A stretch of DNA of 64,000 nucleotides, taken from Gordonibacter urolithinfaciens (GTDB taxonomy: Bacteria; Actinomycetota; Coriobacteriia; Coriobacteriales; Eggerthellaceae). Made by a program: the position numbers and the translations under genes. This document shows, one piece after another, positions 1 to 64,000 of this stretch. Location: assembly GCF_900199375.1 (NCBI RefSeq), contig NZ_LT900217.1, positions 2,852,001 through 2,916,000 of the forward strand. The letters run 5' to 3'. The first letter of the stretch is position 1. Every line of letters begins with the position of its first letter. Below the pieces are notes generated by a model. The model was not told the origin of the DNA, ran no database searches, and worked only from the letters and a program-made list of their open reading frames with translations.

Positions 1-153
1 ACCGCCCGTTTACTTATGACGCGGCATACGGCCGCGACGGGCGAGAGGGTAACCGGTGGGAGCTGGGCCCCGGTGCGCGAGTGTGGGGGCAAAGACTAGG
101 TCAGTCGAAAGGGGCGCTTTGAGAGAGAAACAGCGGATGGAGGCACACCGGAA

Positions 154-1116
154 ATGAAGCGTATGAAGGCGCTCGTATGCTGCGCGGCAGCCGCCTGCCT
201 GGCGATGGTGCTGGCAGGATGCTCGTCGCAGCAGAGCTACACCCCTCCCGAGAAGAGCGCGACGGTGTCGTCGCCTGCCATCGGCAAGAGCGGCACGTTG
301 CGGGTTGGCGTGAACGCGGGGTCGCCGCCGTTGGCCGGCTCGCCTTCGTCCTCGTCGAAGATCGTCGGCATCGACGTCGACGTGGCCGCGGCGCTGGCCG
401 ACCAGCTGGGCTTGAAGCTGGAGATAGTGGACGTGGGGACCGATCCCGAGGCCGCGCTCAAGGAGGGCAAGGTCGACGTGGCCATGGGCATCGGCTCCGA
501 GATCGAGGTGCCGTTCTGGAGGTCGCCGGCGTACCTGCCGAAGGGCGTGGCGCTGTTCTCCACCTCGGCGAATGCGACGGTGCCCACCAAGGCGTCGTCC
601 CCCAAGATCGCGGCCCAGGTGTCCTCCACCAGCTCGTGGCAGGTCACCAACGAGTTCGGCCAGGACGCGCTTGTGTCCGAGAACGACTTGAAGAGCGCGT
701 TCGCCGCCCTTGCCGACGGCTCCGCCCAGTACGTGGCGGCCGATGCCGTCATCGGCATGTACGCGGCCCACAGCGGCGGCTACGACGCGCAGATCGTGGC
801 GCTCATGCAGCAGCCCGGCGGTTACTGTGTCGGCATGCTCGAGGCGAACACCGAGCTGCAGGCGGCCGTCAAGGATGCGCTCGCTGCGCTCACCGACGGC
901 GGCATCGTGTCGGTCATCGAGAAGAAGTGGCTGGGCACGGACATCGACGCCTCGTCGCTCCCGCTCACGACGGGCGCCTCCTCGGCGAAGACGGACGAGT
1001 CCAAGACAAGCGGTGACGAATCGGACGGCGGCGAGAATGCGCCTGCTGCCGAAGATGACGAGGAGGGCAACGTCGAGAGCAACGCCGGCAGGAACGCCGT
1101 GCGGCCCACGGCGTAA
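154..1116 (+). CDS. Amino-acid-type solute-binding lipoprotein (SBP_bac_3 family)
   Basis: 320 residues. The N-terminus has two lysine/arginine residues, a hydrophobic core and a lipobox LAGC with the lipidated Cys at residue 23, so this is a secreted lipoprotein anchored to the outer face of the membrane. Residues ~48-255 fit the family 3 periplasmic binding fold: LRVGVNAGSPPL, then GIDVDVAAALADQLG, and a KVDVAMGIG segment, the pattern seen in ABC importers of polar amino acids. The C-terminal ~50 residues are a Ser/Asp/Glu-rich low-complexity tail, unusual for the family. GGAGG at 139-143 lies 10 nt before the ATG. No permease or ATPase gene is adjacent, so it is either an orphan binding protein or its partners lie outside the window to the left. 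The substrate cannot be read from sequence. Confidence 0.85.
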   Translation: MKRMKALVCCAAAACLAMVLAGCSSQQSYTPPEKSATVSSPAIGKSGTLRVGVNAGSPPLAGSPSSSSKIVGIDVDVAAALADQLGLKLEIVDVGTDPEAALKEGKVDVAMGIGSEIEVPFWRSPAYLPKGVALFSTSANATVPTKASSPKIAAQVSSTSSWQVTNEFGQDALVSENDLKSAFAALADGSAQYVAADAVIGMYAAHSGGYDAQIVALMQQPGGYCVGMLEANTELQAAVKDALAALTDGGIVSVIEKKWLGTDIDASSLPLTTGASSAKTDESKTSGDESDGGENAPAAEDDEEGNVESNAGRNAVRPTA

Positions 1117-1142
1117 GCCTTGTCGAGGAACCCGTTTCCCAA

Positions 1143-1184
1143 ACCGAATGAAAAAGCCCGCTTATGCGGGCTTTTTCATTCGGT
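1143..1184. terminator. Bidirectional intrinsic terminator
   Basis: Perfect 19-bp inverted repeat with a 4-nt TTAT loop. The GC core GCCCGC/GCGGGC is flanked by A5 on the left and T5 on the right, so it can terminate from both sides. It separates the plus-strand lipoprotein gene from the minus-strand sufB gene, which converge here. Confidence 0.9.
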
Positions 1185-1239
1185 AGACTATCCAATCGTT
1201 CGGGAAAGCGCTTCGCGCGCCGTGTGCGCGACGGGGAGG

Positions 1240-2169
1240 CTAGTTCAGGAAGTCCTCCAGGATCTCCTGCTCGGCCTCCTCCTCGGTGAGCCCGAGCGTC
1301 ATGAGCTTGATGATCTGGTCGCCGGCGATCTTGCCGATGGCGGCCTCGTGCACCAGCAGCGCGTCCTCGCTTGCGGCCTCGATGCCGGGGATGGCCGTGA
1401 CCTTCGCCTTGCCCATGATGATGGCGTCGCACTGCACGTGGCCGCGGCAGGCCGCCTCGCCGATCACGAGCGGGTTGAACACCTGCTTGGAGTTGTCCTG
1501 CGCCACCGAGCGCGAGATCACCTGCACGCTGGAGTCGTCGCCCTTGAGCTCCACCTTCATGTTCGAGGTGGCAACCTGGTCGTCGTGCGTGAGCAGCTTC
1601 TCGGTGAGCACGAGCTTCGCGCCCGCGCCCAGCTCGGCGTTCGTGTCGCGCACGGTGGACGACACGCCGCGCAGCTGCGTGAGCTCCATCTCGCAGCTCG
1701 CGTTCTCCTCCATGATGACGTTGGTCATGGGGTTCAGGATGCGCTCGCCGGTGCCCGCGCCCTCGCCGTAGTGCTTCTCCACGTACTTCACATGGCTGTT
1801 CTTGCCGCAGTAGAAGGTGTGGATGCCGTCGTGCTCGGAGGCCTGGTGGCTCTCGTTGTGGATGCCGCAGCCGGCGATGATGGTCACGTCGCAGTCGTCC
1901 TCGATGTAGAACGTGTTGTACACGACGTCCTTCAAGCCCGCCTGCGTCACGATGACGGGGATGTACACCGTCTCGCCCTTCGTGCCGGCCTTGATGCGGA
2001 TGTCGATGCCGGGGTTGTCCGTCTTCGTGGCGATCTCGATGTTCGCCGACGAATGGCGCTCGACGAGCTGCCCGTCCTTGCGGATGTTGAACGCGCCTTT
2101 CGGCATGCCGTGAATGTTGGCGATCTCGGCGAGCAGGCTCTCGTCGATGGGGGACAAATCAACAGCCAT
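1240..2169 (-). CDS. sufB: SufB/SufD-type Fe-S cluster scaffold protein
   Basis: 309 residues, shorter than the 420-480 of classical SufB or SufD; it is essentially the beta-helix core plus the C-terminal helical part. The C-terminal block carries QCD (Cys247) and LLVHEAAIGK (His274-Glu275), which match the cluster-building region of SufB/SufD. Together with the SufC ATPase just upstream it would form the SufBC scaffold on which [4Fe-4S] clusters are assembled in the cytosol. No sufD, sufS, sufU or sufE is next to it, matching the minimal two-gene SufCB systems known from archaea and strict anaerobes. GAAGGAGG lies just before the ATG. There are several extra cysteines (93, 101, 121, 159, 241). 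Assignment to the family is firm; SufB versus SufD naming is by inference. Confidence 0.88.
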   Translation of the reverse strand: MAVDLSPIDESLLAEIANIHGMPKGAFNIRKDGQLVERHSSANIEIATKTDNPGIDIRIKAGTKGETVYIPVIVTQAGLKDVVYNTFYIEDDCDVTIIAGCGIHNESHQASEHDGIHTFYCGKNSHVKYVEKHYGEGAGTGERILNPMTNVIMEENASCEMELTQLRGVSSTVRDTNAELGAGAKLVLTEKLLTHDDQVATSNMKVELKGDDSSVQVISRSVAQDNSKQVFNPLVIGEAACRGHVQCDAIIMGKAKVTAIPGIEAASEDALLVHEAAIGKIAGDQIIKLMTLGLTEEEAEQEILEDFLN

Positions 2170-2320
2170 GATGGCCTCCTTCTTCCTGACGGCTTCCCGT
2201 GGCGGCCGCCTAGCCGTTCAGCCCCTCCTCGCCTTCGCACACGGCCCTAAGGCCGCTTAGCTTCAGGCTCCTCGGTGCTTCGCGGCTCTGACGACTCGCC
2301 ACGGAAACCCTGTCTCTTCT

Positions 2321-3097
2321 TTAGCAGGTGGTGGGGATCTCGGTCAGGTGCAGCTCGGGCGGCTCGGTGAACGAGCAGCCGGGGATGCCCTTTGCCACGA
2401 AGCCCAGCTTCGGCATGAGTTCGGCGGGCGTTCCCGTCTCGGCCACCTGGCCGTTTTTCAGCAGCACGATCTCGTCGGCCAGCTGGATGATGCGCTCCTG
2501 GTGCGAGATGATCACGATGGAGCGCCCGTCGCGCGCCTCGTGGATGTCGCGGAACGTCTCGGTCAGGCGGTCGAAGCTCCAGAGGTCGATGCCGGCCTCG
2601 GGCTCGTCGTAGATGGCCAGCTTCGGGTCGCGCGCGAGGATGGTGGCGATCTCGATGCGCTTCACCTCGCCGCCGGAGAGGTTCTTGTCCACCTCGCGGG
2701 TGAGGTAGTTCGCCGAGCACAGGCCCACGCGCGCCAGGTACTCGTTGCACGAGAGCATGGGCAGCTTCTTGCCGGCGGCGATGTCCAGGAGCTTCTTCAC
2801 CTTCATGCCCTTGAAGCGGGCGGGCTGCTGGAAGCCGTAGCCGATGCCCTTCTTCGCGCGCTCGGAGATGGACAGGTGCGTGATGTCCTCGCCGTCGAAC
2901 AGGATCTGGCCGCCCGTGGGCTGCTCCACGCCCATGATGAGCTTGGCGAGCGTGGACTTGCCGCCGCCGTTCGGGCCGGTGATGACCGTGAAGCGGTCGT
3001 CGGGGATAGTGAGCGTGAGGTCGTCGATGATGCGCTTCGTCTCCTTCGCGCCCTCCGACAGCGGTACTTCAAACGTGAGGTTCTTCAGTTCCAACAT
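2321..3097 (-). CDS. sufC: SufC-type Fe-S assembly ATPase
   Basis: 258 residues, the normal SufC length. ABC ATPase motifs are all present: Walker A GPNGGGKST (~residues 39-47), Q-loop GYGFQQP, signature LSGGE, Walker B LAIYDEPEAGID and the switch histidine in IISHQE. The sequence around the Q-loop (QQPARFKGM) and EPEAGID is typical of SufC rather than of a transport ATPase, and no membrane permease is nearby. It powers conformational change of the SufB scaffold. It is the first gene of a two-gene minus-strand unit; sufB follows after 151 bp. The sufB-side tail is longer than usual and ends in Cys. Confidence 0.92.
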   Translation of the reverse strand: MLELKNLTFEVPLSEGAKETKRIIDDLTLTIPDDRFTVITGPNGGGKSTLAKLIMGVEQPTGGQILFDGEDITHLSISERAKKGIGYGFQQPARFKGMKVKKLLDIAAGKKLPMLSCNEYLARVGLCSANYLTREVDKNLSGGEVKRIEIATILARDPKLAIYDEPEAGIDLWSFDRLTETFRDIHEARDGRSIVIISHQERIIQLADEIVLLKNGQVAETGTPAELMPKLGFVAKGIPGCSFTEPPELHLTEIPTTC

Positions 3098-3349
3098 GGC
3101 AGATGCTCTCCGTCTCTTCCTCCACTAATTGATACTACATTACTACCATTTATGGTGCATGACGTCAAGGCGCGGTGCCCGAAACCCCCTCGGACGGCGC
3201 GCCGCGCCCCCTTGGGCGGAAGCGCGAAGAACCCGTTCATGCGCCGATTCGTTCCAATCGTTAATTCTAGCTTTTAAAGCCTGGAACGGAAGTATGAATG
3301 TCTTATTTATTCGCTCGAAAGGCGCAAGGTCGCATCAAGCACGTACAAA

Positions 3350-3365
3350 TGTTTCACGTGAAACA
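3350..3365. promoter_or_regulatory. parS: parS chromosome-partition site (ParB binding)
   Basis: The 16-mer TGTTTCACGTGAAACA is identical to the canonical bacterial parS consensus, and the palindrome extends to 18 bp (3349-3366). ParB-CTP clamps load at such sites and spread, and ParA/SMC act on the complex. parS sites cluster near the replication origin in most bacteria, so this suggests an origin-proximal location. It lies in a non-coding gap, as expected for a functional site. I saw no second copy in the window. Confidence 0.93.
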
Positions 3366-3493
3366 TCGCGTGTGCCCGCACACTGGAAATTCGAACATCG
3401 GAATAGCTGCAGGTTCACCGAACGACCGCGTGGAAAAAGCGGGCGCGCGAAACCGGGCGATCGAAAAAACGATGCACGAAAAAACGAGCGATT

Positions 3494-3534
3494 GAAAAAA
3501 ATGCGCTCCAGCGCGTTAGGGCGCTGGAGCGCAT
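3494..3534 (-). terminator. Intrinsic terminator of the M16C protease gene
   Basis: Perfect 14-bp stem (ATGCGCTCCAGCGC and its complement) with a 6-nt loop, followed on the minus strand by a run of seven T. It lies about 90 bp downstream of the protease stop codon. Confidence 0.9.
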
Positions 3535-3623
3535 CTCGGGTGCGGTTTCGTCGCAGCGACGCCGCGGCCGTGCTGCGGAAGAGCGCTTGCAGCGCCCGCC
3601 TCAGCCGCGTTGCAAGCGCATCG

Positions 3624-6600
3624 TTACTCGTTCAGCAGGTCGACCACCTCGAAGGGGGTGCGGGAGGCCTCGATGATGTCCTTGCTGCCGAACGTGCACA
3701 CGGCGTCGTGCGCCACCGCGTCGGCCAGGGGGGCGCCCAGCGCGCGTACGGCCTGCGGGTCGGCCGCCACCATCTCCTCGCGGGTCTGGAGGCGCGCCTC
3801 GGGCGTCCGGCCGCCGAAGTAGTCGCCGTCTTGGCGGCGCGCCAGGGCGCGGGCCTTGAGCGGCGCGTCGAAGCCCGCCACGGTGCTCACCACGTAGCCC
3901 TCCATGGCCTCGGGCTTCGGGTCGAACGCCTCGAGCCAGGCTGCCGAGGCGGCGAAGCGCGCCAGCGTCTCGTCCAGATGCGGGTCGCGATAGGAGTAGA
4001 AGCGCAGGTTGCCCGTGCGCGCCGCCCCGAAGCCGGCCCCGTAGGCGCCGCCCTTCACGCGCACCTCGTTCCACAGGAAGTCGTAGGACAGCGCGCGCGC
4101 CGCCACCTGCCAAGCGCCCGTGTAAGGCGCGCCGTCGGCGCGGCGGTCGAAGCCCTGCGCCGCGTAGCACACGTCGGTGGGCACGATGAACGCCTCGTTG
4201 CGCACGGCGGGCGCGGGCACGGCCAGCGGACGCTCGGAGGATCCCGTGCGCCCGGTGACGGCCCCGGCCCTCCAGAACCGCTCGAAGTCATCGTCGGCGC
4301 CGGTGAAGCTCACCGTGCAGCCGTCGTCCACGAACAGGCGTCCCGCCAGCTCGGCCAGACGGCCGGCCAGATCGTCCGCACGCTCGTCGTAGTGCGCGAG
4401 CAGGTCCTTCAGGAAGCGGTAGAAGTCCACGCCCCCCACCTGCTCGCGCACGATGCCGGCGGGAAGGTAGTACGATGCCACGCGCGCCATGGCGGCCGCA
4501 TGGCCGGCTGCGGCGAAGCCCTGCTCCATGCCGATGCGCCGCTGCTGCAGCACGTCCTTGATCTTCCCGGCGTCGGCGAAGTCGGTCTCCAGCGTGATCT
4601 CCAGCGGCAGCTCGCAGGCGGCCTCCACGTTCTCGGAGAGCGCGCTCGCGCCCACCACCAGCTTCGGCGCCAAGGCGCCTGCGCCGTCCTCTTCCTCGTA
4701 GATCTCGGTGAAGAACGACAGGTTCCCCAGCCGCCCGTTCACCAGCGTGTCGATCTCGGCGGCCGTGTGGCGCGCCGTGCCCAGCTTGCCCAGCACGAGC
4801 GCGAGCACGGCGACGTAGGGCAGGTCCTCGAAGCGCGCGCGCCCCAGGTCGAAGTAGCGGTAGGCGTACGCGATGCCGCGCGTGGGGATGTCGTGGCGCA
4901 GGCAGGGCACGGGCGTGCCTTCCGCCAGGCCGTAGGAGGGCTCGAGCGGCGCCGGCCCGATGTCGGCCACGGACAGGCGCGGCAGCGTGGCGAGCGCCGC
5001 GGGCGCGTCGGGCTCGGTCTGCAGGCGCCGCAGCTCGGCCTCTTCGTCGGCCACGCGCGCGAAGTCCTCGGGGCCCATGGCGGCCTCGGCGGCGCGCAGT
5101 CGCTCGGCCTCGTAAGCGTCCTCGTCGCCTTCGAGCGGCCGCACCTCGGCCAACGCCCAGTGGCCGCTCTCCAGGAACACGTCGATCATCAGGCGCTCGA
5201 AGTAGCCCGTGCCCAGCTCGCGGCGCAGCAGGGCGAAGTCGTCCTCGTAGCGCAGGTAGGTCGTGGCCATCTCGTCGTCGTAGAGCCAGCCGGACAGCGC
5301 CGTCATGGACAGCGCCACGCCGTCGGCCATGCCGAAGTCGCGCTCGCGCATGACGAACTCGGCCCGCGAGAGCGACGCCTCCACGAGCGTGCGGTCGATG
5401 CCCTGCTCGGCCACGGCGCGCAGGGCATCCTCGAAGGCGGCGCGGAAGCGTTCGGCGGCCCCGGGCTTCGACCCGCGCAGCTGCACGACGGCGAACGGCT
5501 GCAGCATCCCGTCGGCCACGAATGCCTGCACGTCATCGGCCAGGCCGGCGTCCAGCAGCGCGCGCTTCACGGGCGCCTCGTTGCTGCCCATGAGCGCGTC
5601 CAGCAGGATGTCCACCGCCACGAGGCGCGTGCGCTCGGCAGCGTCGCCTATGACGTAGCCCAGGCCCGCGCAGGCGTTCTCGGGGGCCGTGTCCATGTCG
5701 CGCACCACGTGCTCGGCCACCACGGGCGCCTGGGCCTCCAGGGCGTGCGGCTCGAGCGGCGCCCTGCCGGCTGCCGTGCGCTCGGCAGCGCGGGCGGCCT
5801 CCTCGTCGGCCACGGGGGAGAGGTACTCCCGGTCCAAGAACGCCAGCATGCGATCCAGATCCACGTCGCCGTACAGCGTGAGGTAGCTGTTGTCCAGCCG
5901 GTAGTGGCGCGCGTGCTCGTCCAGGAACTGCTCATAGGTCAGGTCGGGGATGGCGCGCGGCGTACCGCCCGACTCGAAGCGGTAGGCCGTGTCGGGGAAC
6001 AGCGCCGCCTGCAGCTCGTCGTAGAGCACGGAGTTGGCGTCGGAGAGCGCGCCCTTCATCTCGTTGTACACCACGCCGTTGAGCACGAGCTCCGCCTGGC
6101 CGTCCTCGGCCTCGGTCGCCGCCACGAGGTCGCCCGCGATGGAGTCGCCCTCGTCGGCCTCCGCGTCGGCGGCCAGTTCGTAGTGCCAGCCCTCCTGCTC
6201 GAAGATGGCGCGCTTATGGTAGATGGCCGGGTGCAGCACCGCGTCCAGGTACACGTCCGCGAGGTTCAGCAGGTCCTGGTCGTTCGTGCTTGCCACGGGA
6301 TACAGGGTCTTGTCGGGGAACGTCATGGCGTTCAGGAACGTCTGCATGGAGCTCTTCAGCAGGTCCACGAACGGCTCCTTGACGGGGAACTTGTCCGAGC
6401 CGCACAGCACGGAGTGCTCCAGTATGTGGAACACGCCCGTGTCGTCGGCGGGCGGCGTCTTGAACGCGATGGAGAACGCCTTGTTGGCGTCGTCGTTCGC
6501 CAGGTAGAGCAGTCGCGCGCCGCTCTTCCGGTGGGAGAGAACGTATGCCGTCCCGTCGATCTCGGGCAGCTCCTCGCGCGTGAGCACGGTGAACCCGTGC

Positions 6601-6626
6601 AGCTGGTCGTTAGGTGAGAGTTCCAT
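3624..6626 (-). CDS. M16C family zinc metalloprotease (insulinase/PreP-like)
   Basis: 1000 residues, the size of presequence-protease (PreP/Cym1) type enzymes made of two halves that close around a peptide. The inverted zinc motif HxxEH is seen as HILEH at residues 67-71, with the distal glutamate expected in the ELVLNGVVYNEMKG region. The start MELSPNDQLHGFTV is typical of the family; the second half keeps the structural M16C fold without a zinc motif. No signal peptide is visible, so it probably degrades peptides in the cytosol. It stands alone, with its own terminator behind it and the peptide importer operon upstream on the same strand. The link to imported peptides is suggestive only. 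Confidence 0.93.
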   Translation of the reverse strand: MELSPNDQLHGFTVLTREELPEIDGTAYVLSHRKSGARLLYLANDDANKAFSIAFKTPPADDTGVFHILEHSVLCGSDKFPVKEPFVDLLKSSMQTFLNAMTFPDKTLYPVASTNDQDLLNLADVYLDAVLHPAIYHKRAIFEQEGWHYELAADAEADEGDSIAGDLVAATEAEDGQAELVLNGVVYNEMKGALSDANSVLYDELQAALFPDTAYRFESGGTPRAIPDLTYEQFLDEHARHYRLDNSYLTLYGDVDLDRMLAFLDREYLSPVADEEAARAAERTAAGRAPLEPHALEAQAPVVAEHVVRDMDTAPENACAGLGYVIGDAAERTRLVAVDILLDALMGSNEAPVKRALLDAGLADDVQAFVADGMLQPFAVVQLRGSKPGAAERFRAAFEDALRAVAEQGIDRTLVEASLSRAEFVMRERDFGMADGVALSMTALSGWLYDDEMATTYLRYEDDFALLRRELGTGYFERLMIDVFLESGHWALAEVRPLEGDEDAYEAERLRAAEAAMGPEDFARVADEEAELRRLQTEPDAPAALATLPRLSVADIGPAPLEPSYGLAEGTPVPCLRHDIPTRGIAYAYRYFDLGRARFEDLPYVAVLALVLGKLGTARHTAAEIDTLVNGRLGNLSFFTEIYEEEDGAGALAPKLVVGASALSENVEAACELPLEITLETDFADAGKIKDVLQQRRIGMEQGFAAAGHAAAMARVASYYLPAGIVREQVGGVDFYRFLKDLLAHYDERADDLAGRLAELAGRLFVDDGCTVSFTGADDDFERFWRAGAVTGRTGSSERPLAVPAPAVRNEAFIVPTDVCYAAQGFDRRADGAPYTGAWQVAARALSYDFLWNEVRVKGGAYGAGFGAARTGNLRFYSYRDPHLDETLARFAASAAWLEAFDPKPEAMEGYVVSTVAGFDAPLKARALARRQDGDYFGGRTPEARLQTREEMVAADPQAVRALGAPLADAVAHDAVCTFGSKDIIEASRTPFEVVDLLNE

Positions 6627-6677
6627 GGGTGGCTCGCTTTCCTCGTGGCAGCGTTGCGTTTCCGCTCATTGTCGCAC

Positions 6678-6704
6678 AAAAAAAGGAGGCCCGGCAGGGC
6701 CTCC
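6678..6704 (-). terminator. Terminator of the peptide transporter operon
   Basis: Perfect 8-bp GC stem GGAGGCCC/GGGCCTCC with a 4-nt loop, followed on the minus strand by T7. It is 15 bp past the oppF stop codon. Confidence 0.88.
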
Positions 6705-6718
6705 ATACTATCGGTTGA

Positions 6719-7785
6719 CTAGTCGATGACCGCCGTTCCCGGGCCGCCCTCGTCGTAGCGGTGGCAGGCGCACTGGTGGTTCGGCTTCACCTCGACCAGC
6801 GGGGGCATGACCTCGTCGCAGCCCTCGACCTTCGCGAAGCAGCGGCCGGCGAAGCGGCAGCCGGGCGGCGGGTCGATGGGGCTGGGCACGTCGCCTTCCA
6901 GAATGATGCGGTCGCGCTTCGTGGCCGGGTCGACCGACGGGATGGCCGACAGGAGCGCCTGCGTGTACGGCGACAGCGGGTCGGCGTACAGCGACTTCTT
7001 CGGGGCGATCTCCATCATCTTGCCCAGGTACATGACGCCCACGCGGTCGGACACGTGCTTCACCACGTTCAGGCCGTGGGCGATGAACAGGTACGTGAGG
7101 CCGAACTGCTCCTTGAGCTCGTCCAGCAGGTTCAGCACCTGAGCCTGGATGGACACGTCGAGCGCCGACACCGGCTCGTCGCACACGATGAGCTTCGGGT
7201 TCACGGCGAGTGCCCGCGCGATGCCCACGCGTTGGCGCTGGCCGCCCGAGAACTCGTGGGGGTAGCGGTTGCGCATGTAGTTCGCCAGGCCCACGCACTC
7301 CAGCAGCTCGTTCACGCGATCCTCTACCTGGTCCTTCGGCAGGATGTTGTTGGTGAGGATGGGCTCGGCGATGATGTCGCCGATGCGCATGCGCGGGTTC
7401 AGCGACGCATAGGGGTCCTGGAAGATCAGCTGGATGTCCTTGCAGTAGGCCTTGCGCTCCGCGGGCTTCATGGCCGTGAGGTCGTGCCCGTCGAAGATGA
7501 TCTTGCCGGACGTGGGCTTCAGCAGGTTCACCAGCATCTTGCCCACGGTGGTCTTGCCGCAGCCCGACTCGCCCACCAGGCCGAACGCCTCGCCGCGGCG
7601 GATCTGGAAGCTCACGTCGTCCACGGCCTGCACGTGCGAAGTGGCCTTGCCGAAGAAGTTCGTCTCGGCGGCGAAGCGCTTCGTGAGGTGCTGGACGTCC
7701 AGCAGGATGTCCTGCTGGGGCGCGGACGTGCCGTCCGCGCCCGCCTGCGGCTGGGCGGCAGCGGCCTTGTTCCCGTTGCTCTCGC

Positions 7786-7789
<4 letters not shown>
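6719..7789 (-). CDS. Peptide ABC transporter ATPase, OppF/DppF type
   Basis: 356 residues. Walker [10 protein letters not shown] at 73-81, signature FSGGQRQR at ~180-187, Walker [13 protein letters not shown] with the DE pair at 204-205. The C-terminal oligopeptide/dipeptide extension is Cys-rich (GCRFAGRC, then GC and QCAC), a pattern linked to an Fe-S cluster in Opp/Dpp ATPases. The first ~26 residues are an Ala/Gln-rich linker. The ATG overlaps the oppD stop codon, so the two ATPases are translationally coupled and should form the heterodimer driving import. It is the last gene of the five-gene operon. Confidence 0.92.
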
Positions 7790-8913
<1,124 letters not shown>

Positions 8914-8917
8914 GCGA

Positions 8918-9847
8918 TCACCTCTTCCTTGCTTTGGGGTCCAGGCCGTCGCGGATGCCGTCGCCCAGCAGGTTGAACGCCAGCACGGTCAGCGTGATGG
9001 CCATGCCGGGGAAGATCATGAGCCACGGCGCGCGGAACAGCTCGTTGCGGCCGCGTCCCAGCATGTCGCCCCACTCGGCCGCCGGAGGCTGCACGCCCAG
9101 GCCCAGGAAGCCGAGCGCCGCCGCATCCAGGATGGCGGTGGAGATGCCGAGCGTCGCGCGCACGATGATGGACGGCAGCACGTTCGGCAGCACGTGGCGG
9201 AAGATGATGGCGGCGTTGGAGTCGCCCACGACGCGCGCCGCGGCCACGTAGTCGTTCTCCTTGATGGAGAGTATCTCCGAGCGCACGATGCGCGCGTACT
9301 CGGGAATGGACACCAGGCCGATGGCCACGACCGCCTTCTCGATGCCGGGCCCGAGGGCCGCCATGATGGCGATGGCCAGCAGGATGGAGGGGATGGCCAG
9401 CATCATGTCCATGATGCGCATGATGATCGTATCCGCCTTGCCGCCCTTGTAGCCGGCGATGGAGCCCAGGAGCACGCCCACCGTCAGCGAGATGGCCACG
9501 GCGGCCAGGCCCACGGTCAGCGTGATCTGCGTTCCGACGAGCACGCGGCAGAAGATGTCGCGGCCCTGGATGTCGGTGCCGAACCAATGCTGCGCCGAGG
9601 GCCCGAGCAAGGACTCGCTCAGGTTCTGCGCGTACGGGTCGTAGGGCAGCACGCTCGGCACGAACTTCGTGACCAGCGCGATGATGATGAGCAGCAGGAT
9701 GAAGATACCGCTCACGAGCGACGCCTTGTTCGACACGATGCCGGCGAACACGTCCTTCCAGATGCTCTCGCGCTTCTCCTTGGCCGGCCCGCCGTTCAAG
9801 ACGATCTCGGCGGCGGGCTCGGTTGCGAGCTTCTGCTTCTTTCCCAT
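8918..9847 (-). CDS. Peptide ABC transporter permease, OppC/DppC type
   Basis: 309 residues. An N-terminal cytoplasmic part, a first membrane helix ([15 protein letters not shown]) and five more helices in a BPD_transp_1 domain, with the DppC hallmark [11 protein letters not shown]-like segment read as [18 protein letters not shown]. The coupling (EAA) loop is around [20 protein letters not shown]. An in-frame GTG at 9856 overlaps the upstream stop, but the ATG at 9847 sits 8 nt from GGAAGAGGGG and is the better start. Confidence 0.92.
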
Positions 9848-9852
9848 CGATA

Positions 9853-10872
9853 TCACCCCTCTTCCTTCGCGCCGTACTTGATGCGGGGATCAAGGTAGGC
9901 GTACACGATATCGACGACAAGGTTCATGATAACGAAGATGACCGCCACCAAGAGCACGATGCCCTGGACGACGGGGAAGTCGCTCTTCAGCACGCAGTCG
10001 ACGGCGAACTTGCCGATGCCCGGCCAGGCGAACACCGTCTCGGTGAGCAGCGCGCCGCCTAGGAGGCTGCCGAACTGCAGGCCGATGACCGTGGAGATGG
10101 GCAGCATGGCGTTGCGCAGCGCGTGCTTGATGTTCACGGTGCCCTTCTTCAGGCCCTTGGCGCGCGCGGTGCGGATGTAGTCCGCGTTCAGCGTCTCGAG
10201 CATGCTCGAGCGCGTCATGCGCGTGATGATGGCCATGGAGTACAGCGACAGCGCCACCGTGGGCAGGATGAGGTGCACGAGCACGTCGCCCAGCGCCTTC
10301 CAGTCGCCCCGCATGATGGTGTCGAGTATGAAGAAGCCCGTCCCCCCGGTGGGTTGGAGCAGGGGCGTCACGCGCCCGCTCGAAGGCAGCACGTGCAGGA
10401 TGCCGGCGAACAGCAGGATGAGCAGGATGCCCGACCAGAAGATGGGCATGGAGACGCCCACGAGGGCCACCACCATGCTCACGTTGTCGGCAAGCTTGTT
10501 CTTCTTCACCGCCGCCAGCACGCCGAGGGCCACGCCCAAAAGCGATGCCACGATGATGGCGCAGATGGCGAGCTCGGCCGTGGCGGGGAAGCGCGCGGCG
10601 ATCTCGGCCGTGACCGGCTGGTGCGTGTAGTAGGACGTTCCGAGGTCGCCCTGCACGGCGCCCACGATGAAGTTGATGTACTGCATCCAGATGGGATCGT
10701 CCAACCCGTTGTCCGCGCGCCACGCCGCCATCGCCTCGGGTGTTGCGTGCTCGCCCAGAACCACCGGAGCCGGGTCCGGGGCCAACACGCGCGTGATGAG
10801 GAAGATGATGATCGTAACACCCAGCAAAACGGGAATCACCATGAGGATTCTCTTGAGGATGTACTTGAGCAT
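9853..10872 (-). CDS. Peptide ABC transporter permease, OppB/DppB type
   Basis: 339 residues. Begins with the classic DppB helix ([20 protein letters not shown]) and has six predicted membrane helices. The EAA loop is seen near [29 protein letters not shown] lies 6-8 nt before the ATG. It pairs with the OppC-like permease to make the import channel. A 232-bp gap with strong hairpins separates it from the binding-protein gene upstream. Confidence 0.92.
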
Positions 10873-10924
10873 AAAGCCCCTTTCTTACCTGTCCTGCTCC
10901 GTTATCCGAACGAATACAGGAACG

Positions 10925-11095
10925 AAGCCGAAGACCCGTGGCCCCCGGCTTCGGGCACGCCAAACCGTCCTTGGCGTGCAGATCATCAGATCGTTTACGA
11001 CCGGATGACAGTGTAGCGCAAGTGCGGCCCGCACGCGACGAGAATACGACGTGCGGGCCGCACAGGGAAAACCCGGCGCCCTCGCGGGCGCCGGG
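10925..11095 (-). other. Intercistronic hairpins between binding-protein and permease genes
   Basis: Three inverted repeats lie between the binding-protein stop (11105) and oppB. In minus-strand order they are: a perfect 10-bp stem CCCGGCGCCC/GGGCGCCGGG with a TCGC loop (11072-11095) followed by four T; 14-bp arms at 11022-11035 and 11050-11063; and a 7-bp stem GAAGCCG/CGGCTTC (about 10925-10956). Such structures after the first gene of binding-protein operons commonly stabilise or partly terminate the message, giving more binding protein than permease. That role is inferred. Confidence 0.6.
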
Positions 11096-11104
11096 GAACA
11101 GCCT

Positions 11105-12736
11105 TTACGCTTCCTTCGAGACGCCCTTGAAGAACACGACTCCCGTCGGATGGTAGTAGAAGTCCTTGACCTTGGGGCTGTAGCCCAGCAGGTTCTTGGA
11201 GTGGGAGATGAGCACCCACGGCTGCTTCTCGGCAACCATTTCCTCGCACTGCAGGTAGATGGCGTCGCGCGCGTCGCCATCGGGGGTCTTCAGGCCCTCG
11301 GCGATGAGCGCCTTGTACTCGTCGTCCTGCCAGTGGGCCACGTTCATGGACCAGTTCGTGTCGGCGAGCAGGTTCATGAAATTGTCCGGGTCGCCGTTAT
11401 CGCCCGTCCAGCCGTAGAAGCAGATGTCGTACGGGTCCGTCTGCACCTTCGTCTTGTAGGTGGTCCAGTCGTACTGCGTGATGCTCAGCTCCACGCCCAC
11501 GGCGGACAGGTAGCCCTGGATCATGTTGGCCAGGTCGCTGCCGCCCTTCTGGTTGTAGGGGCGGGCGGTGGTGTAGGTGATGCACTGCAGCGACGTGATG
11601 CCCTTGTCGGCCAGCGTCTTCTTGGCGGCCTCGGGATCGTAGGCCGTCTGCTTGACGTCCTTGGTGTAGGGGGCCATCCAGGTGGGCATGACCGAGTTCG
11701 CCACGGTGGCGTAGTCGCCGTAGATGGACTTCACCATCTCCTCGACGTTGATGGCCTGGGCCACGGCCTTGCGGACCTCCTGGTCCGTGCACTTGCCGGT
11801 CTCGGTGTTGAACGCCATGTAGTTGATGGTCATGCCGTCCTCGGAGAACAGCTCGAAGCCGTTGTCGACGATCTGGTCGGCCGATGCGGGGTCGACGCTG
11901 GAGATGATGTCGCACTCGCCGTTGATGAGCGAGGTCAGGCGCGTGTTGCCCTCGGCGATGATCTTGAACACGAGGTTCTTCGTCTTGGGAGCCTCGCCCC
12001 AGTAGTCCTCGTTGGCAACGAGGGTGACCGAAGCGCCCTTCGTCCAGTCGACGAACTTGTAGGGGCCGGTGCCCACGGGGTTGGTGATGGCCTGGCCGTC
12101 GGTGGCCGCCTCGATGGCGCTCGGCGCCACGATGGGGGAGGCCAGGGCCATGGCGAGGTTCTTCACGAACGGGGCGGAAGCCGCGCGCATCGTGATCTTC
12201 ACGGTGTAGTCGTCAACGGCCTCGACGCTCGCGACGCCGTTGCCCGCCTCTTCCTCGCCGAACACGAACGACGCGTAGGGCATGTCGGAGTTGCGGTTGG
12301 GCTCGAGCTGACGCTCGATGGAGGCCTTCACGGCCTCGGCGTTGAAGTCGGTGCCGTCATGGAACTTGATGCCCTCGTTGAGCTTGATGGTGTACACCAG
12401 GCCGTCGTCGGAGATCTCGGGCAGGTCCTTGGCCAGGCAGGGCGACACCTTCGCGTCGGTCTTGCCGTACTGGTACAGGCCCTCGTACATGTTGCAGGAC
12501 ACCACGGCGGACTCGCCGTCGTCGAAGTACGCCGGGTCGACCGCGCGCGGGTCGGCCGTCAGGCTGTACGTGATGGTGTCGGCCGTGCCGCCGCCGGCGG
12601 GGGCGTCCGCGCCCTCGTCCTTCTTGGCGTCGTCGCCACCGCCGCAGCCTGCCATGCTGACGAGGCCGAAGCCTGCCGCCGACACGCCGAGCAGCTCCAT
12701 GAACTGACGCCTGCTGAACGCACTCTTGCTTTCCAT
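11105..12736 (-). CDS. Peptide ABC transporter substrate-binding lipoprotein with Tat signal
   Basis: 543 residues, SBP_bac_5 family size. The N-terminus has a twin-arginine motif SRRQFM (residues 8-13), a hydrophobic stretch and a lipobox SMAGC with Cys31, so it is predicted to be exported folded by Tat and lipid-anchored. Later blocks such as LAKDLPEISDDGLVYTIKL and GTGPYKFVDWTKG are hallmarks of oligopeptide-binding proteins. An upstream in-frame ATG exists at 12817, but GGAAGGAGA stands 10 nt before the ATG at 12736 and the signal sequence begins there. First gene of the opp-like operon; substrate (peptides versus nickel or other) is not determined. Confidence 0.92.
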   Translation of the reverse strand: MESKSAFSRRQFMELLGVSAAGFGLVSMAGCGGGDDAKKDEGADAPAGGGTADTITYSLTADPRAVDPAYFDDGESAVVSCNMYEGLYQYGKTDAKVSPCLAKDLPEISDDGLVYTIKLNEGIKFHDGTDFNAEAVKASIERQLEPNRNSDMPYASFVFGEEEAGNGVASVEAVDDYTVKITMRAASAPFVKNLAMALASPIVAPSAIEAATDGQAITNPVGTGPYKFVDWTKGASVTLVANEDYWGEAPKTKNLVFKIIAEGNTRLTSLINGECDIISSVDPASADQIVDNGFELFSEDGMTINYMAFNTETGKCTDQEVRKAVAQAINVEEMVKSIYGDYATVANSVMPTWMAPYTKDVKQTAYDPEAAKKTLADKGITSLQCITYTTARPYNQKGGSDLANMIQGYLSAVGVELSITQYDWTTYKTKVQTDPYDICFYGWTGDNGDPDNFMNLLADTNWSMNVAHWQDDEYKALIAEGLKTPDGDARDAIYLQCEEMVAEKQPWVLISHSKNLLGYSPKVKDFYYHPTGVVFFKGVSKEA

Positions 12737-13153
12737 AGGGGTATGTCTCCTTCCCTCAAACCCCGCGCGTCGCGGGGCCCTCCTTCGAGCTTTCAGCTCG
12801 CGCGCGGTACGTCGCATCCTGCGGCGACCGTCGCGTATCCGTATACTTTATTACAATAAAGCGTAAGGAAGCGCAACAAAACCGCCCGAAACGCGATATT
12901 AATCTGCCGAGCGCACCAATTGGCCCCCGAAAGGCAGCGGAAGGGGCGGCGGGCGGAGGGCCCCGCTGCCGGGCCGGCCGCTTACGCGAGGGCGCGCCTG
13001 CGGAGCCTGCTCTGCCAGCCCGCTCGCGGTAGGGCCGCAAGAGGGCCTGCGCGCCGAGCGGCTTGCCGCGATCGGGATTGCCCCCTTCCCAAGGCCGCCC
13101 GGTTGGTGCTATGCTTCGTCCGACCCGGAAAGCCCGACCGAAGAAAGGCCGCA
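12737..13153. other. Divergent control region of the peptide operon and the trp leader
   Basis: 417 bp between divergent units. The left part holds an AT-rich island at 12835-12865 in otherwise very GC-rich DNA, with the perfect palindrome CTTTATTACAATAAAG (12846-12861), a plausible operator and promoter zone for the minus-strand operon. The right part has an extended -10 (TGCTATGCT, hexamer 13110-13115) about 40 bp before the trp leader peptide. No gene is supported in between. Confidence 0.6.
13110..13115 (+). promoter_or_regulatory. Putative extended -10 promoter of the trp leader
   Basis: TGCTATGCT gives an extended -10 hexamer TATGCT; there is no good -35. The predicted start near 13122 would place the leader-peptide ATG about 32 nt into the message. 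Confidence 0.4.
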
Positions 13154-13243
13154 ATGCCCTCAACCGCCCACACCGCAGCTTTCGCCGACAGCGTGCTTAA
13201 CACGTTGCCCGTCGGCGCGTGGTGGTGGAAGAGAAGGCATTGA
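13154..13243 (+). CDS. trpL: Tryptophan leader peptide
   Basis: 29-codon ORF starting ATG at 13154 behind GAAAGG. It reads MPSTAHTAAF... and ends with three consecutive tryptophan codons followed by KRRH (GAWWWKRRH-stop). A short ORF with a run of Trp codons just before an attenuator is the signature of ribosome-mediated transcription attenuation: scarce charged tRNA-Trp stalls the ribosome at the TGG codons and favours the antiterminator. The original target is the TrpB-like gene downstream, now separated by an insertion sequence. Confidence 0.92.
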   Translation: MPSTAHTAAFADSVLNTLPVGAWWWKRRH

Positions 13244-13259
13244 TCCCGGGTCTCGCATA

Positions 13260-13318
13260 GGCTTCTGTTCCGCGCATGCATACACAGAAGAGCCCTCGGA
13301 GATCCGGGGGCTCTTTTT
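13260..13318 (+). terminator. trp attenuator: antiterminator and terminator hairpins
   Basis: Terminator: stem GAGCCC-T-CGGA / TCCG-G-GGGCTC at 13290-13313 followed by T5. A competing antiterminator pairs GGCTTCTGT (13260-13268) with ACAGAAGAGCC (13284-13294), which takes over the left half of the terminator stem. An AGAAG stretch at the end of the leader ORF can pair with CTTCT of the antiterminator, giving the usual 1:2 / 2:3 / 3:4 arrangement. Confidence 0.88.
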
Positions 13319-13331
13319 GTTTGCGCGGACG

Positions 13332-13339
13332 GAGGATGA
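13332..13339. repeat. Left target-site duplication of the IS
   Basis: GAGGATGA, identical to 14673-14680, directly abuts the left inverted repeat. An 8-bp duplication fits the IS256-related IS1249 group and shows that the element arrived by transposition and has not rearranged since. Confidence 0.93.
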
Positions 13340-13365
13340 GGGTTATAGGACAAAAAGTGTGTCCG
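13340..13365. repeat. Left terminal inverted repeat of the IS
   Basis: 26 bp, perfect inverted match to 14647-14672; begins GGGTTATAGG and ends GTGTGTCCG. Confidence 0.95.
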
Positions 13366-13375
13366 GCCCGATTGT

Positions 13376-14485
13376 TCACTGACGGTACTCGACCGCCGTG
13401 TGGAACTCTCCCCAGGCTACTCCCGCACCGTATTCGTCAGGCGTCCCGCCATCCCGCCTCTTGGGCTTGGAGGCCATCGCGAACAGCCCTTCGACGTCAT
13501 CGTCGGTGGGCATGGCCTTCAGCATCCTGGCGGCAGGGAGGGGCGACCCGGCGTGCGCGTAACACCACCAGAAGATCGCCTTGACGCGCCGCATCCTGGA
13601 CAGCCCGCGGTGGTTTCGGATCATCTCGCGCAGCTGCGCGTTCACGCCTCCCTCTATCATGTTGGAGGTGGAGTCCCACTCGCCGCCCCGCTCTTCGGCC
13701 ATCTCCACGAACGCGAACAGCGTCCCCGACCGCACGAGGCCGTTGAGCGCGCGGCGGGCCTTCCTCAGCTCCCGGTGCACGTAGCGCCTCTTGCCGTCTT
13801 CGAGCGCGAACTCGCGCAGGAACCCCTCCCACTTGGAGCACCACTCCGCGTACTCGGCCAGCCACGCTGCCGCCGATCCGGCGTCCTTGGCCTTCAGCAG
13901 CTTCTTGGCGAGGCCGTAGAGCTCCTTGCCCGCCTCCAGCTTGGGGCGCGAGGTGGTGCACCTTTTTACCTGGCAGAATGCGTGGAACGTGCACCTCTGG
14001 ACGCAGGTGCCCGGCCACATGGCGCGCGCCGCCTTGGCAAACCCGGCGCCCCCGTCGGAGACGGCCAGGCGCGGCGGGGCCATCTTGGCCATGAGCGCCG
14101 CCCAGGCGCCGGAGTTCTCGCTCTCGGCCAGGTGCCAGGCGAGCACGTGCTCTTTGGTGCAGGCTATGAGCACGACGAGCCCCGAGATCCAGATGCCGTC
14201 CAAGAACACGACGTCGCACACCTCCCCGGTGTAGGAGGGCAGGGGCCACATCTGCCAGAATCTGGCGGCTTTCCTGCGAAACGTCCTGGACGAGCATCCG
14301 AAGTCCTCTTGGCCGCGCTTGGAGAAGAGCCATCGGAGGAAGGCGTCGAGCTCCTTCGCCGAATTGTCGATACGGTGCGTCGTGGATGCCCCGCATGCCT
14401 TGCACCTCCACCTTTGCGCGCCCGCTTTCGTCTTGCCGTTGCGCTTCATCGCACCGCCGCACGCGCCGCACTTCGGGTTATCCAT
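13376..14485 (-). CDS. tnp: IS1249-group transposase
   Basis: 369 residues from the ATG at 14485. It opens with a zinc-ribbon (CGACGG...CKACG, residues ~5-32) followed by ...AQRWRCKACGASTTHRIDNSAK, which is characteristic of the IS1249 group. The RNase H-like DDE region includes VVFLDGIW (first Asp) and LAVSDGGAGF (second Asp), then CTFHAFCQVKR and the IEGG-containing helix with the final Glu. AGGAG stands 7 nt before the chosen ATG; a longer in-frame start at 14563 would run through the internal terminal-repeat copy and has no ribosome site. The gene is intact, so the element may still be active. Confidence 0.93.
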   Translation of the reverse strand: MDNPKCGACGGAMKRNGKTKAGAQRWRCKACGASTTHRIDNSAKELDAFLRWLFSKRGQEDFGCSSRTFRRKAARFWQMWPLPSYTGEVCDVVFLDGIWISGLVVLIACTKEHVLAWHLAESENSGAWAALMAKMAPPRLAVSDGGAGFAKAARAMWPGTCVQRCTFHAFCQVKRCTTSRPKLEAGKELYGLAKKLLKAKDAGSAAAWLAEYAEWCSKWEGFLREFALEDGKRRYVHRELRKARRALNGLVRSGTLFAFVEMAEERGGEWDSTSNMIEGGVNAQLREMIRNHRGLSRMRRVKAIFWWCYAHAGSPLPAARMLKAMPTDDDVEGLFAMASKPKRRDGGTPDEYGAGVAWGEFHTAVEYRQ

Positions 14486-14556
14486 TCGTCCGCTCCTGCC
14501 CAAGATGAACTTTTCTCTCCGAAAAGCTATCTTGAACAGGCGTGTCAAGCGCAAAC

Positions 14557-14574
14557 CGGACACACTTTTTGTCC
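14557..14574. repeat. Internal copy of the IS terminal repeat
   Basis: CGGACACACTTTTTGTCC repeats 18 bp of the right terminal inverted repeat in the same orientation, about 90 bp inside the end and directly upstream of the transposase gene. It could be a second transposase binding site or autoregulatory operator. Confidence 0.75.
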
Positions 14575-14642
14575 GGGTGAAAAGTTGGGGCGAAACAACT
14601 TTTCAGTGTGATTTCTTCAGATTGAACTGGGAAAAAGATGGT

Positions 14643-14670
14643 TTGTCGGACACACTTTTTGTCCTATAAC
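14643..14670 (+). promoter_or_regulatory. Outward promoter in the right end of the IS
   Basis: TTGTCG at 14643-14648 and TATAAC at 14665-14670 are 16 bp apart and point out of the IS toward the TrpB-like gene, whose ATG lies 50 bp further on. The -10 is part of the terminal repeat; the -35 TTG lies just inside it and is absent at the left end. Activity is inferred from spacing and consensus. Confidence 0.55.
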
Positions 14671-14672
14671 CC
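14647..14672. repeat. Right terminal inverted repeat of the IS
   Basis: 26 bp, perfect inverted match to 13340-13365. Confidence 0.95.
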
Positions 14673-14680
14673 GAGGATGA
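14673..14680. repeat. Right target-site duplication of the IS
   Basis: GAGGATGA, identical to the left copy at 13332-13339. Confidence 0.93.
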
Positions 14681-14720
14681 ACCGCGGCGGGGACGCCGCA
14701 GCAACGTGAAAGGAACCATC

Positions 14721-16106
14721 ATGACCGAGAACGCGCCGCACCGCCTGTACCTGCGAGAAGACCAGATCCCCGCGCAGTGGTACAACCTGCGGGCCGACAT
14801 GCCGGAGAAGCCCGAGCCCATCCGGCTGCCGAACGGCGCCGTGGCGCGCCCCGAGGACCTCGCGTCCGTGTTCTGCGACGAGCTGGTGGCGCAGGAGCTC
14901 GACGACGACACGGCCTACTTCGACATCCCCGAGCCCGTGCGGGAGATGTACCGCATCTACCGGCCCTCGCCGCTATGCCGCGCGTACAACCTGGAGCGCG
15001 CACTGGGCACGCCCGCGAAGATCTACTACAAGTTCGAGGGCAACAACACGTCCGGCTCCCACAAGCTGAACTCCGCCATCGCGCAGGCCTACTACGCCAA
15101 GGCCCAGGAGCTCACGGGCATCACCACCGAGACGGGCGCGGGCCAGTGGGGCACGGCGCTCGCCGAGGCCGCCGACCACTTCGGACTCAACCTGGACGTG
15201 TTCATGGTGAAGTGCTCCTACGAGCAGAAGCCGTTCCGCCGCAACATCATGGAGACGTTCAAGGCCAACGTCACGCCCTCGCCGTCGGACACCACGGCCA
15301 TCGGCCGCAAGATGCTCTCCGAGCATCCCGATTCCACGGGATCGCTCGGCACGGCCATCTCCGAGGCGGTGGAGCGCGCGCTGAACATCCCCGAGAACAA
15401 GGGGCGCTACACGCTGGGCAGCGTGCTCAACCAGGTGGTGCTGCACCAGTCGGTCATCGGGTTGGAGAGCTACGCCGCTTTTCAAGAGCTGGGCGAGTAC
15501 CCGGACGTGGTGATAGGGTGCGCGGGCGGCGGGTCGAACCTGGGCGGCCTCATCGCGCCGTTCATGCGCGACACGCTGCGCGGCGAGCGTCCCGACACGC
15601 GCTTCGTGGCCGTGGAGCCTGCGAGCTGCCCCTCGCTCACGCGCGGGCGCTACGCCTACGACTTCGCCGACACGGGCCAGACGTGCCCGCTTGCCAAGAT
15701 GTACACGCTTGGCAACGGCTTCCAGCCCAGCGCCGATCACGCCGGCGGCCTGCGCTACCACGGCATGAGCCCCATCGTGTCGAAGTTGAAGCACGATGGC
15801 TACCTGGAGGCCGTGGCCGTGAGGCAGACCGACGTGTTCGCCGCCGCCGTGGAGTTCGCGCGCTTGGAGACTATCCTGCCCGCGCCCGAGAGCGCGCACG
15901 CCATCTTCCAGGCCATGGAGGAGGCGCGCCGCTGCGCCGAGACGGGGGAGGCCAAGACCATCCTGTTCGGCCTCACCGGCACCGGCTACTTCGACATGAA
16001 GGCCTACGACGCCTTCAACAAGGGCGAGATGGTCGACCACGAGCCCACCGACGAGGAGCTGGAAGCCGGCTTCGCCACCATCCCGCACATCGAGGGCCTG
16101 CAGTAG
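14721..16106 (+). CDS. Stand-alone TrpB-like PLP enzyme (TrpB2 type tryptophan synthase beta)
   Basis: 461 residues, longer than classical TrpB (about 395) as in TrpB2. The PLP lysine is Lys115 in NTSGSHKLNSA, and the phosphate-binding glycine loop is CAGGGSNLGG. It should make tryptophan from indole (or serine plus indole-like substrates) in the cytosol. GAAAGGA is 7-12 nt before the ATG at 14721; an upstream in-frame ATG at 14706 has no such site. No trpA or other trp genes are near, so it may salvage indole rather than run de novo synthesis. The Trp leader peptide and attenuator upstream confirm that tryptophan was its control signal before the IS inserted. Confidence 0.9.
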   Translation: MTENAPHRLYLREDQIPAQWYNLRADMPEKPEPIRLPNGAVARPEDLASVFCDELVAQELDDDTAYFDIPEPVREMYRIYRPSPLCRAYNLERALGTPAKIYYKFEGNNTSGSHKLNSAIAQAYYAKAQELTGITTETGAGQWGTALAEAADHFGLNLDVFMVKCSYEQKPFRRNIMETFKANVTPSPSDTTAIGRKMLSEHPDSTGSLGTAISEAVERALNIPENKGRYTLGSVLNQVVLHQSVIGLESYAAFQELGEYPDVVIGCAGGGSNLGGLIAPFMRDTLRGERPDTRFVAVEPASCPSLTRGRYAYDFADTGQTCPLAKMYTLGNGFQPSADHAGGLRYHGMSPIVSKLKHDGYLEAVAVRQTDVFAAAVEFARLETILPAPESAHAIFQAMEEARRCAETGEAKTILFGLTGTGYFDMKAYDAFNKGEMVDHEPTDEELEAGFATIPHIEGLQ

Positions 16107-16426
16107 GAGGCGGCCCTCGGCCGAGGCCGGAGGAGGGGCGTCCCCCCCCCGGCCACCCGGCCGCGGCCGCGCTCCCCGCTTGGCAACGGGCGCGATGCCT
16201 GTCGGGGGCGCCACACCATGCGAGCGGGTCGCCTGGGCTGGGAGCTGCGTCGCGTTACGCGGGAGCCCTGCGCTCGAGCTTCGCACGGGGGACGCCGCAC
16301 TGCACGGGGATCGCACCAAGCGGGAGCTCCGTAAAGCGCAGGGGCGCCGCCCCGGGTAGGGAGCCGCGCCGCGCAGGTGATGGCTGTCTCCGCATAGGCC
16401 GGTGTTTTTGTCACGCGAAACCGTCC

Positions 16427-16565
16427 TTCCTGTCAAAAAAGAGCCGGTTTGGCAATCGAGAAGCGCGTTTCGAGGCGCCTTTCGACAGGTCGCCTCGAGA
16501 AAGGCCAGGTCGCCTTTTTGAGCGTTACGTTGTCGATTGCCAAACCGGCTCTTTTTTGACAGGAA
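16427..16565. repeat. 139-bp element with perfect 33-bp inverted ends
   Basis: Arms at 16427-16459 and 16533-16565 are perfect complements (outer part TTCCTGTCAAAAAAGAGCCG). The 73-bp centre holds a second hairpin with 8-bp arms TCGAGGCG (16470-16477) and CGCCTCGA (16491-16498). No coding capacity and no obvious target duplication. It may be a MITE-like element or an overgrown two-way terminator; the A6/T6 tracts near the ends fit the latter. Confidence 0.75.
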
Positions 16566-16759
16566 AGGCCGGAATCGGCGGCAGATCCCGGCCTTTCGCT
16601 CGCGAGGGCGGCCTGCGGTTCCGGCAGCGTCCCCTGGCGCGCTGCGAACGGGGATTCACCCGCCGTGCAGCGGGTCCATCAGGCGGGGCTTCGCTAGGCT
16701 CGCCCGCCCGCCCCGCTGCGGCGCGCCTGCTCGGGCGCGCGTCTGCATCCTAGCCGGCA

Positions 16760-16787
16760 ACCGTTTCGCCTCATGAGGCGAAACGGT
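16760..16787. promoter_or_regulatory. 28-bp perfect palindrome, putative fetAB operator
   Basis: ACCGTTTCGCCTCATGAGGC and onward, perfectly symmetric over 28 bp. It ends 14 bp before the fetA ATG and directly abuts a -10-like TACCAT (16790-16795), so a bound protein would block the promoter. No regulator gene is adjacent. Confidence 0.65.
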
Positions 16788-16789
16788 GC

Positions 16790-16795
16790 TACCAT
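16790..16795 (+). promoter_or_regulatory. Putative -10 of a leaderless fetAB transcript
   Basis: Extended -10 TGCTACCAT whose hexamer ends 6 nt before the fetA ATG (16802). There is no ribosome binding site, so transcription would begin at or next to the start codon. Confidence 0.45.
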
Positions 16796-16801
16796 GGTTC
16801 C

Positions 16802-17491
16802 ATGAGCCTTTTCCGTGCCGAGCATATCGCCCTGTCCTACCGTCGCGGCGGCGAAGCCGTGCCGCTTCTGCGCGACGCGTCGCTCTCGCTCGAGGCGGGC
16901 GTGATCTGCGACCTCGTGGGACCATCGGGTGCGGGGAAGTCGACGCTCCTGCGCGCGTGCGCGCTCATGCTGGGGCGCGACTCCGGCGAGCTCTACCTGG
17001 ACGGACGGCCCTCCTCGGCGTTCAAGCCGACCGAGTGGCGCCGCCAGGTGTGCCTCGTGCCGCAGCAAGCCGCGCTCGTGGCGGGCACGGTGCGCGACAA
17101 CCTGGTGCTCCCGTGGAGGCTCAAGGTGAACGCCGGCACGCAGCCGCCCGCCGACGACGAGCTCGCGCGCCTGCTGGACGCGGCCGAGCTCTCCGACGTG
17201 GGCCTGGCCCGCGACGTGTCGCAGCTCTCCGGCGGCCAGGCCGCTCGCGTGGCGCTCCTGCGCGCGTTCGCCACGCGCCCGCGCGTGCTGCTGCTCGACG
17301 AGGTGGACGCGGCGCTCGACGACGACTCCGCGCTTGCGGTGGGCCGCCTCACGCGCAGCCTCGTGGACGCGCGCACCGCCTGCCTGCGCATCCGCCACCG
17401 CGCCTCCGACGGCTTCGCGTCCGGCACGTTCACGCTGGCGGACGGCGCGCTCTCCTTCGCGGCGGCGGGCGGGGAGGGGGTGCGCCCGTGA
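16802..17491 (+). CDS. FetA-like ABC transporter ATPase (YbbL type)
   Basis: 229 residues. Walker A GPSGAGKST, Q-loop VPQQAAL, signature LSGGQAARVALLRAF, Walker B VLLLDEVDAALD and a histidine in IRHR. The short size and the adjacent UPF0014-type permease identify a FetAB pair, reported to export iron or confer metal/peroxide tolerance in E. coli. The stop overlaps the GTG of the permease gene (GTGA). Expression is probably set by the palindrome just upstream. The true substrate in this organism is unknown. Confidence 0.85.
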   Translation: MSLFRAEHIALSYRRGGEAVPLLRDASLSLEAGVICDLVGPSGAGKSTLLRACALMLGRDSGELYLDGRPSSAFKPTEWRRQVCLVPQQAALVAGTVRDNLVLPWRLKVNAGTQPPADDELARLLDAAELSDVGLARDVSQLSGGQAARVALLRAFATRPRVLLLDEVDAALDDDSALAVGRLTRSLVDARTACLRIRHRASDGFASGTFTLADGALSFAAAGGEGVRP

Positions 17492-18282
17492 CCGACGGCG
17501 TGGTGGACATCGGCTACGTGGAGCTCTTCTCGGCGAGCGCCCTCATGCTCGTGGCGGGCCTCGTGTCGTGGAAGCTGGAGCTCGGGCAGACGCGCCGCAT
17601 CGCCGTGTCGTCGGTGCGCTGCTTCGTGCAGCTCCTCGCCGCGGGCTTCCTGCTCACGTACCTGTTCGAGTTCCAAACGTGGTGGCTCGTGCTCTTGGTG
17701 CTGGCGGCCATGGTGATCGCCGCCACGCAGATCGCCACGTCGCGCGTGAAGAGCCGCATCCCCGGGCTGGTGCCCGCCGTGTTCGTCTCGCTCTTCGTGT
17801 CCTCCACCGCCATCGGCCTCATCGTGGTGGAAGGGGTCGTGCACGCCGAGCCGTGGTACAACGCGCGGCAGCTCGTGCCCATCGTGGGCATGATCATGGG
17901 CAACGCCATGGCTGCCGTGGCCGTGGCCATCGACCGGCTGTTCGCGGACATGGACGCCCGCGCCTCCGAGATGTTCTCGCTCGTGGCGCTCGGGGCGACG
18001 CCGCACGAGGCGGCTGCCCCCTCGCTCAAGGCCGCCATCGGGGCGGGCATGACGCCGGTGCTCGCCAACATGTCGGCGGCGGGCATCGTCACGTTCCCCG
18101 GCATGATGACCGGCCAGCTGCTCGCGGGCGCCGACCCGCTGGCCGCGGCCAAGTACCAGATCGTGGTCATGCTCATGCTTTCGGCGGCCAACACCATCGC
18201 CATCGTCATGGCGAGCTATCTCACGTACCGCCGCCGCTTCGCCCCCGATGGATATTATTTGGACAAGGGCCTGCGCGGATAG
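17488..18282 (+). CDS. FetB-like permease (UPF0014 / YbbM family)
   Basis: 264 residues from a GTG overlapping the fetA stop by 4 nt. Six to seven hydrophobic helices. Family hallmarks include the GQTRRIAVSSVRCFVQLL segment near the N-terminus, PIVGMIMGNAM in the middle and the TFPGMMTGQLLAGADP block. It forms the membrane part of the FetAB exporter. Confidence 0.88.
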   Translation: MTDGVVDIGYVELFSASALMLVAGLVSWKLELGQTRRIAVSSVRCFVQLLAAGFLLTYLFEFQTWWLVLLVLAAMVIAATQIATSRVKSRIPGLVPAVFVSLFVSSTAIGLIVVEGVVHAEPWYNARQLVPIVGMIMGNAMAAVAVAIDRLFADMDARASEMFSLVALGATPHEAAAPSLKAAIGAGMTPVLANMSAAGIVTFPGMMTGQLLAGADPLAAAKYQIVVMLMLSAANTIAIVMASYLTYRRRFAPDGYYLDKGLRG

Positions 18283-18322
18283 GCCGTACCTTATAATCGG
18301 CAAGACGCGAAAGGAATGCACC

Positions 18323-18685
18323 GTGGCTGACGAGAAGGCGTTTTCCCATATTACGGTTACCACCGACGATGATGACGACGTCGTCATCCAGGCGGGCGCC
18401 CGCGCGGTTTCGCGCCCGGTCCCCGTACCCGTGCCGGAGCCCGATTGCGCGCCCGTTGCCGAGGAACCTGCGTCCGGCGAGGCCGCCGCGGAAGAGGACG
18501 TATCCGGCAACCCGTCTTCCAGCCGCTCGGGCGAGATGCCGCGGTCCTCGGAGGAGCCCTGTCGCGAGCAGCGGCTCGAAGATCTTTCGGGAGCACCCAT
18601 GCCCAAGGCCCAGAAGGCCGTGCTGGCTACGGCGCTGCTGCTCATCGTAGGGTTCGCCGCATACTACTTCTTCTTCATGCGCTGA
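18323..18685 (+). CDS. Small acidic protein with C-terminal membrane anchor, unknown function
   Basis: 120 residues from GTG at 18323 with AAAGGA 8 nt upstream. The first part has a DDDDD run, then a Pro/Glu-rich flexible region, and the last ~20 residues are hydrophobic (VLATALLLIVGFAAYYFFF) before a short MR end: a tail-anchored layout with the bulk in the cytosol. I do not recognise the family. It is followed after 32 bp by a larger membrane-anchored protein and may be in one operon with it. Confidence 0.65.
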   Translation: MADEKAFSHITVTTDDDDDVVIQAGARAVSRPVPVPVPEPDCAPVAEEPASGEAAAEEDVSGNPSSSRSGEMPRSSEEPCREQRLEDLSGAPMPKAQKAVLATALLLIVGFAAYYFFFMR

Positions 18686-18717
18686 TGCGCTCTCCTCAAA
18701 GGCAGGAAGGTCGAACG

Positions 18718-19905
18718 ATGCCAAAACACGCTGCAAGCAAACCATCCGGGGCCCCGTCGGATCCCGATCGCATTCCCGATGCCGGCGGCCCTGCCGCAGA
18801 CGACCGCGACGAGCGCATCGGCCTGACGGAGGCGTTCGCGCCCGTCGGCGCCGACCCGGTGGCCGCAGCGCCCGAGGCTCCAGCCGACGACCGGGACAAC
18901 GCCATCGGCCTCACCCAGGCGTTCGCCCCGGTGGGCGGTGCTCCGAGCGGCCCGGCGCATGCCGGCGGCTTCAGCTACAAGGGCGACACCGACGACGAGT
19001 ACCCGGACGCCTTCGACAGCCTCGAGCCGCGCGACACGCCGTCGCTGCTGCTCGACGACGAGGCGCCCCTGGAGCCCGAGCCGCCGAAGGGCCTCCACGG
19101 CAAGAAGGACAAGACGGACGTGCCCCCGCATATGCGCAAGTCGCGCCGCATGCGCCGCGTGCTCATCGTGGTTATCGTGCTGCTGGTGGTGCTCATCGGC
19201 GTTCTGGGCTACCTCACCTGGCGCCTCGTCACCGAGAGCCAGACGCTGGCCGCCCAGCAGACGCAGCAGCAGCAGGACGCGCAGGAGGTGACCGCCATCC
19301 AGCAGGAGGAGACGAAGGACGCCTCCACCGAGACCACGAAGAAGACCGAGGCGCCGAACCTCGCCGCCGTGCTGGGCCTCGGCCAGGACGAGGCCCTGGC
19401 TGCGCTCGCCCATGGCGCCCAGGTAACCGCCTCGAAGGACGTGAACGAGGAAGGCAACCCCATCAAGAAGGACGTGACGGTGGCTTTGACCGACGAGCCG
19501 GCCGACACGCGCACGGGCACGCCCACGGTGTACCTGGGCCTCAACGAGGAGGGCAAGGTCGTGCAGGCGGGCTATTCCGCCTCCACCGCCGCGCTCGGCT
19601 ACGGATCGAGGAGTTTCGCTGATATCGTCCAGAATGATCATGTTGTAGAAAGAACATTGCAAGAGGCTGGTGTTCCTGTTGCCGAAGGCTCTGCCGTGCT
19701 TCCCGAGGACAAGATGGTTTATACCACTATGGATTCCAGTGGCACTAGGGTCGTGAAGGAGAACTGCTCGTTCTCGGGCACGGTCGACCTGAACGGCGCG
19801 CCCCACGAGTGGTCCGCGGTGCTGTCCTATAACTACACCACCGCGAACATGTCCGGCAACCTTGCCGACACCATCCGCATCATCTACGTGTACATCAACG
19901 CTTAG
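18718..19905 (+). CDS. Single-pass membrane protein with extracytoplasmic domain, unknown function
   Basis: 395 residues; ATG at 18718 behind GGCAGGAAGG. The cytosolic part has two near-identical repeats (DDRDERIGLTEAFAPVG and DDRDNAIGLTQAFAPVG). A basic patch precedes one membrane helix (VLIVVIVLLVVLIGVLGYL, ~residues 148-170), then a Gln/Glu/Thr-rich stalk and a ~200-residue C-terminal domain outside the cell. Within that domain, 19610-19750 is clearly lower in GC and uses rarer codons than the flanks, as if recombined from a different allele. Function not recognised. Confidence 0.75.
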   Translation: MPKHAASKPSGAPSDPDRIPDAGGPAADDRDERIGLTEAFAPVGADPVAAAPEAPADDRDNAIGLTQAFAPVGGAPSGPAHAGGFSYKGDTDDEYPDAFDSLEPRDTPSLLLDDEAPLEPEPPKGLHGKKDKTDVPPHMRKSRRMRRVLIVVIVLLVVLIGVLGYLTWRLVTESQTLAAQQTQQQQDAQEVTAIQQEETKDASTETTKKTEAPNLAAVLGLGQDEALAALAHGAQVTASKDVNEEGNPIKKDVTVALTDEPADTRTGTPTVYLGLNEEGKVVQAGYSASTAALGYGSRSFADIVQNDHVVERTLQEAGVPVAEGSAVLPEDKMVYTTMDSSGTRVVKENCSFSGTVDLNGAPHEWSAVLSYNYTTANMSGNLADTIRIIYVYINA

Positions 19906-19906
19906 G

Positions 19907-19936
19907 GGTTCCGGCGGCCTCCTGGCCGCCGGAACC
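19907..19936. terminator. Strong hairpin after the membrane protein gene
   Basis: Perfect 13-bp stem GGTTCCGGCGGCC/GGCCGCCGGAACC with TCCT loop, directly after the stop codon. There is no T tract, so it may act as a weak terminator or RNA stabiliser. Confidence 0.55.
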
Positions 19937-19948
19937 TGCCGACGCTGC

Positions 19949-20046
19949 GGCCGGCCGTGGTGCCCGATCTTGCCGCGATCCCGGAGGCTCGCGTACCGCA
20001 GTACGCTTCGCCTCCGCAATACCGCCAACCTCGGGCACGGCCGGCC
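19949..20046. repeat. Long nested hairpin between convergent genes
   Basis: Outer arms GGCCGGCCGTG...TGCCCGA pair imperfectly with TCGGGCAC-GGCCGGCC; the inner hairpin is GGAGGC..GCGTAC / GTACGC..GCCTCC (19983-20015). About 98 bp in total with no coding capacity. Possibly a shared terminator or a small palindromic repeat element. Confidence 0.55.
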
Positions 20047-20091
20047 TCGCTAACTTGCTACGACAATATGCGATCCCGTTTTCGCGCCTTC

Positions 20092-20913
20092 TCACGCCCC
20101 GTGCGGTCGGAAGCCGAAGTACTGCTCGCAGGCGTCGGCGAAGGCTGCCTCGTCGGGCAGGGGGATGCGCTCCTTCTTGCCGTCTTTTCGCACGGTGAGC
20201 ATGTCGTCCCAGATGGCGAAGTAGCCGTTCGGCGTGCGCAGGTTCGCTATGCGGTGGTCGTGGAACTCCGTGCCCGGACGGGAGCAGGCAAGGTTGAGCG
20301 CGTCGAAGTCCCTGTCCATCACGGTTGCCAGGCACAGCTCCAGCTCGGTCTGCATGCGAGAGGGCCCCTCGATGCCGTAGAGATCCTTCTTCGCCCCGGT
20401 CACGCGATCCACGGCCCACCAGTACGCGTCGATGCGGCGCGCGGTGAACGACTCGCCGCGGATGATCTGCTCCTGTCCGTCCGCGAGCGAGAGCGAGGCC
20501 GAGGGCAGCGGCCCGCCGAAGCCCACGTCCACGAGGACCTCTTTGCCGTCCAGCTCCACGAGCACGGCGCGGTGGTTGATGGGATCTTTCACCTTGGCCC
20601 CGCATACGGCGCGGCACAGGCACGGACGCACCCGGTAGCCCAGGCTTGCCAGCAGCGCCTCGAACAAGGCGTTCAGCTCGAAGCAGTAGCCGCCGCGGCG
20701 TTGCGCGACCAGCTTGTCGAACACCCGGGCCGGCTCCAGGTCGGGCGGCTCGGTGCAGCGGTACATGTCGATGGTCTCGAACGGGATGGAGCACTGGTGC
20801 GCGTAGACGAGTTCGTCGAGCGCCTCCCGCGTGGGACGTTCGGGCCGCTCGAGCCCGAGGCGTGCAAGGTAGGCGCGCGTCCTTTGCGCGCCGAGAGCGA
20901 ATTCGCCTTCCAT
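20092..20913 (-). CDS. nat: Arylamine N-acetyltransferase
   Basis: 273 residues, standard NAT length. The catalytic triad is visible: Cys77 in RRGGYCFELN, His114 in INHRAVLV and Asp129 in LVDVGFGG. NATs move an acetyl group from acetyl-CoA to arylamines, hydrazines or polyketide-like amines in the cytosol. Monocistronic, convergent with the membrane protein gene to its left. Confidence 0.95.
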   Translation of the reverse strand: MEGEFALGAQRTRAYLARLGLERPERPTREALDELVYAHQCSIPFETIDMYRCTEPPDLEPARVFDKLVAQRRGGYCFELNALFEALLASLGYRVRPCLCRAVCGAKVKDPINHRAVLVELDGKEVLVDVGFGGPLPSASLSLADGQEQIIRGESFTARRIDAYWWAVDRVTGAKKDLYGIEGPSRMQTELELCLATVMDRDFDALNLACSRPGTEFHDHRIANLRTPNGYFAIWDDMLTVRKDGKKERIPLPDEAAFADACEQYFGFRPHGA

Positions 20914-21093
20914 AGATCTCCCCTGTTCGGTCTACGGTGCCCGGGCTTCCCCTGCGCCCGAGGCGTCACGTGCCAATGATAACGCAAAACGCACGCAAAG
21001 TGGGATGGGCCTTCCATCTTGCTCGATGCGGCCGCTTGCATGGCGGGCGGGCGCAGGCCGACAGGGCGGGCGGAACGCGACCGGCGCGGCGGC

Positions 21094-21507
21094 CTACTCG
21101 GCCTCGTCGGCCTTGCGGGCGGCGCGCACGTTCTCGAGCGAGATGGTGGGGATGCGCACGAGCATGAGGTACAGCAGGAACAGGGCCACGCAGCCCAGGA
21201 CGATCCAGACGACGGGCTTGCGGACGAAAAAGGCGCTGGCGCCCATGAGCACGAACGACACGGTGAGTATGCGCACCTTCGTGGCAGCGGGGATGCCCCC
21301 GGCCTCCTTGAACGCGGCCACGTAGGTGCGGTAAACCTTCGTGGAGACGATCCACGCGTGGCAGCGCGGCGACGACCGCGCGAACAGGAACGTGGCCAGA
21401 AGGAGCAGCGGGGTGGTGGGCAGCACGGGCACGAACACGCCGATGCAGCCTATGACGCAGGCGATCCAGGCTCCGGCGAGCATGAGCAGGCGGGGCAGGC
21501 GATTCAT
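21094..21507 (-). CDS. DUF454 (YbaN-like) membrane protein
   Basis: 137 residues from ATG 21507, with GGAAGGA 5 nt upstream. The first 30 residues form a membrane helix ending in GVFVPVLPTTPLLLLATF, the DUF454 signature, then FARSSPRCHAWI, and two more helices near residues 80-120. Function of the family is unknown. The longer in-frame extension to 21792 lacks a ribosome site. Confidence 0.88.
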   Translation of the reverse strand: MNRLPRLLMLAGAWIACVIGCIGVFVPVLPTTPLLLLATFLFARSSPRCHAWIVSTKVYRTYVAAFKEAGGIPAATKVRILTVSFVLMGASAFFVRKPVVWIVLGCVALFLLYLMLVRIPTISLENVRAARKADEAE

Positions 21508-21786
21508 GGAAGTCCTTCCGTAGCGGTGGGCGGACGGTGCTCCTCGGCGGCGTTTCGCCGTTGGCAGCAGTATACCGAACGCCAAGCTCCGCGGGCGGAA
21601 TCCGCGGGGTTTTCCCGACGGGCGGCCTCGGAAGGTCCTTTCCGGCCATGCGCGAGGTTGCGCGCATGGCCGGCACGCGGCATCGCCGATTGCACGTGGC
21701 CTGGCGAAAAGATGGCGAGAGGCTGGCTTTGGCGAGGAGGCGGAGAAGACGGCAGGGAAGGTTACGCGAAAAGGACGATTCACCCC

Positions 21787-21814
21787 TTGCATCTTCCGCT
21801 TGCCGTGCTACAAT
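21787..21814 (+). promoter_or_regulatory. Promoter of infC-rpmI-rplT
   Basis: TTGCAT (21787-21792), 16-bp spacer, TACAAT (21809-21814). Nearly the same -35 and context (CCCTTGCAT) occurs before tRNA-Glu at 32647, suggesting the housekeeping sigma factor. Confidence 0.7.
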
Positions 21815-21995
21815 AGGCAGGCTGTTTACACAAGCGAGGGGAAACCCTCCACCTGATTCGGCGCTTCGGCTGCTGATGGGTCGCTCGAATACGGGGCCGC
21901 ACGCGGCCCGGTCATGAGAATCGAACCCGTCGCTTTCCGGAGCGGCGGGTTTTTCATTGAAGCGCGCAAGCGCGGAAGAATGGGAGGTGAGCGCG
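21815..21995 (+). promoter_or_regulatory. infC leader with intrinsic terminator (ribosomal-protein autoregulation)
   Basis: About 170-nt leader with hairpins at GAGGGGAAACCCTC and GGGCCGC/GCGGCCC, then a terminator stem AACCCGTCGC/GCGGCGGGTT followed by T (about 21926-21955) just before infC. In other bacteria the L20 protein controls this operon through such a leader; the same role is inferred here. Confidence 0.6.
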
Positions 21996-22571
21996 ATAGC
22001 TGCTCAAGAGCCTCGGCTCAACGAAGAAATCACCGTCCGGGAATGCCGTCTGATCGGCTTCGACGGCGAGCAGATGGGCATTTACGTCACGGCGGAGGCC
22101 CAGCGCGTCGCGGACAACCAGGGGCTCGATCTCGTGGAGATCGCCCCGAACGCCGAACCGCCCGTGTGCCGCATCATGGACTACGGGAAGTTCAAGTACG
22201 ACCAGGCCATCAAGGCCAAGCAGGCCCGCAAGAACCAGAGCAAGGTCGAGACGAAGGAAATGAAGTTCCGGCCGAAGATCGACGTGGGCGACTACACGAC
22301 GAAGAAGAAGCACGTCATGCGCTTCCTCGACGCCGGCAACAAGGTGAAGATCACCATCATGTTCCGCGGGCGCGAGATGGCGCACCCGGAGCTGGGCCTC
22401 ACCATCCTGGAGCGCCTGGCCGACGACCTGAAGGACGAGGCGGTCATCGAGAACCAGCCGAAGATGGAAGGCCGCAACATGCACATGCTCATCGCCCCCC
22501 TGCCCGCAGCGGTGGCGGCGAAGAAGAAAAAGGAAAACGAGAAGAAGGAAGCTGAAGGGAAGGACGAGTAA
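21996..22571 (+). CDS. infC: Translation initiation factor IF-3, probable AUA start codon
   Basis: 191 residues from ATA at 21996 ([21 protein letters not shown]...). The N-domain block [16 protein letters not shown] and the C-domain with [12 protein letters not shown] are standard IF3. A perfect anti-16S site GGAGGTGA (21983-21990) ends 5 nt before this ATA, ideal spacing, whereas the in-frame GTG at 21987 lies inside that site and the ATG at 21957 is far upstream. Rare AUU/AUA/AUC starts in infC allow IF3 to repress itself by rejecting poor initiation codons. First gene of infC-rpmI-rplT. Confidence 0.93.
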
Positions 22572-22768
22572 TGCCCAAGATGAAGACCCATCGCGGCACC
22601 GCGAAGCGTTTCCGCGTCACCGGTTCCGGCAAGATCATGCGCTCGAAGGCCTACAAGAGCCACATCATGACCAAGAAGAGCCAGAAGCGCAAGCGCAACT
22701 TCCGCCACGAAACCGAAGTGTCCAAGGCCGATCAGAAGACCGTCGCGCGCGGTCTCGGCCTTCGCTAG
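22571..22768 (+). CDS. rpmI: Ribosomal protein L35
   Basis: 65 residues, basic, opening [20 protein letters not shown], the L35 signature. The ATG overlaps the infC stop (TAATG), so the two are coupled. Part of the 50S subunit. Confidence 0.98.
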
Positions 22769-22789
22769 AGAAGGAACAGGTGATAGAAC

Positions 22790-23143
22790 ATGGCTCGTGT
22801 CAAGCGTGCAGTCAGCGCCCATAAGAAGCGTCGTACCATCCTCAACCGCGCCAAGGGCTACTACGGTGCGAAGTCCCGTTCCTACCGTGCCGCGAAGGAG
22901 CAGGTGCAGCATTCGCTCCAGTACATGTACCGCGACCGCCGCAACAAGAAGCGCGAGATCCGTCGCCTCTGGATCACCCGCATCAACGCGGCCGCCCGCA
23001 TCAACGGCATGAGCTACTCGGTGCTCATGAACGGCCTCAAGAAGGCCGGCGTGCAGCTGGACCGCAAGGTGCTGTCCGACATGGCCGTCAACGACCCCGC
23101 GGCGTTCACCGCCATCACCGAGGTTGCCAAGAAGGCCCTGTAG
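22790..23143 (+). CDS. rplT: Ribosomal protein L20
   Basis: 117 residues, opening [15 protein letters not shown] with the conserved [13 protein letters not shown] block. Binds 23S rRNA early in 50S assembly and is the likely repressor of this operon via the leader. GAAGGAACAGG precedes the ATG. Confidence 0.98.
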
Positions 23144-23204
23144 CAACCTGCGGGCCTTCGGGCCTGCAGAGCTTTCTGCGCCGGGAACGAACGGCGCCAT
23201 GAAG

Positions 23205-23231
23205 AAAAGGCCCCGCATCGCGGGGCCTTTT
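23205..23231. terminator. Terminator after rplT, usable in both directions
   Basis: AAAAGGCCCCGC / GCGGGGCCTTTT with a 3-nt loop. Ends the ribosomal operon and can also end the minus-strand nifX-like gene on the other side. Confidence 0.9.
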
Positions 23232-23253
23232 GCGGTGCTCGATGGGGCGCCGG

Positions 23254-23310
23254 GTGTGACAGGGGTGTGACAGGGGGACGTGTGTGACAGGGGGACGGGG
23301 ACAATGTCAC
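23254..23310. repeat. REP-like repeat cluster (GTGTGACAGGGG type)
   Basis: Three head-to-tail copies of TGTGACAGGGG, the last extended to TGTGACAGGGGGACGGGGAC then AATGTCAC, whose ends TGTGAC...GTCAC pair. It resembles the REPs around the RAYT gene at 56.3-57.2 kb (TGAGACAGGGGGACGGGGAT...TGTCTCA), with changes in both stem arms that keep pairing. Confidence 0.75.
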
Positions 23311-23333
23311 GCCCCGTGGAGGGGACGGGCGTC

Positions 23334-23711
23334 TTACGCTTCGGCAAGATCCCGGTCGTGGCCATCTTCGTGCTCCCAGCCATCCAGGTGGCACAGCTCG
23401 TCCACGCCGGTGAGCGTGCGGGTGAGGTAGGCCTGCACCACTTCGCGCGCGCTTCCGTGCGCGCCGGCTATGACCTCGATACCTGCATGGCAGAACACGT
23501 TCGCCACGTCGTAGTCGATGGCTCCCACGATGAGCGTGTCCACGCCCATCTCCACGAGCAGAGCCACGAGCTTGGGGGCGGCCAAGCCGGGGTTCGGCAG
23601 GTTCTGGCATTCCACGATGATGCCCCGGTCGACCCGGTAACACATGTAGCTGGCGCATTGCCTGAAACGGGGAGCAACTTCCAAGCCTTCGCTGGCTACT
23701 GCGATCCTCAT
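23334..23711 (-). CDS. NifX/NifB-type dinitrogenase cofactor domain protein
   Basis: 125 residues. MRIAVASEGLEVAPRFRQC, then LVEMGVDTLIVGAI and EVIAGAHGSAREVVQAYL match the small Nitro_FeMo-Co domain, which binds metal or Fe-S cofactors. The chosen ATG (23711) follows GGAAAGGG; a start 5 codons upstream is possible. No nitrogenase genes are near, so it is one of the widespread stand-alone members of unknown role in anaerobes. A His/Asp-rich C-terminus (DGWEHEDGHDRD) could bind metal. Confidence 0.82.
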   Translation of the reverse strand: MRIAVASEGLEVAPRFRQCASYMCYRVDRGIIVECQNLPNPGLAAPKLVALLVEMGVDTLIVGAIDYDVANVFCHAGIEVIAGAHGSAREVVQAYLTRTLTGVDELCHLDGWEHEDGHDRDLAEA

Positions 23712-23812
23712 GAGCACCCTTTCCATTCGATCTGACTCCCTTACGATAGCGTGTTTGCCCGATTGCGTGTCCGCCCTTTCGCCCAGCGGGGAAAAATAGT
23801 AAGCTGAACGAC

Positions 23813-26800
23813 ATGGATACCTTTGAAGAGCTTTCTTATGACGTCGTCGTGGTTGGAGCGGGCATAGCCGGCGCGGCCTGTGCCCGCGAGCTGTCCCGCT
23901 ACCGGCTTGACGTGGCCGTGCTCGAAGCCGGCAACGACGTGGCCTGCGGGGCGACCCGCGCGAACTCCGGCATCGTGCATGCCGGCTACGACCCGGTGCC
24001 CGGCACGCTCAAGGCGCGCTACAACCGGGAGGGCTCGCGGCTCTTCGCTCGGTGGGCCGACGAGCTGGGTTTCGCCTACCGGCGCAACGGCTCGCTCGTG
24101 CTGGCGTTCACCGACGAGGAGCTGGCGAGCGTCCGTGCGCTCGTGGCACGGGCGGCGGAGAACGGCGTGGAGGGCGTGCGCGAGCTGGACGCTGCGGAGG
24201 TGCGCGCGCTGGAGCCGGCCGTCGCCCCGTCTGCGAAGGGCGCGCTGCTGGCCGAGACCGGCGCCCTATGCGATCCGTACGAGGTTGCGCTCGCCTGCTT
24301 GGAGCAGGCCGCGGAGCACGGCGCGCGGCTGTTCTTCGGCGAGCGGGTGGTGGGCATCGGGCGGTCGGGGCAGGCCGGCGAGGGCGGTCCGGACGGCTCG
24401 GGCGGGCGCTATCTCGTGTCGACCTCGTCAGGCGCGCGCATTGCCTGCCGGGCCGTGGTGAACGCGGCGGGCGTGCATGCCGACGAATTGAACAACCTGG
24501 TGAGCGCCCTCAAGCTTCGCATCGTGCCGCGGCGGGGCGAGTACCTGCTCTACGACACCGACCAGGGCGGCGCGTTCTCCCACACGGTGTTCCAAGCGCC
24601 CTCGCGCGCGGGCAAGGGCGTGCTCGTGACGCCGACCGTGCACGGCAACCTGCTGGTGGGGCCGAACGCCGTGGAGCAGGGGAGCAAGGAGGACGTGTCC
24701 ACGAGCGCCGAGGGCCTCGCGTTCGTGCTGGAGGCGGCGCGGCGAACGTGGCCCGATGCGGGCACGCGCGGAGTCATCGCGAACTTCGCGGGTCTGCGTG
24801 CCTCGTGCGCGGAGGGCGACTTCGTCATCGGCCAGCCGGACGACGCGCCGGGCTTCTTCAACGTTGCCTGCTTCGACTCTCCGGGCCTCACCTCGGCGCC
24901 CGCCGTGGCCGTGGACGTGGCCGCCGGCGTGGCCGGGCTGCTGGGGGCTTCGCCAAGGCCGGACTTCGACCCGCGCCGCCGGCACGCCGTTCCGTTCTCC
25001 GGGATGGGCGAGGAGGAGCGTGCCCGAGCCATCGCGGCCGATCCACGCGCCGGGCATGTGGTGTGCCGCTGCTGCGAGGTGACGGAGGCCGAGGTCGTGG
25101 CGGCGCTTCATGGCCCGGTGCCCGTGCTCTCGCTCGACGCGCTCAAATGGCGCACGCGCGCTACGATGGGGCGGTGCCACGGCGGGTTCTGCTCGCCCGA
25201 GATCGCGAAGATCGTCGCGCGCGAGACGGGCACGGCTCCGGACGCCTTGGACAAGCGGCTGCCGGGCTCGCCGCTCGTGGCCGCGGCGCGGCCGGACTAT
25301 GCGGCGCTGGCGCGGATCGAAGGCGAAGGGGGCCTTGCGGCCGGCGCGCACGCGCTTTCGGGCGCGGCAGGGCGCGGCACCGACACGGTCGGGTCGCTTG
25401 CCGATGCCCCTTACGTGGCGGGTTCCCCCTACGACGTGGTCGTGGTGGGCGGGGGCGCGGCGGGCATGGCCGCTGCGCGCGCCGCAGCCGACGCCGAAGC
25501 GCGCCGGGTGCTTTTGGTGGACCGCGAGGCGAAGCTGGGCGGCATCCTGAAGCAGTGCGTGCACAACGGGTTCGGCCTGCACCGCTTCGGCGAGGAGCTC
25601 ACCGGGCCCGAGTACGCCGCGCGCGAGGCCGCGGCGCTCGAAGGGCGCCCGGCCGCCGTTGGCGGTGAGGCCGGGGCGCAGGATGCGCCCGGTGCGACGG
25701 CCTGCGTGGAGGTGCTGCTCGGAGCGTCGGTGCTTTCGGTAGACGCGGCGCGCGCCGATGCCGGGGAGCTTGTGGTGCGCGCAGTGAGCGGGGCGGGGGT
25801 CCACGTGCTGCGCGCCCGCGCCGTCGTGCTGGCCACGGGCTCGCGCGAGCGCGGCGCCGGCGCGCTCAACCTGGCCGGCAGCCGCCCGTCGGGCGTGTTC
25901 TCGGCCGGCAGCGCGCAGAACTTCATGAATTTGCAGGGGTGCCTGCCGGGCCGGCGCGCCGTCATCCTGGGCTCGGGCGACATCGGCCTTATCATGGCGC
26001 GCCGCCTGGCCTCCCAGGGCGCCCAGGTCGAGGGCGTCTACGAGCTGATGCCCCATCCCTCGGGCCTGCGGCGCAACATCGTGCAGTGCCTGGACGACTT
26101 CGGCATCCCGCTGCACCTGAGCCGCACGGTCGTGCGGCTGGAGGGTGCGGGCCGGCTGGAGGCCGTGCACATCGCCCACGTCGACCCCGCCACGCTCAAG
26201 CCCGTTCCGGGTACCGAGCGGCGCGTGGCCTGCGACACCCTGCTGCTGTCCGTGGGCCTCATCCCCGAGAACGAGGTGGCGAAGACGGCCGGCGCGGCGC
26301 TCGATGCGGTGACGGGCGGCCCGCGGGTCGACAACCGGTTGGCCACCGGCGTGCCGGGGCTCTTCGCCTGCGGAAACGCGCTGCATGTGCACGACTTGGT
26401 GGACCATGCGTCCGCCGAGGGCGAGTCGGCCGGCGCGGCTGCGGCGGCCTATGCGCGCCGCGTTGCCCTCGGCGGGCATGCTGCCGGGGAGGGGGCGCGC
26501 GGTACCGCGTTGCCGGTTGCCGCCGTGACGGCCGTTCCCGTGCTCCCGGACGAGGGGGTTCGCTACGTGGTTCCCCAGGCCATCGACCCGGCCACGGGTG
26601 CCGACGAGGACGTGACGCTGTCGCTGCGCGTGTCGCGCGCCCTGCGCGGGCCGCGCTTCTTCGTGGAGGGCGTGGCTGCCGACGGGTCGGTGCGCACGGT
26701 GAAGAAAGCCAAGACCATGGTGGCGGTGCCGGCCGAGATGGTGCAGATCAAGCTATCGGGTGCCGACGTTGCGGGCCTCTCCTCGCTGCACGTGCGGGTG

Positions 26801-26911
26801 GAGGGGCGTCCGGACGATGCGCCGCCGTCCGTTGCGTCGCAAGCGGCGGCTTTGCAGGCCGCGCGAGGCGCCGACAAGCGGCCCGACGTGGCGGGAGGGG
26901 GAGCCGAATGA
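23813..26911 (+). CDS. Fused flavoprotein: GlpA-like oxidase, [2Fe-2S] BFD domain and NAD/FAD oxidoreductase
   Basis: 1032 residues. Part 1 (about 8-400) is a DAO-type FAD domain ([16 protein letters not shown] at 11-26; [16 protein letters not shown]) like anaerobic GlpA or L-2-hydroxyglutarate oxidase. Part 2 (about 415-465) is a BFD-like [2Fe-2S] site with Cys418, Cys420, Cys455 and Cys460. Part 3 (about 538-900) is a second Rossmann flavoprotein ([33 protein letters not shown]), then a tail with a FxxKK region. In many Firmicutes and Thermotoga these are separate neighbouring genes, followed by DUF1667 as here. It probably oxidises glycerol-3-phosphate or a related 2-hydroxy compound and passes electrons between the two flavins. 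Substrate is not proven. Confidence 0.88.
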
Positions 26912-27282
26912 TGCAGCTTGCCACCGAGATAACCACGTTCACCTGCATCTGCTGCCCGTTGGGCTGTCAGCTTGAGGTGTCTTTCGACGAGCATGGCAGC
27001 GTGACCGAGGTGTCCGGCAATACGTGCGGGCGCGGTGCGGCGTACGCGGAGCGCGAGGCTGCGGCGCCCGAGCGCATGGTGACGGCCGTGCTGCCCGTGG
27101 AGGGCTGCCTGGAACCCGTGAGCGTGAAGACGGCGTCCCCCGTGCCGAAGGCCCGGGTGGCCGACGTGCTGGCAGCCTGCCTGTCCGCGCGCTTGGCGGC
27201 ACCGGTCGCGGCGGGCGACGTCATCGTGGCCGACGCGTGCGGCACCGGCGTGGACGTCGTCGCCACGAAAAGCGTACCATAG
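26908..27282 (+). CDS. DUF1667 protein, partner of the GlpA-like flavoprotein
   Basis: 124 residues; ATG overlaps the flavoprotein stop (ATGA). [13 protein letters not shown] gives a CxxCxxxC metal or Fe-S motif near the N-terminus, then [23 protein letters not shown], the DUF1667 hallmark with a fourth Cys. The family always sits beside GlpA-like flavoproteins and is thought to be an electron-transfer subunit. The C-terminus [14 protein letters not shown] is also typical. Confidence 0.88.
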
Positions 27283-27359
27283 CGGCGAGGATTGCAAAGG
27301 GCTGCCAGGAGCGAGGGCGCCGGCAGGCGAGGCGAGGGCGAAGGGGCAAGGTGGCCGCC

Positions 27360-27614
27360 ATGGCGGACGAAGACGTGCGGGGACAGCAGGAGGAAGGGCG
27401 CGGTGCCCGCATCGCGGGGACGGCCATCGTGGCTGTGGGCGTGGTCGCGCTGATATTCGCCGCTGCCGCGGCGGCGTTCTTCCTGTTGGCCGAGCTGCTG
27501 CAGGGAGCGTGGCTCCTGGCCGGCAGCGCGCTCGTCGTGCTGGCCGGCCTCGTGTGGGCCGCCAACCGCCTGGTTCGCGTCGCCGCCAACCAGAACAAGG
27601 ACCCGCTGGGGTAA
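27360..27614 (+). CDS. Small two-helix membrane protein, unknown function
   Basis: 84 residues. A charged N-terminus, then two hydrophobic helices (TAIVAVGVVALIFAAAAAAFF and LLAGSALVVLAGLVWAANRLV) and a short basic tail. AAGGGG is upstream; a GTG at 27351 is an alternative start. Family not recognised; it may be cotranscribed with the flavoprotein genes. Confidence 0.6.
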   Translation: MADEDVRGQQEEGRGARIAGTAIVAVGVVALIFAAAAAAFFLLAELLQGAWLLAGSALVVLAGLVWAANRLVRVAANQNKDPLG

Positions 27615-27932
27615 GACCCTCGCCCGCGGATGGCGGAAGGGCGTCCCGGCTGGCCCATGACGGGAGGACGGCCACGGCCAGCTGGCGGCGGGGATGCGGG
27701 TGCCTTGCCGGCGACCCGTTCCGGTGCCGGGAGAGGGTCGGGTGGACGAGATCCGGGGCTATGGCATGTTTGCCGTCCGGATAACGCAGGGCAGATTCTC
27801 CCGAACAGGTGTTTCTCTGTGATCGTTCCAATCGCGCAGGCGGAAAACATGCCATGGCCCCGGATCTCGTCACTGTGCCTTTAGGTTGGGTATTGCCCGA
27901 TGCCGCAGCTTCCGGCAGTGCGATTCTCCTTC
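27615..27932. other. Gap holding a MITE-like hairpin
   Basis: 318 bp between converging units. 27615-27744 is GC-rich without a gene; the rest is occupied by the inverted-repeat element listed next. No classical terminator is visible for either flank. Confidence 0.6.
27745..27871. repeat. 127-bp element with 27-bp inverted ends (MITE-like)
   Basis: Arms 27745-27771 (GACGAGATCCGGGGCTATGG...) and 27845-27871 match as inverted repeats with a single mismatch. The 73-bp centre is lower in GC and non-coding. Its architecture (long near-perfect arms, 73-bp core) equals that of the 139-bp element at 16427, though the sequence differs. Confidence 0.7.
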
Positions 27933-29558
27933 CTAGCGCTGCTTTCCGCGGCGCTTCGCCACGTCGGCGCGGTGGGCGCGCCCGGGCCGCAGGTCGCTGC
28001 CGCCGCGGGCGGACTTCGCCGGCGAAGATCCCTTCGCCGGCTGCTGCTTCGGCTGGGCGGGACGGCCAGAGGCCCCCTGCGCGGGCTTTCTCGCCGAGGG
28101 CTGTGCCGTCGGCTGGCCCTTGCCGGCTTTCGCCGTCGCGCCTGAGGCCGGCTTCTTCGGGCCCTTCTGGGCGGGGCGCTGGCGGGTCGGCTGGCCCCCT
28201 GCCACGCCGGCCGGCTTCTTCGCCGCGCGCTTCCTGCCGCCCTGCCCGCCGGCACCGGCACCGCGACCCTGCCCGCGTCCGCCGGCATCCTGCGCCCCTT
28301 CCGCGGCGGCCTCGCGGGCGCGCTCCTTCTTGCGCTCGCGCTTCGCCATCTCGCGTGAGGCCTGGGCTATCTCGGGGTCGGTGCGCGCGGCCTTGCGCGT
28401 GGCGTGGGCAGCGGCCTCGGCCAGCGCCTCCTGCTCGTCGAACGAGGCTATCTCCATCTCCGGGATCTCGCGCTTGATGAGCTTCTGGATGTCGCGCAGC
28501 GCGTCCTCGGTCTCCGGGCTCACGAACGAGATGGCCCAGCCCTCCTCGCCGGCGCGGCCCGTGCGGCCGATGCGGTGCACGTAGTCCTCGGGCACGGTGG
28601 GCAGGTCGTAGTTGATCACATGGTCGACGCTCTCCACGTCGATGCCCCGTGCCAACACGTCCGTGGCCACGAGCACGTCGGTGGTGCCGCTCATGAAGTT
28701 GTCGAGTGCGCGGCGGCGTTGGTTCTGGCTGCGGTCGGAGTGGATGGCCTCGGCCGTGTAGCCCGCCTTCTTCAGCCGGCGGCACGTGGCGTCGGCACGG
28801 CTGCGGGTGCGGGCGAACACGATGACGCGCTCGTGCCCCTTCTCGGCCAGCACCGCCTTCAGCAGGGCCGGCTTGAGCGTCTGCGGGGCGCGGACGATGA
28901 ACTGCTCCACCGTGTCGGCCGTCTCGCCCTTGTGGGCTATCTCCACCATGGCCGGGTCGTGCAGGAGCTTTCCCACGCTGCCCATGATGGAGCGGTCGAT
29001 GGTGGCCGAGAACAGGAGCGTCTGCCGGCTGGCGGGCGTCGCCCCTATGATCTTGCGCATTGAGGGCAGAAAGCCCATGTCCAGCATGCGGTCGGCCTCG
29101 TCGAGCACGAGCACCTCCACGTCGCCCAGGCGCGCGGCCCCTTGGTCCATGAGGTCCACGAGGCGGCCGGGCGTGGCGATGAGCACGTCGGTGCCGTGCT
29201 TGAGCTTCTGGATCTGCGGCTCATAGGACAGGCCGCCCACCACGGTGGCTATGCGGTGGTGGGTGGACACGGCCACGGCGGCGCACACCTCGCCGATCTG
29301 CTGCGCCAGCTCGCGCGTGGGCGTGACCACCAGCATGAGCGGCCCCTGCCCGCCCTTCGCGTGCCCGAGCCCGTCCAGGGCGGGCAGCGAGAACGCGGCC
29401 GTCTTGCCCGTGCCGGTCTTGGCGGCCGCAATGAGGTCGCGGCCCTCCAGCACCAGCGGGATGGCCTGCTCCTGTACGGGGGTGGGCGTTTCGTATCCCA
29501 GGCGCGTTACGGCGTCGAGGACTTCCGGGGACAGCCCCAGCTCGTTGAACTGCTTCAT
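27933..29558 (-). CDS. DEAD-box ATP-dependent RNA helicase
   Basis: 541 residues. Q-motif (FNELGLSPEV...TPVQEQAIP), Walker A AAKTGTGKT (45-53), PTREL, DEAD in LVLDEADRMLD, SAT (LLFSATIDRS), and helicase C motifs VIVFARTRS, DVLARGID and HRIGRTGRAG are all present. The last ~140 residues are a Lys/Arg/Gly/Pro-rich disordered tail, likely for RNA binding. It should unwind RNA in ribosome assembly or mRNA turnover. Start at MKQF because AGAGGA lies just upstream; longer in-frame frames lack support. Confidence 0.95.
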   Translation of the reverse strand: MKQFNELGLSPEVLDAVTRLGYETPTPVQEQAIPLVLEGRDLIAAAKTGTGKTAAFSLPALDGLGHAKGGQGPLMLVVTPTRELAQQIGEVCAAVAVSTHHRIATVVGGLSYEPQIQKLKHGTDVLIATPGRLVDLMDQGAARLGDVEVLVLDEADRMLDMGFLPSMRKIIGATPASRQTLLFSATIDRSIMGSVGKLLHDPAMVEIAHKGETADTVEQFIVRAPQTLKPALLKAVLAEKGHERVIVFARTRSRADATCRRLKKAGYTAEAIHSDRSQNQRRRALDNFMSGTTDVLVATDVLARGIDVESVDHVINYDLPTVPEDYVHRIGRTGRAGEEGWAISFVSPETEDALRDIQKLIKREIPEMEIASFDEQEALAEAAAHATRKAARTDPEIAQASREMAKRERKKERAREAAAEGAQDAGGRGQGRGAGAGGQGGRKRAAKKPAGVAGGQPTRQRPAQKGPKKPASGATAKAGKGQPTAQPSARKPAQGASGRPAQPKQQPAKGSSPAKSARGGSDLRPGRAHRADVAKRRGKQR

Positions 29559-29817
29559 ATTCCTCTGTTTCTGCTTCGTAAGGTTCCAAAACGGCGGCCC
29601 GCGGCCGTCGATGCCGTGCGGGGCTCGATCCGCCGCAGCGCGCATTCGGAAGATCGACGCGCAGCGGGGCTCCGCCCGGCGCGCAATGCCCCCATTATCC
29701 CCCAAGACGCTGGTCATGCGGGCGATCTCGCGGAATCGCCACAGAACCGCCGCGGCGGCGGGCGGGGAGTCGGGAGGCGGGAAAAGCAGGCGGCGGGGGC
29801 CGCCCGCGCCCGCCGCG

Positions 29818-30735
29818 CTAGTCGGGCACGGATATCTCCAGGGCCCGCACGAGGTTGGGGAGGTAGAACTCGTCCAGGTTGAAGCCGCTGTCTATGAGGT
29901 AGCGGTTGAAGTCGAACGTGCGGTACGCCCAGAGGTGGTAGACGGTTCCGCCGAGCTCGCACGTGGCGGTCTCGTCGGGCGGGCGGCCCAGGACGGTGAT
30001 GCCGAGCACGGCGGGGTTCGTGGAGCAGCCCACGTAGACGGGCACCTTGCCGTTGGCGACGAACAGGTTCTTGTCGCCGTCCAGGTAGTCGAAGATCATC
30101 TCGGCTGCCTTCTCCTCCTCCGAGGCGTAGGCGAGCGGCTGGCTGCGATGCTGCGGCACCACGTCGAAGTTGGCGGGCGCGGATTCCAGGTAGAGCGGGT
30201 TCGAGTAGCGTTCTCCCCTCTGGTCGAGGAAGGCGAAAGCGAGCCAATCGCCGTCCGATTCGCCGGCGGCCAGGCATACGGCGACGGCGGTGCGGTTGCC
30301 GCCGTAGGGCGGTCCCTCGAACACGAACAGCGGTTCGGACATGCTCTGGTAAAGCGAGCTTTCGCCGTGTGTCGCCCGGGCCGCCGCGAGCGCCGCCCCG
30401 GGCGAGTCGTAGTAGGTTGCGGCCTCTTCGGCGCCTTCGCAATAGCGCACCTCGGACAGCATGGATATGCCCACCAGCAAGTCGAGGGAGTTCTCCCCGA
30501 CCTCGGACAGCTCCTTGGCCTCGCGGGGGTCGAGGTACTCGTCCACGGCCACCATCAGCTCGGGAGCGCTATGGCGGATGGCGGAGGCGTCCTGTTGGCG
30601 CTCGCGCGGGGTCAGGGCGACGACGGCGACGAGGACCGCGAGCGCGACCACGGCCGCGCAGGCCGCGGCCAGGGCGGCTCGTCTCGGCCCGCGGTGTCCG
30701 CGCGCGGGGCTCGGTGCTGCGTCCAATCGGTTCAC
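29818..30735 (-). CDS. Membrane-anchored extracytoplasmic protein, unknown function
   Basis: 305 residues. Arg-rich N-terminus and one hydrophobic helix (AALAAACAAVVALAVLVAVVAL, ~20-42) act as an uncleaved anchor or signal. The rest is a soluble acidic domain with aromatic-rich C-terminus (VYHLWAYRTFDFNRYLIDSGFN). I do not recognise a family. It lies head-to-tail with the glycosyltransferase gene 66 bp upstream on the same strand and could be cotranscribed. Confidence 0.75.
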   Translation of the reverse strand: MNRLDAAPSPARGHRGPRRAALAAACAAVVALAVLVAVVALTPRERQQDASAIRHSAPELMVAVDEYLDPREAKELSEVGENSLDLLVGISMLSEVRYCEGAEEAATYYDSPGAALAAARATHGESSLYQSMSEPLFVFEGPPYGGNRTAVAVCLAAGESDGDWLAFAFLDQRGERYSNPLYLESAPANFDVVPQHRSQPLAYASEEEKAAEMIFDYLDGDKNLFVANGKVPVYVGCSTNPAVLGITVLGRPPDETATCELGGTVYHLWAYRTFDFNRYLIDSGFNLDEFYLPNLVRALEISVPD

Positions 30736-30801
30736 CTCCGTGTCGCTTGAGGGCCGTATCGGGCGCCGCCGCTTGGCCCCCGTCCGATGCGCCGCTCGGC
30801 T

Positions 30802-32292
30802 CTAGCGCGTGTGCGCAGGCTTCCCGCCCCAGTAGAAGCGCAGGAAATGCTTCCTCCGCTGCGGGTCGTCGGGGCCCTTGGGGTGCGCGGCCAGCTCCAG
30901 CGTGGCACGGGCGACGTCGCGCGCGGCGTCCGGGTGGCGCAGGAAGCTGCCGTTGATCAACATGGAGCGGATGCTCTCCGGGTTCTTCTCGATGTGGCGC
31001 AGCGCGTCCAGCAGCTCGCGGGACGTGGTCACGTGCATGGCCGCGCCGAGCGAGGTGAGCATCCGCACGTTCACCTTCTCCTGGCCGTACGCGCGGCCCA
31101 ACAGCACCATGGGCACCTGCGCGCACAGGCATTCCGTGACCACGAGGCCGCCGGACTTGCAGATGACCACGTCGCTGGCCGCCATGAGCGCCGCCATGCC
31201 CTCCACGTAGTCGAGCACGCTCACGTTGGCAAGTCCCAGATCGGCGCATTCCTGCCGCAGGTGGCGGGCGTAATCGGCGTCGTTGCCGGCCACGATGACG
31301 AAGTGCATGTCCGAAAGCGCGTGGAGGTAGGGCAGCAGCTTGTCGAGCGCGTCGCGGAAGTGCACGTAGGGGCGGGGCAGCTGCGCGCCGGCCAGCGCCA
31401 GCACCACGGTCTTGTCCTGCGGCAGCCCCAGGCGCTCGCGCGTCTCGCGCTGGTCGTAGGTGCGGCGGAAGTCCTCGCGCGTGGGGATGCCCGTGATGCG
31501 GATGCCCTCCTCGGGCACGCGGCGGGGGCGCAGCGTCTCGGCCATGGACTCGTTCGCCACGCAGAACAGGTCGGTGTAGCGGTGCGGCCAGAGGCCCTCG
31601 GTCTCGTAGTCGGTGGGCACGCACACGATGGGGAACTCCAGGCCCGAGAGCATGCGCGCGCCCACGGCCACGTTCGCCGCCGTGATGTGCGTGCATACGA
31701 TGGCCAGCGGGCGCACCTCGCGCACGTACTCGGTGAAGGCGGGGTACATGATGCGCGACCAAGCGGTGCCGCCGGCCCACAAAAGGCGGCCGGTGAGCGT
31801 GAAGCGCCAGGTGAGGTCATAGATGGGACGCGTGGCCCCGGTGAAGAGCGATGCGGCGTGGTCGCCGTCGAACACGATGCGGCCCCAGTCCAGGATATCG
31901 ACGACCTCTACTTCCAGGTCCTCGGGAACGGGTACGCCGGCAAGCGCGCCCTGCGGCGCATGGGGGCGGGGCGCGCCGTCTGCGGCTTCTCCGGCGCCGG
32001 CCCGGGCGGCCGCCGCCTCGTCGCGCAGCAGCTCGAAGGCCTGGGCCACGGCCATGGCCGCGCTGCGGTGGCCCGAGCCCACGGAAGCGTGCATGACGAT
32101 TACGCGCGGCTTGGGCGGCGCTGCGGCCTCGTCGCCCGCGGGCTCCGCGACATCAGGCAATGCCGGCGCGGCGGCCGGCGTGTCGGCTGCATCGGAAGGC
32201 CTCGCATTTCCGACGGGCCCCGAGGGGGGCTCCTCGGCCTCGCCGGGGCGATCGATTAGGGGTTGCGGCCGAGCCGCCTTGTCCGTGTCCAT
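30802..32292 (-). CDS. MGDG/diacylglycerol-type glycosyltransferase (GT28, UgtP-like)
   Basis: 496 residues. The acceptor domain begins RVIVMHASVGSGHRSAAMAVAQAF, the diagnostic GSGH block of monogalactosyl- and diglucosyl-diacylglycerol synthases. The donor half shows VVLALAGAQLPRPY, then a CKSGGLVVTECLCAQVPMVL nucleotide-sugar loop of the MurG/GT28 fold. It likely makes glycolipids at the inner membrane face. A Pro/Ala-rich ~60-residue leader precedes the domain. ATG at 32292 follows GGAAG; the longer frame is rejected. Sugar donor and acceptor are inferred. Confidence 0.88.
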   Translation of the reverse strand: MDTDKAARPQPLIDRPGEAEEPPSGPVGNARPSDAADTPAAAPALPDVAEPAGDEAAAPPKPRVIVMHASVGSGHRSAAMAVAQAFELLRDEAAAARAGAGEAADGAPRPHAPQGALAGVPVPEDLEVEVVDILDWGRIVFDGDHAASLFTGATRPIYDLTWRFTLTGRLLWAGGTAWSRIMYPAFTEYVREVRPLAIVCTHITAANVAVGARMLSGLEFPIVCVPTDYETEGLWPHRYTDLFCVANESMAETLRPRRVPEEGIRITGIPTREDFRRTYDQRETRERLGLPQDKTVVLALAGAQLPRPYVHFRDALDKLLPYLHALSDMHFVIVAGNDADYARHLRQECADLGLANVSVLDYVEGMAALMAASDVVICKSGGLVVTECLCAQVPMVLLGRAYGQEKVNVRMLTSLGAAMHVTTSRELLDALRHIEKNPESIRSMLINGSFLRHPDAARDVARATLELAAHPKGPDDPQRRKHFLRFYWGGKPAHTR

Positions 32293-32709
32293 GCTTCCAT
32301 CATACCGCAACGTCCCCGCTTGCGGGCGATTTCCCGGTCCGCCAGCACCCGGATTCACGGAACGAGTGGAACCCTTCCAAAAGCGGGGCGCCCGATGGTT
32401 AGGGATTCGTGACGGACGGCGAACGGGAAGGTGCGCGCCCGGCCGTCCGGTAAACTGGTCGCCGGCGGTACTCCGGCGCACGGGAACTCGGAAGGCACGA
32501 CCGTGCGCCGGAAGCGCCATCTCTCGGCTTTGCGCGGGCCGTCTTGGAACCCGGGCCCGTTCCGATACGCGCGGGCCGCCCTGGCATCCTGCTCCGACAT
32601 CCGCGGCATCGCTGCGATCGGCGCTTCGATGCCTGAAAATTCACCCTTGCATTGCCGCGCTGGCTTTGCAATAATGTTCAGGCTGTTTTCCTTGGCGGAA
32701 AACGACTTC
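32293..32709. other. Divergent gap between glycosyltransferase and tRNA-Glu
   Basis: 417 bp. Promoter of the glycosyltransferase lies on the left; the tRNA promoter is at 32647-32675. Nothing else could be identified; open frames here lack ribosome sites. Confidence 0.6.
32647..32675 (+). promoter_or_regulatory. Promoter of tRNA-Glu
   Basis: TTGCAT, 17-bp spacer, AATAAT, about 35 bp before the tRNA. Good match to the housekeeping consensus. Confidence 0.75.
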
Positions 32710-32784
32710 GTCCCCATAGTCTAGAGGTCAGGACGCGGCCCTTTCAAGGCTGAGACACGGGTTCGATTCCCGTTGGGGGCACCA
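32710..32784 (+). tRNA. tRNA-Glu (UUC)
   Basis: 75 nt including encoded CCA. Acceptor stem GTCCCCA/TGGGGGC, D-arm TCTAGAGGTCAGGA, anticodon loop CTTTCAA with anticodon TTC at 32743-32745, T-arm CGGGTTCGATTCCCG. Its 3' end is followed closely by a small regulator gene, a common site for integration. Confidence 0.96.
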
Positions 32785-32842
32785 CCCTTGCAACCCGGCT
32801 ACCCTCGTGGAGTCGGGTTTTCTGTTTCATGCGAAGGATGGA

Positions 32843-33064
32843 ATGGAAATGGGAATCGACGAGAGAAAAATGCTTGGAAGGAAGATACGGGAATTCCGTG
32901 AGGGGCTCGACCTCACTCAGGAGGAACTGGCCGTGGCCATAGGAAACGGCAGCAAGCAGTACGTCTCGTCTATCGAAAACGGCGCGAAGAACGTTACCAT
33001 CGACGTTCTATGTCGCATCGCGTCCGCTCTTAAAGTGAGGGTAAGAGACCTCATCTCATTCTAA
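32843..33064 (+). CDS. Small XRE-family helix-turn-helix regulator
   Basis: 73 residues. One HTH_3 domain: LGRKIREFREGLDLTQEELA, then YVSSIENGAKNVTIDVLCRIASALKV. Nothing beyond the DNA-binding domain. GC is lower than the neighbours and the gene lies 58 bp behind tRNA-Glu, so it may be a remnant or cargo of an element integrated there. AAGGA is 4 nt before the ATG at 32843; ATG 32849 is an alternative. Confidence 0.85.
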   Translation: MEMGIDERKMLGRKIREFREGLDLTQEELAVAIGNGSKQYVSSIENGAKNVTIDVLCRIASALKVRVRDLISF

Positions 33065-33145
33065 GTCGAGATTTTATCCCCGACGGGGGGCATTGCTTCA
33101 TGCATGCCTGGACGCCCGCGAAAGTCGCCTGCGTTCTCATGATCT

Positions 33146-34075
33146 TTACCTGGCATCTTCCAGAACGCCGGTCTTGGCGGGGAGCAGGTTCGGCAGCTGG
33201 GACACCACCACGCCGGCCAGGATGACGACGACGCCGACGGCCTGCAGGGTGCTCACGGGCTCGCCCAGCACGAACACCGAGATGAGGATGCCGCAGGGCA
33301 GCTCCGAGGACGCCATGATGGTGGACAGGCCGGTTGGCAGGTGCGGGGTGCCGATGCCGAACAGCACCACGGGGATGAGCAGGCCGAATGCGCCCAGTAC
33401 GAGGCCGTACTTCCAGATGCCGGCCTGCAGCGCGCCGCTTGCGAAGTAGCCGGGGCACACGGCGAAGCCGAGGATGCACGCGCCCAGGCATACGAACAGG
33501 CCGCGCTGGATGGGCGGCAGGTCCACGCCGATGCGCCCCGACAGGAACATGAACAGCGCCGTGCTCACGGCCGAGAGCAGCCCGCACGCCACGCCGAGAG
33601 GATCCATGGCGCCCGCCCCCTCCGAGAACAGCCCGCTGGCGAGCAGCGTGCCGCCCAGGATGATGGCGGCCGCCGCGAGCTCGGCCGTGCTCGGACGGCG
33701 GCGCGTGACGACGATCTGGATGACCACCCCTATCCAGGTGAATTGGAACAACAGCGTGATGGCCACGGCCACGGACAGCCTCGTGAGCGCGAAGTTGTAC
33801 AGCACGCAGGTAGTGCAGGTGGTCAGGCCGAGTCCCAGCAGGCGCAGCACGCCGCGGGGGGAGAGATGCACGGGGCGTTTGCCCGCAAGCGCCAGCACCG
33901 CCAGCGCCACGGCGAACAGGAGCGTGCCGAACAGCGGTTGGCTCGCCGCGACCTGCGTCCATTGGAAGCCGTCCGCAAGCGCGAACTTCACCGTGGTGGC
34001 CATGATGCCGTAGCTGGCGCCGCCCGCGAACACGAGGGCCGAGTATTTCAAGATGTTCTTCTGCATGGACGCCAT
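33146..34075 (-). CDS. EamA/DMT-family transporter
   Basis: 309 residues with ten hydrophobic helices in two EamA halves. The first half has the typical GxxYGIMATTVKFAL opening and the second ends LGEPVSTLQAVGVVVILAGVVV, the classic DMT closing pattern. Exports or imports small metabolites by unknown coupling. Monocistronic, divergent from addB. Confidence 0.9.
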   Translation of the reverse strand: MASMQKNILKYSALVFAGGASYGIMATTVKFALADGFQWTQVAASQPLFGTLLFAVALAVLALAGKRPVHLSPRGVLRLLGLGLTTCTTCVLYNFALTRLSVAVAITLLFQFTWIGVVIQIVVTRRRPSTAELAAAAIILGGTLLASGLFSEGAGAMDPLGVACGLLSAVSTALFMFLSGRIGVDLPPIQRGLFVCLGACILGFAVCPGYFASGALQAGIWKYGLVLGAFGLLIPVVLFGIGTPHLPTGLSTIMASSELPCGILISVFVLGEPVSTLQAVGVVVILAGVVVSQLPNLLPAKTGVLEDAR

Positions 34076-34104
34076 TCTAGCGCATTCCCCGCGCGGTGCG
34101 CGGT

Positions 34105-34110
34105 TACAAT
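34105..34110 (+). promoter_or_regulatory. Putative -10 of a leaderless addBA transcript
   Basis: TACAAT ends 6 nt before the addB ATG at 34117, the same distance as at fetA. No ribosome binding site lies between, so the message would be leaderless. Confidence 0.5.
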
Positions 34111-34116
34111 AGCGCC

Positions 34117-37098
34117 ATGCCTTACCGAACCATCATAGCCGAAAACGCCGCTGCGGCCCTGGGCGCCGCCGTGGCCTGCGCCCGCGACCTTGCCGACGGC
34201 GGGGCCGTGCCCGCGATGCTGGTGCCCTCGCCGCCCGCCGCCGCGCGGGCGCGCCGCGCGCTCGCGGACGGCGGCGGCGTGCTCGGCGTGCGGGTGGCGA
34301 CGTTCTCCTCGTGGATCGCGGATCGCTGGGAGCTCTTCGGGGACGGGCGCCGCCTCGTGTCCTCGGCGGAGCGCACGCTGCTCGTGCGGCGCGCCATCGG
34401 CGAGGCTGCGGACGGCGGCGCGACGGCGGGCGGCGCATTGGCGGATGCGGGCGCCGCCGAGGCCGGACGGGGGCTCGCGCCGGCCGGCCTGGAGGCATTG
34501 GAGGCGACGCCGGGGACGGTCGACCTCGTGGCGGGCCTCGCGCGCGAGGCGCTGCCCTGGCTCGCAGACGCGGGCTCGTCGGGCGAGGCGAGCCTGAGCG
34601 ACGGCGAGCGGGCCGTCGTGGCGGCGCTCGCGCGCTACGCCGCGAAGCTGCGCGCGGCCGGGCTCTGCGAGCTCTCCGAGGCGGCTCAGGCGCTCTCCGG
34701 GACGCTTCCCGCGTCGCCGGTCGTAACGCTGGGATTCGACGAGCCCGGCTGCGCCCTCGCCCATCTGCTGGTTGCGCTTTCCAAGCGTGCCGACGTCGTG
34801 CGCGTCGACGACGCCTGCAGCGCGCCCGACGGCGCCCCTGGGCGCAACGGCGAGCTGCAATCACTGCTGGGGCGCCTGTTCGCGCCCGCCGACGGCACGG
34901 CCGTGGAGCCGACGGGGGCCGTGCGCTTCCTGCTTCCGGCCGGCCGCTACGCCGCGCCTGCGCTCGTGGCGCGCACCCTGGCCGACGCCGCGCTCGCGGA
35001 GCGCGCCGCGGCCCGCCGGGAGGGCCGCGCGCCGCTGTGCGTGTGCGCGGCCTGCCGAGAGCCGGCCGCCCTGTTCGCCGAGACGTCCGACTTCCTGGCG
35101 CGCCGCGGCGTGGACGCCGCCGTGTCGGCGCGCACGCCGTTCGCACAGACCGGTTTCGGCCGGGCGTTCCTGGCGCTCGCGGAGTTCGCCTGGGGTTCCG
35201 GGCCCTGCGCGGCGAAGGCCGCCGATTTCGCGCTCAGCCCGTTCTCGGGCGTGCCGCAGCGTGCGGCCTGGGCGCTCGACGCCGCCTGGCGCGGAGACCG
35301 CACGGCCGACCACGCCCGCATCGAGGCCGACCTGCGCGCGGCAAGCGAGGTGCTGGACGCGGCGCTGCCGGCGCTCGGGCGCGATGACGCGGACGCGGCG
35401 CTCGCGGTGTTGGAGGAGCGCCTGCGCCGCATGGGCGGCCTGGATGAGGCGTACCGCGCCGGGCAGCTGGCCGCCGTCGCCTGCGCGCGGCGCTTCGCGG
35501 CCGCCTGCGCCCAGGCGGGGGAGCCGCTGGCAGGTGCGCTGGAGCTGCTCGCGCGCCAGCCGGTGCCGTCGGGCGCGTGGGAGGGCGCCTCGGAAGGCGC
35601 GGCGCCGGATGCCCCGTGCGAGCCCTCCGTGCTGTTCGCGAGCCTGGCCGACGCCGCCGACCGCCCGCCGTGCTCGTGCGCGGTGCTCGTGCTGTGCGAC
35701 CTGGAGGCGAGCTCGTATCCAGTGCGTCCCGCCGAGGACGCCGCGACGCTGCTCCTGGAGAGGTTGGGGCTTGCGGCGTGCGGCGACGCGCTGGCGGCCT
35801 CGCGCCGCCGCTTCTTCCGGGCGCTGTCGTGCGCGCGCGACGCGGTGGTGTGCGAGCGCGTGCTGAGCACGGCGGACGCGGACGAGGCCTACCCGGCCGT
35901 CATGTACGAGGAGCTGATCGACTGCTACCGGCCCGACCCCACGCGCATGGGCGACCTCGACCGCGCGACGGGGCTGCCCCAGGCGCTCGTGCCCTTCGCC
36001 GAGCGTGCGGGCGAGGATGCCCTTCACGCGAACCTGGCGCCCGGCGACGATGCGTCCGATGCGGAGGCGTGGGAGGTTCCTACGAGCGGGGACGTGTCGC
36101 CTGCCGCGCGCGGGCGCGTCGTGCTGCCGCGCGAGGGCGGGTCGGCTTCCGGCGACCGCCCGGCGACGCCCGTCCTGTCGCCCTCGGCCATCGAGAGCTA
36201 CCTCGAGTGCCCCTGCAAGTGGTTCTCGCTGAGGCGCCTGCGCCTGTCCGAGCCCGACGCGGGCTTCGGGCCGCTGGAGATGGGCAGTTTCTCCCATGGC
36301 GTGCTTAAGAGCTTCTACGAGCACTTCATCGAGGCGGGCAACGCGAAGGTGGCGCCGGGCAACTTGGAAGAGGCGCGCTCGCTCATGCGCGAGACGTTCG
36401 CCCGCCACCTGGCGTTCCAGCCCGAGCTCAAGCGCAAGGCCAACCCGCTTTTGCCCCTCACGGCCTTCGAGCGCGCCGAGGCGCACGGCCTCGAGCGCCG
36501 GCTCGTATCCTACCTCGACCGCGAGGCCGCGCTGCTGCCCGGCTTTGCCCCCGCCTACTTCGAGCTCGACTTCGGTGCGAAGGAGCCGTTCGCATACGGG
36601 GGCTTCGAGCTGCGGGGCAGCGTCGATCGCATCGACGTAAACGGGCGCGGCCAGGCCGTGGTCATCGACTACAAGGGATCGCTCTCGCCCGACTACGCGC
36701 TGGCCTCGGCGTCGCCGGCGGCCACCGCCGGCGGGGCGGTGCTGCCGCACAAGGTGCAGGCGCTCGTGTACGCCCAGGTGGCCCGCCGCCTGCTGGGGCT
36801 GGAGGTCGTGGGAGCGCTCTACGTGTCGTACGGGAGGGACGGGCGCGTCGCCGGCGCCTTCGACCGCACCTTCGTGGGCGCGGCCGACGTGCCGGGCATC
36901 GACGCGGAAGCCTGCGGGGCGCCGGGGCCGGCCGCCGAGGCCGTGGGCGCCGGGTCGTTCGCCGAGTTGGCGGACCGGGTGGAGGAGGGCATCGCCCGGG
37001 CGGCCCGCAGCATGGGGGCGGGGCAGGTGTCGCCCGACCCGCGCGGCGCTGACCCGTGCGGCTTCTGCCCCGTGCTCGCCTGCGAGAGGAGGCGTTAG
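34117..37098 (+). CDS. addB: AddB-type exonuclease/helicase subunit with Fe-S nuclease domain
   Basis: 993 residues. The C-terminal RecB-like nuclease has GSVDRID and VVIDYKGSL, supplying the catalytic Asp and D-x-K. An iron-staple is suggested by Cys698 (with Cys700) before it and Cys981, Cys984, Cys989 at the very end (CGFCPVLAC), as in AddB/RexB. The N-terminal helicase-like part has no Walker A, so ATP hydrolysis is probably left to AddA, as in RexB. Works with AddA to process double-strand ends and load RecA. Start ATG 34117, 6 nt after a -10 sequence; addA follows after 3 bp. Confidence 0.9.
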   Translation: MPYRTIIAENAAAALGAAVACARDLADGGAVPAMLVPSPPAAARARRALADGGGVLGVRVATFSSWIADRWELFGDGRRLVSSAERTLLVRRAIGEAADGGATAGGALADAGAAEAGRGLAPAGLEALEATPGTVDLVAGLAREALPWLADAGSSGEASLSDGERAVVAALARYAAKLRAAGLCELSEAAQALSGTLPASPVVTLGFDEPGCALAHLLVALSKRADVVRVDDACSAPDGAPGRNGELQSLLGRLFAPADGTAVEPTGAVRFLLPAGRYAAPALVARTLADAALAERAAARREGRAPLCVCAACREPAALFAETSDFLARRGVDAAVSARTPFAQTGFGRAFLALAEFAWGSGPCAAKAADFALSPFSGVPQRAAWALDAAWRGDRTADHARIEADLRAASEVLDAALPALGRDDADAALAVLEERLRRMGGLDEAYRAGQLAAVACARRFAAACAQAGEPLAGALELLARQPVPSGAWEGASEGAAPDAPCEPSVLFASLADAADRPPCSCAVLVLCDLEASSYPVRPAEDAATLLLERLGLAACGDALAASRRRFFRALSCARDAVVCERVLSTADADEAYPAVMYEELIDCYRPDPTRMGDLDRATGLPQALVPFAERAGEDALHANLAPGDDASDAEAWEVPTSGDVSPAARGRVVLPREGGSASGDRPATPVLSPSAIESYLECPCKWFSLRRLRLSEPDAGFGPLEMGSFSHGVLKSFYEHFIEAGNAKVAPGNLEEARSLMRETFARHLAFQPELKRKANPLLPLTAFERAEAHGLERRLVSYLDREAALLPGFAPAYFELDFGAKEPFAYGGFELRGSVDRIDVNGRGQAVVIDYKGSLSPDYALASASPAATAGGAVLPHKVQALVYAQVARRLLGLEVVGALYVSYGRDGRVAGAFDRTFVGAADVPGIDAEACGAPGPAAEAVGAGSFAELADRVEEGIARAARSMGAGQVSPDPRGADPCGFCPVLACERRR

Positions 37099-37101
37099 GC
37101 C

Positions 37102-40100
37102 GTGAACCTGGATTCCTGCACGCCGGGCCAGCGCGAGAGCGTGATGCGCGTGGACGGCCCGCTGCTCGTGTCCGCCGGGGCGGGCTCGGGCAAGACGTTC
37201 ACGCTCACGCAGCGCATCGCCTACGCACTCCTGCCCGAGAGCGGGCCGGCGGCGGACGGCATCGACGAGGTGCTGGCCATCACGTTCACCGAGAAGGCGG
37301 CCGCCGAGATCAAGGCCCGCGTCAAGCGCACGCTGCGCGCCGAGGGCATGTGCGAGGAGGCCCTGAAGGTGGACGCCGCCTGGATATCCACCATCCACGG
37401 CATGTGCGCGCGTATCCTGCGGACGCACGCGCTGGAGCTGGGGCTGGATCCGGCGTTCGGCATCGTGGGCGACGCGGAGCGCGCCGACCTCGTGGCCGCG
37501 AGCATCGACGAGGCGCTCGGCGCCGACAACGACATCATCGAGCGCGGGTCGTACGGGGCGCTGTTCGACGAGTTCCCGGCGCGCTCGGCACTGCCCTCGG
37601 CGCCCTCGGTGGCGTCGATGCTGCAGACGCTGCTCGACAAGGCCGTGGGCCTGAGGGGCGGGCTGGACGCCGTTGAGCTGGGGCCGGAGCCGCCGGCAGC
37701 ATCGGCGCTCGCGCGCGAGCTGCTGCTGGCGTACGAGGACGTGGCGGGCGCGCTCGAGCAGGCCGGCAAGAGCGCCGCGGCCGAGCGGGCGCGGGTGCAG
37801 GCGACCGAGGCCCAGGAGGCGCTCTCGGCGTTCATCGCCGGGCAGCCGGACGGCTGCCTGCGCGACCTCGCGGCCGTGGTGGACGGGTGCGCGTTTCTGC
37901 CGAAGACGTTCGGCGGCTCCGACGTGAAGGAGCGGGTGGCGGCATACCAGCAGGTCCACGCGCACGTGTGCCGCAGCTTGGCGCTGGGCTTGGCCTGGCC
38001 GCGCGCGGCCGAGCTCATGGCGCTCGCGCGCGACGTGGCGCGCCGCTACGAGGACAAGAAGCGCGCCCTGTGCAAGCTGGACAACGATGATTTGCTGGTG
38101 AGGACGCTGGCCGCCTTCGAGGAGCACCCGCACGTGGCCGGCCGCTACGCCGACCGCTTCAAGCTGGTCATGGTGGACGAGTTCCAGGACACGAGCCAGC
38201 TGCAGATAGACCTGGTGGCCCACCTGGCCGGGCCGGGGCTTGCGCGCCTGTGCACCGTGGGCGACGCGCAGCAGTCCATCTACCGCTTCCGCGGGGCCGA
38301 CGTGAACGTGTACGAGGCCCACAAGCGCACGATGCGCTCGGGCGAGGTGGGCGCGCTCTACGTGGAGCTTGCGAAGAATTTCCGCAGCCATGCCGACGTG
38401 CTCGCGTTCGTGGACCGTGTGTTCGAGCAGCCCCACGTATTCGGGGACGGCTTCATGTCGCTCGAGCCGCACGAGGGGCGCCCGTCGGCGTACCGCGGTG
38501 ACGGCCCGCGCATCGATCTGGTGCTGGCCCTGCGCCCCGCCGCGCGCGGGAGCGGCGTGGGGGTCGACGACGCGAAGGCCGCCTGCGCCCGCGCCATCGC
38601 CCGGCGGTTCGCCGCGCTGCGGGCGTGCGGGCACGCGCCGGGCGACATGGTGGTGCTGCTGGGCAAGATGTCGCGTGCCGAGACGTACGCCCGGGCGCTG
38701 CGCGACGAGGGCTTCGAGTGCGCCGTGACGGGAGGGTCGCTGTTCGCGGCGGCTCCCGAGGTGCGCGTGGTGGCCCGGTTCGTGGAGGCGCTGGCGAACC
38801 CGGCGAACACGGCGGCGCTGTTCGAGGTGCTCACGAGCGACATGGTGCGCCTGTCGGCCGACGACCTTCTGGAGCTGGCGACCGAGCGGGACGACGAGAC
38901 GGGCGAGCTGCGCCGCCGCGACCTGGACAAGGGGTTCGCTCGCCTGGCGGAGCGCGCGGACGGGCTTCCGCCGCGCCTGGCCCATGCCGTGCGCCTGCTC
39001 GCGCGCGCCCAGCGCGACGCGCGCACCCGCCCCCTCTCGCGCGTCGTGCGCGATGCCGTCGTGCGCTCGGGCTGGATGGCGCGGCTCGAGGGCCAGGGCG
39101 CCGCTGGCCTGGCGTGCGCAGCCAACGTGCTCAAGGCCGTGCGCCTCATCGAGCAGCTGGAGGGGGAGCGCGGCCTGGGCCTGGCGAGCGCGGCACGCGC
39201 GTTCTCGGCCGAGCTGGCAGCGGGGATGAAGGAGGCGCCCGGCGCGCTCTCGGGCAGCGGCGGAGACGTGGTGAGGATCATGACGATCCACGCTTCGAAG
39301 GGCCTCGAGTTCCCCATCGTGGCCGTGGCGGACTTCGCCGGCCCGGCGCTGCCCCCGGGCAAGCTCGTGGTGGAGACGTGCGGTGCGGCCGCGCACGCCT
39401 CGCTTGCAGCGGGCGGCTCGCTGGACGCCTTTCCCGGCGTGGCGAAGCGGGCGGGCGCCGGTGGCTTCGAGGACGATGAGGATGCCGACCTGGCCGCCGC
39501 CCGGCGCCTGTTGGAGGAGGGCGGCCCCGCGCGCGACGGCCGGGGCGCGCCCGCGTGCACCCAGGACGCCTACCGCGCGGCGCTGCGCGGCCGCGCAGCG
39601 GCCGAGGAGCTGGCCGAGGCGCGCCGCAAGCTGTACGTGGCGCTCACCCGGGCGAGCGAGGCGCTGGTCGTGGCCATGGACGCGAAGGCGCCCGCGGCCG
39701 GCAAGCCTCCCGCGTATCCGGCGCTCGTGGACGACGTCCGCAGCGCGCTCTGCGACGCGGCCGACTTCCCGGAGGGCGAGGCCCTGCTGGAGTACGGCGG
39801 CAGCGCGCCGGCGCGCTTCGAGCGCATCGCCGTGCAGGCGGCGGGTGCCGCATTCGGCGACGCCGATCCCGATGCGGAGGCGGAAGGGCCGGCCTGCGGC
39901 TCCGATGCGGCACGCGCGCCGTTCGCCGTGCCGCGCATGGCCGGGTTCGAGCCTCTGCCGCGCCGACCCTGGCGACCGGCCGGCGAGGATGCTTTCTCTT
40001 ACTCGTCCATAGCCCCCGCATACGCACCAGCCTTCGACGAAGCGCCGGGGGGCGCCACGGTGGCGGGTGTCGGTGCGCCGTCCTCGGTCGACCCCATCGT

Positions 40101-40752
40101 CGGTGCGCTGCCGTCGACGCTCCGGGACGAAGGGGAGGAGGCGCACCTGGAAGCCGACGCTGACAAGGCCACGGCGCTCGGCAGCGCGTTCCACCGCGCC
40201 GCGCAGTTCGCCGTAGAGGCGGGCGCCGTCCCCGACGACGCGCGGCTCGCGGCGATCGCCGAAGCCCTCGCGCTCTCGCCTGCGCAGCGCGGCCGGCTTG
40301 CCGATGCCTGCGCGCGCTGGTTCGGCAGCGCCGCCTGCGCGGAAACCCATGCTTGGGAGTTGCGCCGCGCCGAGGTGCCCTTCGTCGTGGCGCTGGACGA
40401 TGCGCTCATGGAGGGCGAGATCGACCTTTTGTGTACGCACGGCGCCGAACCGGGCGGCACGGCGCTCGCCATCGACTACAAGACGGGCGGCTCGGACGCC
40501 GAGACCCCCGCGCAGCTGAACGGAAAGCACCTGCTGCAGGCCCAATGCTATGCCTATGCGCTGCTGTCGCAGGGCTTCGACGAGGCGGAGCTGCGCTTCG
40601 TGCGCGTCGAGCGCCCCGAGCGCCCGCGCGGGGCGGGTACCGCGTCCGCGGACGGTCCTGGCGAACCCCAGGTTGTGTCGTACCGCTTCGCCCAACCCGA
40701 CCTCGAGGCCCTGCGGGATGCCATAGTGCGAGCCCGTGCCGCCAGCACCTGA
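37102..40752 (+). CDS. addA: AddA-type helicase-nuclease
   Basis: 1216 residues from GTG at 37102. UvrD-like motifs: Walker A AGAGSGKT (25-32), motif Ia TFTEKAAAEI, motif II MVDEFQDTS, motif III GDAQQSIYRFRGAD, motif V IHASKGLEFPIV, motif VI LYVALTRASE. The C-terminal PD-(D/E)xK nuclease shows EGEIDLLC and LAIDYKTGG. It unwinds and cuts broken DNA ends together with AddB. The addB stop and this start are 3 bp apart, so they are coupled. Confidence 0.95.
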   Translation: MNLDSCTPGQRESVMRVDGPLLVSAGAGSGKTFTLTQRIAYALLPESGPAADGIDEVLAITFTEKAAAEIKARVKRTLRAEGMCEEALKVDAAWISTIHGMCARILRTHALELGLDPAFGIVGDAERADLVAASIDEALGADNDIIERGSYGALFDEFPARSALPSAPSVASMLQTLLDKAVGLRGGLDAVELGPEPPAASALARELLLAYEDVAGALEQAGKSAAAERARVQATEAQEALSAFIAGQPDGCLRDLAAVVDGCAFLPKTFGGSDVKERVAAYQQVHAHVCRSLALGLAWPRAAELMALARDVARRYEDKKRALCKLDNDDLLVRTLAAFEEHPHVAGRYADRFKLVMVDEFQDTSQLQIDLVAHLAGPGLARLCTVGDAQQSIYRFRGADVNVYEAHKRTMRSGEVGALYVELAKNFRSHADVLAFVDRVFEQPHVFGDGFMSLEPHEGRPSAYRGDGPRIDLVLALRPAARGSGVGVDDAKAACARAIARRFAALRACGHAPGDMVVLLGKMSRAETYARALRDEGFECAVTGGSLFAAAPEVRVVARFVEALANPANTAALFEVLTSDMVRLSADDLLELATERDDETGELRRRDLDKGFARLAERADGLPPRLAHAVRLLARAQRDARTRPLSRVVRDAVVRSGWMARLEGQGAAGLACAANVLKAVRLIEQLEGERGLGLASAARAFSAELAAGMKEAPGALSGSGGDVVRIMTIHASKGLEFPIVAVADFAGPALPPGKLVVETCGAAAHASLAAGGSLDAFPGVAKRAGAGGFEDDEDADLAAARRLLEEGGPARDGRGAPACTQDAYRAALRGRAAAEELAEARRKLYVALTRASEALVVAMDAKAPAAGKPPAYPALVDDVRSALCDAADFPEGEALLEYGGSAPARFERIAVQAAGAAFGDADPDAEAEGPACGSDAARAPFAVPRMAGFEPLPRRPWRPAGEDAFSYSSIAPAYAPAFDEAPGGATVAGVGAPSSVDPIVGALPSTLRDEGEEAHLEADADKATALGSAFHRAAQFAVEAGAVPDDARLAAIAEALALSPAQRGRLADACARWFGSAACAETHAWELRRAEVPFVVALDDALMEGEIDLLCTHGAEPGGTALAIDYKTGGSDAETPAQLNGKHLLQAQCYAYALLSQGFDEAELRFVRVERPERPRGAGTASADGPGEPQVVSYRFAQPDLEALRDAIVRARAAST

Positions 40753-41069
40753 GCACGACCGAACTGCGGCTCGCTAAGACCGGTCGCCTTGGTGCTCCCG
40801 CTCGCTGCGAGAGCCTCCTTCCCGCCTCCTGTGCTCGTAGTGTAACCTAAAGGTTACGTAGCGATATCATCGCCCAATGCCTGAATGAAAAAGCCCGAAC
40901 CTTTTATTATGCGAAGTCGGGGGCGACTAATCACGACTGCAATTTTGAAGGACGAGCAGGTATTATGCGGAATGCAAAGAGGGGCGGAAGAGAGCGAGGC
41001 AACGCATCAGCCCGACGCGAGCATCGTGTATCCGCCCCTGCGCTTTCGAGGACCGCGCGCGAACGTGCC
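40753..41069. other. Gap between convergent addA and glycosyltransferase genes
   Basis: 317 bp, AT-richer in 40840-40960. Contains the palindrome at 40842-40857 and a loose terminator for the minus-strand glycosyltransferase (GCCCGA near 40893 with TCGGGGGC at 40917-40924, T5 on the minus strand). The short frame starting at 40885 overlaps that structure and is not credible as a gene. Confidence 0.55.
40842..40857. promoter_or_regulatory. 16-bp palindrome of MerR-operator look
   Basis: GTAACCTAAAGGTTAC, perfect 7-bp arms with AA centre, in an intergenic AT-rich patch. The CCT..AGG core resembles MerR-family operators, but no regulator or starting gene is adjacent. Confidence 0.35.
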
Positions 41070-42062
41070 CTACCGCCTGCCGTGCTCGCGGTACGCCTCG
41101 GTCACCTGCAGCTCGTACTGCTTGCGGGTGCCCTTCACCACGGTGTCCAGGATGAGCCCGCAGGTGAAGCTCAAGATGCCGATGAACACGAGCGCCACGG
41201 CCAAAAGCGCGGAGGGCAGCTTCGGCACGAGCCCCGTGGCGGCGAACTCCCAGACCACGGGCACGCCCGCGACGAGCCCCAGCACGCAGAACAGCAGCGC
41301 CACCCAGCTGAAGAGGGCCAGCGGCCGGTAGTCCTTGAACAGCGACAGGATCATGAGCAGCACCTTGCACCCGTCGGAGAACGTGTCCAGCTTGCTCTCC
41401 GAGCCCTCGGGCCTGTCGCGGTAGTCGATGGGAACCTCGGCGATGCGCCAGCGCTTGTCCACCGCGTGGATGGACAGCTCCGTCTCTATCTCGAAGCCGG
41501 GGCTGAGCACCGGCATGGTCTTGGCGAACACGGCGTTGTAGGCGCGGTAGCCGGTCATGACGTCGGAGAACTCGAAGCCGTAGATCCACTTGATGAGCAC
41601 GCGCACGAGGTCGTTGCCGAAGCCGTGGAACGCGCGGTCGTTCTCCTCGCCGTAGGTGCCGTTGGAGAGGCGGTCACCCACCACCATGTCGGCCTCGTCG
41701 GCCATGAGCGGGGCGAGGAGCTCCGGCGCGGCCTCGGCCGGGTAGGTGTCGTCGCCGTCCACCATGAGGTAGTAGTCCGCGTCGATGTCGCGCATCATCT
41801 GGCGCACGACGTTGCCCTTGCCCTGGCGCCGCTCGGCGCGCACCACGGCCCCGTGCTCGCGCGCGATCTCTCCCGTGCCGTCGGAGGAGTTGTTGTCGTA
41901 GACGTAGACGGTGGCATCGGGCAGCACCCGGTGGAAGTCGTCCACCACCTTGCCGATGGTCACGGCCTCGTTGTAGCAGGGGATGAGCACGGCCACGCTG
42001 CCCTGCTCGGGCACGTTCTGGGTGCGCGGCGCCCCGGCCTGCGCGTCCTTCGTCTCTTGCAC
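41070..42062 (-). CDS. Polyprenol-phosphate glycosyltransferase (GT2, DPM1/GtrB-like)
   Basis: 330 residues. GT-A domain at ~20-240: VAVLIPCYNEAVTIGKVV, VYDNNSSDGT, GKGNVVRQMM, and the DGDDTYP metal site. Two C-terminal membrane helices (ALFSWVALLFCVLGLVAGVPVV; LLAVALVFIGILSFTCGLIL) tether it. It should charge undecaprenyl phosphate with a sugar on the inner face. A GtrA-type flippase gene lies 2.5 kb away on the other strand and may act in the same glycosylation path. Confidence 0.92.
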   Translation of the reverse strand: MQETKDAQAGAPRTQNVPEQGSVAVLIPCYNEAVTIGKVVDDFHRVLPDATVYVYDNNSSDGTGEIAREHGAVVRAERRQGKGNVVRQMMRDIDADYYLMVDGDDTYPAEAAPELLAPLMADEADMVVGDRLSNGTYGEENDRAFHGFGNDLVRVLIKWIYGFEFSDVMTGYRAYNAVFAKTMPVLSPGFEIETELSIHAVDKRWRIAEVPIDYRDRPEGSESKLDTFSDGCKVLLMILSLFKDYRPLALFSWVALLFCVLGLVAGVPVVWEFAATGLVPKLPSALLAVALVFIGILSFTCGLILDTVVKGTRKQYELQVTEAYREHGRR

Positions 42063-42295
42063 GTTTCGCTCCTCGATTCTCGTATGCGCCTATCCTACCC
42101 GAAAGGCCCCTCGCGCGCCAGCCGTCGCGGGGCGTTTCACCGTGGATTCGCAAGGGCGGAGCCTTCCCCGGCGCCCTTTCCCGGCCGGCCGTCAGGAAGC
42201 CGTTGCCAAGCGGTAGGACGGCGGGGGAGGGTGCCGCCCGCGGCGATGGTAGAATGCCCGAGGTTCCGACGACGAAGATGGGTGAGGCTTTCAGC

Positions 42296-44509
42296 ATGGG
42301 CGTGCATTTCGATTCGCACGGGCGCAGGCGCGTGGCGGCGGCTATCGTGGCGGTGGCCGTGGCCGTGGCGCTGGTGCTGGCCTACACCATCGTCTCCACG
42401 CGCAAGGCCACCGACGAGGTCATCGCGAACGTGAGCGAAGTGTACCTCGGCGAGCTTAGCAAGCAGCTGGTCTTCCACTTCGATACGGGCGTGGAGAACA
42501 AGTTCAGCCAGCTGGAGACGGTGGCGAGCGGTCTAGAGCTGGCTGCTCCCGACAGCCGGGAGCAGATGGCGGGCTACCTGCGGACGCAGGCGGGCAACGA
42601 CGACTACGCGTTTCTCGCCGTGCGGACCTCCTCCGGCGAGCTCGTCTCCGCCGACGGCGACGTGTGCGCCTGCGACGACGACGGTGAGCTGCCCGCGTAC
42701 CGCGATGCGCAGGGGCGCCGGGTCGTGTTGTACGATGACATGATAGTGCTGGTGGACGACGTCGAGCCGTTTCGCTGCGGCGACGACACGATCGTGGCCG
42801 CCGTCTGCGGCTTCGCCTCCCTGGGCGTGGGCGACCGCCTCAACCTCACGCTGTTCGACGGCTTCTCGCGCTCCATCATGATCGACCGCAACGGCGATTG
42901 CGTGGTGAGCGACCGGAACAGCGGCCTGAATCCAGGCGAGAGCCTGTTCTCGCTGATCGACGAGCGGGGCTCCTTTGTCGGAGGCAGCGCCGAGGAGGAA
43001 AGGATCCGCTCGGTTCTCGCGCGTGGCGACACCGTCAACGTGCCCATCGTGTTCGATGGACGCAGCGAGTACCTGTACTTCTACCCGCTCGGGCATGCGG
43101 AATGGTACCTGTGCACCGTCATGCCCTACAGCGTCATCGAGGGAGATATCGGCGACCTTAGCGGCACCATCGCCGCAAACGCCGCCATCGTGGGCGTGGC
43201 CGTGCTGTTGTTCGTGCTGCTGGTGTTCCTTATCTACTACCGGATGGCCAGGCGCAACACGCGCCTGCTGGCCGAGGAGAAGGACCGCGCCGAGCGCGCG
43301 TTCGCCGAGGCCCAGCAGGCGAGCCTGGCCAAGACCGAGTTCCTGTCGCGCATGTCGCACGAGATACGCACGCCCATGAACGGCATCATGGGCATGACGG
43401 CCATCGCGCTTGAGAGCATCGGCGACGACGGCAAAGTGCGCACGTGCCTGGAGAAGGTTACGCTGTCCTCCGAGCACCTGCTGTCGCTCATCAACGACAT
43501 CCTCGACATGAGCAAGATCGAGAGCGGCAAGGTGGAGATAAAGAAAGAGCCGTTCGACCTGTCCACGTTCATCGGGTCGCTGGCGGCCGTGTTCCGCGCG
43601 CAGGCCTCCGAGCGCGACGTCGCCTTCGCCGCCGTGGTGGAGGGCGACGTGCCCGGCCATGTGGTGGGCGATCCGCTGCGGCTCAACCAGGTGATCTACA
43701 ACCTCATGGGCAACGCGTTCAAGTTCACTCCCGAAGGCGGGAGCGTCACGCTGCGCATCGAGCGTCTCGCGGATGCGGGGGACGGCTGCATCTGGCTGCG
43801 GTTCGCGGTGGACGACACGGGCTGCGGCATCGAGCCCGAGCACCTGGACAAGATATTCGCCTCGTTCGAGCAGGGCGGCTCCTCCGTGGCGCGCAAGCAC
43901 GGGGGCACAGGGCTGGGGCTGGCCATCACGAAGCGCTTCGTGGAGCTCATGGGCGGGCGCATCCGCGTGGCCAGCGTCGTGGGCCACGGCTCGTCGTTCG
44001 CGGTGGACGTGCCCCTCGGCCGCGCCACCGGCGAGCCCTCCATTGTCGAGGAGCCGGACGCCGAGGAGGGGGCCGTGCCCGTCGGCATCCAGCCGGAAGC
44101 GCACGACTTCGCGGGCACGCACATCCTCGTGGCCGAGGACAACGCGCTGAACCAGGAGATTGCCGTGGAGCTCATGACCATGGCGGGCGCAAGCGTCGAG
44201 ACGGCCTCCACGGGCCGTGAGGCGGTGGAGGCGTTCGCGGCCTCCGACGTGGGCCATTTCGACCTCGTGCTCATGGACGTGCAGATGCCCGAGCTGGACG
44301 GATACGGGGCGGCGCGCGCCATCCGGGCCATGGATCGCCCCGACGCCTCCACGGTGGTCATCCTGGCCATGACGGCCAACGCCTTCACCGAGGACGAGGA
44401 GCGCAGCGCGGAGAGCGGGATGGACGGACACTTGAGCAAGCCCCTTGATATTCGCCGCGTTTATGCCACAATAGACGGGTTTTTGGAGAAGCGCCGCAAC
44501 GGGCGCTGA
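42296..44509 (+). CDS. Membrane hybrid histidine kinase with receiver domain
   Basis: 737 residues. Helix 1 at ~14-34, a ~250-residue extracytoplasmic sensor (Cache-like by layout), helix 2 at ~290-315, HisKA with His355 in [14 protein letters not shown], HATPase with [14 protein letters not shown], DTGCGIEPE and GGTGLGLAI, then a receiver with phospho-Asp661 in [13 protein letters not shown] and the Lys of HLSKPLD. No HAMP and no output domain, so it must pass phosphate to an unlinked partner. GGTGAGG lies before ATG 42296, with a -10 TAGAAT at 42250. Signal unknown. Confidence 0.93.
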
Positions 44510-44549
44510 GGCCCGGCCGCCGTGCGGCCGGCGGCGGGGAGGCGCGAAC

Positions 44550-44969
44550 GTGAAGAAGCTCATTGCCCAGATCATGAAGTTCGGCGTGGTGGGCGTTATC
44601 GCCTTCGCGATCGACTACGGCCTCCTTGCGCTCCTGACCGAGGCGTTCGGCGTGAACTACCTGGTGAGCGCCACCGTCTCGTTCACCGTGTCCGTGGTGT
44701 TCAACTACGTGGCGTCCATGCGCTACGTGTTCAGGCACAAGGAGGGCATGAGCCGCCGCCGCGAGTTCGTCATCTTCGTGGTGCTGTCGGTGATCGGCCT
44801 TCTTATCAACAACCTCTGCATGTGGGCGGGCGTGGAGCTTCTGGGCGTCCACTACCTGATCGTGAAGATATTCGCCACCTTCGTGGTCATGGTGTGGAAC
44901 TTCGTCACGCGCAAGAAGTTCCTCGACGCCGGCGACGAGCCGGGCGAGATCCTCTCGGACATCGAGTAG
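44550..44969 (+). CDS. GtrA-family membrane protein
   Basis: 139 residues from GTG at 44550 behind GGGGAGG. Four hydrophobic helices with the GtrA pattern (FGVVGVIAFAIDYGLLALL; FTVSVVFNYVASMRYVF; ending VVMVWNFVTRKKFLF-like). Thought to flip polyprenol-linked sugars across the membrane. Only 37 bp after the kinase gene, so likely cotranscribed; functional partner may be the GT2 enzyme at 41.1-42.1 kb. Confidence 0.92.
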   Translation: MKKLIAQIMKFGVVGVIAFAIDYGLLALLTEAFGVNYLVSATVSFTVSVVFNYVASMRYVFRHKEGMSRRREFVIFVVLSVIGLLINNLCMWAGVELLGVHYLIVKIFATFVVMVWNFVTRKKFLDAGDEPGEILSDIE

Positions 44970-44983
44970 GGAGCGCAAATCAT

Positions 44984-46342
44984 TCACAATCGTCTACGGT
45001 TGACGTTCTCGAACAGGCTCGCCACCTCCACGTGGTGCGTCTGGGGGAACAGGTCGACGGGTTGCGCGCGCACCAGGCGGTATCCGTTTTGCTCGAAGCG
45101 GGCCACATCGCGCGCCCAGGTGGCGGGGTTGCAGCTCACGTAGGCCACGCGCGCGGGGGCCGCCTCGGCGATGCTCTCCGCCACGCCGTCGGCGAGGCCG
45201 GCGCGCGGGGGGTCCACCACGAGCGCGTCCAGCCCGCCCAGCTCGGGCAGCTCGCGGGCGGCGTCGCCGCCCACCACCTCGATGTCCACGCCGTTCATCT
45301 CGGCGTTGCGGCGCAGGTCGCGCACCGACGACCCGGCGGCCTCGATGGCGATGACGTCGGCCCCGGCCTGCGCGAGCGGCACGGAGAACGTGCCGCCGCC
45401 GGCGTACAGGTCGGCCACGAGCAGCCCGTCCAGGCCCTCGGGGCCCTCCTCGCCCATCCGGCCGCCCAGGCCCTCCACGACCTCGGCGGCCAGCTTCTCT
45501 GCCTGGGCGGTGTTCACCTGGAAGAACGACGGCGCGCTGGTCAGGAAGCGCGCACCGGCCAGCTCCTCGCCCCAGCAGCCCTTGCCGTCGAGGGTCTCCA
45601 CTCCCTTTATCTTGCGCGCGCGCCCGGGGTCGGCCAGCACGCGCACGATGCTCGTGGCCTTGAGCGCGCTCTTGAGCGTCTTCGCCACATGCGCGCGGGG
45701 GAACGCGCCGGGCTTGGTCCACAGCGCGATCTCGGTCTCGCGCGTGCGCAGGCTGTGCCGCACGCCCACCCGGAAGATCCCCAGGTCGGCCGAGCCCTGA
45801 GCGAACCGCAACGCGCCGCGCAGGGCCTTGGGCGCCTTGGCGACGGCATCATGGGCGAGCGGGCAGACGGCCGGCGTGGCTATCTCGTGCGTGCCCTCGC
45901 GATGGAAGCCCAGCAGGAACTCGCCGTTCTCCGCGCGCGCGGCGCCCAGCTCCAGCTTGTTGCGGTAGCCCCACTGCCGCTTGCTCGGCAGGCAGGGGCG
46001 CACGAGGTCCTCGGCGCGCGCGGCGTCGAAGCCCGTCGTGTGCACGAGCGCGCCTACGACGTTGGCGCGCTTCGCCTCCAGCTGGGCCTCGTAGGACAGG
46101 TGCTGCCACGGGCAGCCGCCGCAGGCGCCCCCCTGCGGGCAGCGCGGCTCCACACGCTGGAGGGAGGGCTCCTCGACCGCCACGATGCGCGCCCGCGCGA
46201 ACGAGGCCTTCTCCTCCACCACCTCCACGCGCACGGCGTCGCCGGGCGCGCCGCCCGCCACGAACACCGCCTTGCCGCTCGCCAAGCGCCCCACGGCCTC
46301 GGCCCCGTTCCCCATGCGCTCGATGCGCAGCGTCTCTTCCAT
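44984..46342 (-). CDS. RNA (uracil-C5) methyltransferase, RlmD/TrmA family
   Basis: 452 residues. N-terminal TRAM region (~1-55), an Fe-S cluster site CPQGGACGGCPWQHL with a fourth Cys in AVCPLAHDAV, SAM motif VADLYAGGGTFSVPLA, then DPPRAG and the catalytic Cys in YVSCNPATW. It methylates C5 of a uridine in 23S rRNA (m5U747 or m5U1939 type) or tRNA; the exact target is not decidable here. Confidence 0.93.
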   Translation of the reverse strand: MEETLRIERMGNGAEAVGRLASGKAVFVAGGAPGDAVRVEVVEEKASFARARIVAVEEPSLQRVEPRCPQGGACGGCPWQHLSYEAQLEAKRANVVGALVHTTGFDAARAEDLVRPCLPSKRQWGYRNKLELGAARAENGEFLLGFHREGTHEIATPAVCPLAHDAVAKAPKALRGALRFAQGSADLGIFRVGVRHSLRTRETEIALWTKPGAFPRAHVAKTLKSALKATSIVRVLADPGRARKIKGVETLDGKGCWGEELAGARFLTSAPSFFQVNTAQAEKLAAEVVEGLGGRMGEEGPEGLDGLLVADLYAGGGTFSVPLAQAGADVIAIEAAGSSVRDLRRNAEMNGVDIEVVGGDAARELPELGGLDALVVDPPRAGLADGVAESIAEAAPARVAYVSCNPATWARDVARFEQNGYRLVRAQPVDLFPQTHHVEVASLFENVNRRRL

Positions 46343-46406
46343 GAATTTGGATTTCCTTAGCTTTGATCGACGTTTTCGACCATCATAGCGTATAATCTGC
46401 CGTCGT

Positions 46407-46482
46407 GCCCTTGTAGCTCAGGGGATAGAGCGTCTGCCTCCGGAGCAGAAAGCCGCAGGTTCGAATCCTGTCAAGGGCACCA
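46407..46482 (+). tRNA. tRNA-Arg (CCG)
   Basis: 76 nt with encoded CCA. Acceptor GCCCTTG/CAAGGGC, anticodon stem TCTGC/GCAGA, loop CTCCGGA with anticodon CCG at 46440-46442, T-arm CAGGTTCGAATCCTG. TATAAT at 46391-46396 lies just upstream as its -10. The foreign-looking mcrBC genes follow directly. Confidence 0.96.
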
Positions 46483-46601
46483 ATCTTTCTAACTCGCATT
46501 GCATGTCTTTTGAGGCAGCCGTGCTCCGTCTCGCATACAATGAGTAAAGCGCTTATACTGGAGCGATCACGGATTTTTGTTATTTTTGGGGAGGGTATGC
46601 G

Positions 46602-48446
46602 ATGCCTGGCTTCACCGGACCGACGCACTTGAAGATGGCGCCCTACGTTCTCCAAGCCTTGCAAGAACTCGGAGGAAAGGCACCCTACGCCGATATCGAT
46701 CAGCGGGTTATCGACATTATGGGCCTATCGAACGAAGTTGCTTCTTTTCCTCATGGTGATACGAGCAGAACCGAAATTGCCTACCGCTTGGCATGGGCTC
46801 GAACCGACCTGAAAAAAGTTGGGATGATCGACAATCCCTCTATGGGCGTTTGGGAAATAAAGCCCGAAGGCATTGAGGCGGCTAACGGGGATTCTTCTGA
46901 AGTTGTGAAACGCATAAGGGCGATGCGCGCGCTGGAGAGGACTGGTTCCAAAAGCTCTCGAGCCGTCGAGGGCGATCCGGAATATTCGGTCGATCTCGAC
47001 GGTTTGGATCCGCAAGGCTCCGAGAGCCTTGACTCTCTCGAAAAGGCCTATTTTGTCGGTGCTTCGATTGACGGACAGGACAAGACCGACGAGTTCGTTG
47101 AGCAGGGTACGTGGCGTTGTGGCTATGAGGCGAAGTATGCCGATCAGATCAATAGGATCGAGCCTGGAGACCGCATCGTCATCAAAGCCACGTTTACCCG
47201 TAAATACAACCTTCCTTTCGACAACCATGGCGAGAACGTATCAGCTATGAGGATTAAGGCACGGGGCGTGGTTCGTTACAATCCTCGAGACGGTAAGACC
47301 CTCCGTGTCGATTGGGAGAAAGGGTACGAGCCTCGCGATTGGTATTTCCTCACTTTGCGCCAGACGTTCTATCTTATTGAGCGCGATCTCGAAGACTGGA
47401 AGCGGGGTGCCCTGCTCGATTTTGCGTTTGCCGATGACGTGCAGGATATAGAGGCTTTCCTTGCCGATCCCTATTGGGCCGGCCAATACGACTCCATCGT
47501 TGAGGAGGGGGTGATCGAGCCTTCGGGTGATGTCGAAGAAGAGGAGATGCCGGGCGCCTACAACGCAGAAGATTTTCTGCGCGAGGTGTTCATGGACGAG
47601 CAGGAGTATGCGAAGCTCGTATCTTTGCTCGAGCGCAAGGGCAACGTGATACTTCAAGGTGCGCCAGGCACGGGCAAGACGTTTGCGGCGCGGAGGCTGG
47701 CTTGGTCTTTAATGGGCGAGCAAGCCGACACCCGGATACGTTTCGTCCAGTTTCACCAGAACACCACCTACGAGGACATGATCGTCGGGTATCGTCCCAC
47801 CGAAAGCGGCGGTTTCGATTTGAGGAACGGCGTATTCACGAGGTTTTGCGAGCAGGCGGCGAACTCTGCGTCCAAAAAGCACTTCTTCATTATCGATGAG
47901 ATTAACCGAGCTAACGTATCCAAGGTAATGGGCGAGATGCTCGTTGCCGTCGAGAAAAGCCATCGGGCGGCTATCGTGGACGTTCGCCTGCAAGGAGGCC
48001 GAAACGGTTTTTCCGTTCCCGATAACGTTTACATCATCGGTATGATGAACACGGCGGACCGATCTATTGCCATGATGGACTATGCCTTGCGACGCCGCTT
48101 TGCCTTCTTCGAGCTGGAACCCGCATTCGGACGCGAGAGCTTGCTTCGTGATCTATCCGAGCGCATGCCCGAAGACTTCGCTCGCATCCTCGTGCAGGAG
48201 ATGATCGCGTTAAACGCCCGCATAGAAAACGAGCGTGGCAGAGCGTACCGGATAGGACATAGTTACTTCCTCAGCTTTCCCTCATCCGATGGGGCAATGA
48301 GCGAGGATGAGTGTCGCGTCTGGCTTTTGTCCATCGTGGAGTACGAGATTGTGCCGTTGCTTCGTGAGTACTGGTTCGACGCATCGTCCGATCAGATCAA
48401 GGGCTATGTCCGGGGACTTCTGTCTCTCGCCTCCGGCGAACGCTGA
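46602..48446 (+). CDS. mcrB: McrB-like AAA+ GTPase with Mrr-type winged helix
   Basis: 614 residues. N-terminus (~1-90) matches the Mrr_N winged helix (PYVLQALQELGGKAPYADID...TDLKKVGMID...GVWEI). A middle ~150-320 domain (GDRIVIKATFTRKYN...) may be a PUA/EVE-like modified-base reader; this is inference. The motor has Walker A GAPGTGKT (353-360), Walker B FFIIDEINRANVSK (Asp432-Glu433) and the McrB signature MNTADRSIAMMDYALRRRF. It loads McrC for cutting modified DNA. GGGAGGG precedes the ATG. GC content is visibly lower than in neighbouring genes, pointing to horizontal gain. Confidence 0.92.
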   Translation: MPGFTGPTHLKMAPYVLQALQELGGKAPYADIDQRVIDIMGLSNEVASFPHGDTSRTEIAYRLAWARTDLKKVGMIDNPSMGVWEIKPEGIEAANGDSSEVVKRIRAMRALERTGSKSSRAVEGDPEYSVDLDGLDPQGSESLDSLEKAYFVGASIDGQDKTDEFVEQGTWRCGYEAKYADQINRIEPGDRIVIKATFTRKYNLPFDNHGENVSAMRIKARGVVRYNPRDGKTLRVDWEKGYEPRDWYFLTLRQTFYLIERDLEDWKRGALLDFAFADDVQDIEAFLADPYWAGQYDSIVEEGVIEPSGDVEEEEMPGAYNAEDFLREVFMDEQEYAKLVSLLERKGNVILQGAPGTGKTFAARRLAWSLMGEQADTRIRFVQFHQNTTYEDMIVGYRPTESGGFDLRNGVFTRFCEQAANSASKKHFFIIDEINRANVSKVMGEMLVAVEKSHRAAIVDVRLQGGRNGFSVPDNVYIIGMMNTADRSIAMMDYALRRRFAFFELEPAFGRESLLRDLSERMPEDFARILVQEMIALNARIENERGRAYRIGHSYFLSFPSSDGAMSEDECRVWLLSIVEYEIVPLLREYWFDASSDQIKGYVRGLLSLASGER

Positions 48447-48462
48447 TTCGGGGCGAAACGAT

Positions 48463-49548
48463 ATGTCGAAGCGCTTTCGAGCACGCTGCCGGGGCATTCC
48501 CGTGCGAAATATCTATTATATGATGTGCTACGCGCTGAGATGCCAAGACTTGTTGGATTCTTGCCCGAGCGACGACGATGGGGAGTTTGAAGGCGTTACC
48601 GAGCTGATGTCCTTCCTCGTTGCCCGCGAGTCGTTCCGACTCGTCGAATCAGGCCTGGTACGAGACTACCATGAGAAGTCAGAAGAGCTTCAAACTCCAC
48701 GCGGGCGTATCGAGATGGCTGCTTCTTTTGCCCTTTGCGCACGGAAAAAGCTTGCCTTGGCATGCGAGAGCGATGACTATACTGCCGACCAGGACATGAA
48801 CGGCATGATCGCCTTCACACTCGATCGGATCAAGGGAGGGCATGCCAAGACAGACGCCTTCCTTAGAGAGGTTCGTCCGCTTTTCGACGGTATCAGGAAG
48901 GTTGAGCCGACGCGGGAGCGCATTGCCCGGCTATCCTTCGATCGTCGCACGTCCCGATACCGATTCGTCATATCGCTTTGCAGTTTGCTCCATGACCGGC
49001 GGCTTCCCATCGATCGCATGGGAGGTCAGATCATGAGTGAGGTGGAGCGCACTCGGCTCAACTACCTTTTCGAAGGCTTTGTACGTTCGTTTTATCGTCA
49101 GGAGCTGCCGAGATCGAAAGGGTCCAGCTATTCGGTTTGGGAGGGCGGCCGAGAGGTCTCATGGGCAGTGAAGCCAGATAGCCCCCAAAGTGCCCTCATG
49201 CCTAGGATGATCACGGATGTCTGGATCGAGAGGGTACTGGATGACAGGCGGAGGCGCTTGTTCGTCATCGACGCAAAATTCTATCACGATGCCTTGGGAG
49301 GGAGCACGACCTTCCGGTCGCCTCATCTCTACCAGCTGTTCAGCTACCTTTGCAATGCCAAGTTAGAGCTTGGCAAAAATCTCGAAGACCTTCATGGCTG
49401 CCTTCTCTATCCGCTCAACGGTACGCCTTTGTGTGAGGATGTTGCCCTTGCTGTTGGGGACATGCATGTGAGGACGGTGGATCTCGATAACGAGTGGACG
49501 GATATCGCCGCCAATATGCTCGAGCTTTTCGACAGCATGGACGGGTGA
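48463..49548 (+). CDS. mcrC: McrC-like nuclease subunit
   Basis: 361 residues, 16 bp after mcrB. Begins with the McrC motif IPVRNIYYMMCYAL. The PD-(D/E)xK active site is MITDVWIE...FVIDAKFY with Asp252, Asp270 and Lys272. Forms the endonuclease of a type IV (McrBC-like) restriction system against modified phage DNA. Low GC like mcrB. The start follows GGGGCGAAACGAT; a long in-frame extension into mcrB is rejected. Confidence 0.92.
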   Translation: MSKRFRARCRGIPVRNIYYMMCYALRCQDLLDSCPSDDDGEFEGVTELMSFLVARESFRLVESGLVRDYHEKSEELQTPRGRIEMAASFALCARKKLALACESDDYTADQDMNGMIAFTLDRIKGGHAKTDAFLREVRPLFDGIRKVEPTRERIARLSFDRRTSRYRFVISLCSLLHDRRLPIDRMGGQIMSEVERTRLNYLFEGFVRSFYRQELPRSKGSSYSVWEGGREVSWAVKPDSPQSALMPRMITDVWIERVLDDRRRRLFVIDAKFYHDALGGSTTFRSPHLYQLFSYLCNAKLELGKNLEDLHGCLLYPLNGTPLCEDVALAVGDMHVRTVDLDNEWTDIAANMLELFDSMDG

Positions 49549-49743
49549 AAGTACGGGCTTCTGCTGTCTATTGGTTGAGGGAAACGCCCCGTCCACAGGC
49601 GCGTGAATGTTATACGATTTTTCACCTGGGCCGGGCGTTACCTGCTAAAATTCCCAATCGTATGTGGTAATTCGCCAACGCGGCGCAACCGGCTCCGGCC
49701 GGGGTGCGACGCGACGTAACGCAAGTGAGGAAAAGGAGCCACC

Positions 49744-50277
49744 ATGGCGCAGTACACGCCCGAATACCAGCCGACCGGCGACGAGATCGCGGTCATCACC
49801 ACGTCGAAGGGCACGATCCGCGTGCAGCTCAAGGGCAAGGACGCCCCCATCCACGTGGGCAACTTCGTGGAGCTGGCGCGCAAGGGCTTCTACGACGACT
49901 TGAAGTTCCACCGCTACGTGCCGGGCTTCGTGATCCAGGGCGGCTGCCCGAACACGCGCGAGCTGTCCTCCGAGGAGGTCGTGAACGTGACGAAGAGCCC
50001 CCGCTCCCGTCTGGGCACGGGCGGCCCGGGCTACTCCATCAAGGAGGAGTACACCACGAACCCGCACAACGAGCACAACGACGGCACGCTGGCCATGGCC
50101 CGCTCGCAGGACCCGAACTCCGCCGGCTCGCAGTTCTACTTCTGCCTGGGCGCCCAGCCCATGCTCGACTCGGGCTACACGGTGTTCGGCGACACGATCG
50201 AGGGCCTGGACGTCATCGGCAGCCTGCGCGTGGGCGATGTGATCGAGCACGTGGAGATCGAGAACGCCGCCGAATAG
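49744..50277 (+). CDS. Cyclophilin-type peptidyl-prolyl cis-trans isomerase
   Basis: 177 residues, cytosolic. FHRYVPGFVIQGGCPN carries the active Arg, then GTLAMARSQDPNSAGSQFYF and the LDSGYTVFG loop, all cyclophilin hallmarks. Speeds proline isomerisation in folding proteins. AAAAGGAG is 6 nt before the ATG. The TPR protein follows. Confidence 0.96.
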   Translation: MAQYTPEYQPTGDEIAVITTSKGTIRVQLKGKDAPIHVGNFVELARKGFYDDLKFHRYVPGFVIQGGCPNTRELSSEEVVNVTKSPRSRLGTGGPGYSIKEEYTTNPHNEHNDGTLAMARSQDPNSAGSQFYFCLGAQPMLDSGYTVFGDTIEGLDVIGSLRVGDVIEHVEIENAAE

Positions 50278-50329
50278 CGCATCAGGGCGCCCGCCAGCCG
50301 GGCGCCCTCGACCAAACGTAAGGAAGCAG

Positions 50330-51691
50330 ATGAACAACGACCTATTCCAGCAAGCCCGCGCGGCCTATGCCGCGAAGGACTATGCAGGCGCCCTCCAGGC
50401 GTTCACGCAGTGCTTGCAGGATGGAAGCCACCCGCTCGCGCCGGGCGAGATGGGGCTGCTCTACCACCAGATAGGGAACTGCCTCGTCAAGCTCAAGGAC
50501 TGCAACGAGGCCATCCATGCCTACACGCAGGCCACGGCCGACGCGGCCTACGACGCGTGCGGCGCGGTGAACTACAACTTAGGGATGGCCTACGCGGCGC
50601 TGCACGACTACGAGGACGCGGTCAAGCACTTCGAGATAGCCGTGTCAGACGCCAAGTACGACACGCCGTACAAGGCCTACACCGGCATGGGCAACGCGCT
50701 GCTGAAGCTGGGCAAGTCCGCCGAGGCGGGCGTGGCGTTCCGCGAGGCGGCGCTCGACGAGGGCAACCCCGACCCCACGAAGGCGCTGCTGAACCTGGGC
50801 GTGTGCTTCATGGCGCTCGACCGTCCGGCCGACGCCGTGGCTTCCTACGAGAGCGCGCTGCAGTTCGGCATGCAGCCCGACACGAAGAACAAGCTCTATG
50901 CCAACCTCGGGCAGGCCTACGTGGCGTGCGGCCAGATGCAGAAGGCCGTGAACGCCTTCGAGCAGTCCATCGCCGACAAGACGTACTACCTCTCCGACTC
51001 CGCGAGCGTGGACTACCAGCGCGCCATCGCGGCCGTGGCCCAGGGCACTTCCGAGATCACGCAGGTCATGCCCGCCGTGGCCTCTGCCGGCGACCTGTCC
51101 GGCCTGGACGTGGCGGCCGACGGCGCCCCCATGTACGCCGACGAGGGCGCCTACGCCTACGGCCAGCAGGACCCGTACTACTACGCCGACGCCTACGGCG
51201 AGCAGGCGTACTCCGGCACCGAGGCGGGCGACCACTTCTTCAACGCAAGCGACGAAGAGCTGGAGAAATGGTCGAAGGGCCTGGCCAAGCAGGACCGCAA
51301 GCGCCGCAACGTGGGGCTGAAGGTGCTCGTGGCCATCGTGCTTCTGGTGGTGGTGGCGTTCGGCGCGGCCGTGTTCCTGTACACGCAGGGCTGGGGCTAC
51401 CCGACGCAGGAGACCGTGGTCAAGGAGCTGTTCGCCAACCCCGAGGCCGCGTCTTCCACCGTGTTCGCCAAGGAGGTCGATGCCGATAAGGCCAAGACCA
51501 TGGTCGAGCCGCTCGTGGCCGACGCGAACCCCGCCATCGACGGCGTGGACAAGTCCATGAGCGATTCCACGGTGTACGTGACGGCCAAGACCGAGCAGGG
51601 CGGCGACGTGCAGTACAAGGTGTCGCTCGTGCGCGATATGATCGGCTGGAAGGTGTCGAGCGTCGAGCTCTACTTCCCGAGCCAGAACTAA
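50330..51691 (+). CDS. TPR-repeat protein with C-terminal membrane anchor
   Basis: 453 residues. Residues ~1-220 contain five to six TPR units (for example YAAKDYAGALQAFTQCL, YDEAVKHF-like, LLNLGVCFMALDRPADAVASYESAL). A Tyr/Ala/Asp-rich linker follows, then a basic patch and one helix (VLVAIVLLVVVAFGAAVFLY, ~327-347), and a ~100-residue extracytoplasmic domain with a DUF4878-like feel. Role unknown; likely a scaffold linking cytosolic partners to the envelope. Confidence 0.85.
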   Translation: MNNDLFQQARAAYAAKDYAGALQAFTQCLQDGSHPLAPGEMGLLYHQIGNCLVKLKDCNEAIHAYTQATADAAYDACGAVNYNLGMAYAALHDYEDAVKHFEIAVSDAKYDTPYKAYTGMGNALLKLGKSAEAGVAFREAALDEGNPDPTKALLNLGVCFMALDRPADAVASYESALQFGMQPDTKNKLYANLGQAYVACGQMQKAVNAFEQSIADKTYYLSDSASVDYQRAIAAVAQGTSEITQVMPAVASAGDLSGLDVAADGAPMYADEGAYAYGQQDPYYYADAYGEQAYSGTEAGDHFFNASDEELEKWSKGLAKQDRKRRNVGLKVLVAIVLLVVVAFGAAVFLYTQGWGYPTQETVVKELFANPEAASSTVFAKEVDADKAKTMVEPLVADANPAIDGVDKSMSDSTVYVTAKTEQGGDVQYKVSLVRDMIGWKVSSVELYFPSQN

Positions 51692-51702
51692 CCGGGTTCA
51701 CC

Positions 51703-51730
51703 GAAAGTGCGCGCGCGTGCGCGCACTTTC
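51703..51730 (+). terminator. Terminator after the TPR gene
   Basis: Perfect 12-bp stem GAAAGTGCGCGC/GCGCGCACTTTC with a GCGT loop, ending in TTTC-TT. Separates the TPR gene from ndk. Confidence 0.75.
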
Positions 51731-51764
51731 TTCATGTCTGTATAAAAGAGAGAAAGGGAACCAC

Positions 51765-52169
51765 ATGGCAGTGCAGAAGACCTACACCATGATCAAGCCC
51801 GACGGCGTGCGCAACGGCCACATCGGCGAGATCGTCAACCGCTTCGAGCGCGCGGGCCTCACCGTCGAGCGCATGGAGCTGGGCATGGTCACCGACGAGC
51901 AGGCCAAGGCCAACTACGCCGAGCACGAGGGCAAGCTGTTCTACGAGGGCCTCATCTCCTACATCACCAGCGGCCCCGTGGTGAAGATGGTCGTGTCCGG
52001 CGAGGGCGCGGTGGCGAAGTGCCGCTCGCTCATGGGCGCCACGAACCCGGCGGAGGCGGCCCCCGGCACGATCCGCGGCGACTTCGGCCTCATCATGGAC
52101 GAGAATGTTATCCACGGCTCCGACAGCCCCGAGTCCGCCGAGCGAGAAATCGGCATCTTCTTCGAATAG
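51765..52169 (+). CDS. ndk: Nucleoside diphosphate kinase
   Basis: 134 residues, standard Ndk. TYTMIKPDGVRNGHIGEIV at the N-terminus and the active His in NVIHGSDSPESAEREIGIFF. Transfers the gamma phosphate between nucleoside triphosphates and diphosphates. GAAAGGGA precedes ATG 51765; TATAAA at ~51741 may be its -10. Confidence 0.98.
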   Translation: MAVQKTYTMIKPDGVRNGHIGEIVNRFERAGLTVERMELGMVTDEQAKANYAEHEGKLFYEGLISYITSGPVVKMVVSGEGAVAKCRSLMGATNPAEAAPGTIRGDFGLIMDENVIHGSDSPESAEREIGIFFE

Positions 52170-52243
52170 TTCTCGCGGCTGGTCCGCTGGGCGGGTATTC
52201 TGTTACGCATTAGCAGGTCACCAGACGAGAAAAGGACGAGAGC

Positions 52244-53281
52244 ATGCTCTATCGCGTCATCGATGCCTCAGAACTTCCCTCGCTCGTGTCGGCTTTCATG
52301 GAATCCTATGAAGTGGTAGCTCCGGTCAAGCGCGACCGGAGCTACGTGTTCGAGGCCGTGGAATCTTATCACGACATAGAGCTGGGTTACGACACGACCG
52401 TCTCATCGCCCAAGAAGTACTTCCTGCCGCCCACCGAGACGCTGTTTCCCTTCGATGCCCGCGCGGAGGAGGTGGCGTCCTTCGCCGCCGAGATCACGCC
52501 CCGCGTCATCTTCGGCGCCCATGCCTGCGACATCAACGCGCTGAACCGGCTCGACCTCGTGTTTCGCGACGGCCGCTACCCCGACCCCTACTACGTGGCG
52601 CGCCGGGCGGCCACGCTCGTGGTGGGCGTGAGCTGCATGCCCACCGACACGTGCTTCTGCCACCTCTGGGGCGCCGACGAGGCCCGTTTCGGCTACGACC
52701 TGTTCCTGCAGGATATCGGCGGCAAGTACCTCGTGAGCATCTCCAGCGTGGAGGCGGCGAACATCCTGGAGGCGGCGTGCAGCCCGCGCGTGGCCACCGA
52801 CGAGGACCGCATCGAGTTCCGCCATGCGACGAGGCGGCGCCAGGAGGCGTTCAACGGCGACATCCCCGACATCCAGGACGTGGCCATGCTCATGGACGCG
52901 TTCCACAAGGACCCGTACTGGGAGGAGCTCGGGGGCCGTTGCCTGGCCTGCACGGCGTGCTCGGCCGTGTGCCCCACGTGCTTCTGCTTCGACATCCAGG
53001 ACACGCTCGACCCCGACGGGCGCACCGGCGTGCGCGAGCGCACGTGGGATTCGTGCACCTCGCCGCAGTTCGCCCAGGTGGCCGGCGGGCACAACTTCCG
53101 CGCCGACGGGCGCAACCGCGTCCGGCACCGCATGTACCACAAGCTCAACGGCTTCCTGGCCAACCACGACCGCATGCTCTGCGTGGGCTGCGGGCGCTGC
53201 GTGACGGCGTGCAAGGCGAACATCAACCCCATCGAGGTGCTGGAGTTCTTCGAGAGGAAGGGGGCCTGCGATGCCGAGTAG
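52244..53281 (+). CDS. Hydrogenase beta subunit, 4Fe-4S protein (HydB/AsrA-like)
   Basis: 345 residues. Two ferredoxin-type clusters near the C-terminus: CLACTACSAVCPTC and CVGCGRCVTACKANI. The N-terminal region resembles the beta subunit of Pyrococcus sulfhydrogenase and subunit A of anaerobic sulfite reductase. Passes electrons between the flavin and hydrogenase modules. First gene of a four-gene unit in the order beta-gamma-delta-alpha; the gamma start overlaps its end. Confidence 0.88.
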   Translation: MLYRVIDASELPSLVSAFMESYEVVAPVKRDRSYVFEAVESYHDIELGYDTTVSSPKKYFLPPTETLFPFDARAEEVASFAAEITPRVIFGAHACDINALNRLDLVFRDGRYPDPYYVARRAATLVVGVSCMPTDTCFCHLWGADEARFGYDLFLQDIGGKYLVSISSVEAANILEAACSPRVATDEDRIEFRHATRRRQEAFNGDIPDIQDVAMLMDAFHKDPYWEELGGRCLACTACSAVCPTCFCFDIQDTLDPDGRTGVRERTWDSCTSPQFAQVAGGHNFRADGRNRVRHRMYHKLNGFLANHDRMLCVGCGRCVTACKANINPIEVLEFFERKGACDAE

Positions 53282-54182
53282 CTGCGCGGTTTCCACGGTT
53301 CAGGTGCATCCGCTGGAGGGCGGGCCCGCACCGCTCACCGGCGAGGAGATGATGGCCGCCAACCCGTATCGGCCTTGGCCGGCCCGCATCACGTCCATCA
53401 TCGACGTGACGGCGACGGAGAAGCTGTTCGAGTTCCGGCTCATCGACGACCGCATCCGCGACGCGTTCTCCCACGAGCCCGGCCAGTTCGTCGAGGTCTC
53501 CATCTTCGGCGTGGGCGAGGCGCCCATCTCCATCTCCAGCTCGCCCACGAAGCGCGGCTTCATCGAGCTGTGCGTGCGCCGCGCCGGCGCGTTCACCAAG
53601 GTGCTGCACGAGATGCAGTGCGGCGACGTCGTGGGGCTGCGCGGCCCGTTCGGGCGCGGGTTCCCCATCGAGGACATGAAGGGCCACGACATCCTGCTGG
53701 TGGCGGGCGGCTTGGGCATCGCGCCGCTGCGCTCGCTCATCAACAACATCCACGACGAGCGCTCCGAGTTCGGCAAGGTCACCATCATCTACGGGTCGAA
53801 GAACCCCTCGGAGGTGATGTTCCGCCAGCAGTTCGAGATGTGGCGCCACCGCAAGGACTTCGACCTCTACCTGACCGTCGACCATCCCGACGATACGTGG
53901 GATGGAGAGGTTGGCCTGGTCACGAAGCCGTTCGAGCATCTGGAGATCGACGCGCCCAACACGTTCGGGGCGCTGTGCGGGCCACCGGTGATGTACCGGT
54001 TCGCCATCGACGAGATGCGCAAGAAGGGCATCAGCTACGACCGTATCTACGTGAGCTTCGAGCGCCATATGAAGTGCGGCATGGGCAAGTGCGGCCACTG
54101 CCAGATCGGGCACCAGTACGTATGCATCGACGGGCCCGTGTTCAACTACTGGGAAGCGAAGAACATTCAGGGGTCGATGTGA
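53271..54182 (+). CDS. Hydrogenase gamma subunit, FAD/NAD(P)-binding (HydG/AsrB-like)
   Basis: 303 residues. Ferredoxin-NADP reductase fold: GQFVEVSIFGVGEAPISISS binds FAD, LLVAGGLGIAPLRSL and LCGPPVMYR bind NAD(P). The C-terminus holds a [2Fe-2S] site CGMGKCGHCQIGHQYVC. Couples hydrogenase electrons to NAD(P)+. Overlaps the upstream gene by 11 bp; the delta gene begins 1 bp after. Confidence 0.92.
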   Translation: MPSSCAVSTVQVHPLEGGPAPLTGEEMMAANPYRPWPARITSIIDVTATEKLFEFRLIDDRIRDAFSHEPGQFVEVSIFGVGEAPISISSSPTKRGFIELCVRRAGAFTKVLHEMQCGDVVGLRGPFGRGFPIEDMKGHDILLVAGGLGIAPLRSLINNIHDERSEFGKVTIIYGSKNPSEVMFRQQFEMWRHRKDFDLYLTVDHPDDTWDGEVGLVTKPFEHLEIDAPNTFGALCGPPVMYRFAIDEMRKKGISYDRIYVSFERHMKCGMGKCGHCQIGHQYVCIDGPVFNYWEAKNIQGSM

Positions 54183-54183
54183 T

Positions 54184-54969
54184 ATGAGCGGATACTGCAT
54201 AGCCTGCCAAGAGAAACCGCAGCCTCCCCGCGTCGTGGTGGTCGGCCTGGCCAGCTGCTTCGGCTGCCAGCTGCAGATCACGAACGTCGAGGAGCACCTG
54301 CTGGACGTGCTCGGCCAGATCGACCTGCGCTACTGGCAGCTCACCTCGAGCGAGCCGATGCCCGACGCCTTCGACGTCGCCGTCATCGAGGGCGCGGTGA
54401 CCACCGTGGAGGCGGAGGAGACCGTGCGGCAGCTGCGCGAGCGCGCCGGCGCCGTCATCGCCATCGGCGCCTGCGCCACCACGGCCGGCATACCCGGCAT
54501 GGCGGCGGCGGGCTTCTCCGAGCGGCCGGGCCAGGTGTACGACCTCGTGCCCGAGGCCTGCGGCGACATGGTTGCGCCGCAGCCCGTGGGGTCCGTCATC
54601 GACGTCGACTTCGAGGTGCGCACGTGCCCGGTGGACTCCCTCGATTTCATCGACGTGCTCCAGCGTGCGCTCTACGGCTCGAACAAGGCCGTGCCCACGC
54701 GCACGATGTGCGGCGACTGCAAGCGCAACGAGACGAGCTGCTTCTTCGGCAAGCAGCAGCTGTGCCTGGGTCTGGTGACGCGGGCCGGGTGCGGCGCGCG
54801 CTGCGTGAACCTGGGGAGGCCCTGCAACGGGTGCCGCGGGCTGTCGCCCGACGCGAACCTGCCCTCGGCGCGCGAGGCGTGCGAGCGCTACGGCGTGCCG
54901 GTGGCTGACTTCGACAAGGCGCTGGAGATGTTCAACCAGGTGAATCCCGCCCTAGCGGCGAGCGAGTAG
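54184..54969 (+). CDS. [NiFe] hydrogenase small (delta) subunit, group 3b-like
   Basis: 261 residues. LASCFGCQLQI supplies proximal-cluster Cys25 and Cys28, GACATTAGIPG the third, and further cysteines (CGDCKRNETSCF..., CGARCVN.GRPCNGCRG) the other clusters. No Tat signal, so cytosolic. Carries electrons from the Ni-Fe site to the beta/gamma diaphorase. Confidence 0.93.
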   Translation: MSGYCIACQEKPQPPRVVVVGLASCFGCQLQITNVEEHLLDVLGQIDLRYWQLTSSEPMPDAFDVAVIEGAVTTVEAEETVRQLRERAGAVIAIGACATTAGIPGMAAAGFSERPGQVYDLVPEACGDMVAPQPVGSVIDVDFEVRTCPVDSLDFIDVLQRALYGSNKAVPTRTMCGDCKRNETSCFFGKQQLCLGLVTRAGCGARCVNLGRPCNGCRGLSPDANLPSAREACERYGVPVADFDKALEMFNQVNPALAASE

Positions 54970-54978
54970 GGAGCTTCC

Positions 54979-56271
54979 ATGACGAAAACCGCCATACACG
55001 TGGACCATATCGCACGGGTGGAGGGCCACGGCAACGTGCACGTGGTCATCGAGGACGGCGCCGTGAAGACCGTGGAGATGAACGTGGTGGAGCCGGCGCG
55101 CCTGTTCGAGAGCATGGTGCGCGGCCGCAGCTGGCGCGAGGTGTCCTACATCTCCTCGCGCATCTGCGGCATCTGCTCGGCCAGCCACGTGGTCACCGAC
55201 CTCAAGGCCATCGAGCGCATCTTCGGGGTGCAGGTCACGCCCCGCACCCGGGCCCTGCGCGAGCTTCTGGTGTACGGGTCGTACCTGCAGAACCACGCCA
55301 CGCACCTGTTCGTGCTGGCAGCGCCCGACTTCGTGGGACAGAAGAGCGTGTTCCCGCTGGCCGAGAGCGACCCGGCGCTGTTCGAGGGGGCGCTCGGCCT
55401 GAAGGCGCTCGGCAACGAGCTGTGCACGGCCGTGGGCGGCCGGTCCATCCACCCCATCACGGCGGTGGTGGGCGGCTTCACCCACGAGATAGGGGCGGGG
55501 GAGTACCGCGCCCTGGCCGACAAGATGGACTCGTTCGCGGCGTTCGCGGCCGCGGCCGTGGACCTGTTCGCCGGCTTCCCGGTGCCGCGCATCGCCACGG
55601 CCGGCGACATGCTGGCCATGGTGGAGCCCGACTACTACCCGGTGGAGTGCTCCGACACGGCGCGCTTCCTGGACGCCGGCATCGAGTTCGACGCGAACGA
55701 CGTGGGCGCGCACCTGGAGGAGTACGCCGTGCCGCATTCCGCCGCGCTGCTGGCGCGCGTGAGGGAGACGGGGTCGCCCTTCTTCACGGGCGCGCTCGCC
55801 CGCATCAACGCCTCGTGGCAGCATCTGGGGCAGAACGCCAAGGTGGCCGCCGCCAAGGCCGGGCTGCGCCCGCCCGAGCGCAACCCCTTCATGAACAACG
55901 TGGCCCAGGCCGTGGAGCTGGTCGACGCGCTCGACCGCTGCGCGGGCATCTGCCGCGCGCTGGCCGAGCCGGGCGCCGTGGAGGGCTCGAGCGAGCCGGT
56001 GGGCTTCGAGGTGCGGGCCGGCCGCGGCGTGGGCTTCACCGAGGCCCCGCGCGGCGCGCTGTTCCACGACCTGGAGCTGGACGGCGAGGGACGGGTGGTG
56101 CATGCCTCCATCATGACGCCCACGGCCCAGAACGTGGCGAACCTCGAGGCCGACATGCGCGTGCTCGCCGAGCAGCTCGTGGCCGAAGGCGCCGAAGAGG
56201 ACGCCGTGCGCCTGGAGATCGAGAAGCTCGTGCGCGCCTACGACCCCTGCCTGTCCTGCAGCGTTCATTAG
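54979..56271 (+). CDS. [NiFe] hydrogenase large (alpha) subunit, group 3b-like
   Basis: 430 residues. Ni-Fe ligands: RICGICSASH (Cys63, Cys66) and DPCLSCSVH (Cys424, Cys427). The stop codon comes directly after His430 of the last motif. Most large subunits have a few more residues here that an endopeptidase removes after nickel insertion; this one has none, so it should not need that step. Takes up or evolves H2 with NAD(P)(H). No hyp maturation genes lie in the window. Confidence 0.93.
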   Translation: MTKTAIHVDHIARVEGHGNVHVVIEDGAVKTVEMNVVEPARLFESMVRGRSWREVSYISSRICGICSASHVVTDLKAIERIFGVQVTPRTRALRELLVYGSYLQNHATHLFVLAAPDFVGQKSVFPLAESDPALFEGALGLKALGNELCTAVGGRSIHPITAVVGGFTHEIGAGEYRALADKMDSFAAFAAAAVDLFAGFPVPRIATAGDMLAMVEPDYYPVECSDTARFLDAGIEFDANDVGAHLEEYAVPHSAALLARVRETGSPFFTGALARINASWQHLGQNAKVAAAKAGLRPPERNPFMNNVAQAVELVDALDRCAGICRALAEPGAVEGSSEPVGFEVRAGRGVGFTEAPRGALFHDLELDGEGRVVHASIMTPTAQNVANLEADMRVLAEQLVAEGAEEDAVRLEIEKLVRAYDPCLSCSVH

Positions 56272-56316
56272 AATGAGACAGGGGGGGGGACGGGGATGAT
56301 GTCTCATCCCCGTCCC
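56271..56316. repeat. Left REP of the RAYT unit
   Basis: GAATGAGACA...GACGGGGATGATGTCTCA, with TGAGACA/TGTCTCA arms; the same tract also pairs as GACGGGGATGA/TCATCCCCGTC. It starts right after the hydrogenase stop and is inverted relative to the REP at 57188-57224. Confidence 0.85.
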
Positions 56317-56347
56317 CCTGCAACGCGTTGGCTGTGCGCTGCGCCCG

Positions 56348-57094
56348 TCAGGCTCGGGCAACGATGTTGCGTCCGACACCCGTGAGCCGTTCGATCTGTC
56401 GTACGGAAAGTCCCAGCGCCCGCAGCTTCCTGAGGGCGCGATCCCGCTCGCTCTTGTCGAGCAATGCCAGCCGGTCTGCGAAATCGGCTCCGAGGTGGGA
56501 GGCGGCTACCCGCTCCGCCTCGGCTTCGCTTAAATAGGGCCCCCGCTCCTTCAGGCTTACCAGGTAGTCGTGGCCTTGGGACGGGTCGCAGTATCCCTCG
56601 AAGGATTCTGCGCCCCCAACCAGCTCCAGCACCAGCGATGTGTCGCAGATTCGCGGCTTTCCGACGTATTCGCCGTAGCTGCTCCAGGGGCAGTCGCGTG
56701 GATGCGAGGCCCCCGTGTCCAGCGGATTGAGATGGATGTAGCGGATCGCGGCGAGAAGGTGGGCTTCCGTTTCGACGGGGGCGCTGTCGAAACGGCCTTG
56801 GAATACGGGGCCCACGTGTCCGTGCCTTCCGTTGAAGTAGTGGGCGTACGATGTTGCCAACCGATGGAGCCCGTTGGACAGAGAGGCGACGGAAGCCTGT
56901 GCCAGGAGGTGTGCGTGGTTGTCCATAAGGCACCAGGCAAGCAGCCTGACGTCGTCTTTCTCGGGAAGCGCGCGGAGCCTTTCGACGAAACGCAGACGGT
57001 CCTTGTCGTCTTCGAACAGCCTGCGTCGCCCCGCTCCTCGCGCTGTGACATGGTATATGCCGCTGTTCGATTCTCGACGGGCTTGTCTCGGCAT
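56348..57094 (-). CDS. REP-associated tyrosine transposase (RAYT, Y1_Tnp)
   Basis: 248 residues. MPRQARRESNSGIYHVTARG opening, HUH-type pair in CLMDNHAHLLAQ, and RYIHLNPLD, the RAYT hallmarks; the C-terminal ~60 residues hold a helix-turn-helix-like stretch (ALGLSVRQIERLTGVGRNIV). These enzymes cut and join single-stranded REP hairpins. The gene is intact and sits between two inverted REPs. ATG 57094 chosen because the conserved domain begins there. Confidence 0.93.
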   Translation of the reverse strand: MPRQARRESNSGIYHVTARGAGRRRLFEDDKDRLRFVERLRALPEKDDVRLLAWCLMDNHAHLLAQASVASLSNGLHRLATSYAHYFNGRHGHVGPVFQGRFDSAPVETEAHLLAAIRYIHLNPLDTGASHPRDCPWSSYGEYVGKPRICDTSLVLELVGGAESFEGYCDPSQGHDYLVSLKERGPYLSEAEAERVAASHLGADFADRLALLDKSERDRALRKLRALGLSVRQIERLTGVGRNIVARA

Positions 57095-57187
57095 GTCGGC
57101 TCCTGTCCTCGGCGCTATTCGCGATGCCGTGATTATTGCACGATGGGGGGGGGTTGTGCTCGGCAAGGAGGGGTTGTGTCCGCGAAT

Positions 57188-57224
57188 CCAGAATGAGACA
57201 TCATCCCCGTCCCCGTGTCTCATT
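57188..57224. repeat. Right REP of the RAYT unit
   Basis: GAATGAGACA TCATCCCCGTCCCCG TGTCTCATTC: 10-bp arms, inverse complement of the left REP at 56271-56316 apart from the length of the G run. Confidence 0.88.
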
Positions 57225-57283
57225 CCGCCCGCCGGGCGGGGTGTGCCCCTCGTGGATTTTCAACGCCGGGGCAACGCCTGTGC

Positions 57284-57289
57284 TAGAAT
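57284..57289 (+). promoter_or_regulatory. Putative extended -10 promoter of the mre operon
   Basis: TGCTAGAAT, hexamer TAGAAT at 57284-57289, about 42 bp before the mreB ATG. No clear -35. Confidence 0.45.
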
Positions 57290-57331
57290 GCGTTTTTACT
57301 TGGAATACGAGAATTCAAGGGGTTTGCCTCT

Positions 57332-58387
57332 ATGTCCTTTTTAGACGCGTTCTCCGGGCTGACCGGCCAAATGTCTACGGACATGGCCATCGACCTCGGG
57401 ACTGCCAATACACTGGTCGCCATCACGGGCGAGGGCATCGTCATCAACGAGCCCTCCGTCGTCGCCATCGAGAAGAGCACGCACCGGGTGCTCGCGGTGG
57501 GCCACGAGGCGAAGAACATGATCAACCACACGCCCGAGGCGTTCTCGGCCGAGCATCCGCTCAAGGACGGCGTCATCGCCGACTACGACGTGACCGAGGC
57601 CATGCTCTCGGCGTTCATCAACAAGGCCGCGGTGCGCAAGTACCCGTGGCAGGCCAAGCCGCGCATCGTCATCTGCATCCCGTGCGGCGCCACGTCGGTG
57701 GAGAAGCGTGCGGTGTTCGAGGCCGCCATCCAGGCCGGCGCGCGCCAGGCCTACCTCATCGAGGAGCCCATGGCCGCGGCCATGGGCGCCGACCTGCCCG
57801 TCACCGAGCCCACGGGCTCCATGGTGGTGGACATCGGCGGCGGCACCACGGAGGTGGCCGTCATCTCGCTCGGCGGCATCGTCACGTCGTCGTCGCTGCG
57901 CCTGGCCGGCAACCGCATGGACGAGGCCATCGCTATGCACCTACGCGACCTTCTGGGCATCAAGATCGGCGAGCGCACGGCCGAGATCATCAAGATCAAG
58001 ATCGGCTCCATCCTGCCGTTCGAGGACGGCCGCGAACGCGACATGATCATCTCCGGCCAGGACGTGATCACCGAGCAGCCGAAGGAGGTGACCATCCAGT
58101 CCGAGGACGTGCGCGCCGCGCTCATCGGCCCCTGCGAGGAGATGGTCATCCATATCAAGGAGACGTTCAAGAAGACGAACCCGGACCTCGCGTCCGACAT
58201 CATACAGAACGGCATCCTGCTCACGGGCGGCGGCGGCCTCTTGTCCGGGCTGGACCGCTACCTCACCGACAAGCTGGAGATCCCGGTGTGGGTGAGCGAG
58301 ACGGCGCTCACGAACGTCGTCACCGGATGCCTGAAGGTGCTCGAGACGCCCACGGCGCTCAAGCAGACGCTCATGCGGTCGAAGTAA
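57332..58387 (+). CDS. mreB: Rod-shape actin homologue MreB
   Basis: 351 residues. Phosphate 1 MAIDLGTANTLV, phosphate 2 VVDIGGGTTEVAVISLGG, adenosine motif LLTGGGGLLSGLD. Forms membrane-bound filaments that guide wall synthesis. AAGGGG precedes the ATG. First gene of mreB-mreC-mreD-pbp2-rodA. Confidence 0.98.
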   Translation: MSFLDAFSGLTGQMSTDMAIDLGTANTLVAITGEGIVINEPSVVAIEKSTHRVLAVGHEAKNMINHTPEAFSAEHPLKDGVIADYDVTEAMLSAFINKAAVRKYPWQAKPRIVICIPCGATSVEKRAVFEAAIQAGARQAYLIEEPMAAAMGADLPVTEPTGSMVVDIGGGTTEVAVISLGGIVTSSSLRLAGNRMDEAIAMHLRDLLGIKIGERTAEIIKIKIGSILPFEDGRERDMIISGQDVITEQPKEVTIQSEDVRAALIGPCEEMVIHIKETFKKTNPDLASDIIQNGILLTGGGGLLSGLDRYLTDKLEIPVWVSETALTNVVTGCLKVLETPTALKQTLMRSK

Positions 58388-58405
58388 GGCAGCGCCCCTC
58401 ACCGC

Positions 58406-59350
58406 ATGGCCCTCAACTTCCAACAGAGCGGATCGGCATCGGCGAAGCGGGTGCTGCTCGTCGCATTGCTCGTGGTCTCCTTGGCCCTCGCCACGCTGTA
58501 CGCGCGCGAGGGCGAGGGCGGGCCGCTGCACGCCGTGCAGGGGGCCGTGGCGGTGGCGGTCGGGCCCTTCAAGCTCGTCGGCGCCGCGGCCGACGCGGGC
58601 GTTTCCTCGGCGGGCGAGGGGATCGAGAACCTCACGGCCGACGAGTCGACGCTCTCCGGCTTGCGCGAGAGCAACGAGGAGCTGCGCCGCCGCCTTGCCG
58701 AGGCCGACGAGTACAAGCAGGAGGCGGAGCGCCTGGAGGGCCTGCTCCACCTCAAGCAATCCTATGACATCGACGGCGTGGCCGCGCGCGTCGTGGGCAA
58801 GAGCGTGGAGGCGTACAACCAGACCGTGACCCTGGACGTGGGCCGCGACGACGGCGTGGAGAGCGGCATGACCGTCATGGGCGCGACCGGCGTCGTGGGC
58901 CAGGTGAGGAGCACCGACGCCCGCACCTGCGAGGTGCGGCTGCTCACCGACCAGAACTCAGGCGCGGCGGCCATCATCCAGTCGAACCGCGGTGAGGGAA
59001 TCGTGCGCGGCTCGCTCGAGGGCCTGCTGTACCTGGAGAACGTGGACGAGGCCAACTGGCCCGTGGTGGGCGACGTGATCGTGACCTCGGGGCTGGGCGG
59101 CAGCTACGTGCGCGGTCTCATCATCGGCACGGTGGTGCGGGTGGACGCCGCGGCGGGCAACGCCACGGGCCGCATCGTGGTGAAGCCCAACGACACGGCG
59201 GAGTCGCTTTCCGAGGTGCTGGTGGTGCGCGGACTGAACTCCGAGGGCGCGCTCGGCTCGACGCCGCAGGCCGGCGCCGGCGGCTCCGGCGCGACAGGCG
59301 GCGACACGGCGGGCGAAAACGGAGACGGCGAAGGAGGCGGTGAATCGTGA
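58406..59350 (+). CDS. mreC: Rod-shape protein MreC
   Basis: 314 residues. One N-terminal membrane helix (VLLVALLVVSLALATLYA), a coiled-coil (~85-115, LRESNEELRRRLAEADEYKQ) and the beta-rich domain with VGKSVEAYNQTVTLDVGRDDGV and GVVGQVRS. The Gly/Ser/Glu-rich tail is extra. Scaffold of the elongation complex outside the membrane. The mreD GTG overlaps its stop. Confidence 0.95.
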   Translation: MALNFQQSGSASAKRVLLVALLVVSLALATLYAREGEGGPLHAVQGAVAVAVGPFKLVGAAADAGVSSAGEGIENLTADESTLSGLRESNEELRRRLAEADEYKQEAERLEGLLHLKQSYDIDGVAARVVGKSVEAYNQTVTLDVGRDDGVESGMTVMGATGVVGQVRSTDARTCEVRLLTDQNSGAAAIIQSNRGEGIVRGSLEGLLYLENVDEANWPVVGDVIVTSGLGGSYVRGLIIGTVVRVDAAAGNATGRIVVKPNDTAESLSEVLVVRGLNSEGALGSTPQAGAGGSGATGGDTAGENGDGEGGGES

Positions 59351-59871
59351 ACGTGACGCGCGACGGCATAGCGGTCGCGGTGGGCGCCGTGATCGCGGTG
59401 CTCCTCCAGATCGTCGTGGCTCCCAACATCGCCCTGTTCGGCGCTATGCCCAACTTCGTGGTGGCCTACGCGCTGCTCGTGGCCATCGTGCGCCCGGCGA
59501 CGGCCGGCCCGGTGATGCCGTTCGTGCTGGGCCTCGTGTTCGACCTGGTGTCCGGCGGCCCGGTGGGGGCCATGGCCTTCTTGCTGGTGCTCATGACGTT
59601 TCTGGCCGCGCGGGCCTTCGCCGTGCTCGACAACGACACGCTGTTCATGCCGCTCGTCATCTTCGTGGCGGCCACGGTGCTCGTGGAGGCGCTCTACGCC
59701 GCGTTCCTGCTGGCGCTCGGCTTCGACGCCGGCGCGCTCGACGTGTTCCTGTACCGCGCGCTGCCGTGCGCGCTCTACGACTGCGTGATAGGCCTCGTGC
59801 TCTACCCGCTTGCCGCGCGCGTCCTTGCGGGCGCCGCGCCGGCCCAACCCGGCACGCCGCGCCTGCGCTAG
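59347..59871 (+). CDS. mreD: Rod-shape membrane protein MreD
   Basis: 174 residues from GTG. Five to six helices, FVLGLVFDLVSGGPVGAMAF being the MreD signature. Overlaps mreC by 4 bp. Confidence 0.93.
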   Translation: MNVTRDGIAVAVGAVIAVLLQIVVAPNIALFGAMPNFVVAYALLVAIVRPATAGPVMPFVLGLVFDLVSGGPVGAMAFLLVLMTFLAARAFAVLDNDTLFMPLVIFVAATVLVEALYAAFLLALGFDAGALDVFLYRALPCALYDCVIGLVLYPLAARVLAGAAPAQPGTPRLR

Positions 59872-59881
59872 GAGGCCGCCC

Positions 59882-62056
59882 GTGATCGCCGCCCTCATCG
59901 CAGCCGCCGTCACGCTCGTGGCGGCCGTCGCCGTCATCGTGGCGGTGCTCGTCGTGCGCAGCCGCACGAAGACCCCCTACGCCGGCCAGAAGAAGGACGT
60001 GCGCTCGGTGGGCAATGTGGGCGTGTCCTCGACGTTGGGCGGCGCGGGCAAGCGCGCGGGCGGCGCTGCGGCACCGCGCGTGAACTCGTCGCAGCCGGCC
60101 TCCAAGGCGGCCTCCGAGGGGCTGAAGCCCCGCTTCCTCGCCATGGGCGTGCTCACGGCGGCCATCTTCGGCTCGCTCGGAGCGAAGCTCTGGAGCATGC
60201 AGGTGCTGGCCTCGGAGACGTTCTCCAGCGCGGCCCAGAAGAACAAGTTCACCGTCGTGCCCACGCCCGCCCCGCGCGGCTACATCTACGACGCCGACGG
60301 CGTGGCCATCGTGAAGAACCGCTCGTCGCTCACCGTGCTGGCGGACGCCGAGGTGGCGAACGACCGCGACGTGGTGCAGCGACTGTCCACCGTGCTGGGG
60401 GTGCCGTACAACGTGGTGCGCCAGCGCATCCAGGACGCCACGGGCGGCGCGCAGAGCCAGCGCGTGGTGGCCAGCGACGTGCGCCTGCGCGACGTGGCCT
60501 TCATCTCCGAGCACGCCGACGCGTTCCCCGGCGTGGCCGTGCAGACGCGCACCGTGCGCGACTACCCCTACGGCGCCCTCGCGGCGCATGCGGTGGGCTA
60601 CACCGGCTCCGTGACGGCCGACGACCTGGCCGTGATCCCCGACGGGCGCGAGATCGAGCTGGGCGACACGGTGGGCCGCGCGGGCGTGGAGAGCGTGTAC
60701 GACCACCTGCTGGCGGGCGACCACGGCCAGCGCACCGTCGTGGCCGACGCCGAGGGCAACGTGGTGGAGGTGGCGAGCGAGACGCAGCCCGAGCGCGGCA
60801 GCGACGTGTACCTGTGCGTGAAGGCCCCCGTGCAGTACGTGTGCGACCGTGCCCTCGCCGAGCTCATCGCCCCGAAGGACGGCGTCATCGGCACGGGCAA
60901 GGGCTGCGCCGGCGCCGTCGTGGTCATGGACGTGCGCGACGGCGGCATCGTGGCGCTGTCGAGCTACCCCACGTTCTCGCCGGAGACGTTCACGGGGACC
61001 ATATCGCTGGAGACCTGGGACCTGTTCAACACCGACGAGTCGTACCACCCCATGCTGAACCGCGCCGTTTCGGGCACGTACCCCGCCGCATCCACCTACA
61101 AGGCGTTCACCGGCCTCGCGGCGCTCGCCTACGGGTTCGCCGACACGAAGAGGACGTGGGACTGCGGCGGCTCGTGGGACGGCTTCAATACCGGTCAGCG
61201 GCAGATGTGCTGGAAGCACAGCGGGCATGGCGTGCTCGACTTCCGCGGGGGCGTCGTGAACTCGTGCGACGTCGTGTTCTACGATATCGGCAAGCAGTTC
61301 TTCCAGGCCAGCAGGAGCCAGGGCGGCTCCATCAGCGACACGGCCATGCAGGACGAGATCGCGAAGTACGGGTTCGGCAAGAAGACGGGCATCGACCTGG
61401 GCAACATCGAGGAGGTCGGCCGCATCCCCACGCCGGAATGGCGTGCGGAGCATTTCCGCGACTACCCGACGGAGGCGGTGTGGAAGGGCGGCTTCAACAC
61501 GAACATGGCCATCGGGCAGGGCGACGTGCTGGTAACGCCCATCCAGGTGGCCGTTGCCTACGGTGCCATCGCCACCGGCAACCTCATGAAGCCGCACCTG
61601 TTGAAGGAGGTGCGCAACTCCTCGGGCGAGGTGGTGAGGTCGTTCGAGCCCGAGGTCGTGGGCACGCCCGACGTGAAGCCCGAGAACCTGGCCGTCATGC
61701 GCGACGCCCTGAAGGGTGTGTCCACCGAGAACGCTGAGCTCGTGGCGCTGTTCAACAAGTTCGGCCTCGATCCCGCCACGGTGGCCTGCAAGACGGGTAC
61801 GGGCGAGGTCTCCGGCAAGGAGGACTACGCCTGGTTCGCCTGCTACGCGCCCTTCGACGACCCGAAGTACGTCGTGGCATGCGTGGTCGAGCAGGGCGGC
61901 GGCGGCTCGGCCGTCGGCGCGCCGCTCGGCATCGAGGTGCTGGCCGCCGCGCTCAACGCCGATGCGGGCGCGCTCACGGACGTGGGCTCCGTCGCGGGGT
62001 CCACGGGCAAGTCGCAGGAGCTGGCGACGTCCGGCTCGTCGGGGCGAACGGACTAG
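59882..62056 (+). CDS. mrdA: Penicillin-binding protein 2 (class B transpeptidase)
   Basis: 724 residues from GTG at 59882 behind AGGAGG. An N-terminal hydrophobic segment, a Lys/Ala-rich linker, a second helix (~residues 85-105), the dimerisation domain (GYIYDADGVAIVKN) and the transpeptidase with Ser404-TY-Lys407, Ser461-Cys-Asp463 (usually SxN; here SxD, as in many PBP2) and Lys637-TGT. The extra N-terminal helix and linker are unusual. Makes lateral peptidoglycan cross-links with RodA. Confidence 0.93.
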   Translation: MIAALIAAAVTLVAAVAVIVAVLVVRSRTKTPYAGQKKDVRSVGNVGVSSTLGGAGKRAGGAAAPRVNSSQPASKAASEGLKPRFLAMGVLTAAIFGSLGAKLWSMQVLASETFSSAAQKNKFTVVPTPAPRGYIYDADGVAIVKNRSSLTVLADAEVANDRDVVQRLSTVLGVPYNVVRQRIQDATGGAQSQRVVASDVRLRDVAFISEHADAFPGVAVQTRTVRDYPYGALAAHAVGYTGSVTADDLAVIPDGREIELGDTVGRAGVESVYDHLLAGDHGQRTVVADAEGNVVEVASETQPERGSDVYLCVKAPVQYVCDRALAELIAPKDGVIGTGKGCAGAVVVMDVRDGGIVALSSYPTFSPETFTGTISLETWDLFNTDESYHPMLNRAVSGTYPAASTYKAFTGLAALAYGFADTKRTWDCGGSWDGFNTGQRQMCWKHSGHGVLDFRGGVVNSCDVVFYDIGKQFFQASRSQGGSISDTAMQDEIAKYGFGKKTGIDLGNIEEVGRIPTPEWRAEHFRDYPTEAVWKGGFNTNMAIGQGDVLVTPIQVAVAYGAIATGNLMKPHLLKEVRNSSGEVVRSFEPEVVGTPDVKPENLAVMRDALKGVSTENAELVALFNKFGLDPATVACKTGTGEVSGKEDYAWFACYAPFDDPKYVVACVVEQGGGGSAVGAPLGIEVLAAALNADAGALTDVGSVAGSTGKSQELATSGSSGRTD

Positions 62057-62070
62057 GAAGGGAGGCAGCC

Positions 62071-63306
62071 ATGGCCCAGCCGCCGCAGATAAACTCGGTG
62101 AGGACGCCCGACAAGGCCGTCGTCGATGCCACGCGCTCGCGCCGTTTCCCCTCGCTCAACCTGCCGCTCGTCGTGGTGGTGGCGCTGCTCGCAGGCTACG
62201 GCCTCGTCGTGGTGTACTCGGCCGTGTACGGCGACCCCGACTACAGCTTCCCGCGCCAGGCAGCCTTGGTGGCGGCGGGCGCCGTGGTCATGATCGTGCT
62301 CTGGCGCTTCGACTACCGGCGCCTGTCCGAGTTCACCACGCTGTTCCTCATCGTGAACGTGGTGCTCATCCTCTCGCCGCACATCCCCGGCTTGGGAACC
62401 GATGCGGGCATGGGCTCCCAGTCGTGGATCAAGATGGGCCCGCTCCCGCAGGTCCAGCCCGGCGAGTTCGCGAAGATCACCGTCATCCTGCTGGACGCGA
62501 GCGTCATGGCGCGCTACGGCGGCAGGCTCGACGATCTGCGCGAGTACCTCAAGGCGCTCGGCATCATGCTCATCCCGTTTCTGTGCATCATGACGCAGCC
62601 CGACCTGGGCACGGGCCTCGTGTACCTGTTCATCGGCGCGGTGGCGCTCGTGGTGGGCGGCGCGCGGCCGAAGTTCCTGCTGGTCACGCTAGCTGCCGGC
62701 ATCGTGGCCGTGGCCTGCGTGTTCGCGCTCGACGAGGTGCTGGCCGTGCGCAACGCCGACGGCACCGTGGAGTACAAGCTGCTCAAGAACTACCAGCGCG
62801 CCCGCCTGCTCGTGTTCCTCGACCCCGAGCTCGATCCCACAGGTGACGGCTACAACCTGAAGCAGGCGCAGATAGCCATCGGGTCGGGCGGCCTGTTCGG
62901 CCAGGGCTACATGCAGGGATCCCAGCATGCGCTGGGAATACTGCCCGAGGCGCCCACCGACTTCATCTTCTGCGTGCTGGCCGAGGAACTCGGGTTTTTC
63001 GGTGTAGTGGTGCTGCTGGGGCTGTACCTCGCGCTCGTTTTGGTAAGCTTCCGCATAGCCGGCTCGGCCGGCGACTTGTTCGGCCTGCTCATCGTTATGT
63101 GCGTGGTGGGCATGTGGCTGTTCCAGATACTTGAGAACATTGGCATGACCTGCGGGCTCATGCCTATCACGGGCATACCCCTGCCGTTCATGAGCTACGG
63201 TTCGACGGGCACGATCATGAACTTCATCATGCTGGGGCTCGTAGGCTCGGTATGGGCCCACAACACTGCGACCGGGAAGAAGGGCAGCTATGCAGATACC
63301 CGTTGA
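62071..63306 (+). CDS. rodA: RodA/FtsW-type peptidoglycan glycosyltransferase
   Basis: 411 residues, about ten helices. SQSWIKMGPLPQVQPGEFAK (catalytic-loop region), KQAQIAIGSGGLFGQGYMQGSQ and PLPFMSYGSTG are the SEDS-family hallmarks. Polymerises lipid II and partners the PBP2 encoded just upstream. GAAGGGAGG precedes the ATG. Confidence 0.95.
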   Translation: MAQPPQINSVRTPDKAVVDATRSRRFPSLNLPLVVVVALLAGYGLVVVYSAVYGDPDYSFPRQAALVAAGAVVMIVLWRFDYRRLSEFTTLFLIVNVVLILSPHIPGLGTDAGMGSQSWIKMGPLPQVQPGEFAKITVILLDASVMARYGGRLDDLREYLKALGIMLIPFLCIMTQPDLGTGLVYLFIGAVALVVGGARPKFLLVTLAAGIVAVACVFALDEVLAVRNADGTVEYKLLKNYQRARLLVFLDPELDPTGDGYNLKQAQIAIGSGGLFGQGYMQGSQHALGILPEAPTDFIFCVLAEELGFFGVVVLLGLYLALVLVSFRIAGSAGDLFGLLIVMCVVGMWLFQILENIGMTCGLMPITGIPLPFMSYGSTGTIMNFIMLGLVGSVWAHNTATGKKGSYADTR

Positions 63307-64000
63307 CGTGAAGGCCGTCATCGACGAGGCGACGAACATCGACGAGGCGCGGCAGACGCCGCTATCGGTGAGCGTGTACATCGACGAGAGCGCCCCCGGC
63401 GACGTCGTCGCGCGGGTGCGCGGCGCGTTCGCCAGCGCGAGCCCGCATGCGCGGGTGTCGCTGATGTACTTGGACGGGCGTCCGTTCGCGCCGTATGCCG
63501 GCGACGACATGGCCGTCATCGTGGCAGGCTTCTCCGACCAGGTGGGAGCCTATGCCGATGAGCTGCGCGCCGCAGGCGTGCCCGTCATGGTTGCCACCAC
63601 CATGCCCTCGCTCGTGGCCGAGATCGCGCAGTCGCAAGGCCATCCCATCCCGCATGCCGACGTGGTGGCGCCCGATGCGCCGGGGCGCGGGGGGCGCCTG
63701 CTGCCCGCCCGCACGGACGGCGCGGCGCCCGTGGCCGCCGCCGAGCCGTACGTGCTCGACGAGCACGCCGCCGCCTCGCTCGACCGCCGTATGGGCGAGT
63801 GGATCATCGCCGCCTGCCATGACAAGCGCCTGGCGTTCGCGTTGGCGTTCCCGTTCGTGCGCCGTCCGCTGTCCGTGGACGCCGTGAACGCAACGGCCAT
63901 GCAGAACGCCGGCGTCGGCCTCGTGGTGTTCATTCCCGGCGCCGACCTGCCCATCATGACGCTGAACCAGGCGAAGATGCTGCTCCAGATAGCCGCCGCG
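63290..64000 (+). CDS. Partial protein, DUF697-like region, running off the window
   Basis: Open from ATG 63290 to the window edge (237 codons, no stop). It overlaps the rodA end by 17 bp. After an N-terminal ~130-residue region resembling a nucleotide-handling Rossmann-like fold (DDMAVIVAGFSDQVG...GVPVMVATTMPSLV), the visible end PLSVDAVNATAMQNAGVGLV...LPIMTLNQAKMLLQIAA resembles DUF697/YcjF-type sequences. Function unknown; likely the last gene of the mre unit. Confidence 0.75.
   Translation, partial: MQIPVDVKAVIDEATNIDEARQTPLSVSVYIDESAPGDVVARVRGAFASASPHARVSLMYLDGRPFAPYAGDDMAVIVAGFSDQVGAYADELRAAGVPVMVATTMPSLVAEIAQSQGHPIPHADVVAPDAPGRGGRLLPARTDGAAPVAAAEPYVLDEHAAASLDRRMGEWIIAACHDKRLAFALAFPFVRRPLSVDAVNATAMQNAGVGLVVFIPGADLPIMTLNQAKMLLQIAAA

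Follow-up and report, generated by a model that had tools for sequence, protein, structure and literature searches.

The locus lies within a 64,000-nt stretch of DNA, called the window here. Read along the plus strand, it leads from a trp-type attenuator through an insertion sequence (IS) of the IS1249 group to a stand-alone gene for a TrpB-like enzyme (Table 1). The event behind this arrangement is ordinary in kind: a young IS has come to lie between an attenuator that looks functional and the one gene it appears to serve.

Table 1. Features of the locus, in window coordinates; counts out of 13 refer to the elements with both ends described in the text.
Feature	Position	Strand	Remarks
Native promoter-like site of the attenuated trpB-like gene, TTCCCA-18-TATGCT	13086..13115	+	Score 9.14, best plus-strand site of 12901-14720
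Leader peptide MPSTAHTAAFADSVLNTLPVGAWWWKRRH, three Trp codons at 13220-13228	13154..13243	+	WW leaders also in 12 other loci
Antiterminator 5′ strand, pairs with 13299-13308	13245..13254	+	Pairing in 89.3% of 112 cells; both sides changed in 4 pairs; 12 sequences
Intrinsic terminator of the attenuator	13286..13318	+	Pairing in 92.9% of 168 cells; both sides changed in 6 of 14 pairs
Left target-site duplication GAGGATGA	13332..13339	.	L008 has one GAGGATGT at its empty site
IS1249-group insertion sequence, 1333 bp	13340..14672	-	Repeats, genome copy, profile match
Left terminal inverted repeat, 26 bp	13340..13365	.	Repeat search
Transposase, 369 aa when read from ATG 14485 (the other genomic copy has GTG there; a GTG at 14563 would give a longer frame)	13376..14485	-	
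Transposase -35-like TTGACA	14543..14548	-	TTGAC at the same distance from the right end in 6/13 elements, at most 8 nt off in 9/13
Internal repeat copy (the third), matching the inner 18 bp of the ends and lying 90 bp in from the right end	14557..14574	.	
Palindrome TGAAAAGTTG-8-CAACTTTTCA, between internal and terminal copies	14578..14605	.	
Outward promoter-like TTGTCG-16-TATAAC, aimed at the trpB-like gene	14643..14670	+	Score 7.8, second-best plus-strand site of 12901-14720
Right terminal inverted repeat, 26 bp	14647..14672	.	Repeat search
Right target-site duplication GAGGATGA	14673..14680	.	
Stand-alone TrpB-like (TrpB2-type) gene, 461 aa, uninterrupted frame	14721..16106	+	dN/dS 0.115 against L008

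In E. coli, trp-type attenuators combine a Trp-rich leader peptide with mutually exclusive antiterminator and terminator structures. The leader upstream of the element (29 codons, with a TGG TGG TGG run) is alike in both respects, as its short ORF carries the Trp codons ahead of the terminator and its alternative, mutually exclusive helices covary; it differs in being placed before a single TrpB-like gene. A search of up to 500 nt upstream of 83 genes, i.e. the window's, two sister genes and 80 loci (less sequence was available in a few cases, and nothing for L032), returned small ORFs with WW in 21. Thirteen of these (the window, L008, L009, L014-L020 and L024-L026), all from Coriobacteriia, were examined, the other eight belonging to other groups, and in each of the 13, two TGG codons precede a terminator hairpin and T run. 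The alignment comprised 12 loci, L026 being omitted for a stretch identical to that of L018. Among 500 shuffles, none scored as high as the terminator on cells paired and one did so on pairs changed on both sides; for the antiterminator, the corresponding numbers were 0 and 31 of 500, with both structures derived from the window row and thereby favoured over slid controls. Covariation of both terminator and antiterminator indicates that the attenuator is real, and its responsiveness to tryptophan is putative. No Rfam family for it was found at the gathering cut-off in the window, L008, L009 or L014.

When this genome was searched with a leader model built from the 12 loci, only the locus in the window itself scored strongly (91.2 bits); the attenuator thus seems to have no target other than the TrpB-like gene. 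Two weak hits (29.3 and 28.7 bits), both without WW leaders, were rejected as further targets. As a separate observation, G004, a genus member without a TrpB-like gene of this type, has kept a WWW leader peptide (L151, G004:C6:26831-26924, minus strand) with a weaker attenuator match (42.1 bits), and about 54 nt further on lies a frame resembling the ABC-transporter-like gene at window position 16802; L151 probably stayed behind as a relic leader when its gene was lost.

The product of the gene downstream of the element scores 652.8 bits against NF009057 (cut-off 366) and 551.9 bits against TIGR01415 (cut-off 518.85; TrpB-like PLP enzyme), and 127.5 bits against canonical TrpB (TIGR00263), under the cut-off of 392.45, a pattern that assigns it to the TrpB2 type. 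Its nearest named relative among the matches is from Paraeggerthella hongkongensis (88% identity), which suggests that the bacterium belongs to the Eggerthellaceae, and within the genus it is present in three of five genomes (this one, G001 and G003). A canonical trpB is present in this genome as well; it shares 35% identity with the TrpB-like gene and is preceded by a T-box match of 65.4 bits, below the Rfam cut-off of 93; at that locus (L012, G000:C1 855351-859358), trpB is uninterrupted and its trpA is split over two frames. Searches for trpC found nothing in this genome, G001 and G003 (three of the five in the genus), with the same search positive in G002 and G004 and in 14 of 14 control genomes. 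For trpA, G002 and G004 each gave one uninterrupted match, this genome two pieces in different frames, and G001 and G003 no uninterrupted match; both absences are weaker for G003, as this assembly is only 82% complete. With trpC not found and trpA broken, de novo tryptophan synthesis is unlikely, and the TrpB-like enzyme probably salvages indole, so that the formation of tryptophan from indole and serine is a reasonable role to propose for it. Indole salvage is mentioned for TrpB2 of Thermococcus in a published account (PMC11085991). The window gene resembles the stand-alone tryptophan synthase beta enzymes of that account in its TIGR01415/NF009057 profile and in having no TrpA gene adjacent, its own activity being putative. 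Between the insertion site and the start codon lies a GC hairpin, GCGGCG-GGGA-CGCCGC (14684-14699), which all three genus members that have the TrpB-like gene share (window, L008 and L009).

In the IS1249 group of the IS256 family, the inverted repeats measure about 26 bp and the target duplication 8 bp. Both are found here: the 26-nt terminal repeats are 100% complementary and GAGGATGA abuts them perfectly on either side, a combination that far exceeds chance. The transposase frame is uninterrupted from the GTG (13376-14563) as well as from the inner ATG, and its product scores 442.8 bits against NCBIfam NF033544 (IS1249; curated cut-off 300), matching profile positions 1-380 of 382. These results bear out the first-pass annotation, which had described perfect ends and a perfect duplication, an intact IS1249-type transposase, and an insertion between attenuator and gene that is transcribed against the operon; leader and terminator indeed lie upstream of the minus-strand element and the gene downstream. 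IS1249 of a Corynebacterium jeikeium plasmid (L147, NC_003490.1; IS256 family) has the same annotated transposase family, akin ends (GGGTTA...GTGTGTC) and a transposase placed alike relative to them. It differs in measuring 1385 bp between the ends as we set them and in abutting another IS at its right end, and the window transposase is 32-35% identical to the Corynebacterium transposases found. Among the 14 elements listed, all from the window's family, the 8-bp duplication is perfect in eight, lacking in three and cut by a contig end in three. The family search gave 30 loci, 13 of which hold an element with both ends (up to 5 substitutions allowed); the other 17 were left out.

The genome, a single contig of 3.29 Mb, contains one other full copy of the element (C1:3019017-3020349), flanked by its own perfect duplication GGATCGGT. 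The two copies differ at 1 of 1333 bases, namely the first base of the inner start codon, which is ATG in the window and GTG in the second copy. From two near-identical copies with intact duplications, we infer that the element is transposition-competent. The second copy interrupts an otherwise open transporter gene, of which the part after the element matches MFS_1 with 110.5 bits (cut-off 33.4); the homologue of this gene in G002 is uninterrupted at the corresponding site. The disrupted MFS gene sits between tRNA-Asn and tRNA-Met genes (L002, G000:C1:3017517-3021849), and the end of L002 resembles trpS in our reading; in G001 (L009), the TrpB-like gene itself lies beside a tRNA-Asn gene and trpS.

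In the two sister species that keep the TrpB-like gene, G003 (L008) and G001 (L009), the leader passes directly into the gene. In G003, GAGGATGT occurs once at the place of the two GAGGATGA copies of this genome, and the G001 site has diverged, so that only the absence of the element can be stated there. The TrpB-like genes of the window and G003 are separated by a dS of 0.235 (dN/dS 0.115), compared with 1 difference in 1333 bases between the element copies, in a sample of one genome per species; if the copies share one recent source, both insertions would be very much younger than the species split. Elsewhere in the genus, no match to the element was found apart from an 88-base piece in G004 (E 7e-4). 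In the family search, 61 of 138 genomes had some match at E ≤ 0.001, and matches of at least 900 bases outside this genome were 66-74% identical, with one 345-base stretch reaching 78%; in a class sample of 396 genomes, matches at E ≤ 1e-100 came from 11, this one among them, with 68-74% identity in the other ten. Searches for a donor gave no match in plasmids (megablast) or phages (blastn) and, at the protein level in viral contigs, two pattern matches, neither of which was confirmed; the empty-site pattern was absent from viral contigs.

Because the element is absent from the sister species and only a single base separates it from the other copy, which is flanked by a perfect duplication of its own, the insertion is taken to be young and lineage-specific. 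That the site reflects a misassembly, or an old insertion now fixed across the species group, is very hard to credit: two near-identical copies in one genome are repeats of the kind that can mislead assemblies, yet they carry different perfect 8-bp duplications and are distinguished by one base, the genome is a single contig, and both gene-bearing sister species are without the element. The earlier description of the insertion as recent and undecayed thus stands. Its proposed comparison with empty sites, made here in sister species, gave an uninterrupted site in two of two, and the same IS at this site in all relatives, which that description had named as the sign of an old insertion, was not seen.

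The right end of the element points a promoter-like sequence at the TrpB-like gene, with candidate hexamers 16 nt apart. Its score (7.8) and that of the native site, which includes a bonus of 1 for the TG before the -10, were calculated with a sigma-70 matrix, spacer penalties and a TG bonus of our own setting, the matrix not being that of this organism; positions scoring at least as high as the right-end site make up 0.013% of the window on both strands. A stricter promoter scan listed neither of the two and found one other plus-strand site, inside the element (13597-13624; 6.2 by the sigma-70 matrix). The -10-like TATAAC, in which the final T of the consensus is missing, belongs to the terminal repeat, and nine of the 13 elements have exactly this hexamer. 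By contrast, the window element stands apart in its -35, TTG being found there in one of 12 relatives (L121), and with this hexamer not conserved, we rejected an outward promoter as a conserved feature of these elements. Activation of neighbouring genes by IS256 fusion promoters, and by promoters directed outwards from other IS elements, is well known (review PMC9330008). The locus resembles the cases in that review in that an IS end with a promoter-like motif pointing outwards lies beside a gene, and differs in that both hexamers are inside the element; activity of the site is putative.

With this sequence at the right end, constitutive expression deserves no less weight than silencing. The consequence of the insertion may therefore be de-regulated expression and not loss, a right-end promoter being something the first-pass annotation had not considered; its expectation that tryptophan control is broken is likely correct. 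A recent transposition of an IS1249-group element has moved the stand-alone TrpB-like gene 1.34 kb away from its leader-peptide attenuator. It seems probable to us that tryptophan control is thereby lost and that the gene is weakly expressed from the element's right end. Leader transcripts would then end at the attenuator or within the element, antisense to the transposase, and tryptophan would no longer set the level of the enzyme. The gene would instead be read from the right-end promoter-like site at a low, tryptophan-insensitive level, with a 5′ leader of about 45 nt. Such a loss would be tolerable because indole salvage is the enzyme's most likely task and a second trpB is present behind a T-box-like leader. 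This reading is favoured since native transcripts must cross 1.3 kb of antisense sequence with Rho present, a factor found in five of five genus genomes.

Silencing is a strong rival, even if we regard it as somewhat unlikely. It would amount to a polar knock-out, with native transcripts stopped at the attenuator or by Rho within the untranslated antisense part of the element, a right end that is no promoter and an enzyme that is essentially off. The presence of Rho, the 1.3 kb antisense to the transposase, the non-conserved -35 and the second trpB all suit it, as does a weak terminator-like hairpin on the plus strand (14578-14605), though shuffles give 1.8 such hairpins by chance. Against it, the promoter-like site is rightly placed at the right end, and the gene is uninterrupted and undecayed, though no decay would be expected so soon after an insertion. 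Residual control, whereby antiterminated polymerases would cross the element and tryptophan would still modulate the gene, more weakly, fits the intact native promoter-like site, leader and attenuator upstream; the 1.3 kb of untranslated antisense RNA in the presence of Rho and a possible converging transposase promoter make it doubtful. The locus offers a clean natural example of a gene parted from its attenuator in a lineage probably without de novo tryptophan synthesis, with the uninterrupted sister sites as controls. In Eggerthella lenta, IS256-family transposases are reported to be among the genes raised on phage infection (2026 preprint, PMC13174815).

The part of the locus least explained by known facts is the third copy of the terminal repeat, in which the inner 18 bp recur in the orientation of the right end. 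All 13 elements have their best match to their own right end 88-91 bp inside that end, with 14-18 of 18 bases identical. Internal copies match their own right end at a mean of 16.7 of 18 bases and the ends of other elements at 14.1, and none of 20,000 re-pairings was as good; relatedness of the elements was left uncorrected, so this tracking partly reflects shared descent. The best match in 200 base-shuffled bodies was 14, and since shuffled bodies reach this value, the copy in L119 (14 of 18) is identified by its position alone. A Collinsella element has the third copy as well (16 of 18). As a general feature of IS1249, the third copy was rejected for the one Corynebacterium copy examined, L147 (best match 11 of 18, chance level). 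No mention of it was found in the open-access literature searched.

Nine of the 13 elements have a TTGAC just inside the internal copy, at a distance of 116-125 nt from the right end; it was not found at that place in L109, L113, L119, L121 or the Collinsella and Corynebacterium elements. On the simplest reading, the third copy would be an operator at which the transposase binds to control its own promoter. In 4 of 15 elements scanned, namely that from Collinsella and L113, L119 and L121, the best hairpin found lies between the two right-hand repeat copies, outer and internal, faces inward and has a T run, as if to shield the transposase from outside transcription. Taken further, tryptophan control might have been swapped for transposase control, with the transposase shutting off the trpB-like gene from the right repeat, which the outward promoter-like site overlaps, and repressing itself from the third copy. 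We think this improbable; if true, IS1249-like elements of this class would carry a built-in operator, and genes driven by them would join the element's autoregulatory circuit. The third copy is in any case a testable regulatory feature of one IS1249-like branch. As a last observation, a circular record of 1628 bp named plasmid 12 of Collinsella aerofaciens (L145, NZ_OY725723.1) consists of a complete IS1249-type element (approximately 1-1355) and about 270 bp more; the element is also found in another replicon of the same strain, and L145 may be an excised circle or an assembly artefact.
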